Part shown: positions 1 through 22,480 of the stretch, piece by piece
How the letters are laid out: every line of letters starts with the position of its first letter
Numbering within the stretch: the stretch's first letter is position 1
Virus record (IMG/VR): IMGVR_UViG_3300007735_000491
Location: 1-22,480 of that record
Source of the DNA: a virus
Length of the DNA: 22,480 nucleotides
Strand: one strand, 5' to 3'
Position numbers and translations under genes: made by a program
Notes under the pieces: generated by a model
The model's input: the letters and a program-made list of their open reading frames with translations, nothing else
Told to the model about the DNA's origin: nothing
Database searches by the model: none

Positions 1-283
1 GGTTGTTCTGCAGGAAGCGGAGGGCGGGCTCGTTCTCCCGCTGCCACGCTTCGAGCGCGTCGGCCTTCTGCGCCTTTTCGCTCAGGTTGCGCACCTTCTC
101 GCGCAGTTCCTTCACGACGGCCAGCGGGACCGCCTTCTGCCCGCCGATGTCGACCGCGTCGGCTTCGTCCGGGTCAGCCGAGGGTGCGTCGGGCGCGGCA
201 ACCGCTTCAGGCTCTGCCGGCGCTACGTCTGCGACGGGTACGGGGCCGTCGTCTTCGAGGTTCATCAGTCCGTCGTCGCTCAT
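1..283 (-). CDS. Acidic N-terminus of a scaffold-like head protein (partial)
   Basis: The ATG at 283-281 overlaps the stop of the GroES-like gene by 4 nt, and the frame stays open to the window edge, so about 94 residues are visible and the C-terminus is missing. Roughly the first 45 residues are rich in Asp, Glu, Ala and Pro. After that comes a charged helical stretch with coiled-coil character (motif VVKELREKVRNLSEKA). An acidic disordered start followed by coiled coil, just downstream of portal and a chaperonin gene, is what phage scaffolding or capsid-assembly proteins look like. No enzymatic motif is visible. The scaffold role is inferred from composition and position only; it could be another virion-assembly protein. 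Confidence 0.6.
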   Translation of the reverse strand, partial: MSDDGLMNLEDDGPVPVADVAPAEPEAVAAPDAPSADPDEADAVDIGGQKAVPLAVVKELREKVRNLSEKAQKADALEAWQRENEPALRFLQNN

Positions 284-543
284 GCGGTCACCACTGCAAT
301 CAGGTCACGCTCGCGCATGACAAAGAGCCGTTGTCCGTTGATGTCCATGACTTGTCCCGCGTTCTGGCCGAAGATCACGCGGTCCCCGACCTGCACTTCC
401 TCACGCACCGCGGCGCCCAGGCTCACCACGACGCCGGAGGTTTCCTGCGGCCAGTCCTCGACCAGTGCGATGCCGCTCTTCGTCTCGGACACCACGGGGT
501 CAGGGCGCACCATCACGCGGTCCGCCAGCGGCTGCAGGCTCAT
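280..543 (-). CDS. GroES-like co-chaperonin (Cpn10)
   Basis: This 87-residue protein aligns by eye with GroES over its full length. It opens with LQPLADRVMVRP (GroES: IRPLHDRVIVK). A mobile-loop segment SETKSGIALVEDWPQ follows, in which IAL sits where the GroEL-contacting IVL tripeptide lies. Next come GVVVSLGA, VGDRVIFGQNAG and a final VMRERDLIAVV (GroES: IMSESDILAIV). Cpn10 rings cap GroEL and help it fold substrates; phage T4 gp31 is the known viral example, needed to fold its capsid protein. No GroEL gene is visible, so it probably works with host GroEL. It is 4-nt coupled to both neighbours in a head-gene cluster, suggesting a role in folding the major capsid protein. Confidence 0.9.
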   Translation of the reverse strand: MSLQPLADRVMVRPDPVVSETKSGIALVEDWPQETSGVVVSLGAAVREEVQVGDRVIFGQNAGQVMDINGQRLFVMRERDLIAVVTA

Positions 544-812
544 CGCACACCCCCACGGGCGTACGGCTGGCGCGGATCCGTCTCGGGCTGCAGGTCGCGC
601 AGGCGGCGTGCGGGGTAGTCGAGCAGCACGCTGATGGCCCCGTTGATCGCGGTGGCCTGTCGCAGTTTCAACAGGGCCGCGGCGTCGTCTGGTTCGGCCG
701 CCACACGCATGATGATCTGCGGGCCGTACTCCGCCTGTGCGTAGGCTTTCAGCCGCGCCCAGCCGGGCGAGGCCACGAGGGCGTCGAGGTCGTCTTTCTC
801 GGTGTCGCTCAT
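540..812 (-). CDS. Small phage protein of unknown function
   Basis: A 90-residue protein beginning MSDTEKDDLDALVASPGW. The ATG at 812 overlaps the stop of the upstream methyltransferase by 4 nt, and its own stop overlaps the GroES-like start by 4 nt. The frame is open further upstream, but that part lies over the methyltransferase gene and has a shadow-frame composition. The protein is predicted to be mostly helical: an acidic N-terminus, then a helix containing DDAAALLKLRQATAINGAI, and a basic C-terminus. Short helical proteins of this kind are common between portal and capsid genes in tailed phages. I do not recognise the family. It is probably co-expressed with the head genes. Confidence 0.75.
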   Translation of the reverse strand: MSDTEKDDLDALVASPGWARLKAYAQAEYGPQIIMRVAAEPDDAAALLKLRQATAINGAISVLLDYPARRLRDLQPETDPRQPYARGGVR

Positions 813-1414
813 GCGGTCACCAGCAGGGCCACGTAGTCGAAGTGGGGCAGGTCGCGCGGCTCCGGACGATTCGTGCCGAGAAACTTGCCCGACCGGGTCG
901 CGTACCACGTCCCGGACCGCGTCAGCCCGGCCACGTCCACCAGTCGGTGCTGGAGCTGCTCGTCGTCGTAGATGCGGGCTTCGGTGTTCAGCACCATGTA
1001 CCCGCGCGCGTTGAACGGCACGTCGAGATACGCCCACCCGCCGGGTTTCAGCCAGCGGGCCACGCGCTGCATACAGAACGCGTCCCCGGTAGCGTCTTTC
1101 GGGTCGGCTTCGTAGTGGCCCAGCCCGATGTGCTCGATGCTCGAGATGCCCACCACCACGTCGAACGAGGCGTCGGGGAAGTCCTGCACGAGCACGTCGC
1201 CCTGGATGGTGGTGCCGGGCCGCTTACACTTGCGCCAGTCGATGCCGGTGATCTGCAGGTCAGGCCGGATCGCCAGCATGGGCGTCTGCCAGTCGGCTTC
1301 CGCGCAGCCAATTTCCAGCACACGCGCGTTCGGGGGGAAGACAAGGGCGCCCGTGGCGTACACGTCCGAGAAGATGGACAGGCACAGGTCGCCGTGCGGG
1401 TTGTAGGTGCTCAT
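809..1414 (-). CDS. Class I SAM-dependent methyltransferase
   Basis: This 201-residue protein has a Rossmann-type methyltransferase core. Motif I is VLEIGCAEADW (about 32-42). An acidic residue follows strand 2 (TGIDW, D59), and the motif IV region is FDVVVGISSIEHIG (84-97). LKPGGWAYLDVPF marks the strand beta5 region typical of the Methyltransf_11/25 type. The substrate cannot be read from the sequence; nucleic acid, small-molecule or protein targets are all possible. It lies between portal and the small 540-812 gene, with a 4-nt overlap downstream and a 36-nt gap after portal. A methyltransferase inside a structural cluster suggests modification of a virion protein or cargo, but that is inference. 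Confidence 0.82.
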   Translation of the reverse strand: MSTYNPHGDLCLSIFSDVYATGALVFPPNARVLEIGCAEADWQTPMLAIRPDLQITGIDWRKCKRPGTTIQGDVLVQDFPDASFDVVVGISSIEHIGLGHYEADPKDATGDAFCMQRVARWLKPGGWAYLDVPFNARGYMVLNTEARIYDDEQLQHRLVDVAGLTRSGTWYATRSGKFLGTNRPEPRDLPHFDYVALLVTA

Positions 1415-1450
1415 GCGATGGGCGGGAATCCGCCCTGCGGTCCTCCAGCT

Positions 1451-3637
1451 TTAATCACTAAATCCAATCCGACGAGACGCGCCAATCACATCGCCTGACG
1501 CCAGCAGTTCTAACGCGGATGTTCCACCCGGAGCGCCATACTCAACCGCTCGAACCGATGAGGGTCTACCGCTTGACGCTCGAATGCCACCAGGCCGCAC
1601 ATTGCCGCCTGCGCCTGCCATAGCCGGCGGTCCACTCGCCTCAGGTGGCATCGGACCGCTCATCGGTCCACCGGGCATCGGCGGGCCTTGCGGCATCGGA
1701 ATCGCGGGGGCCATCGGCAAGCCGTCGAGCATCGTCTGCTGCTGCAGGTCAAAGCTCACGCTGCCGAGAATGGCCTGCTGGTTGCGGACCTTGAATGCCT
1801 TCAAGAACTCCCGGCCCATCGCGCGGGCGGCCTGCGGTGACGAGAACGCCATCCGCAGCGCCGGGAACGCGCCGAGCATCATCGGGAGTGCCTGTAACAT
1901 CCCGATCAGGTCGTTGCGCTGGCGATTCGGGTCGGCGTTCTCGACACTCCCGTGGGGCTTGAAGCGGAACACGCCGTCGAGCATGGCCGCCGTGACGCGG
2001 TTGCCCGGCAGCGCGGAGTCGATGCTCTCGCCGCGGCCCTCCAGGTTGCTGACCATCGACGCCGGGGCTTCGATGCCGTCCTCACCGCGTTCGGCCAGCG
2101 TGCGCTTCCAGATGGCGTGGCGAATCTGCGCCAGTTCTTCGAGCGCCTCCTGAAACCGCTTCACGACCAGATCCATGCGAACAAAGGACTGCTCCGTCGC
2201 CATCTGGACTTCGCCCAGCGTCCGGTTCTGGCTGGCCACCTGACCAGAGGCTACGTCGTTGATCCCCGCGATGCGCTCGGCGATGCGCTCGGTCATCGAG
2301 ATGTGCTCGAAGACGCTCTGCGCGACGTCGGGCACGTCCATCGCCTCGATTTCGCGCATGTCGCGCACGTCGATCACCGCGCCAGGTCGCCACGGGTCGG
2401 TCTGTGGATCCCACAGCGCGCCGAGCTGCCGCTTCACCGGGCTAGCGTTCTTCATCGCCCCGCGGTCGGCCGCCATGTTGCGCCACGCGGTGTGCTCTTC
2501 TGTGACCGTGATCAGCTTGTGGCCGATGAGGGAGTAGCCCTCGGTCACCCGGTCCACGCGGGGGAAGAGAATCACCGGCACGAACCGGGACCGCTCCATG
2601 TCATCGAACTGCAGGCGCAGCAGGCCCAGCGTGGGCATGTGGAGCGTGAAGAGGTACCACCGCTCACCCTTGAGCGCCTTGTCCACGCGGCCCTCGATGC
2701 CGAGCGATTCGTACAGCTCTTCGAGGTCGACGAGGATGATGCCTTCCCACAGCTCCTTCTCGGACTGGCCGTGGTTCGTGGGGGTGACCACTACACCGGA
2801 GGCGTCGAGGCGGTCGTTCCCCTCGCGGTCGCTCACCCCGTGCATCCGCTCGACGGTGTCTTCGTCGTACACCCCCGCGTCGGCCTTGGCCTCGAGCTGG
2901 TCCATCCGGCGCCAGAATCGCTTCGCGTAGGCGCGGATCTCGTCCTGGTCGCGGGCGTGCGCCGGCAGAATCAGCGAGTCGCTGTACGGCAGGATGCGGT
3001 ACACCGGCCCCGTGCGCACCAGTTCGGGCGAGTCAATAACGGTGTCTTCGGCGGGCTCGCCCTCCTTCGCTTCCACGAAGTTGCCGCGGCGGTCGCGCTC
3101 CTTGAGCAGCGTCCCATCCTCGGACAGCACCGGCCCGCCCGTCTCCGGGTGGATCGTCAGCTTGGCCGTGATCTGCTTGCGCACCGTTCGGATGTCGGTG
3201 CCTTCCGACACTTCGATCAGCCCGCGGGGCTCGACCAGCGCCTGCAGGGCCAGCCGGTCGATCACCGACTGCAGCCGCTCCTCCTCCACCTTCCACTGGT
3301 GAAACTCTTCGACGATGGGGGCGCGGTTGGACGCTTCCCCCCACCCTTCGACGGTCCACACCGGTTCCGCGCCGAACACCGTGCGCATCAGGCGGGCATG
3401 GAGCGCGTCGGTCTTCTCAGTGGGGATGTAGCTGGTGAGGTCGGCCGCGTCCTTCCACGGTGCCCCCGTGCGTGTCCGTCCCTGTTCGTACAGCGTCCAC
3501 CAGTAGCTGACTTCGCGTTCTTCAGTGGCACGCGCGGTCAGCCCGTCCTGCACCTGGTCAGCCAGCCAGATAGCGAGCTTCTTCCGGGCGTCATCGGACA
3601 GACGGACATCAAACGGGGAACGGGGGGCTTTGGACAT
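1451..3637 (-). CDS. Phage portal protein
   Basis: 728 residues, close to the length of P22-type portals (P22 gp1 is 725). The portal is the dodecameric channel through which DNA enters and leaves the head. The N-terminal half contains helical segments and a short acidic and basic insertion. The central part carries the long helices expected of stem and wing, around the segment SMTERIAERIAGINDVASGQ and the following EVQMATEQSFVRM. The last 110 or so residues include a low-complexity Pro/Met/Gly-rich stretch (about 620-680) and then a basic tail. It lies directly after the large terminase and two micro-ORFs, the usual terL-portal order. The assignment rests on length, fold style and position; no catalytic motif exists to confirm it. 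Confidence 0.85.
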   Translation of the reverse strand: MSKAPRSPFDVRLSDDARKKLAIWLADQVQDGLTARATEEREVSYWWTLYEQGRTRTGAPWKDAADLTSYIPTEKTDALHARLMRTVFGAEPVWTVEGWGEASNRAPIVEEFHQWKVEEERLQSVIDRLALQALVEPRGLIEVSEGTDIRTVRKQITAKLTIHPETGGPVLSEDGTLLKERDRRGNFVEAKEGEPAEDTVIDSPELVRTGPVYRILPYSDSLILPAHARDQDEIRAYAKRFWRRMDQLEAKADAGVYDEDTVERMHGVSDREGNDRLDASGVVVTPTNHGQSEKELWEGIILVDLEELYESLGIEGRVDKALKGERWYLFTLHMPTLGLLRLQFDDMERSRFVPVILFPRVDRVTEGYSLIGHKLITVTEEHTAWRNMAADRGAMKNASPVKRQLGALWDPQTDPWRPGAVIDVRDMREIEAMDVPDVAQSVFEHISMTERIAERIAGINDVASGQVASQNRTLGEVQMATEQSFVRMDLVVKRFQEALEELAQIRHAIWKRTLAERGEDGIEAPASMVSNLEGRGESIDSALPGNRVTAAMLDGVFRFKPHGSVENADPNRQRNDLIGMLQALPMMLGAFPALRMAFSSPQAARAMGREFLKAFKVRNQQAILGSVSFDLQQQTMLDGLPMAPAIPMPQGPPMPGGPMSGPMPPEASGPPAMAGAGGNVRPGGIRASSGRPSSVRAVEYGAPGGTSALELLASGDVIGASRRIGFSD

Positions 3638-3639
3638 AG

Positions 3640-3717
3640 CTACTTCTTCACGCGCTTCGGCTTGCGCTTGCCGACGTTGTCAGAGAGCGCCGGGAAGACC
3701 CCGGAGGTCTGCGCCAT
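3640..3717 (-). CDS. Micro-ORF, basic C-terminus, 25 residues
   Basis: An ATG at 3717-3715 opens a 25-residue frame ending in TAG at 3642-3640, two nt before the portal ATG. The N-terminal half is neutral (MAQTSGVFPALSDN) and the second half strongly basic (VGKRKPKRVKK). It starts 2 nt after the stop of the preceding micro-ORF, and a purine-rich GGGAAGAAGG stretch lies upstream. It fills the only space between terminase and portal. Tiny basic proteins at this spot are familiar in podovirus-like genomes, but their role is unknown. Translation is plausible, not proven. Confidence 0.5.
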   Translation of the reverse strand: MAQTSGVFPALSDNVGKRKPKRVKK

Positions 3718-3719
3718 CG

Positions 3720-3782
3720 TTAGCAGCCCTTCTTCCCGCCCTTGCCCGCCTTGCCCTTGCTCGCCTTCATACCCTTACCCAT
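3720..3782 (-). CDS. Micro-ORF, Lys/Gly-rich, 20 residues
   Basis: The ATG at 3782-3780 lies 2 nt after the terL stop (TGA 3787-3785). A good GGAGGG ribosome binding site sits inside the end of terL about 10 nt upstream. The 20-residue product is almost entirely Lys, Gly, Ala and Ser, with a C-terminal Cys (ending GKKGC). The charge and lack of hydrophobic residues suggest a nucleic-acid-binding or head-internal peptide. I know of no assigned function. The well-placed Shine-Dalgarno sequence and the tight packing are the evidence for translation. Confidence 0.55.
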   Translation of the reverse strand: MGKGMKASKGKAGKGGKKGC

Positions 3783-3784
3783 GC

Positions 3785-5137
3785 TCAGTACCCTCCGCGC
3801 CCGCGGCGCTCCTGTGTGTTCCAGCGGAATGGATCCGCGTCCTGCTGCGCTTTTCGCAGCGCCGCCCCCGCCATCAGATCGGCCTTCTGCGCCGTGCGGG
3901 GGTTTCTGTACGCGAGCTGGCCGAACGTGTCGGCCCCGTGACTCGCCCAGTCATGCACCGGCAGTGCGGCCCCCGTGGGGTCCACGGTGCGCTCCTTCCA
4001 GCGGTAGTGCTGGAGACACTCAAGCAGCCGGGCGCACTTGCCCTGGTCGAACCACGTCAGCGGGAAGATCGACCGCGCCGCATAGATGCGCTCCGCGATG
4101 CTCTGCACCTTCGGGGCGATGCTGAAGTGCAGGCCCATTGAGCGGGCCATGTCCAGCCGGGTCCGCGCCCCGCCGCCCCACTCGCGGACCTGAATGTCGT
4201 GGGGGGCGTAGTGGGCCTCGTAGACGTAGGGCTTACTGCGCACCAACCGGGCGAACTCGTCCAGCCCTTTGCCGATCACCTCGTCGTAATCGATGACACG
4301 GACTTGACCGGCGGGCGTGGTCTGGCTGTAGACGATGGACATCGCATCGTCGACGCCGATGTCCAAGTCAGTCGAGACGAGCAGCGACGGGTCGTACGGC
4401 ACCACCGTAATGCGGCCCTGCTCGCGGGCGAGGGCCACTTCGCGGGCGTAGATGGCGCCCTTGACGGACGCCTCGAAGCTGCACTCGAATTCCTGCGCGT
4501 ACTCGTCGTCGGACATGACGCGGCGGGCTTCGGACAGCTCGTGGGCGTCAATCAGGTGGGTCTCGCTGGCCCGGTACGCGGCGTAGAACCAGCCCGGCTC
4601 ACGCTGGGCGGTCTGCACCACGTCGTAAAACTGGTTCTTGCCGTTGGGCGTGCCCACGAAGAGCGCCCAGCCCTTCCGGTCGGCCAGAAGCGGGCGCAGC
4701 ACCTCGGAGAAGAGGTTGCTCGCCATCAGGCCGTACTCGTCGAGGACGCAACCATCGAGATAGATGCCGCGCAGCGCGTCGGGGTTGTCGGCGCCGTAGA
4801 TGCGAATCTGCGCCCCGTTCAACGGGAAGTCCACGCGGAGCTCCGACTCGTTCACGGTCACGCCATCCACGGGACTCACGTAGTGCTTCAGGTAGTCCCA
4901 CGCGATCGCTTTCCCCATGCGGTACGTCGGGGCGATGTACGCGAAGCGGGGGCGCTCCTTCTCGCAGCGCATGGCCGCGCGGATCAGGTGATTGACGGCG
5001 AGGACCGTCTTGCCGAAACGCCGATGGCAGACCACCGCGGCAAAGCGGTGCGCATCGAGCGCGGCGTGGATCACGCGCTGCAGGGGGCGGGGCGCGTAGG
5101 GGAGCCGCACGAGCTCGGTGGCTACTGCTCCTGCCAC
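3785..5137 (-). CDS. terL: Terminase large subunit (ATPase-nuclease)
   Basis: 450 residues with the two TerL domains. In the ATPase domain the Walker A-like loop is CHRRFGKT (37-44), Walker B is VLDEY (131-135, D133/E134) and motif III is FVGTPNG (160-166). The RNase H-fold nuclease domain shows a first acidic cluster TDLDIGVDD (256-264), a middle motif APHDIQ (311-316) and a third acidic residue in HDWASHGADTFG (D403). TerL drives ATP-dependent DNA packaging into the prohead and cuts concatemers. The ATG at 5137 overlaps the small-subunit gene by 16 nt, and the TGA is followed at once by two micro-ORFs and portal. The short glycine-rich C-terminal tail (RRGRGGY) would be the portal-docking end. 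Confidence 0.95.
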   Translation of the reverse strand: MAGAVATELVRLPYAPRPLQRVIHAALDAHRFAAVVCHRRFGKTVLAVNHLIRAAMRCEKERPRFAYIAPTYRMGKAIAWDYLKHYVSPVDGVTVNESELRVDFPLNGAQIRIYGADNPDALRGIYLDGCVLDEYGLMASNLFSEVLRPLLADRKGWALFVGTPNGKNQFYDVVQTAQREPGWFYAAYRASETHLIDAHELSEARRVMSDDEYAQEFECSFEASVKGAIYAREVALAREQGRITVVPYDPSLLVSTDLDIGVDDAMSIVYSQTTPAGQVRVIDYDEVIGKGLDEFARLVRSKPYVYEAHYAPHDIQVREWGGGARTRLDMARSMGLHFSIAPKVQSIAERIYAARSIFPLTWFDQGKCARLLECLQHYRWKERTVDPTGAALPVHDWASHGADTFGQLAYRNPRTAQKADLMAGAALRKAQQDADPFRWNTQERRGRGGY

Positions 5138-5442
5138 CCGTAGACCTTATGGAGATGGGTCAGCGTGCCTTCGACCGTGTCCTTCGGCTTCCCATACGCG
5201 TAATGGTGCAGGAGTGTCTCCATGTGGGGGGCTTTCCCCTCATGCAGACGGGTGCGGAGTTCTGCCTGGTAGGCGGGATCGGTGAGGAGGCCCGTGGCGA
5301 TGTCCTTGATGGCACGCGTGGCCATGTTCGGCCGCCCCTTCGGCCGCCCCTTACCCGCATTGGGCGGTTTCGGGCGGTCCTTCGGCGCAGTAACGGGCTG
5401 TTTTTTATTGGAAACGGGTGCGGTGCGCGATGTCTTCGCCAC
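5122..5442 (-). CDS. Probable terminase small subunit
   Basis: 106 residues from a GTG start at 5442. The N-terminal 40 residues are basic and disordered, with the GRPKGRPN motif seen in many phage proteins just upstream of TerL. A helical region follows (ATRAIKDIATGLLTDPAY, then HMETLLHHYAYGKPKD). This short family with an AT-hook-like basic start is widely annotated as a small terminase or a terL-associated DNA-binding protein. Its role would be to recognise viral DNA and load TerL. The gene overlaps terL by 16 nt. There is no clear Shine-Dalgarno sequence before the GTG; a 9-bp inverted repeat (5454-5484) lies 12 nt upstream. An internal ATG (MATRAIKD) is an alternative start. Confidence 0.65.
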   Translation of the reverse strand: MAKTSRTAPVSNKKQPVTAPKDRPKPPNAGKGRPKGRPNMATRAIKDIATGLLTDPAYQAELRTRLHEGKAPHMETLLHHYAYGKPKDTVEGTLTHLHKVYGWQEQ

Positions 5443-5453
5443 TCGGGGTCAGA

Positions 5454-5484
5454 ATCGCACACCTACCGGATCGACGTGTGCGAT
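5454..5484. repeat. 9-bp inverted repeat upstream of the small terminase
   Basis: Perfect arms ATCGCACAC (5454-5462) and GTGTGCGAT (5476-5484) flank a 13-nt spacer in the 51-nt gap between the zinc-ribbon gene and the small terminase gene. The nearest arm ends 12 nt before the GTG. There is no U-run, so an intrinsic terminator is unlikely. It could be a protein-binding site (operator or pac-type site bound by small terminase) or an mRNA hairpin that affects initiation at the GTG. Confidence 0.55.
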
Positions 5485-5493
5485 CTATCGCGG

Positions 5494-5718
5494 TTAAGTT
5501 GAGCGCGGTGGAATAATTTCGAGGGCGATGGTGATCGTGGGACTGCCGACGACGCGCTCGGTGCCCATCGTGGTGTACCTGGCGTGGCAGGCGAGGCACT
5601 GTCGGCGGCGCCAGATGCCCACCGCCGTTGAGTCGTCGTCGTTGTACTGCACATGCATCACGCGGCTGTAGGCGTGGCCGCAGGAGGGACACGCGAGACG
5701 GGCAGCAGTCGGGGGCAT
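5494..5718 (-). CDS. NrdR-like zinc-ribbon protein
   Basis: 74 residues with CPSCGH (C10/C13) and, 28 residues later, WRRRQCLACHARYTT (C41/C44). The second half closely matches the zinc ribbon of NrdR (RRRRECPNCGRRFTT), and phage Ogr/Delta activators have a related layout. The ATP-cone domain of NrdR is absent; only a short beta-rich tail follows. A free zinc ribbon of this type probably binds DNA or RNA polymerase. Its place immediately before the packaging genes would suit a late-gene activator, but that is inference. GGAGGA sits just before the ATG at 5718. The stop is 51 nt from the small terminase start. Confidence 0.72.
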   Translation of the reverse strand: MPPTAARLACPSCGHAYSRVMHVQYNDDDSTAVGIWRRRQCLACHARYTTMGTERVVGSPTITIALEIIPPRST

Positions 5719-5730
5719 AGTCCTCCGTGA

Positions 5731-6024
5731 TTAGCTCACGACAATCGGGCGTCCGCAGCCGTGGCACTGGCCGTCCGGAACGCTCGTGACCGGGAAGGCC
5801 ACCTGGCCGCAGTCGGTCGTGTATTCGATCTCGCCTCGGGTCCAGTGGCAGGGGAAGGACAGGAACACGCGCAGCTTCCGCGTGAGGTCCGCTATCTCCT
5901 CGGCGTCCTTGGCGCGGGCGGCGTCCAACTCGGCCAGCAGGAACGTCACCGCTGCCCACGTTGGTTGCCCCCAAGATCGTTCGCTATGAGCGCGCAATTC
6001 AGCGAGGCGTTCGTCCGTCGTCAT
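5731..6024 (-). CDS. Small protein with C-terminal zinc-ribbon cysteines
   Basis: 97 residues. Residues 1-53 are helical with a coiled-coil-like segment (LLAELDAARAKDAEEIADL). The C-terminal part carries PCHW, DCGQ and QCHGCGRP, giving four or five cysteines in a likely zinc ribbon. AAGGAGGAG lies about 9 nt before the ATG at 6024, which overlaps the preceding gene's stop by 4 nt. No family is recognised. The design, a helical dimerisation segment plus a zinc knuckle, suggests a small nucleic-acid- or protein-binding factor. Confidence 0.7.
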   Translation of the reverse strand: MTTDERLAELRAHSERSWGQPTWAAVTFLLAELDAARAKDAEEIADLTRKLRVFLSFPCHWTRGEIEYTTDCGQVAFPVTSVPDGQCHGCGRPIVVS

Positions 6025-6173
6025 AGTTCACGCTCCTCCTTGCGCCGTGGGAGGCGCAGCTTCCAGCACACACAGCGGTACGTGCTGCGACTAGCCATGC
6101 TGTCTTGCCCACATCGACGGCACGGCAGGAGGGCAATGCGGTCAGTCTCGGCATAACGCCATGTATGTTTCAT
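6021..6173 (-). CDS. Cysteine-rich mini-protein, 50 residues
   Basis: Begins MKHTWRYAETDRIALLPCRRCG at an ATG (6173-6171) preceded by AGGAGG about 9 nt upstream. It has CRRCG and later YRCVCW, four cysteines in a zinc-knuckle arrangement, and a very basic, then acidic, C-terminus. It overlaps both neighbours by 4 nt (ATGA), supporting this start over a longer open frame that runs up to 6515 through other genes. The family is unknown. It belongs to the series of tiny cysteine-rich proteins in 5494-7812. Confidence 0.65.
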   Translation of the reverse strand: MKHTWRYAETDRIALLPCRRCGQDSMASRSTYRCVCWKLRLPRRKEEREL

Positions 6174-6388
6174 GGTTTGCGGTCCTCCTGTGGCTTGCGC
6201 CGAATCGGCGGCTTCAGCATCTCTTCGTGTGGGTTCTTGCCGTTCGGACCCGTGGGCTTCACCCACCGAGACACCGCAATGAGTGTGTTTCGGCCCGTCG
6301 CCTTCAGACGCATGATTGCCCCGCACCTGTAGCACCAGCACCACGTCCCACCGAGAATCCACGAGTTCTGTTCGTGTCGGCACCTCAC
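6170..6388 (-). CDS. Cysteine-containing small basic protein
   Basis: 72 residues from GTG at 6388, which overlaps the upstream stop as GTGA; GGAGG is 7 nt before it. The N-terminus carries cysteines at MRCRHE and WCWCYRCG, again a plausible metal-binding knuckle. The remainder is basic and proline-rich (VKPTGPNGKNP, then PPIRRKPQ). The 15-nt sequence around its ribosome binding site is the same as that of the next gene (6179-6193 and 6391-6405), which hints at local cassette duplication. No function can be assigned. Confidence 0.65.
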   Translation of the reverse strand: MRCRHEQNSWILGGTWCWCYRCGAIMRLKATGRNTLIAVSRWVKPTGPNGKNPHEEMLKPPIRRKPQEDRKP

Positions 6389-6582
6389 GGGCGGTCCTCC
6401 TGTGGGGGCGCAGCAACCTGGGCCACCGTGTCGGCAGGGACGTAGCGCACGACGCGGTGGGTATACTCGCTATACCAACGCCTGCGCGTCTCCTCCGCAG
6501 GAGGTTGCCCCACAAATGTCATCACCGCGCGCCACGCGTCCGTCTCTTTGTCCTGCTCCTCGATCACCCAACACTCGCGCAT
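6385..6582 (-). CDS. Small phage protein of unknown function
   Basis: 65 residues (MRECWVIEEQDKETDAW...). I chose the ATG at 6582 because GGAGGAGG lies directly upstream. An in-frame ATG at 6675 would add 31 residues and overlap the upstream stop as TGATG, but it has no Shine-Dalgarno sequence and would translate the GGAGGAGG into a Gly run. The sequence looks like a compact alpha/beta protein (WRAVMTFVG, then RVVRYVPADTV). The stop overlaps the next GTG by 4 nt. No homologous family recognised. Confidence 0.6.
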   Translation of the reverse strand: MRECWVIEEQDKETDAWRAVMTFVGQPPAEETRRRWYSEYTHRVVRYVPADTVAQVAAPPQEDRP

Positions 6583-6605
6583 CACGCCTCCTCCCTGACT
6601 GCCGC
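6580..6605 (-). repeat. Duplicated stop-SD-start cassette, copy A
   Basis: 26 nt that match 7571-7596 at 25 of 26 positions. Read on the minus strand it encodes the tail AVREEA-stop, an embedded GGAGGAGG ribosome binding site and a TGATG start. At this copy, only a 14-codon ORF (start near 6623) is left in front of it in the AVREEA frame. This looks like the tail of a gene copied along with the start signal of the next gene. Confidence 0.7.
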
Positions 6606-6674
6606 ACTTGGCTCGTCGGATGTCATCCGCTATGTCGTCTTCCATGACGCTGGCGATTCGCTGGAAAATGTCCA

Positions 6675-7412
6675 TCACATCAACTCGAACTGAGCGGGGA
6701 CTCTGGCGAAGTCGTACTGTGGTGGCGCGTTCAGCGATTCCACCCGCGCTCGCATCGTCTCGACGCGGGCCTCTTTGGTGGGCGGCTGGTATGGCCCCGA
6801 CCACTTCTTGTCGAGTCCGATGTTGCGCCCGATGTTGGTGGAGTCAGCCGACGCCAGCGGAAACCGTGTGAACACCTGCGGGTCGAGCATCCGCAGGCCA
6901 TGCAGTTTCGCCAGTGGATACCCGTCGTCGTCGCAGGCTACGCGCATGGCTTCGTGCATCCGTTGCCACCACGCCTCGGTGCCAATCTGCGCGAACGCGC
7001 CAGAACTCCCCAGGCAGACCCGTGGAAACCGACGCACAAGCCGGTGCAGACGGTCGAACGATTCATGGAGGTGCCACACGGGCGCACCAAACCAGATCGG
7101 CAACGGCCACGCCTCGACCAGTTGGTCATTCGCGGCCTCGTCTCCATCGATCACATCGGGGATCACCGCGAAATCGCAGTGCGGCACACGCTTCCCGGCT
7201 TCGGCCCATGCGTAGTACGGCGTCCAGTCGGTAATAGGCCGTCCACTGCGCCACGCGGAAAACGCGCCATTGTCGAGCGCGAACGACTGGCACGATGCGG
7301 TCGCGAGTCCGAGTTGCCCAGGATGCGCGAAGGACACGAAGGCGTGACCGGCGCGGACGGCTCGCTCGGCGGCGGTATCTGGCGTAATCGGAAGCCCGTG
7401 GTAGTGAATCAT
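6675..7412 (-). CDS. TGT/DpdA-like protein (putative DNA or tRNA base exchange)
   Basis: 245 residues from ATG 7412 (4-nt overlap with the upstream stop). Visible motifs are FVSFAHPGQ (25-33), LDNGAFSAW (46-54), IPDVIDGDE (84-92), PVWHLHE (111-117), CLGSSGAF (133-140), HGLRM (171-175) and SADSTNIGRN (188-197). LDNGAF resembles the DSGGFQ nucleophile region of tRNA-guanine transglycosylase and the equivalent in DpdA, the phage and island enzyme that places 7-deazaguanines into DNA. The GSSG segment and the Asp-rich barrel-like layout fit the same fold. The Cys-based zinc site of tRNA enzymes is not visible, so it is not a canonical TGT. No queuosine-precursor synthesis genes are in the window; a substrate could come from the host. 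I am confident in a conserved phage family and less sure of the chemistry. Confidence 0.6.
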   Translation of the reverse strand: MIHYHGLPITPDTAAERAVRAGHAFVSFAHPGQLGLATASCQSFALDNGAFSAWRSGRPITDWTPYYAWAEAGKRVPHCDFAVIPDVIDGDEAANDQLVEAWPLPIWFGAPVWHLHESFDRLHRLVRRFPRVCLGSSGAFAQIGTEAWWQRMHEAMRVACDDDGYPLAKLHGLRMLDPQVFTRFPLASADSTNIGRNIGLDKKWSGPYQPPTKEARVETMRARVESLNAPPQYDFARVPAQFELM

Positions 7413-7573
7413 CGTGTCGCTTTCTTCGCGGCTCTCGCCTGTCGGATGCGCGTGCGATTCTTGGCGCGGCACTCGGCGCAGTGGACGCCGCTGTCGGAGG
7501 GTTTGCCGTGGCACCTGACGCATCGTCTGGCCTCGACGCATTTGAGATAGCGGACCATCGCATCAGTCCACAT
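7409..7573 (-). CDS. Zinc-ribbon mini-protein, 54 residues
   Basis: Begins MWTDAMVRYLKC at ATG 7573, with GGAGGAGG just upstream and a TGATG overlap with the previous gene. It contains RRCVRCHGKP and, eleven residues on, HCAECRAKNR, a clear C-x2-C/C-x2-C ribbon, followed by a basic tail (TRIRQARAAKKATR). The short basic tail suggests nucleic-acid binding. The stop overlaps the TGT/DpdA-like start by 4 nt, so the two are probably translated together. Confidence 0.7.
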   Translation of the reverse strand: MWTDAMVRYLKCVEARRCVRCHGKPSDSGVHCAECRAKNRTRIRQARAAKKATR

Positions 7574-7596
7574 CACGCCTCCTCCCTTACTGCCGC
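7571..7596 (-). repeat. Duplicated stop-SD-start cassette, copy B
   Basis: Partner of 6580-6605, with a single mismatch in 26 nt. Here it is the true end of the 7573-7812 gene (AAVREEA-stop) plus the ribosome binding site and start of the 7409-7573 gene, so this copy is likely the source. Confidence 0.7.
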
Positions 7597-7812
7597 CACG
7601 CACGCCTCACACACCGGATGCGGCAAGCTGTTCACGCCGTCCCTGATCGCATCGGCCCGATCCACCGGCACCTTCTGCACCCCGGCTCGGATGATGTCCA
7701 CCGCGCTCGACGCGGCGATCTGCCAGTGGCGCAAGCTCAGGGACTCCACGGGCTTTGCAATGCCGCAGAACGCGCTGTGGTCAGGGCGGCGGATGTGGGT
7801 CACGTCCGTCAT
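7573..7812 (-). CDS. Small phage protein with paired cysteines
   Basis: 79 residues (MTDVTHIRRPDHSAFCG...). The ATG at 7812 overlaps the methyltransferase stop by 4 nt; a longer open frame upstream is a shadow of that gene. It carries HSAFCG near the N-terminus, a helical middle (HWQIAASSAVDIIRAGV) and CEACVAAVREEA at the end, so three cysteines and nearby histidines may bind metal. No family recognised. Confidence 0.65.
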   Translation of the reverse strand: MTDVTHIRRPDHSAFCGIAKPVESLSLRHWQIAASSAVDIIRAGVQKVPVDRADAIRDGVNSLPHPVCEACVAAVREEA

Positions 7813-9197
7813 GCCGCGTTCCGCCTGAGTCCTGCGACCTGAGCCACGGGGTGTTCCCACAGTGCCGCAGCCTGGTTCACTTCGACGGCGTTGCCGATCT
7901 GCTTCACCGCATCGGTGCGCGTCCCCGAGAAGTGGTAGCCGGTCGGGAAGCCCATCGCTGCGGCCAACTCGTGCGGTCGCAGCATCCGGAACGTGATGTC
8001 GAGCGACATCGGCTGCACGAGCCCGAACCGGTCCTTTGTGGTCACGGTCGGCAACGGTCGCCCGATCGGCTGCGGGATCAGCCCACTGCCGCTGCCGTAG
8101 AAGTTCACGAGGCACGGCTCGATGAGGCTGATCGCGCCCTTCGTGGCGACTGTAGGCGTCGGGTCGCTGACGGTGCGCCCTTCGGCCCCTGACTGCTGGC
8201 CGAGCAGGAACGGTTCAATGAGGCCCAACTCGCCGCGATGCGCTCCGGTGACGGTGCAGATGGGCGCGTCCACGCTGTAGCTGCGACCGCCGTGCGTGAG
8301 CTGGTAGATGAACGGCTGCACGACACCGAACGCGCCGCCCTTCGCCGTCGTGATGGTCGGAAGCGGCTTGTTCACGTCCAGCGTGCGCCCGCCGTGCTCC
8401 ATCGCAATCAGGAACGGCTCGAGCTCGAGTCCCCAGAACTTGCGCGCCCCGGCAGCGATGCGCCGCAGCGTGTTCTCGGCCAGCGGCTTCTTCCGGCCGA
8501 AGATGCTCTGCCCGCGCTCGTTCCAGTCGATGATCTCGCGGGCGGCCCGCCACTGCGGAAGACCACCGAACAGCCCACCCGTGCCGGCCGGCGCATGGGT
8601 CGCCGCAGGCCAACGAATAGCCCCACGGCTGCGCCCACCGTCGAAGCGGGCCACCACGAACAGACGCCGACGTGTCGTGGCCGCTCCGTAGTCGGCACTG
8701 TTCAGCACCTGGGCCTCGATGGTGTAGCCGAGCGAGCGCATCGCCGTCAGCCACGCGCCGAACGTCTCGCCCTTCCGGCTCACCAGCGGCCGGTTGTTGC
8801 TGCCGATTGGCCCCCACGTCTGGAACTCAGGGACGTTTTCCACGATGACGTAGCGCGGCCGCAGGGCTTCCGCCCACCGCACGACACACCACGCCGTGGA
8901 GCGCGACTGGTCGTTGATGGGTTTCCCGCCTCGCGCCGTGCTGTGGTGGGTGCATTCCGGGCTGGCCCATAGCAGGTCGAGCGACCCGCCCGTGACCTTG
9001 CGCGGGTCGATGCTGTCGAGCGATTCGCAGACGTGCCGCGCCTCGGGATGGTTCGCCGCGTGTGTCTCGACCGCCTTCGGCCAGTGGTTCACCGCCGTGA
9101 GGTCCAGCCGAACGCCGAGCGCATCCGCCACGCGCTTCAGGCCGGTTGAACTGCCACCAGCACCGCAGAAGAGGTCTGCCGCCTTGATCGTCGTCAT
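7809..9197 (-). CDS. DNA (cytosine-5) methyltransferase
   Basis: 462 residues from ATG 9197 (4-nt overlap with the VRR-NUC stop). The C5-methyltransferase motifs are in order: motif I DLFCGAGGSSTGL (8-20), motif IV ASPECTHHS (78-86) with catalytic C82, motif VI VIVENVPEF (117-125), motif VIII GAATTRRRLFVVAR (171-184), and motifs IX/X RMLRPHELAAAMGFP to QIGNAV (404-438). Motif IV reads SPEC rather than the usual PPCQ, a variant I associate with phage enzymes. Between motifs VIII and IX are four tandem repeats of 32-35 residues (261-294, 295-328, 329-360, 361-395), each with a core like PLPTVTTK and an ending like GLVQP; they probably form the target-recognition region. The likely role is to protect phage DNA from host restriction. 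Confidence 0.93.
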   Translation of the reverse strand: MTTIKAADLFCGAGGSSTGLKRVADALGVRLDLTAVNHWPKAVETHAANHPEARHVCESLDSIDPRKVTGGSLDLLWASPECTHHSTARGGKPINDQSRSTAWCVVRWAEALRPRYVIVENVPEFQTWGPIGSNNRPLVSRKGETFGAWLTAMRSLGYTIEAQVLNSADYGAATTRRRLFVVARFDGGRSRGAIRWPAATHAPAGTGGLFGGLPQWRAAREIIDWNERGQSIFGRKKPLAENTLRRIAAGARKFWGLELEPFLIAMEHGGRTLDVNKPLPTITTAKGGAFGVVQPFIYQLTHGGRSYSVDAPICTVTGAHRGELGLIEPFLLGQQSGAEGRTVSDPTPTVATKGAISLIEPCLVNFYGSGSGLIPQPIGRPLPTVTTKDRFGLVQPMSLDITFRMLRPHELAAAMGFPTGYHFSGTRTDAVKQIGNAVEVNQAAALWEHPVAQVAGLRRNAA

Positions 9198-9463
9198 CGT
9201 CCACACACCTCGCGCATCGCCTCGTCCACCGACCGCACGATGGGCCACGGGTTCGCCTGCTGCGCCTGCACCTTCGTGAGCTTGCCCGTCGTGGTTTTCA
9301 CTTCCAGCGCGTGATACTGGCCCCGGCAGAGGACCAAGAGGTCAGGAAGTCCCGCCCCGCTCACTTGCCACACCTGGCACCCGATGGACCGCAGCGCCGC
9401 GATGATCTGCGGCTCGTTCGCGTCTCGCCGTTTACGCCCCCCGCCACGTCGGAACGGGGTCAT
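9194..9463 (-). CDS. VRR-NUC-type PD-(D/E)xK nuclease
   Basis: 89 residues from ATG 9463 (4-nt overlap). The signature is GLPDLLVL, then YHALEVKT, then GKLTKVQAQQ, matching the VRR-NUC pattern G-x-x-D-L ... E-V-K ... S/T-x-x-Q. An N-terminal basic stretch (RRGGGRKRRDANEP) leads into the first helix. Small stand-alone VRR-NUC proteins are common in phages, where they are thought to act on branched DNA or as structure-specific nucleases during recombination or before packaging. The catalytic Asp, Glu and Lys are all present. It sits directly upstream of the cytosine methyltransferase. Confidence 0.82.
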   Translation of the reverse strand: MTPFRRGGGRKRRDANEPQIIAALRSIGCQVWQVSGAGLPDLLVLCRGQYHALEVKTTTGKLTKVQAQQANPWPIVRSVDEAMREVCGR

Positions 9464-9684
9464 GCGGCCACCCGGCGATACACCCGCTCGGCCAGTCGGC
9501 GCGTGCCACGCTGGCCGGCCGTGATGTGGACTACCTCGATGAGTCGCAGCCGCGTCAGCACCCCAAGCGCCCGCGTCCACGCTTCTCCACGCACCCGCGC
9601 CCGGCGCTGCACCGCGCCCGCGTCGATAAATCGGTCGGTGTGGAGCGCGTCCAGCACCTTCGTCGTTGTCGTGCGGGGCGTCAT
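9460..9684 (-). CDS. Small winged-helix-like protein
   Basis: 74 residues from ATG 9684 (4-nt overlap). The order TTTKVLDALHTDRFIDAGAV, then WTRALGVLTRLRLIEVV, then a basic beta-wing-like end (RGTRRLAERVYRRVAA) suggests a helix-turn-helix with a wing. The next gene upstream (9681-9950) has a similar C-terminal plan ending TLYRVAR, so the two may be diverged paralogues. Likely DNA-binding; target unknown. Confidence 0.62.
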   Translation of the reverse strand: MTPRTTTTKVLDALHTDRFIDAGAVQRRARVRGEAWTRALGVLTRLRLIEVVHITAGQRGTRRLAERVYRRVAA

Positions 9685-9950
9685 CGCGCCACCCGATACA
9701 GCGTCTGCCCCACGCGGCCCGATTCCGTTTTCAACACGCCCTCGGCTAGCATCCGCTGCAGAGCTTCGCGCGTCTTTTCCACGCCCGCATGGACCCTGTC
9801 GCGGATTTGCGACTGCGTCATCGCGCGATCACCGAGCACGGCCACGATGCGGTCCGCGATGAGTTCCGGCTCACTGGAGCTCGGAATGGCGTGTGTCGGC
9901 TGTTCGTACTCGCGCCACTTCCCGCCGTGCCAGACCACCTCTGCCTGCAT
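9681..9950 (-). CDS. Winged-helix DNA-binding-like protein
   Basis: 89 residues. The start at ATG 9950 has a strong GAGGAGGG sequence about 5 nt upstream; the longer open frame lies over the neighbour and is rejected. Residues 1-25 carry Trp/His/Tyr-rich sequence. From about 30 a winged helix follows: ELIADRIVAVLGDRAMTQSQ, then VEKTREALQRMLAEGVL, then the wing ending GQTLYRVAR. This is the plan of small phage and plasmid transcriptional regulators. It overlaps the upstream gene by one nt (TGATG). Confidence 0.65.
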   Translation of the reverse strand: MQAEVVWHGGKWREYEQPTHAIPSSSEPELIADRIVAVLGDRAMTQSQIRDRVHAGVEKTREALQRMLAEGVLKTESGRVGQTLYRVAR

Positions 9951-10210
9951 CACCGACCCTCCTCGCCCGCTTGCGCGTGCTTCCAATCCCGACCGGCGCG
10001 CATGGCTTCGATGCGCTCGGCAAACCGCGCCACCTGATAGACCCGGCCGCTGTCGGCAATCACCTCGGGCACCGCTTCCCCCGCGCAGGACACACAGCGC
10101 ACTTTCCGCCAGCCCGGCCCGCTCAACTCGAACAGTGGCGCTCCACGCCGCACCAGGGCGGGGCAACGACCGCAGGCCATGTCACGCTGTGCGCGTGTCC
10201 AGCGCCTCAT
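9950..10210 (-). CDS. Zinc-ribbon phage protein
   Basis: 86 residues from ATG 10210 (4-nt overlap with the replication gene). CGRCPALVRRGAPLF and RCVSCAG form a four-cysteine ribbon separated by about 26 residues, the arrangement of small phage zinc proteins in which the ribbon flanks a G-x-P-L-F strand. The C-terminus is helical and basic to acidic (ARFAERIEAMRAGRDW). Position between replication and HTH genes suggests an early DNA- or protein-binding factor. No specific function known to me. Confidence 0.7.
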   Translation of the reverse strand: MRRWTRAQRDMACGRCPALVRRGAPLFELSGPGWRKVRCVSCAGEAVPEVIADSGRVYQVARFAERIEAMRAGRDWKHAQAGEEGR

Positions 10211-10839
10211 GACGCCTTCTCCGCAACTTCGCGCGCGGTAGCCGTCAGACACGCGGCGTAGTCGGCACACGTCGGGTCGTGGCGGCACTGGCCGAAGCGG
10301 AGGCGCAGCACTTCGGCGGCGTATTTCTTGTGCGCTCGGGTCACGCGCACCCCCTTTGCGTGAGCAAGGGGGGTAGGGGGGTTCTTGTATTGCTTCTGCT
10401 TCTGCTTCTGTATGTGTTCACAGTGTTCACATGAGTTCACGCCGTGTTCACGAGTGTTCACGCCGTGTTCACAGAATCCAGCGGCGCGGCGCTCGGCCAT
10501 CCACTTCTGCCGATACTCCCGGCGCTCCTCAACCGACATGCGATCGCGGTACTTCGCGTGATTCAGGATCTGGAACCCGCCATCGGTCGGGGCAATCCGG
10601 CGCCCCTCGTTCTCGGTCGAGCGCGAAAACCGATCCGGCTGCTGCAACCGGTCCAGCGCCCGTTCGCAGTCCTCGACGCTCACGCGGGCCAGGTCGGCAA
10701 TGCCGGGGATGGACCCTTCCGCGATCCCGCGCTTGTCTGCCATCGCCAGCAGCGTGATCCAGACGATCCGCACCTTGTCGTCTTCGCGCCAGATGGTCGA
10801 GGCCAGCAGGGAGCCGAACAGCTTGGTGTAGCCGACCAT
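10207..10839 (-). CDS. Phage replication-initiation-like DNA-binding protein
   Basis: 210 residues from ATG 10839; GGAGAG precedes it and the upstream stop is 2 nt away. The N-terminal 100 residues are the conserved phage module beginning GYTKLFGSLLASTIW, with VWITLLAMADKRG, IADLARVSVEDCERAL and GFQILNHAKYRDRM, a winged-helix-like domain often annotated as a replisome organiser or initiator. A low-complexity linker (about 120-152) follows, with EHGVN repeats and alternating QK, and then a C-terminal helical domain with CRHDPTCADYAAC. The gene contains a six-copy GTGTTCAC array (10414-10472), reminiscent of lambda O, whose origin is inside the O gene. Initiator function is inferred; an early regulator is the alternative. 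Confidence 0.7.
   Translation of the reverse strand: MVGYTKLFGSLLASTIWREDDKVRIVWITLLAMADKRGIAEGSIPGIADLARVSVEDCERALDRLQQPDRFSRSTENEGRRIAPTDGGFQILNHAKYRDRMSVEERREYRQKWMAERRAAGFCEHGVNTREHGVNSCEHCEHIQKQKQKQYKNPPTPLAHAKGVRVTRAHKKYAAEVLRLRFGQCRHDPTCADYAACLTATAREVAEKAS
10414..10472. repeat. Six iteron-like GTGTTCAC repeats (candidate origin)
   Basis: Five exact copies of GTGTTCAC start at 10414, 10423, 10444, 10454 and 10465, and one variant, GAGTTCAC, starts at 10433. Spacings are 9, 10, 11, 10 and 11 nt, about one helical turn. The repeats are not all in the same codon phase, though part of the array encodes an EHGVN repeat. Immediately to the left are three TTCTGC-type repeats and a locally less GC-rich stretch. 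The layout fits initiator-bound iterons next to a melting region. The alternative is expansion of a low-complexity protein linker. Confidence 0.55.
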
Positions 10840-10841
10840 CG

Positions 10842-11183
10842 TCACTCTCCGTACGCCTGCGGCACTCGTCCGCACTCGCGCACGCCGAAGAACCCGCGCA
10901 GCTCTGGAACGTCACGCATCAGCCAGCGGGCATAGACCGCCCGGTGGTTGTTGTTCAACTTGTAGGTACGCCCCTCGGTCGCCATCGCGGTGTAGCGCAC
11001 GACTTCAAAAGCGGCATTGATTGACCACCGCCTGCGGCCGGCGCGCTTCACTCGCCGGCAGACCGCCTCGATGGCTTGCAGCACATGCGGGTTCCGCCGA
11101 TGAAACTCGAGCGCGGCCTGTTCGATGGGGTCGCCAGGTGACTCCAGCGGCGGCTCGAACTGAAGATACAAGGTCTCGGTCAC
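10842..11183 (-). CDS. Conserved phage protein of the early region
   Basis: 113 residues from GTG 11183, which overlaps the ACP-like gene stop by 4 nt; GGAGGACCGC lies immediately upstream. The segments ALEFHRRNPHVLQAIEAVC, RAGRRRWSINAAFEVVRY, YKLNNNHRAVYARWLM and VPELRGFF match a widespread family of phage early proteins of about 100 residues with no established function. The all-helical, basic character suggests nucleic-acid association. Position directly before the replication protein suggests a replication or recombination accessory. Confidence 0.75.
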   Translation of the reverse strand: MTETLYLQFEPPLESPGDPIEQAALEFHRRNPHVLQAIEAVCRRVKRAGRRRWSINAAFEVVRYTAMATEGRTYKLNNNHRAVYARWLMRDVPELRGFFGVRECGRVPQAYGE

Positions 11184-11452
11184 GCGGTCCTCCGATGCAC
11201 GTAAGTGACAACGTCAGCCACCTGACGCCACGCGTCGGCGTCGGGCAATGGCACGTAGCAGTCGAAGGTCCGAGCCACCATCCGGCGCAGTCGGTCGATG
11301 TCGTGGTCAGTCGCGCCCAGGTCGTCCCTGAGCGCACATCCGGGCATTACTTCCAACGGCATCACGTCCAGGGCGTCCGCGATCAGCGCCGAGACGCGGT
11401 AGGCCAGCGAGTCAGCGTGGCCGTCCGCTTGGGGTTGGGGCTCGTGGCTCAC
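11180..11452 (-). CDS. Acyl-carrier-protein-like protein lacking the phosphopantetheine serine
   Basis: 90 residues from GTG 11452 (GTGA overlap). The body aligns with bacterial ACP: RVSALIADALDVMPLEV (helix 1), GCALRDDLGATDHDIDRL (loop 1 and start of helix 2), MVARTFDCYVPLPDADAW (acidic helix 2 to 3) and QVADVVTYV (helix 4). In ACP the signature is DLGADSLD, where Ser carries 4'-phosphopantetheine. Here it is DLGATDHD, and residue 49 is Asp in place of that Ser. The fold is probably kept while the carrier function is lost, unless Thr48 is used. Phage ACP homologues are known, but this substitution points to a binding or regulatory role. The neighbouring 58-residue gene is hydrophobic. The fold call is strong; the function is unknown. 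Confidence 0.72.
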   Translation of the reverse strand: MSHEPQPQADGHADSLAYRVSALIADALDVMPLEVMPGCALRDDLGATDHDIDRLRRMVARTFDCYVPLPDADAWRQVADVVTYVHRRTA

Positions 11453-11625
11453 GCCTGCACCTCCACACCCCGCGCACGGGCCGCGTCGATCACGTCCTCG
11501 GTGGTCGGCACTTTTGGCAGTCGCTGCACGTAGAGCAGGGCCACTTCCCCGGCATAGCGCACGACGTAGGCCGCAACAGCCACACGCGCCAGCTCCACAA
11601 CCGCTCCGGCAATCACTTCCGTCAT
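11449..11625 (-). CDS. Small membrane-associated protein
   Basis: 58 residues from ATG 11625 (overlapping the HNH stop by 4 nt), with AAGGAG 9 nt upstream. Residues 1-32 are hydrophobic or amphipathic (VIAGAVVELARVAVAAYVV), enough for one membrane helix. The C-terminal part is hydrophilic (PTTEDVIDAARARGVEV). It is coupled to the ACP-like gene. No family recognised. It could be an inner-membrane peptide or a soluble helical partner. Confidence 0.6.
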   Translation of the reverse strand: MTEVIAGAVVELARVAVAAYVVRYAGEVALLYVQRLPKVPTTEDVIDAARARGVEVQA

Positions 11626-11939
11626 TGGTGGTGCTCCTTGCGGTGGCACACGGAACAAAGCGTGACCGCCGCGTCAGGGTTGAATCGATCCTCGGGGGCC
11701 ACATTGCGGCCTCGGAGGTGGTGAACGTGCGCCGCGCGGGGATGCCAGTGATCGGCCGTCCGCATCACCGGGATGTTGCAGCGCACACAGCGATAGCTGT
11801 CCCGTTGCCGCACGGCTTCGCGGAACTGACGCCCCGCCCTCGTCCGCGCCGCGCGGCGCTTCTTCGAGTCGGCGCCCTTCGCGGGCTTCGGGGACGCACC
11901 TGAGACGCTGCCGAGCACGGGGAGGTCAGACAGACTCAC
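11622..11939 (-). CDS. HNH endonuclease
   Basis: 105 residues from GTG 11939 (GTGA overlap). A basic N-terminus (KKRRAARTRAGRQF) precedes a beta-beta-alpha metal site: YRCVRC (C51/C54), AAHVHHLRGR (H71-H74), an Asn in RFNPDAAV, and LCSVCHRKEH (C95/C98, H99). The paired CxxC holds structural zinc and the HHL/N/H residues form the active site. In HK97-like phages an HNH protein near terminase helps packaging; here it is about 6 kb upstream of terL in the early operon, so it may act in recombination or as a homing-type nuclease. Confidence 0.88.
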   Translation of the reverse strand: MSLSDLPVLGSVSGASPKPAKGADSKKRRAARTRAGRQFREAVRQRDSYRCVRCNIPVMRTADHWHPRAAHVHHLRGRNVAPEDRFNPDAAVTLCSVCHRKEHHQ

Positions 11940-12172
11940 CAGCGGTCCCTCGCCAGTTCGCGCGCATCGCTCTGGCCTTCATCGGCCCACGGATCGCGCA
12001 CGGTGCAGGGGCCGCAGATCACGCTCTCGCGGCCGTCGTCGCTTACCAACGTGCCTGGCGCTGAACAGTCCGGGCAGACGGACACCAGGCATTCGCGGCA
12101 CGTCGGCCACGCGGTGTAGTCGTCGCTCCGCGCCTCGCAGCCGTCGCAGATGTCAGCAAATTTCACGACCAT
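11936..12172 (-). CDS. Small protein with four CxxC-type motifs
   Basis: 78 residues from ATG 12172. Four cysteine pairs are spaced along it: CDGC, CREC, CPDC and CGPC, with an acidic C-terminus (DPWADEGQSDARE). Eight cysteines suggest a two-zinc module like a double ribbon. It overlaps the upstream gene by 10 nt and the HNH gene by 4 nt. It probably makes protein or nucleic-acid contacts; no family recognised. Confidence 0.7.
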   Translation of the reverse strand: MVVKFADICDGCEARSDDYTAWPTCRECLVSVCPDCSAPGTLVSDDGRESVICGPCTVRDPWADEGQSDARELARDRW

Positions 12173-12519
12173 GACGTGTCTCCGTCTGCGTCCAGCGGAG
12201 TGTTGATGTGATCCGGCGTCGTCGTCTGTGCCAACACGAACGCCTTTTCGAGCATGTCGAAGCCGTACCAGTCCGCGAAGTCAGCCAGCGGAATCAGGTG
12301 TGACAGCAGGAAATCGGGCTTGGCTTCCACGGCCGAGAGCATCATCGCCACTCGGTCCACTGCATCTGCGCGGGACTCGTGCTTGCGGGGCCGGAGCGAG
12401 GTGTAAAGCGCCGCCACGATCGCCGCCCGGTCCCGCACGAACACCGCATCGGCTTCGCGCTCGACGTGCCGCGCCTGCGCGTCGTCCATCTGGCTGTCAA
12501 AACTGCGGTTCTCAGTCAT
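12163..12519 (-). CDS. Early-region protein of unknown function
   Basis: 118 residues from ATG 12519 (4-nt overlap). Mostly helical and acidic: DAQARHVEREADAVF, IVAALYTSLRPRK, AVDRVAMMLSAVEAK, then a hydrophobic segment FLLSHLIPLADFADWYGF. There are no catalytic motifs or cysteines. It is co-transcribed with the recombination genes. I do not recognise it. Confidence 0.68.
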   Translation of the reverse strand: MTENRSFDSQMDDAQARHVEREADAVFVRDRAAIVAALYTSLRPRKHESRADAVDRVAMMLSAVEAKPDFLLSHLIPLADFADWYGFDMLEKAFVLAQTTTPDHINTPLDADGDTSWS

Positions 12520-12797
12520 AACGCCTCGTGAGGGTCTGGAATGTAGATGTCGGCGCGTTCCGCGAGTAGGCGCCGACAGTCGTCTACGTAGTGCTCAAAG
12601 CGATCCGGCGGTAGTTGCGCGGTGCTCTCGCGCGTCATCTGCCCGTCGTCATCCACGGCGGGCAGGAGATACGTCGCCAGCACCTCGTGCATCTCGCGCT
12701 TGTCGTACCCGGTGTAGTCACACCACGCGGGAATCACGAGATGCCAGTAGTAGCGATTCCAGCCGCTAGAACGGCGCGTCGTCGTCGGAACGGCCAT
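12516..12797 (-). CDS. Conserved phage protein associated with recombination genes
   Basis: 93 residues from ATG 12797, overlapping the SSB-like gene by 32 nt. Key segments are RYYWHLVIPAWCDYTGYDKREMH (split here as RYYWHLVIPAW and TGYDKREMHEVLA), then TRESTAQLPPDRFEHYVDDCRRL and DIYIPDPHEA. This arrangement (Y/W-x-V-I/V-P, a G-Y-x-K-x-E-x-H helix, an S-T-x-x-L strand, a terminal I-P-D-P) is typical of a common phage family found beside ssDNA-annealing genes; its activity is not established to my knowledge. It is probably an accessory of the ERF/SSB pair. Confidence 0.75.
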   Translation of the reverse strand: MAVPTTTRRSSGWNRYYWHLVIPAWCDYTGYDKREMHEVLATYLLPAVDDDGQMTRESTAQLPPDRFEHYVDDCRRLLAERADIYIPDPHEAL

Positions 12798-13062
12798 AGC
12801 CCACGGCCTGCCGCGTCGTCGTCACGGTGCCTTCGCGCCCGGACGACTTCACCCAGGTATCGAGATAGACGCTGTGGGTATCGCCGTACTGCGACGGAGC
12901 CTTCCGCTCCGTCACGATGAGGTTCACGTAGCCCCGCTCGTTCGCGTGATCCCGCGCGAACTGGATCAGGTCGTCGGCTTTCACGCCGATCAGCAGGCGC
13001 TGGCCGTAGTCGTTGGCTTTCAGCTTCGCGCTGCACTTCAGATACGTCTTGGGTTCGGCCAT
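12766..13062 (-). CDS. Probable single-stranded-DNA-binding protein
   Basis: 98 residues from ATG 13062 with GGAG upstream. A beta-rich body (TYLKCSAKLKAND, RLLIGVKADDLIQFA, GYVNLIVTERK, SVYLDTWVK) is followed by a flexible segment and the C-terminal acidic tip SDDDAPF. That tip closely matches the bacterial SSB tail DDDIPF, which recruits DNA-repair and replication proteins. Its place next to an ERF annealing protein supports an ssDNA-binding role. An OB fold is plausible but cannot be confirmed by eye. Confidence 0.68.
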   Translation of the reverse strand: MAEPKTYLKCSAKLKANDYGQRLLIGVKADDLIQFARDHANERGYVNLIVTERKAPSQYGDTHSVYLDTWVKSSGREGTVTTTRQAVGYGRSDDDAPF

Positions 13063-13071
13063 CGTCGTCTC

Positions 13072-13677
13072 CTACAGCACCGGCAGTGGTGCGTTCTGTC
13101 GCGCCCGGTCCACCAGTGCGGTGAGCGTGTGCGGCTGCGTCTCTTCGAGGAACTTGCGGTGCTTTGCTGCGGACGACTTGTAGCCGTCTCGGAACGTGTC
13201 GAGGTCAGCCGTCTCGCTCATCGCCCGCAGGTCATCCAGCCACGCCTTAAACCCGATGGGTTCCGGCACCTGGGCGGCGGGCTTGCTCTGCACGGCGGCG
13301 TTGCCGTCGTCGTCGTCCGCGATGGTCCCGAACGCCGCAGACAGCGCGTAGCGCCGAGCGTAGGAACACGCCGAGCCGAAGCCCTGCGCGTCGTGCTTCG
13401 TCGCCGGGATAAACAGCGGGCCACACTCCACCCACTCGCCGGAGGCGTGGCAGATCCGCGTGACCACGGCCACGCCGTTGTCGTCGCTCGTGAGTTCCTG
13501 AATCACGCTCAGGTTGTGCGCCTTCGCTGCCGGCCGAATCGCTTCAACGTGGCTCGTGAGGTCGGCGTACTTGGAGCGGAACGCCGGATTAGTGCTGTCC
13601 TTCGTCGCCGCCTCAAGGACGCCCTGCGCCTTCGCCAAGGCGTCGAAGATCTTCGTGGTCGTGTCGCTGGTCTTCAT
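13072..13677 (-). CDS. erf: ERF-family single-strand annealing protein
   Basis: 201 residues. The N-terminal domain (1-125) carries the ERF pattern: IFDALAKAQG, NPAFRSKYADL (30-40), an AHNLSVIQE strand and GSACSYARRYALSAAFGTIA (101-120) followed by DDDDGNAA (121-128). ERF proteins (P22 Erf type) form rings that anneal complementary ssDNA for phage recombination and genome circularisation. The C-terminal 60 residues are helical and likely handle partner contacts. It overlaps the upstream gene by 4 nt (ATGA) and lies 9 nt before the SSB-like gene, a typical recombination pair. Confidence 0.93.
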   Translation of the reverse strand: MKTSDTTTKIFDALAKAQGVLEAATKDSTNPAFRSKYADLTSHVEAIRPAAKAHNLSVIQELTSDDNGVAVVTRICHASGEWVECGPLFIPATKHDAQGFGSACSYARRYALSAAFGTIADDDDGNAAVQSKPAAQVPEPIGFKAWLDDLRAMSETADLDTFRDGYKSSAAKHRKFLEETQPHTLTALVDRARQNAPLPVL

Positions 13678-13880
13678 TTCGTCTCCTTCAGCGCATCGCG
13701 CTTCGCCGCCAGTTCATCGGCCTTGAAGTTCAAGTCTTCGGACCACGACGACAGCGCGCGGCGCATCGCGTCGGCCTGGTCGGCCGTCTCGCAGTCAGCC
13801 ATCCACTGGTCCGCGATCCGCAAAATGGCGTAGGCGTCCGGCCGCAGTTCGCTCATCGCCATGCTGAACAGGGACTTCAC
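13674..13880 (-). CDS. Small helical early protein
   Basis: 68 residues from GTG 13880, which overlaps the upstream stop as GTGA, with AAGGGGG upstream. Internal ATGs (MAMSELRPD) are alternative starts. It is all-helical and acidic to amphipathic (AYAILRIADQWMADCETADQ, then LNFKADELAAKRDALKE), consistent with a coiled-coil or helical bundle. No known family. The tight coupling to ERF suggests it acts alongside it. Confidence 0.68.
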   Translation of the reverse strand: MKSLFSMAMSELRPDAYAILRIADQWMADCETADQADAMRRALSSWSEDLNFKADELAAKRDALKETK

Positions 13881-14104
13881 GCGGCCCCCTTGTCATGGTT
13901 CGCGCGGATGCGGGTGATCGCCTCGAAGCGGGCGCGCTCCAGCGCCGCCATGCGCAGCCGGTCGCGCTGGACCTGCGCCCGGTAGTCCCGCTCACGGCGC
14001 GACAGCACCCGCCAGGTCACGACACCCGCGACGGTGACGAAGGCCAGCGCCAACGGCAGCGTGGGCATGGTGGCGAGGAACTCGGAGAACACGAAGGGCG
14101 GCAT
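13877..14104 (-). CDS. Single-pass membrane protein with a coiled coil
   Basis: 75 residues from ATG 14104 (TGATG overlap). About residues 9-33 form a hydrophobic helix (LPLALAFVTVAGVVTWRVL), and the rest is a charged helix (RRERDYRAQVQRDRLRMAALERARFEA). N-terminal anchor plus cytoplasmic or periplasmic coiled coil is also the plan of i-spanins, but this gene sits in the early operon, not the lysis module, so I do not assign that. It might be an anti-host or superinfection-exclusion peptide. Confidence 0.65.
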   Translation of the reverse strand: MPPFVFSEFLATMPTLPLALAFVTVAGVVTWRVLSRRERDYRAQVQRDRLRMAALERARFEAITRIRANHDKGAA

Positions 14105-14283
14105 CACAGCACCCGCCCCACGGCCTCGGCCATGTTCCCGCGCAGCCACGCCAGCAGCAGCCGCACGTCATCAAGGCGCACAAACTCGCCGCGCTCGCTC
14201 CGCACCATCGCGCCCTCGCCGGGGGCATAGCGCGGCATGGGCAGCACCCGCCGGGCAGTGGTGGTATCTTTGGTCTCAGCCAT
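14104..14283 (-). CDS. Small early protein, 59 residues
   Basis: The frame from ATG 14283 to TGA 14106-14104 encodes 59 residues (MAETKDTTTARRVLP..., ending NMAEAVGRVL). GAGGAGAG lies 7 nt upstream and the stop overlaps the next start as TGATG, strong signs of translation. The middle contains VRSERGEFVRLDDVRLLL and an amphipathic helix. No family recognised. It is the first gene after the 203-nt leader at 14284-14486. Confidence 0.65.
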   Translation of the reverse strand: MAETKDTTTARRVLPMPRYAPGEGAMVRSERGEFVRLDDVRLLLAWLRGNMAEAVGRVL

Positions 14284-14486
14284 CGACGTCTCTCCTCTGT
14301 GTTGTCGTCGGTGATGTGAGGCTCACGGCTCCACCCGTGGGCCTCGTTGTGTGTAGCCGGGTGCTCGGCCTGACGCCGGGCTCTCGTGTGTGTCGGAATG
14401 GGCTCTTAAGTACTCACTCCTGTGGAGCGCCCCGCGGAATTGCGAGGACCGCCCCGAGACCGAACCGAACACCCGGCAACATCGGT
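14284..14486 (-). promoter_or_regulatory. Gene-free leader with a hairpin (14318-14345)
   Basis: No convincing ORF lies in these 203 nt. An 11-bp inverted repeat (14318-14328 and 14335-14345, one position mismatched, a G-U pair in plus-strand RNA) closes a 6-nt loop. There is no U-run after it on either strand, so it is not a plain intrinsic terminator. A non-coding break in an otherwise packed operon suggests a regulatory point, such as an antitermination or attenuation site or a second early promoter; I see no good sigma70 box. Confidence 0.4.
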
Positions 14487-14504
14487 TCACGCCGTGCGGC
14501 GTGA
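14487..14504. repeat. 8-bp inverted repeat at the HTH gene stop
   Basis: TCACGCCG and CGGCGTGA flank a 2-nt centre and include the stop codon. No U-run follows in the minus direction. A compact palindrome like this may be an operator or an mRNA hairpin protecting the 3' end. Confidence 0.45.
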
Positions 14505-14879
14505 GGTCTGTGGCTGGCGCAACGTCGCCCGCGCCATCCGCTTCTTCATCAACTCGGTGGCCTCGGCAAACCGCCGCGCCACCGCGTCGAGGTCTTCCAG
14601 TCCCATCGAATCCGCCCACTCTCTGACCAGGGCGGCGACGACCTGCTTGCCGTCCGCGTCCAGCGTGGCCGCGCCGAGGGCTTGCAGCGACAACCGCCCG
14701 TCGTGGTGCGTCATCTGCGCGAGGCGTGTGCCACTCACCCCGAGCAGATGCGCGAACGTCTCGCGCTTCATGCCCACCGCGTGCAGACAGCGGTCGAGCG
14801 AGGCGTCCACGTCGAACCCGTCGCGCTTCAGCGTCTGAAGTAGCGCGTGGGCCTCGTGTGGGTGGACAGTGGACGCCAT
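14487..14879 (-). CDS. HTH regulatory protein, CII-like position
   Basis: 130 residues from ATG 14879. A helix-turn-helix is visible around VGMKRETFAHLLGVSGTRLAQM (about 35-56): the turn LGVSGT, then a recognition helix. A helical C-terminal part follows, likely for oligomerisation (LVREWADSMGLEDLDAVARRFAEATELM). Order Cro-like, Xis-like, then this gene resembles the slot of CII-type regulators in lambdoid phages, but sequence identity to CII is not apparent. The stop codon lies inside an 8-bp inverted repeat (14487-14504) of possible regulatory use. Confidence 0.7.
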   Translation of the reverse strand: MASTVHPHEAHALLQTLKRDGFDVDASLDRCLHAVGMKRETFAHLLGVSGTRLAQMTHHDGRLSLQALGAATLDADGKQVVAALVREWADSMGLEDLDAVARRFAEATELMKKRMARATLRQPQTSRRTA

Positions 14880-14883
14880 GACT

Positions 14884-15180
14884 TCACCCTTTCCGGAGAT
14901 TGGCGATCGAGGCCGGATGCATCTGGTGACGCTTGCGCGGCAGGGCCATCGCCCGGTCGAGATCGCGTCGGAGGTAAAACCCGCGTCCGTTGGGGGTCAG
15001 CCCCTTGCGATGACGCCAGGTATAGAACGCGCGGGTGGACTTGCACCCGACGTAGATCGCGGCATCCGCAGCCGTGAGCCACACGCTGCGGCTCTGGCCG
15101 ATGCGATCGAGACGGTGCGCGTCTACCGCGCCCAGCTCGTGCTCGCCACCGCCCGACTGCGTGAGCTGCTGGAGGGACAT
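14884..15180 (-). CDS. Excisionase/MerR-like DNA-binding protein
   Basis: 98 residues from ATG 15180, 2 nt after the Cro-like stop; GAGGCGG is about 10 nt upstream. The core WLTAADAAIYVGCKSTRAFY, then WRHRKGLTPNGRGFYLRRDLDRAM (given here in two parts), is the small winged helix of Xis and AlpA-type proteins: helix, turn with Y-V-G, then a wing containing G-R-G-F-Y-L-R-R-D-L. Excisionases direct integrase towards excision. With an integrase 0.8 kb away and placement in the lytic operon, a role as Xis is likely, although a transcription factor is possible. Residues 1-30 are less conserved in style; a later start cannot be excluded. Confidence 0.72.
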   Translation of the reverse strand: MSLQQLTQSGGGEHELGAVDAHRLDRIGQSRSVWLTAADAAIYVGCKSTRAFYTWRHRKGLTPNGRGFYLRRDLDRAMALPRKRHQMHPASIANLRKG

Positions 15181-15182
15181 GA

Positions 15183-15362
15183 TTAAGCCGCCTCGAAGTG
15201 CAGACGCACGCGCAGGGCGCGCTCCAGCGCGACAGCGGTGCCGTGCATCGGACGCGTCTTGCCCTGCTCCAACCGGCAGATGGTGGACTTGTTCACGCCG
15301 ACGCGCTTCGCCAGCGCATCGAGCGTCAATCCCTTGCGCTTGCGCGCCTCTCTCAGTTGCAT
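15183..15362 (-). CDS. Cro-like XRE-family repressor, leaderless
   Basis: A 59-residue frame from ATG 15362 to TAA 15185-15183. It reads as an XRE helix-turn-helix: LREARKRKGLTLDALAKRVG, then VNKSTICRLEQGKTRP (helices 2 and 3 with the classic S-T-I-x-R-L-E-x-G), then a short C-terminal helix ending HFEAA. It is divergent from the plus-strand repressor at 15478 and heads the long leftward operon, the Cro position. The ATG lies only about 8 nt from the -10 box of the promoter at 15370-15399, so the mRNA should be leaderless or nearly so. No Shine-Dalgarno sequence is possible. Confidence 0.82.
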   Translation of the reverse strand: MQLREARKRKGLTLDALAKRVGVNKSTICRLEQGKTRPMHGTAVALERALRVRLHFEAA

Positions 15363-15369
15363 GAATGCG

Positions 15370-15399
15370 ACTATAGGTGCGTTGATGCGCCTATGTCAA
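15370..15399 (-). promoter_or_regulatory. Sigma70-type early leftward promoter
   Basis: On the minus strand, TTGACA (15399-15394, perfect -35) and TATAGT (15375-15370, -10) are separated by 18 nt. The expected start of transcription, about 7 nt after the -10, falls at or next to the Cro-like ATG (15362). Inverted repeats overlap both boxes, so repressor binding would block it. Confidence 0.78.
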
Positions 15400-15425
15400 C
15401 AGGAAAGTTGCGCCCGCTCAACTTT
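15373..15425. promoter_or_regulatory. Operator region of the lysis-lysogeny switch
   Basis: Three overlapping or adjacent dyads lie between the divergent HTH genes. Site one has ATAGGTGC (15373-15380) and GCGCCTAT (15387-15394), one mismatch, sitting in the promoter spacer. Site two is GTTGA (15381-15385) with TCAAC (15396-15400), covering the -35 box. Site three is AAAGTTG (15404-15410) with CAACTTT (15419-15425), 8-nt spacer. GTTGA/TCAAC half-sites recur, suggesting two operators for the Cro-like and cI-like proteins. Confidence 0.62.
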
Positions 15426-15477
15426 TCTTTTTGTGAGGGGCTACAGCGCGGTGCGTGCGTGCAACGATTGGGGTGGT

Positions 15478-15864
15478 ATGGATTGGGACGCCATTCGGAA
15501 TGCGCTCGGAGATGTCAGGCGGGCGGCTGGTCGCGAGTCAGTGGAGGACTTCGCAATCGAGATCGGCGTCCACAAGACCACCGTGTACCGCATTGAGCAG
15601 CACCAGACGCAGCCCACGCTGGATCTCATTGCGAAGTGGCTCGAAGCCACGAGCGGCGAGAGTGTCGGAACCTTTCTGACACGACTGGAATCGGGCGTAC
15701 GACCGGGGGCCTATCCTGTCACGCCTCCCCCTCAGAATCAGCCGGGGGGCAACCTTGATGGACTCGCGCGACACGCCGACGCCGGAGACATTCGACTACT
15801 GCAACGGGTGGCGATTGCCATCCTCCACCTTGTCGGCGCTCCAGAGCTTCCCCCGGAGAATTGA
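15478..15864 (+). CDS. cI-like HTH repressor
   Basis: 128 residues from ATG 15478, with a G-rich GGGGTGG before it. The N-terminal XRE domain reads IRNALGDVRRAAGRESVEDF, then AIEIGVHKTTVYRIEQHQTQP and LDLIAKWLEATS, a standard five-helix HTH with the V-x-K-T-T-V-Y-R-I-E recognition helix. A proline-rich linker (VTPPPQNQPGG, about 81-91) leads to a helical C-terminal segment. There is no LexA-type Ser/Lys protease domain, so induction is probably not by RecA-stimulated self-cleavage. It is divergent from the Cro-like gene and upstream of integrase, hence the likely lysogeny repressor. Confidence 0.83.
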   Translation: MDWDAIRNALGDVRRAAGRESVEDFAIEIGVHKTTVYRIEQHQTQPTLDLIAKWLEATSGESVGTFLTRLESGVRPGAYPVTPPPQNQPGGNLDGLARHADAGDIRLLQRVAIAILHLVGAPELPPEN

Positions 15865-15946
15865 CGCGCTAATCGCGCGGAATCCCGCTCGCGCCGATCA
15901 GGTGATTCGCTGGATGCACTGGATTCTGAGGTCGTATGAGGGGTAA
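15758..15946 (+). CDS. Possible small ORF between repressor and integrase
   Basis: A 62-residue frame starts at ATG 15758 inside the repressor gene (a 107-nt out-of-frame overlap) and stops 11 nt inside the integrase gene. GGGGGG lies about 8 nt upstream. The C-terminal part, FPRRIDALIARNPARADQV to IRWMHWILRSYEG, looks protein-like and covers the 71-nt gap that would otherwise be empty. It might be translated to couple repressor and integrase expression. The large overlap makes it uncertain. Confidence 0.42.
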   Translation: MDSRDTPTPETFDYCNGWRLPSSTLSALQSFPRRIDALIARNPARADQVIRWMHWILRSYEG

Positions 15947-16952
15947 GCGGACCAGACTCGAGGAAGGCATCTACCAAGACGCCTACGGTCTGTCTGCCAC
16001 CGTGAAAGTCGCAGGGGTGCAGCGGGAAGGCCGCTGGCCGCTCGACACGGACCGCGAGATCCTGCGCCGCTGGCGGATCCAGAAACGCGCCGAACTCGAC
16101 ACGGACCGCGAGGCGCGTCCGAAGCTGCCGCGTGGGCTGCTACAGGTGGACGGCGAGAAGTGGATTCAGCGGAAGGCGGGGATGGCCTGCTTCAAGTCCG
16201 ATCGCTGCCATCTGCGAGCCTGGTATCCCGTGCTCGGCAAGCGGTCGCGGACGATCATCGACCGGGAGATGGTCGCCACGGTGATTGCGGGCTGGCGGGA
16301 AGCCGGTGTCGCTCCGCGCACCATCAGGCACCGGGTGCGTTTACTGCGCGAGTGCTACCAGGGGATTGACGGGCCAAAGGCCAAGACACCCGTGGATGAC
16401 ATCGCGCTCGGGGAGATGCCGCGCCCGGAGCCGACTGCGGTCCCCGTGGCGGTGATTCGCGCCGTGGCAAAGCGGCTCAAGGCCGCGGCGGCGAGCTCGC
16501 CCAGCGTGGCGAAACACTACGCGCGGTTCCTCGTGCGCGCCACCACCGGCCAGCGCCCTGTGCAGATTGGCCGCGCCGTGCCGGCCGACGTGAACCTACG
16601 CCAGCGCATTTGGTATGTCCGCACCTCGAAGGGCGGCCACCCGATCCCGCTCCCGCTGAACGACGGCATGATCGCCGCGTGGAAAGCGTTCGCCAAGGCG
16701 GACGCGTGGGGACCGTTCGATACATCCACTGCCGCGAAGGTGCTGCACGATCACGGCTGGCCCAAGGGCGTCCGTCCGTATGACCTGCGCCACACGTTCG
16801 CCATCGACCTGCTGCTCTCAGGTGCGGACTTGGGGGACGTGCAGGGGGTGCTCGGGCACTCGCAGATCCAGACGACGCGCAGCCACTACGCCCCCATCCT
16901 GACAGCCCGTCTGCGGAAGGTCACGGCGAAGCGACGGCTCACGCTGGCCTAG
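15936..16952 (+). CDS. int: Tyrosine-type phage integrase
   Basis: 338 residues. An N-terminal SAM-like core-binding region spans about 70-160. The catalytic domain contains the first Arg in RATTGQRPVQIGRA (R207), the beta-hairpin Lys in VRTSKGGHPIPLPL (K232), PYDLRHTF with R285 (Tyr stands where His is often found in the HxxR motif), GVLGHSQ with H308, and the nucleophile SHYAPI (Y318). The enzyme integrates and excises phage DNA at attP. The attP core and arm-type repeats lie directly downstream. The first 65 residues are basic and could be the arm-binding domain. Confidence 0.95.
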   Translation: MRGKRTRLEEGIYQDAYGLSATVKVAGVQREGRWPLDTDREILRRWRIQKRAELDTDREARPKLPRGLLQVDGEKWIQRKAGMACFKSDRCHLRAWYPVLGKRSRTIIDREMVATVIAGWREAGVAPRTIRHRVRLLRECYQGIDGPKAKTPVDDIALGEMPRPEPTAVPVAVIRAVAKRLKAAAASSPSVAKHYARFLVRATTGQRPVQIGRAVPADVNLRQRIWYVRTSKGGHPIPLPLNDGMIAAWKAFAKADAWGPFDTSTAAKVLHDHGWPKGVRPYDLRHTFAIDLLLSGADLGDVQGVLGHSQIQTTRSHYAPILTARLRKVTAKRRLTLA

Positions 16953-16954
16953 CC

Positions 16955-16980
16955 GGTGCCAGCCGGTTTGGTGCCAGCCG
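16955..16980. repeat. P-arm: two GGTGCCAGCCG repeats
   Basis: Exact copies at 16955-16965 and 16970-16980, 15 nt apart. The same 11-mer recurs on the other side of the attP core (17180-17202). Paired direct repeats on both sides of the core are what arm-type integrase sites look like. Confidence 0.65.
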
Positions 16981-17018
16981 TGGGTGTCGGAACCTGCTAG
17001 AAATGGCTGGATTTTGCT

Positions 17019-17040
17019 GCACTGGCCCGAAAGCCAGTGC
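17019..17040. repeat. Hairpin between integrase and the attP core
   Basis: Perfect 8-bp arms GCACTGGC (17019-17026) and GCCAGTGC (17033-17040) with a CCGAAA loop, 66 nt after the integrase stop. No U-run follows, so it may be a Rho-assisted end of the integrase mRNA or part of the integration complex. Confidence 0.5.
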
Positions 17041-17084
17041 GAAGCGAAACGATCGCGAATGTGTGGGAATTCGCTAGGAAAGGT

Positions 17085-17133
<49 letters not shown>

Positions 17134-17179
17134 CGGCCAGAAAACACGCGCCCTAGATAAATCATTGAATAAATCGACT

Positions 17180-17202
17180 GGTGCCAGCCGATGGTGCCAG
17201 CG
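17180..17202. repeat. P'-arm: two GGTGCCAGCCG-type repeats
   Basis: An exact copy at 17180-17190 and a shorter one (GGTGCCAGCG) at 17193-17202, 13 nt apart. They match the pair at 16955-16980 in sequence and orientation, framing the attP core. Confidence 0.62.
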
Positions 17203-17206
17203 TAGC

Positions 17207-17280
17207 CCCGCTGACCGCCTTCCACACGGGGCGTCCCCGGCTTCACTCGGGGCGCGTGGAAGTCCCAGCCGGTCAGCGGG
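17207..17280. repeat. Large two-tier inverted repeat right of attP
   Basis: The outer arms CCCGCTGACCG (17207-17217) and CGGTCAGCGGG (17270-17280) are a perfect 11-bp dyad. Inner arms CTTCCAC (17219-17225) and GTGGAAG (17256-17262) add 7 bp, giving a long stem with an internal loop. No gene or U-run is attached. From 17281 to 17392 I see nothing certain except short GTGTCA-like repeats and a weak -10-like TACACT near 17380. Confidence 0.6.
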
Positions 17281-17392
17281 ACATGCTGTCAAGCGCAAAC
17301 ACGAGACGCATGGAGTGTCATCCAGTGTCACCGCTGTTCACGGGTGTACGTCTGTCGCGTCGGCTCCGAAAACCGGGCATACACTCCCGCCC

Positions 17393-17713
17393 ATGCAAAG
17401 CATCGAAGAGATCATTAAGAACGCCGCATACGTCCTTTCGGAATGCACGAAGCAACCCATCACCTACACACCCGATCTAGTGCGCAAACTGCTCGCACTT
17501 GAGCAGGAGATCGCAGACACCATAGAAAGGGCTCCAGAGCCATTTACGGCAGAACTGCACCGCCGCATCGACTATGTCATCGAAGAGCTCGACGAGCTCG
17601 CCGGTGCGATGCTGGAGGTGGCCCGACACGATCCGATGCGGCGTGCGATGCTCACCGCTGCGGCAGACGGGATTCGCGCCCGCTGGGGTTGTGGCCACTA
17701 CAACCGCCACTGA
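17393..17713 (+). CDS. Plus-strand small protein beside attP (possible lysogenic gene)
   Basis: 106 residues from ATG 17393 (MQSIEEIIKNAAYVLSE...). It is helical and acidic (LVRKLLALEQEIADTIE, RIDYVIEELDELAGAMLEVA), ending in a Cys/His/Trp-rich tail (RWGCGHYNRH). It is the only plus-strand gene right of attP, convergent with the 17714 gene with no gap. Lone genes next to attP with opposite orientation are often expressed from the prophage (morons). No Shine-Dalgarno sequence is clear, and a weak TACACT box lies just upstream. Function unknown. Confidence 0.6.
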   Translation: MQSIEEIIKNAAYVLSECTKQPITYTPDLVRKLLALEQEIADTIERAPEPFTAELHRRIDYVIEELDELAGAMLEVARHDPMRRAMLTAAADGIRARWGCGHYNRH

Positions 17714-17920
17714 CTATTCCGGGTCGATCTTGAAACTGCGCAGCAACCGCCGGTCGTTGGCTGTCAGATTGTAGGCCGCGCGCGGCTCTGGCGACTCTTC
17801 AGCCCAGTCGGCCCGCTGTGCACACTCCGCGTTCGGGCACGCTGGCGGCCACGGTTTCGCCAACGCAAAGCCCATGCGGCAGTGGCGGCACCAGATGGTG
17901 TGCACCTCACGCGGCGGCAT
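17714..17920 (-). CDS. Zinc-ribbon protein, paralogue 1
   Basis: 68 residues (MPPREVHTIWCRHCRMGFA...). CRHC and, about 17 residues on, CPNAEC give a ribbon, followed by an acidic and then basic end (NDRRLLRSFKIDPE). The first 18 nt are identical to the start of the upstream 17907-18080 gene, and both begin MPPREV, so the two are probably related by duplication. The start overlaps the upstream stop by 14 nt. Role unknown. Confidence 0.68.
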   Translation of the reverse strand: MPPREVHTIWCRHCRMGFALAKPWPPACPNAECAQRADWAEESPEPRAAYNLTANDRRLLRSFKIDPE

Positions 17921-18080
17921 CGGACTCGTGCCCGTCAGATTCCAGCAGCGGCGCCGCGCAGCGCGGGCACGGCACCGGGTCAAGATCCGCTGCGCGTGTC
18001 ACCGTGCCAACTTTCCGACACACCGGGCAGTACATCCGGGTCCGTCGCAGCGCATAGGATGGCACCTCACGCGGCGGCAT
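17907..18080 (-). CDS. Zinc-ribbon protein, paralogue 2
   Basis: 57 residues beginning MPPREVPSYALRRTRMYC. CPVC and CPRC, 18 residues apart, make a compact ribbon with an acidic tail (LLESDGHESDAAA). Its ATG overlaps the kinase-like gene's stop by 14 nt within the shared 18-nt segment. The longer open frame to 18239 is a shadow of the kinase gene. Likely a small adaptor or nucleic-acid-binding protein. Confidence 0.66.
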   Translation of the reverse strand: MPPREVPSYALRRTRMYCPVCRKVGTVTRAADLDPVPCPRCAAPLLESDGHESDAAA

Positions 18081-18609
18081 GATGGCGTCCGACAATCCGC
18101 GCGAGCACGTCGTCGGCCTGCGCCACCAGGTGCTCGACGGTTGAGGCGTCGATGTAGTGGTCCCAGTCCTGATAGTGGTCGAGGCCGCACTCGAGCCTGC
18201 CGTTCGGGTCGCGCGAGGGCGACAAGTAGAGCCGACCATCGGCCGTGAGCCGCCGTGTGCGCACCAGCACGCCGCCCATCGCCCGCACCAGCGCCACCTC
18301 GTCGCGCGTCCTGACGTTCGGGATCACCGCAATCTCGGGCCGCTTGTCCTGGATGTCGTAGTAGGCGCAGCGGGTCCACGTCTGCGGGTCGATGCGGCGC
18401 AGCCCTTCACCCGTGGCGATCAGTCGCTCAACGTCGCGCTCGCGCATCCCGTAGTGCACCCGGGCGACCGTAGCCACGTACGTGCTCAACTCGAAACGCT
18501 CGGCGCCGTGCGTCCGCATCCACCGCTTGGCGACGGTCGACTTGCCGCTTTCCGCGCGGTAGCCGACGCCGATCACCGTCACGCCCTGAATGGGCTGAAA
18601 CTCGGCCAT
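18067..18609 (-). CDS. P-loop kinase, dNMP-kinase-like
   Basis: 180 residues from ATG 18609. The Walker A loop is VIGVGYRAESGKST (12-25). A basic segment RYRRIDPQ-like region and TRCAYYDIQDKRPEIAVIPNVRTRDE carry the strand with conserved Asn/Arg (shown here only as IAVIPNVRTRDE). LVRTRRLTADGRLYL probably supplies lid arginines. This resembles phage deoxynucleoside monophosphate kinases, which raise dNTP supply, but an alternative P-loop nucleotide kinase is possible. It is coupled to the upstream gene by TGATG. Confidence 0.75.
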   Translation of the reverse strand: MAEFQPIQGVTVIGVGYRAESGKSTVAKRWMRTHGAERFELSTYVATVARVHYGMRERDVERLIATGEGLRRIDPQTWTRCAYYDIQDKRPEIAVIPNVRTRDEVALVRAMGGVLVRTRRLTADGRLYLSPSRDPNGRLECGLDHYQDWDHYIDASTVEHLVAQADDVLARIVGRHHAAA

Positions 18610-18758
18610 CACTCTCCTCCGCTCATCGCCAGGCCGACACAGGCGAGCGCGTAGCACGCCCAGGCTAGTGCCAGCCACCACTGCCGGTTCAGCGCATAGA
18701 CCACCGCCGCGCAGCCCTCGAGCACGCCCACGAGCAGCGGGAACACGCGCGGACTCAC
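18609..18758 (-). CDS. Two-helix membrane peptide, 49 residues
   Basis: GTG 18758 overlaps the upstream stop as GTGA. Two hydrophobic helices are evident: VFPLLVGVLEGCAAVVYAL and WWLALAWACYALACVGLAM, separated by NRQ. Size and topology suit a small class II holin-like protein or a membrane peptide. It is separated from the endolysin by six genes, so I do not call it a holin. Confidence 0.6.
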   Translation of the reverse strand: MSPRVFPLLVGVLEGCAAVVYALNRQWWLALAWACYALACVGLAMSGGE

Positions 18759-19144
18759 GCGGCCACCAGCAGCGATACGGCCCGGTAGCCGGTCGCCTCC
18801 AGATACGCGTCGAGCTCCCAGATGGTCCCGTCCATGTCCCACACGAGCCCACGCTTACAGAACGCGACGTGGCCGGTCCTGTCCCTGTCGCGCAGGAAGC
18901 CCACGATGCCCTCATCTTCTTCAGGGTCGAACGACCGGTGCAGCGTGAGCGTCGTGCCGAGCCGCTTGGCGATGCGCCGGATCTCGCGCGTGTGCAGCCC
19001 GCGATTGTGCGGGCGCTCGGCGCCGGTGACGCGCACGGCTTCCGATAACACGTCCTCATAGCCGACCTGCAGGTAGATGGACAGGGCCACCAGGGCGCAG
19101 TCCCCTTCTCCGCGCGAGACTTGGAAGCGCACGACGGCCGGCAT
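18755..19144 (-). CDS. Putative C39/papain-like cysteine peptidase
   Basis: 129 residues from ATG 19144 (TGATG overlap). GEGDCALVALSIYL places a Cys (C16) at the start of a helix, HVAF gives H92 after a strand, and VWDMDG offers D103 or D105. This Cys-His-Asp order and spacing matches C39/BtrH-type papain-like folds. Between them is a helical region RGLHTREIRRIAKRLG typical of that superfamily. Phage relatives occur without known substrates; possibilities are protein processing, deubiquitin-like removal of a host tag, or loss of activity. Family call tentative. Confidence 0.62.
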   Translation of the reverse strand: MPAVVRFQVSRGEGDCALVALSIYLQVGYEDVLSEAVRVTGAERPHNRGLHTREIRRIAKRLGTTLTLHRSFDPEEDEGIVGFLRDRDRTGHVAFCKRGLVWDMDGTIWELDAYLEATGYRAVSLLVAA

Positions 19145-20193
19145 CAGGCTGCCTTCTTCTTCCGCAGAAACGTCAGGAAGTCCGCGCCGACCTCCGGGTC
19201 GTTGAACACGGTGATCAGCCGCGGGTCGTCGTCAGCGAAGCGCGGCTGGAACACGATCACCGGGCACACCGTAACCGTCTGGTCAGGTAGCCCGAGCTGG
19301 TCGGCGTAGCGGTCGAACGTCTTGTAGGAGCCCACGCGGATCGCGTGCGAGATCAGGCGCGTCATGGGGTCGCGCAGGTGCTGGTAGCCGCTCTGGTGCG
19401 TGTGGCCGCACACGAGAACGTGGTCACGCCAGCCCATTTGCGCCGCCTTGGACACGCCGTGCGCCGAGTTCCACATCGAGTGCCCACGGAAGTCGTGCCG
19501 CGCGTTGAGGCGAATCTCTCGGCCCTTCGGTGTGGTCAGCGCGATGCGCACCTGATTGTCGTAGAGCACGTCGAGTTCTTGGGCCAGCCGCTGGATCGGG
19601 TCGCGCGACTGGCTCCAGGCGTCGTGGTTGCCCTTCACCCAGAACAGCCAGGTGACGCTGCGCAGGAACCATTCAGCCAGCCCCCACGCCTCGTCGGCGC
19701 TGGTCGACTGCTCGGCCCAGAGCTTCATCAATCGGCCGTCCCAGTTGTTGTTCACGTCGCCAATCTGGCCACAGACGAGCCCCGGTGTGCGCGCGACGAT
19801 GTCGAGATGGGCCTTCAGCGTGCGCAGGTCGGTGCCGTCGTCATCGACGTGCGGGTCGCCGAAGATGGCCACGCCGAACGGTCCGGTCTCTTTGATGCGC
19901 ACCGGGATCAGCTTGCGCGCATCCTTCGCGGTGGCCTTCTGCGAAAACTTCTTCAACCGCTGCGCGATCAGCTCGTCGATGTCGATGTGAGTGTTCGGTA
20001 ATTCTGGAATATCGAACGGTTTCGGCGCGAGACGCCCGAGCTGCTCGGCCACGCGCGCGGCTTTGAGACGGCTCTCGAAGGTCGGCACCGACAGCCCAAG
20101 TTCGGCCGCCGCGTTCTGGCGCGACCGCTGGTGCCGTTCGTAGGCATCGAGCGTCTCGCGCATCACCGAGAGGGCTAGGGGTTTCGCGGCCAT
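19144..20193 (-). CDS. HTH-metallophosphoesterase fusion
   Basis: 349 residues from ATG 20193 with GAGGAG 5 nt upstream. The N-terminal 50 residues look like a helix-turn-helix (LDAYERHQRSRQNAAAELGL then SVPTFESRL). A linker follows, and then the calcineurin-like domain: FGDPHVDD (111-118), GQIGDVNNNW (142-151), VKGNHDAW (186-193), NARHDFRGHS (230-239) and VCGHTHQSGY (261-270). All metal-binding motifs are intact. It could act on nucleic acid, nucleotides or phosphoproteins. The HTH is of the type seen in resolvases and terminase small subunits and could direct it to DNA. Confidence 0.88.
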   Translation of the reverse strand: MAAKPLALSVMRETLDAYERHQRSRQNAAAELGLSVPTFESRLKAARVAEQLGRLAPKPFDIPELPNTHIDIDELIAQRLKKFSQKATAKDARKLIPVRIKETGPFGVAIFGDPHVDDDGTDLRTLKAHLDIVARTPGLVCGQIGDVNNNWDGRLMKLWAEQSTSADEAWGLAEWFLRSVTWLFWVKGNHDAWSQSRDPIQRLAQELDVLYDNQVRIALTTPKGREIRLNARHDFRGHSMWNSAHGVSKAAQMGWRDHVLVCGHTHQSGYQHLRDPMTRLISHAIRVGSYKTFDRYADQLGLPDQTVTVCPVIVFQPRFADDDPRLITVFNDPEVGADFLTFLRKKKAA

Positions 20194-20200
20194 GCACTCC

Positions 20201-20371
20201 TCAATCAGCTTGCGCGTGGAAACGCTGAATCACGAGGCGGTCAGGCTGGCTCACCGATGCCGACGGCACTATCGCAACGGCCGATGTCATATGACACGCG
20301 CCTGCGACCAACAGCGCCCCTGCCAGCAGTGGGAACCAGCCTGACATCTCATACCGCCGTCTGCGGCTCAT
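20201..20371 (-). CDS. Small secreted or membrane-anchored protein
   Basis: 56 residues from ATG 20371 (ATGA overlap with the holin-like gene). Positive N-terminus RRRRYE, hydrophobic helix WFPLLAGALLVAGACH, then a polar tail. A Cys follows AGA at the end of the helix, a weak lipobox-like site, so it may be a lipoprotein or a single-pass protein. The lysis-gene setting allows a spanin-like role, but no proline-rich Rz1 pattern is seen. Confidence 0.58.
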   Translation of the reverse strand: MSRRRRYEMSGWFPLLAGALLVAGACHMTSAVAIVPSASVSQPDRLVIQRFHAQAD

Positions 20372-20553
20372 TCGTCCTTCGGAGCGCGCACGTTCAGGCC
20401 GATGACGGTCAGGCCCGCCCCCATCGCCGCCTGCGTGCCCAGTTCCTTCAAGGACTTGCCGAAGTGGTCCGGATCGATCTTCACGCCCACCATCGAGGAA
20501 ATGGCCCCGCCGAGCGCGAGCGCCAGCACGTTCTTGATGATCGCCTTCTTCAT
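20368..20553 (-). CDS. Small amphipathic membrane protein (holin candidate)
   Basis: 61 residues from ATG 20553 with AAGGAG upstream. Two moderately hydrophobic segments, NVLALALGGAISSMVGV and TQAAMGAGLTVIGL, with charged ends (MKKAIIK..., ...RAPKDE) could span the membrane. It lies between the endolysin side and downstream genes in the late region. Holin is a reasonable guess from size, location and charge pattern, but the helices are short; it may instead be an assembly-linked small protein. Confidence 0.58.
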   Translation of the reverse strand: MKKAIIKNVLALALGGAISSMVGVKIDPDHFGKSLKELGTQAAMGAGLTVIGLNVRAPKDE

Positions 20554-20570
20554 GTCTCTGTCTCCTTGGT

Positions 20571-21974
20571 TTACCGCTGCCACGGCACCGGACCGGCACC
20601 GACCGGCACGCTGCCCCCATCGAGATATCCGTCGCTGCCCTGCTGCATCGCGGCATCGCCCCACTGCCGCGCCGTCTCCTTCTTGCCGCCCTGCCAAAAC
20701 ACGGGATAGGCCATGTACTCCCCGGCGTAGACCTTCAGCGGCGTGGTCGGCCCCCAGGCACTACCACGCGGCCATCCGGCGTATCCGTTACGGAAGCGGT
20801 CCTGGTAGCTGCCGCGCACGTTCGGGTTGAACAACCGCGTCCAGTTCTCGAAGTTCGTGTAGGGCGGATCGTCGCGACCGTCTGGGTTCTCGAAGGTGCA
20901 GGACTGCGTCAGCCAGCCGTGGAGGTAGGGCGCGATGCGGACCCACCCTTCCGCGTTCGGGCGTCCGTTGTCATCGCCACGCGCATCGGTCCCGACCGGC
21001 GCGTCCACATCGCAGACGGTGTGCAGCAGGATCAGCGCATTCGGAAAGGTCTGCCGCCCCCACTGCATGTAGCCGGTCCATGTTGCGTTCGACCACTCGT
21101 ACTTCGTGGGTTCCCAGCCGGCCGGCACGATGATGCGGAGCAGGCGCTGCGCTCGCTCCGTCTGAAAGAGCGGCGTGAGCTGTTGCGTCTGTTCGAGCGT
21201 CCAGTTGTCCGGGTGGATGAACACCACTGGGGCCAAGCCTGAATCCCACAGGTACTGCGCCATGTCGAGGAACTGGTCGAACTTCCCGCGCCAATCGTTC
21301 GGCGACCACGCGCCGTGGTAGCCGTCGCTGTCCACGATGGGACCAATCACCGCGTGGGTGTAGCCGAGGCTCCGCAGGTTCTGCACGAGCGCGGCCCGCT
21401 GCGCCTCGCTGTAGTTCCACAAGAAATCGGTGGCGCAGATGTTGTTCGGTTGCCACGGGCGCGGGCCGAGGTCACACGCCCACGTCTCGGTCCACATCGC
21501 GCCACGAATGCGGGCGAGCTGCTCGAGCGGCACCGACGCCGGGTTGTAGTGCGCGGACTCCAGGTGAATCTCGCCCAGGTCGGTAATCGCGTCGGACGGC
21601 AACTGCGGAATGCGCTGCTCGTACGGGTCGAGGTCAGGCACGTCGCTAATGCGGAGATACGCCTGCCATCCCGGCTTGATGATCTCCGCAGGCGTACAGG
21701 TCAGGCGGTCGCCACCCCACACGCACGGGACGGTGTGACCGAAGTCGTCGGCTAGCGTCCCGGTTCCGCTGCGCACGATGGTCCCGTCTGGCGTTCGCAC
21801 GGTGGCTACCAGCACGCGCGGCGGCTCCTGCGTGGGCGGCTGCGGCGGCTGCGGCGGGCGCACGGGCACACAGCCCGACGTGATGACAGCCACCACCGCC
21901 AAGAGCGCCATCAGGATCATGAGGCCCAGCGACCCGGTGACGGCGAACGCTGACCACTTCTCGCGTGTATTCAT
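20571..21974 (-). CDS. Putative lipoprotein with glycosidase-like barrel domain
   Basis: 467 residues. I start at ATG 21974, which has AAAGGA 7 nt upstream; an upstream ATG (21995) lies inside the hydrolase gene and lacks a Shine-Dalgarno sequence. A signal segment (about 9-32) ends VITSGC35, a lipobox-like site, then a proline-rich linker (PPQPPQPPTQEPP). Residues about 50-140 form a beta domain. From about 155 comes an alpha/beta part with LVQNLRSLGYTHAVIGP, APVVFIHPDNW and ALILLHTVCDVDAP, like a TIM barrel with Asp/Glu/Trp-rich loops. Related phage proteins are often placed with tail or surface glycosidases. Here it may be a host-surface lipoprotein or a depolymerase. Confidence 0.6.
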   Translation of the reverse strand: MNTREKWSAFAVTGSLGLMILMALLAVVAVITSGCVPVRPPQPPQPPTQEPPRVLVATVRTPDGTIVRSGTGTLADDFGHTVPCVWGGDRLTCTPAEIIKPGWQAYLRISDVPDLDPYEQRIPQLPSDAITDLGEIHLESAHYNPASVPLEQLARIRGAMWTETWACDLGPRPWQPNNICATDFLWNYSEAQRAALVQNLRSLGYTHAVIGPIVDSDGYHGAWSPNDWRGKFDQFLDMAQYLWDSGLAPVVFIHPDNWTLEQTQQLTPLFQTERAQRLLRIIVPAGWEPTKYEWSNATWTGYMQWGRQTFPNALILLHTVCDVDAPVGTDARGDDNGRPNAEGWVRIAPYLHGWLTQSCTFENPDGRDDPPYTNFENWTRLFNPNVRGSYQDRFRNGYAGWPRGSAWGPTTPLKVYAGEYMAYPVFWQGGKKETARQWGDAAMQQGSDGYLDGGSVPVGAGPVPWQR

Positions 21975-21984
21975 TCGTGTCCTT

Positions 21985-22404
21985 TCAGGCGACATGCTCG
22001 AAAAAGAGGTGGTTGCCCACGCGCCCGACGAGCGTGCCGCTCTTCGCCCAGCGTGGGGTATCGCGGAGGCTCGTGGCGTAGTAGTGCGTGGCGCGTTTCA
22101 CGGTGGACGGCAGCACACCGGCCACAACACCGTCTGCAATCCACAGACAGCGGCGGAGCGCGGCGTCGGTCAACGTCCCGCGCTCGAGGTCGTCCGCCAT
22201 CCGGTCGAGCGTGGCGCGGTTCGGGTCAGTCACGTTCCAGCAGGAGAACTGCCACGGGGCGCGGCACACGGCCGTGAAGGTCTGCCCCCACCGGCCATCG
22301 GCGCGCCGGTTCAGCAGCACGGAGGCCACGGCGAGCTGGCCCTCCAGCGATTCCCCTCTGGCCTCGCCGTAGAGTGTCAGGGCGACCACGTCGCGTTCGG
22401 TCAC
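21985..22404 (-). CDS. SleB-type cell wall hydrolase (endolysin)
   Basis: 139 residues. I start at GTG 22404, which overlaps the upstream stop as GTGA; a frame 14 residues longer lies over the neighbour. YGEARGES (12-19) carries the catalytic Glu (E14) of the Hydrolase_2/SleB fold, followed by LAVASVLLNR, WGQTFTAVC, PWQFSCW, THYYAT and GNHLFFEH. These are muralytic transglycosylase/amidase-type enzymes that cleave peptidoglycan at lysis. There is no signal peptide, so it would need a holin, unless it is exported some other way. Confidence 0.9.
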   Translation of the reverse strand: MTERDVVALTLYGEARGESLEGQLAVASVLLNRRADGRWGQTFTAVCRAPWQFSCWNVTDPNRATLDRMADDLERGTLTDAALRRCLWIADGVVAGVLPSTVKRATHYYATSLRDTPRWAKSGTLVGRVGNHLFFEHVA

Positions 22405-22480
22405 GAGCGCGCCTCGCAGTTCGGACACTCTCGGCGCGCCCGGCACTCGGTCAGCGTTTCCAGCCGTGCGGTGCGCTCAC
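22401..22480 (-). CDS. C-terminal end of a small gene (partial)
   Basis: An open frame enters from the right edge and ends with TGA at 22403-22401, overlapping the hydrolase GTG by 4 nt. The visible 25 residues include a helical ETLTECRARRECPNCEARS tail with three cysteines. Coupling to the endolysin suggests a lysis or late gene; nothing else can be said. Confidence 0.5.
   Translation of the reverse strand, partial: ERTARLETLTECRARRECPNCEARS

Follow-up and report, generated by a model that had tools for sequence, protein, structure and literature searches.

Background

The serine of acyl carrier proteins (ACPs) is the attachment site of 4'-phosphopantetheine and is required by any ordinary acyl carrier. 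Homologues of these proteins occur in phage genomes, among them Xanthomonas phages PhiXhv-12 and phiXF1, Brevundimonas phage Bajun and Prochlorococcus phage P-HM2, and have been reported from Erythrobacter phage R6L (PMC5463345) and from roseobacter prophages, some of which pair acpP with fabF/fabG (PMC8224337). It is common practice to label phage ACPs auxiliary metabolic genes from their fold alone (e.g., PMC8224337, PMC5463345). ACPs are also known as non-catalytic subunits of other machines, since apo- and holo-AcpP stimulate MukB to the same extent (PMC8602292) and the titles of PDB entries describe AcpM bound to EmbA-EmbB and to MmpL5.

The locus described here lies on a virus contig of 22,480 bases (64-68% GC, with terminase, portal and integrase genes), the whole of which is referred to below as the window. 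Like the phages named above, it carries an ACP homologue, and the encoded protein shares with AcpP (PF00550; PDB 1l0h, 2ehs) the four-helix fold, the DDLGA turn, the hydrophobic core and the size, but it lacks the phosphopantetheine serine, has a basic helix II and is missed by the Pfam model. All six ACPs that we read from phage records carry Ser, as DSL or DSF, whereas the window protein carries Asp. Unlike some of the roseobacter prophages, the window has no fabF/fabG pairing, and no fatty-acid, PKS or PPTase gene was found among the window genes scanned. The loss of the serine from a fold that is kept recalls the engineered obligate apo-ACPs (S36T, S39A), but those laboratory mutants retain the full acidic recognition face.

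The gene and its operon

The ACP-like gene occupies positions 11180..11452 of the minus strand, from a GTG start at 11452 to a TGA stop at 11180-11182, and encodes 90 amino acids. A sequence-only reading of the same DNA had proposed this open reading frame and gave no strand for it; the frame is real and lies on the minus strand. It is the top scorer of the six frames under a codon-usage model of the window, and we consider the gene to be translated because a GGAGG ribosome-binding site lies 7 nt upstream of the GTG and the GC content at codon positions 1/2/3 (0.74/0.46/0.81) is of the coding type.

The gene sits in a tightly packed, early-type operon with overlapping starts and stops. The order on the minus strand runs from an ERF single-strand annealing protein (13072..13677), in the same early recombination block as the ACP-like gene, through small genes, one of which gives a weak match to NinB/Orf-like recombination mediators (12516..12797, E 1.8e-4), to an HNH endonuclease (11622..11939). 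Directly upstream of the ACP-like gene is the gene for a 58-aa protein (11449..11625), whose stop overlaps the GTG; on the other side, the stop of the ACP-like gene is overlapped by the start of a gene for a 113-aa phage protein (10842..11183) of phrog_13625, a family without an assigned function, and beyond it come genes for a protein weakly resembling DnaD, for a VRR-NUC-type nuclease and for a cytosine methylase. The sequence-only reading had suggested a coupled hydrophobic gene as a possible partner: the 58-aa gene exists and is a candidate for that role, but it precedes the ACP-like gene in the operon, and its product is only moderately hydrophobic.

Homology and fold

Of the 48 PDB sequences that phmmer matched to the window protein at E <= 10, almost all are ACPs; the best match has E 5.1e-5, and its alignment runs without a gap across 74 residues. 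The reversed protein, used as a control, gave no ACP match. Among phage records, tblastn found the ACPs of Xanthomonas jumbo phages, that of PhiXhv-12 being the best phage match (36.5% identity, E 5e-5). The Pfam model PF00550 gave no match to the window protein at E <= 1, and the gathering score was not reached, while the model matched all the other ACP-like proteins that were tested, with L404 and L244 (described below) falling short of the cut-off. Judged in this way, no other protein of the set has diverged as far as the window protein.

The predicted structure agrees with the searches. An AlphaFold model guided by an input alignment of 13 ACP-like proteins, so that its fold leans on the ACP alignment, has four helices in the ACP order with a mean pLDDT of 89 (about 96 in the core), and Foldseek matches it to ACP structures (TM about 0.9, rmsd about 1.1 A) and, in BFVD, to phage ACPs. 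A single-sequence, unguided model is poor (pLDDT 59), and its top PDB matches are likewise ACPs (E 0.1-0.7). The window protein is thus an ACP by descent, with homology far above chance, and the four-helix ACP fold that had been read from the letters, for which a structural search had been named as a check, is borne out.

The lost serine

The motif of the window protein reads D43 D44 L45 G46 A47 T48 D49 H50 D51 (DNA at 11297-11326, minus strand: GACGACCTGGGCGCGACTGACCACGACATC). Asp49, encoded by GAC at 11306..11308 (minus), aligns without a gap with Ser36 of the E. coli protein, as the earlier reading had it, and is the first residue of helix II in the guided model; in terms of the DSL motif, Asp49 replaces Ser36 and His50 replaces Leu37. 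In E. coli ACP, even the S36T substitution leaves a protein that is not modified and does not function (PMC3340395), and a carrier function is excluded as far as the sequence allows. A hydroxyl residue, Thr48, adjoins Asp49, and one might suppose that it takes the phosphopantetheine instead, or that the register of the alignment hides the real site. We find this scarcely credible: the alignment is free of gaps on both sides of the site, Thr48 corresponds to residue 35 and lies ahead of the modelled helix II, and the hydroxyl of the S36T mutant is left unmodified. A compensated frameshift that turned DSLD into DHD was also considered and rejected, the neighbouring frame reading a stop and not Ser.

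The recognition face and the core

For a handful of ACPs we compared, in E. coli numbering, 19 positions that we take to form the core and 17 exposed positions that we take to form the recognition face, both sets being picked from general knowledge of ACP structure. The window protein is hydrophobic at 19/19 core positions, and on the recognition face it is identical to E. coli AcpP at 2/17, as compared with 7-12/17 for five Ser-bearing phage ACPs, 13/17 for Aquifex and 6/17 for Borrelia. It keeps 2/9 acidic positions, against 6-9/9 in the Ser-bearing phage ACPs, and has Arg at the positions of E41, V43, M44 and E48, while F50 is retained. The charge of helix II (segment 35-50) is +1 in the window protein versus -5 to -7, so that the recognition helix (residues 49-63, DHDIDRLRRMVARTF; 11264..11308, minus) has passed from acidic to basic. 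The change therefore reaches far beyond the Ser to Asp codon, which is the new finding here. The loss of the serine and the loss of the face coincide, since three other Ser-less proteins (L387, L401 and L244) show the same trend, with 4-5/17 face positions kept.

A face that has been rewritten around a core that has been kept argues for repurposing over a recent point mutation or plain decay, and on this point the sequence-only reading, which had preferred repurposing to a fresh mutation, has held up. It could still be supposed that the gene is a relic, a phage-borne ACP that has gone out of use and is drifting. The protein does sit on a very long branch in our tree, and homologues are scarce: none was detected in the structural relatives of the window (L073-L078), and no close one in viral contigs, genome contigs, plasmids or 754 proteobacterial genomes, where the best matches (L416-L418) are canonical ACPs with Ser. 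One structural relative, L073, has a terminase 94% identical to that at window positions 3785-5137 (minus) and has its structural half in common with the window, but is without the early region that holds the ACP-like gene. A match in Vibrio CKB-S1 proved spurious, being antisense to an annotated gene. Drift, however, would be expected to affect core and surface equally, and the open frame, ribosome-binding site, overlapping starts and stops and coding-type GC pattern are those of a maintained gene; we regard decay as improbable and place it third among the readings.

The same surface bears on the partners that the protein might have. In E. coli ACP, V43E, M44I and F50S each abolish, as single changes, many contacts with clients, namely SpoT, MukB, and FabA or FabZ (PMC3340395). 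Because changes at V43, M44 and F50 break such contacts and most of the face differs in the window protein, docking on the ordinary clients of ACP is unlikely. The earlier proposal, that the protein mimics ACP and docks on host clients such as fatty-acid synthesis enzymes or SpoT, fares poorly against the four arginines and the positive helix II. A more elaborate form of that proposal is an obligate apo-ACP decoy that would compete with host AcpP on AcpS, PlsB and other clients, and so throttle lipid synthesis or stress signalling. There are precedents for harm done by apo-ACP, in that an obligate apo (S39A) cyanobacterial ACP suppressed the growth of E. coli (PMC4736557), and the passage of the same paper that cites Keating 1995 has the glycerol-3-phosphate acyltransferase inhibited by apo-ACP; MukB takes apo-ACP as well as holo-ACP (PMC8602292), and the setting of the gene, among small early-type phage genes, would suit such a role. 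A basic helix II, Arg in place of E41, V43, M44 and E48, only 2/9 acidic positions, and the sensitivity of client contacts to single changes all speak against a decoy. We rank the decoy second, as an unlikely explanation that is slightly ahead of decay.

Other ACP-like proteins without the serine

The earlier reading had asked whether homologues mostly carry Ser. Distant phage ACPs mostly do, several other phage ACP-like proteins do not, and the window protein has no close homologue in the collections searched that could show whether its Asp is conserved. In a scan of viral contigs that was blind to residues 35-37, at least 18 ACP-like frames were found among the matches listed, which are a sample and include near-duplicates, with Ser in 17 and Gln in one (L387). 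A complete scan of viral contigs for non-Ser forms gave 15 matches, three of them ACP-like: L387 and L401, both with DLGADQLD, and L404, with DLGADPTD. The survey of Ser-less forms relied on high-GC codons and on the DLGA motif, and the numbers that it gave should not be read as frequencies. A pattern scan of genome contigs yielded one clearly ACP-like protein (L244) among the 115 matches listed. Most phage ACPs retain the serine, and Ser-less forms recur with Gln (L387, L401) and Pro (L404). In a tree with long branches and little support, a single clade of the five Ser-less entries is not rejected (p-AU 0.25), and the serine may have been lost once or several times.

L387 (4861-5293, minus) and L401 (5790-6234, plus) hold a conserved gene pair, situated downstream of YqaJ and other recombination genes, in which the gene for a hydrophobic protein overlaps that for a Gln-type ACP-like protein. 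Their common operon includes a YqaJ exonuclease (confirmed by Pfam in L401), a second recombination-type gene and a nuclease-like gene, and directly upstream of the ACP, overlapping it, is a gene for a strongly hydrophobic, single-TM-like protein of 55 or 59 aa. The window resembles them in the lost serine, the weakened acidic face, the overlapping small hydrophobic gene upstream and the nearby recombination genes. It differs in that its ACP-like protein is only 23-27% identical to theirs, has Asp and not Gln at position 36, and is missed by PF00550, which matches theirs; its 58-aa protein is moderately rather than strongly hydrophobic and gave no alignment with the 59-aa protein of L401, so that the two are not homologous. 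The persistence of Gln in two phages that have diverged suggests that the Ser-less form is under selection. The L387/L401 pair is better conserved than the window case and is perhaps the better object for study.

The Pro form, L404 (5769-6029, plus), follows a gene resembling the DNA polymerase III beta clamp and precedes an N6-methylase. L244 (7599-7841, plus; MIBE01000064.1, from a Spirochaetes MAG) is an ACP-like protein of the Asp form with DLGASDSD, in which the register (ASDSD) is ambiguous; it has a block of Mu-like prophage head genes on one side and a host-type gene on the other, in a genome that also has a canonical ACP (L412).

The proximity of Ser-less phage ACPs to DNA-processing genes (ERF and HNH in the window, YqaJ and a nuclease-like gene in L401, the sliding-clamp-like gene in L404) might point to MukB/condensin as the target, or to some other DNA machine of the host with a tolerance for apo-ACP, and would link the gene to its recombination block; AcpP is needed for the ATPase activity of MukB, and apo-AcpP works (PMC8602292). 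But most of the ACP mutations that break the contact with SpoT also break that with MukB (PMC3340395), and the window protein has been remodelled on the corresponding surface. Phage ACPs that keep the serine may also lie near replication genes, as does the canonical ACP gene of Xanthomonas phage phiXF1 (L419:2956-3201), found between the annotated gyrase B and gyrase A genes. We therefore hold a target of this kind to be quite improbable, less so only than a surviving carrier function.

A proposed repurposing as a scaffold

The explanation that we rank first, and to which we would give about an even chance, is that an old carrier fold has been reused for a different binding job. A phage lineage would have captured an ACP, lost its carrier function and retained the fold, a small and stable bundle of four helices, as a scaffold for binding other proteins. 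Without the serine the protein cannot acquire a phosphopantetheine arm in the usual way, and Asp49 probably does no more than cap helix II. Because the face that reads partners has turned from acidic to basic or mixed, the partner most likely differs from those of host AcpP; it is probably encoded in the same early operon, or else is a host protein that the phage encounters soon after infection. The co-translated 58-aa protein is one candidate, its gene having the same position relative to the ACP as the TM genes of L387 and L401. More broadly, and with more doubt, though somewhat more readily than we would accept a decoy, Ser-less ACP-fold proteins may form a recurring class of phage adaptors or host-takeover proteins, often with a small hydrophobic partner by recombination genes, of which the basic-helix form would represent a new binding specificity.

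Since there are phage ACPs that are unable to act as carriers, the auxiliary-metabolic reading of such genes can be wrong where the serine is missing, and the window protein offers a clean test case for the uses that phages make of the ACP fold. Should its partner prove to be a host protein, a new host-takeover contact would be at hand. A direct partnership with phrog_13625 as a rule was considered and rejected, the relative of the 113-aa protein in L004 having no adjoining ACP gene. Elsewhere on the minus strand of the window, a 161-aa protein (9681-10166) weakly matches phrog_142, a Ren-like exclusion family (E 0.002), and a 349-aa protein (19144-20193) strongly matches phrog_7339, a family of phage DNA repair exonucleases (E 4e-42).

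Follow-up and report, generated by a model that had tools for sequence, protein, structure and literature searches.

A predicted leaderless cro-like gene under the early lytic promoter of a repressor/Cro switch in a temperate phage

The IMG/VR virus record analysed here, whose entire 22.5-kb length (22,480 nucleotides) is referred to as the window, belongs to a tailed temperate phage carrying portal, terminase, ERF recombinase and integrase genes. Two regulator genes diverge between positions 15362 and 15478, and this pair of HTH genes flanks the control region of the putative lysis-lysogeny switch. The genes and control elements around it are the following.

14487 to 14879, minus strand: third gene of the leftward operon, HTH-like, with a counterpart at the equal position in relatives
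14884 to 15180, minus strand: MerR/HTH_17-like gene, second in the leftward operon and perhaps an excisionase (phrog_2474, E=3.5e-4), at the same place in relatives
15183 to 15362, minus strand: Cro-like gene of 59 aa with an HTH_3 (Cro/CI-type) domain (Pfam HTH_3, E=6.3e-13), heading the leftward early operon
15362 to 15363, minus strand: transcription start predicted from the -10 spacing, on the A of the ATG or next to it; a C precedes the A
15370 to 15375, minus strand: -10 box TATAGT (5/6), 7 nt ahead of the cro ATG at 15362
15373 to 15394, no strand: imperfect dyad ATAGGTGC-6-GCGCCTAT in the promoter spacer, a candidate operator, not significant alone
15394 to 15399, minus strand: -35 box TTGACA, a 6/6 consensus match
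15401 to 15428, no strand: dyad AGGAAAGTTG-8-CAACTTTTCT just upstream of the -35 box, a candidate operator, terminator-like on the plus strand
15478 to 15864, plus strand: divergent repressor-like gene of 128 aa with a weak HTH match, on the integrase side, with a moderate Shine-Dalgarno match (-5.3 kcal/mol)
15936 to 16952, plus strand: tyrosine integrase (Pfam Phage_integrase, E=2.2e-14), on the repressor side

At the protein level, a search of IMG/VR for close relatives of the two regulators returned one weak match for one of them and none for the other, and the 128-aa repressor-like protein found no relative among named phages. The third protein of the leftward operon gave no match in the family search of the window proteins and nothing in the homologue search, and operon genes two and three, once aligned, looked too diverged for further scans. 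Elsewhere in the window, a minus-strand ORF (280-543) resembles a GroES-type co-chaperonin, as judged by eye from its translation, and the large terminase subunit (3785-5137, minus strand) is nearest to pelagiphage terminases, with about 45% identity.

Just downstream of the integrase, positions 17085-17133 hold a 49-nt stretch that perfectly matches the 3' portion of bacterial tRNA-Met(CAT) genes, and this segment is probably the core of attP. The GGG/CCC anticodon stem suggests that the target would be an initiator tRNA. This putative attP lies outside the repressor-like gene (15478-15864), unlike in the integration-dependent immunity of BPs-type mycobacteriophages, where attP is placed inside the repressor gene. 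At the host level, the 49-nt match spans several groups, including Burkholderiales, Acidobacteriota, Bacillaceae and others; no prophage turned up when bacterial genomes were searched with the portal, and a tetranucleotide comparison did not settle the host group. Two of the collected contigs (L163 and L176) come from a MAG titled Bifidobacterium breve at 67-70% GC, and they are possibly misbinned.

The first-pass annotation had placed a near-perfect promoter hard against the cro start codon, and this is borne out. Read along the minus strand, the order is TTGACA-TAGGCGCATCAACGCACC-TATAGT-CGCATTC-ATG, with an 18-nt spacer and a promoter score of 11/12. It is the sole site scoring at least 10/12 in the window, while dinucleotide shuffles (n=60) yielded 0.27 such sites per window and zero at 11/12 or more; shuffled sites of at least 10/12 with an ATG 6-8 nt downstream appeared at 0.017 per window. 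The A of the cro ATG is the eighth base past the -10 box and follows a C, and a C followed by A is a favoured step for transcription to start, so the cro mRNA should begin at its AUG. The two marks by which leaderless genes are recognised, a -10 hexamer lying directly upstream at this distance and the absence of a Shine-Dalgarno site, are both present. The 24 nt upstream of cro show zero anti-Shine-Dalgarno pairing, a situation unique among the 30 window starts tested, which were an author-picked list in which some starts may be wrong. The first 15 nt of the cro mRNA are predicted to be unpaired. A downstream TTG was considered as the start codon for cro and rejected, since the protein would then lack the first helix of its HTH domain. 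On the other side of the switch, the repressor-like gene has no -10 hexamer 7 nt before its ATG at 15478; it has a possible leader and a moderate Shine-Dalgarno match. No rightward promoter for this gene was identified, the best candidate scoring 7/12.

It had also been proposed that operators sit within the promoter spacer and on the -35 box. Both dyads exist, but the upstream one ends short of the -35 box, and the one in the spacer, which extends from the last base of the -35 box to the first three bases of the -10 box, is equalled in about one third to one half of the shuffles. The upstream dyad (15401-15428) is less easily reproduced, being equalled by 1% (ungapped) to 5% (gapped) of shuffles. 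The two differ in sequence and each is present as a single copy in the window; a common dyad was looked for in the switch regions of the relatives and none could be shown. Given the position of both dyads, an operator function is plausible, and so is a repressor covering the promoter through the spacer dyad.

The short -10-to-ATG distance was compared with that in other phages. The portal protein has 63 IMG/VR relatives with 34-85% identity, and an HTH_3 scan of 35 of these records, along with an integrase scan, served to locate switch regions. Four phages (L109, L110, L111 and L112) share the window's layout, with divergent HTH regulators flanking a control region in which a repressor-like gene points away from a small Cro-like gene, after which come an HTH_17-like gene and, in third place, another HTH-like one; the integrase lies close to the switch in L109, L110 and L111. 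The -10 box stands 7-8 nt from the ATG of the Cro-like gene in five of six portal-found relatives (8 nt in L109, L111 and L115; 7 nt in L112 and L113), and 14 nt from it in L110, with L113 and L115 being less certain counterparts than the other four. Since the pairwise identity among the Cro-like proteins of these six relatives and the window is just 13-45%, the spacing outlasts the protein sequence. Because phages that are only distantly related have it too, the cro promoter layout looks real and conserved. L112, whose switch was the most similar one found, has in addition a TATACT 7 nt before an ATG of its repressor-like gene (746, minus strand), so both of its switch genes may be leaderless.

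The same habit is also found beyond this set. Among phages found through the integrase, the Cro-like genes of the GC-rich L240 (6 nt) and L244 (9 nt) are of the leaderless type and that of L241 stands at 15 nt; a profile search built from the Cro proteins of the window and L112 added the GC-rich L256 (8 nt, without a Shine-Dalgarno site) and L255 (25 nt). L240, L244 and L256 thus add three GC-rich phages with distances of 6-9 nt. In the integrase-found L238, L239, L242 and L243, with GC contents of 24-47%, the Cro-like genes are Shine-Dalgarno-led behind leaders of about 40 nt, the L239 figure depending on the choice of its second ATG, and the low-GC records matched by the Cro profile have mostly Shine-Dalgarno-led genes. 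In the related phages, two broad classes of strong promoter can be told apart, one with 6-8 nt and little or no Shine-Dalgarno signal, and another with leaders of about 20-53 nt and mostly good sites. The short class includes small non-HTH genes in L118, L119, L120 and L124 (6-7 nt, near-consensus promoters, without good Shine-Dalgarno sites), so short spacing is not special to cro, and leaderless starts may be a general trait of first genes in these phages. In L120 (two sites), L227 and L237, recurring promoters precede a leader of about 48 nt that is GC-rich and hairpin-like. A C precedes the ATG in 9 of the 13 genes with a leaderless layout (p=0.008 against 33%). It is important to remark that these comparison samples are small, phylogenetically uneven and partly picked by promoter pattern, and hence they support recurrence and not a rate.

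Several observations run against a leaderless start, and other readings of the region have to be weighed with them. The cro spacer is 18 rather than 17 nt long, and the -10-to-ATG distance is 14-15 nt in L110, L241 and L253, which implies leaders of about 7 nt, and 25 nt in L255. The transcript might likewise begin a few bases earlier in the window, for instance at the A at 15366, the fourth base past the -10 box, or further upstream, leaving a short leader with Shine-Dalgarno-independent initiation. We consider this unlikely: sigma-70 starts usually lie farther from the -10 than position 4, the window holds no second promoter scoring at least 10/12, and the C-A step at the ATG recurs in relatives. 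Improbable to a similar degree is the idea that the dyad at 15401-15428 works as a plus-strand intrinsic terminator instead of an operator. It is indeed called terminator-like, with an RNA fold of -9.1 kcal/mol, but such calls arise in shuffles at 2.2 per 4 kb, no transcript of the plus strand should run into it, and an operator is the simpler reading of a dyad lying between divergent HTH genes.

The identity of the leaderless gene might also be questioned, as the HTH match of the 59-aa protein is far stronger than that of the 128-aa protein and several of its matches in named phages are annotated as repressors. Were the small protein the immunity repressor in place of the larger one, the leaderless gene would be the cI-like one, which is the lambda arrangement. 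However, the 59-aa gene heads a leftward operon that includes the HTH_17-like gene, ERF and further early genes, the 128-aa gene has the integrase behind it, and relatives carrying an integrase show the same polarity, so that this exchange of roles appears slightly less probable still than the two previous alternatives. The preferred reading, that of a leaderless cro under the early lytic promoter of a repressor/Cro switch, is well supported by the anatomy of the locus and its recurrence in relatives, and we give it a probability of roughly 0.8 as a prediction from sequence.

Leaderless cI, transcribed from PRM in lambda, is the textbook case. The window resembles the lambda OR region in its divergent HTH regulators and in the operator-like dyad within an early promoter; it differs in that the gene predicted to be leaderless is the Cro-like one and in that its two dyads are not repeats of one operator. 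The contrast drawn by the first-pass annotation, with cI leaderless in lambda and cro here, fits the window but provides no rule, as indicated by the TATACT of the L112 repressor-like gene and by phage PY54, in which both genes are leaderless. Its further suggestion, that leaderlessness may couple cro translation to the state of the ribosome and so make the switch asymmetric, is conjectural, and the L112 case shows that such an asymmetry would not be general. In PY54, RACE placed the beginning of both cro and cI mRNAs at their AUG (PMC4488713), and thus leaderless cro is a known kind; PY54 was the only case found in the literature searched. Its immB region is like the window in having a divergent repressor/cro pair, a strong cro promoter and a cro start at the AUG (predicted from sequence in the window), as well as a single palindrome close to the repressor gene with a second, distinct region at the cro promoter; PY54 Cro binds the palindrome near cI, and CI binds mainly over the cro promoter (PMC4488713). 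The likeness drawn here is one of layout. PY54 is a linear plasmid prophage of Yersinia with a leaderless cI too, and the window is an integrase-type phage. Leaderless HTH regulators have also been described among the C proteins of restriction-modification systems, such as Csp231I (PMC4824078), and in paaR2 (PMC8630535). These are small HTH regulators with leaderless mRNAs and operators at their own promoters, for which the window offers candidates, but they are not phage cro genes, whereas the window gene heads a phage early operon. Finally, the window has in common with the TA-led leaderless genes of GC-rich bacteria a -10 of the TANNNT type some 10 bp ahead of the start codon (PMC3160421); it differs from them in having a consensus -35 too and in that the phage's other genes mostly look Shine-Dalgarno-led.

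Taken as a mechanism, RNA polymerase would start leftward at the A of the cro-like ATG, or one base beside it, producing a leaderless mRNA, and would next transcribe the remaining early operon genes, mostly translated from their own ribosome-binding sites. A repressor bound to the dyad between the -35 and -10 boxes would exclude polymerase, and the dyad upstream of the -35 box, nearer the repressor gene, would probably be the site for the other HTH protein, as PY54 Cro binds beside cI. The recurrence across diverged Cro proteins suggests that this layout has been kept or has re-evolved in GC-rich phages, which constitutes a modest comparative extension of the PY54 precedent across relatives. 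A bolder and rather doubtful proposal, though one we rate a little above the alternatives weighed before, is that selection has repeatedly favoured a leaderless lytic regulator in the temperate phages of GC-rich bacteria, in which cro output would be tied to the 70S or initiation-factor state and host translation status would bias the choice between lysis and lysogeny. The cro switches collected here form a set for asking whether the mode of translation initiation biases lysis versus lysogeny.
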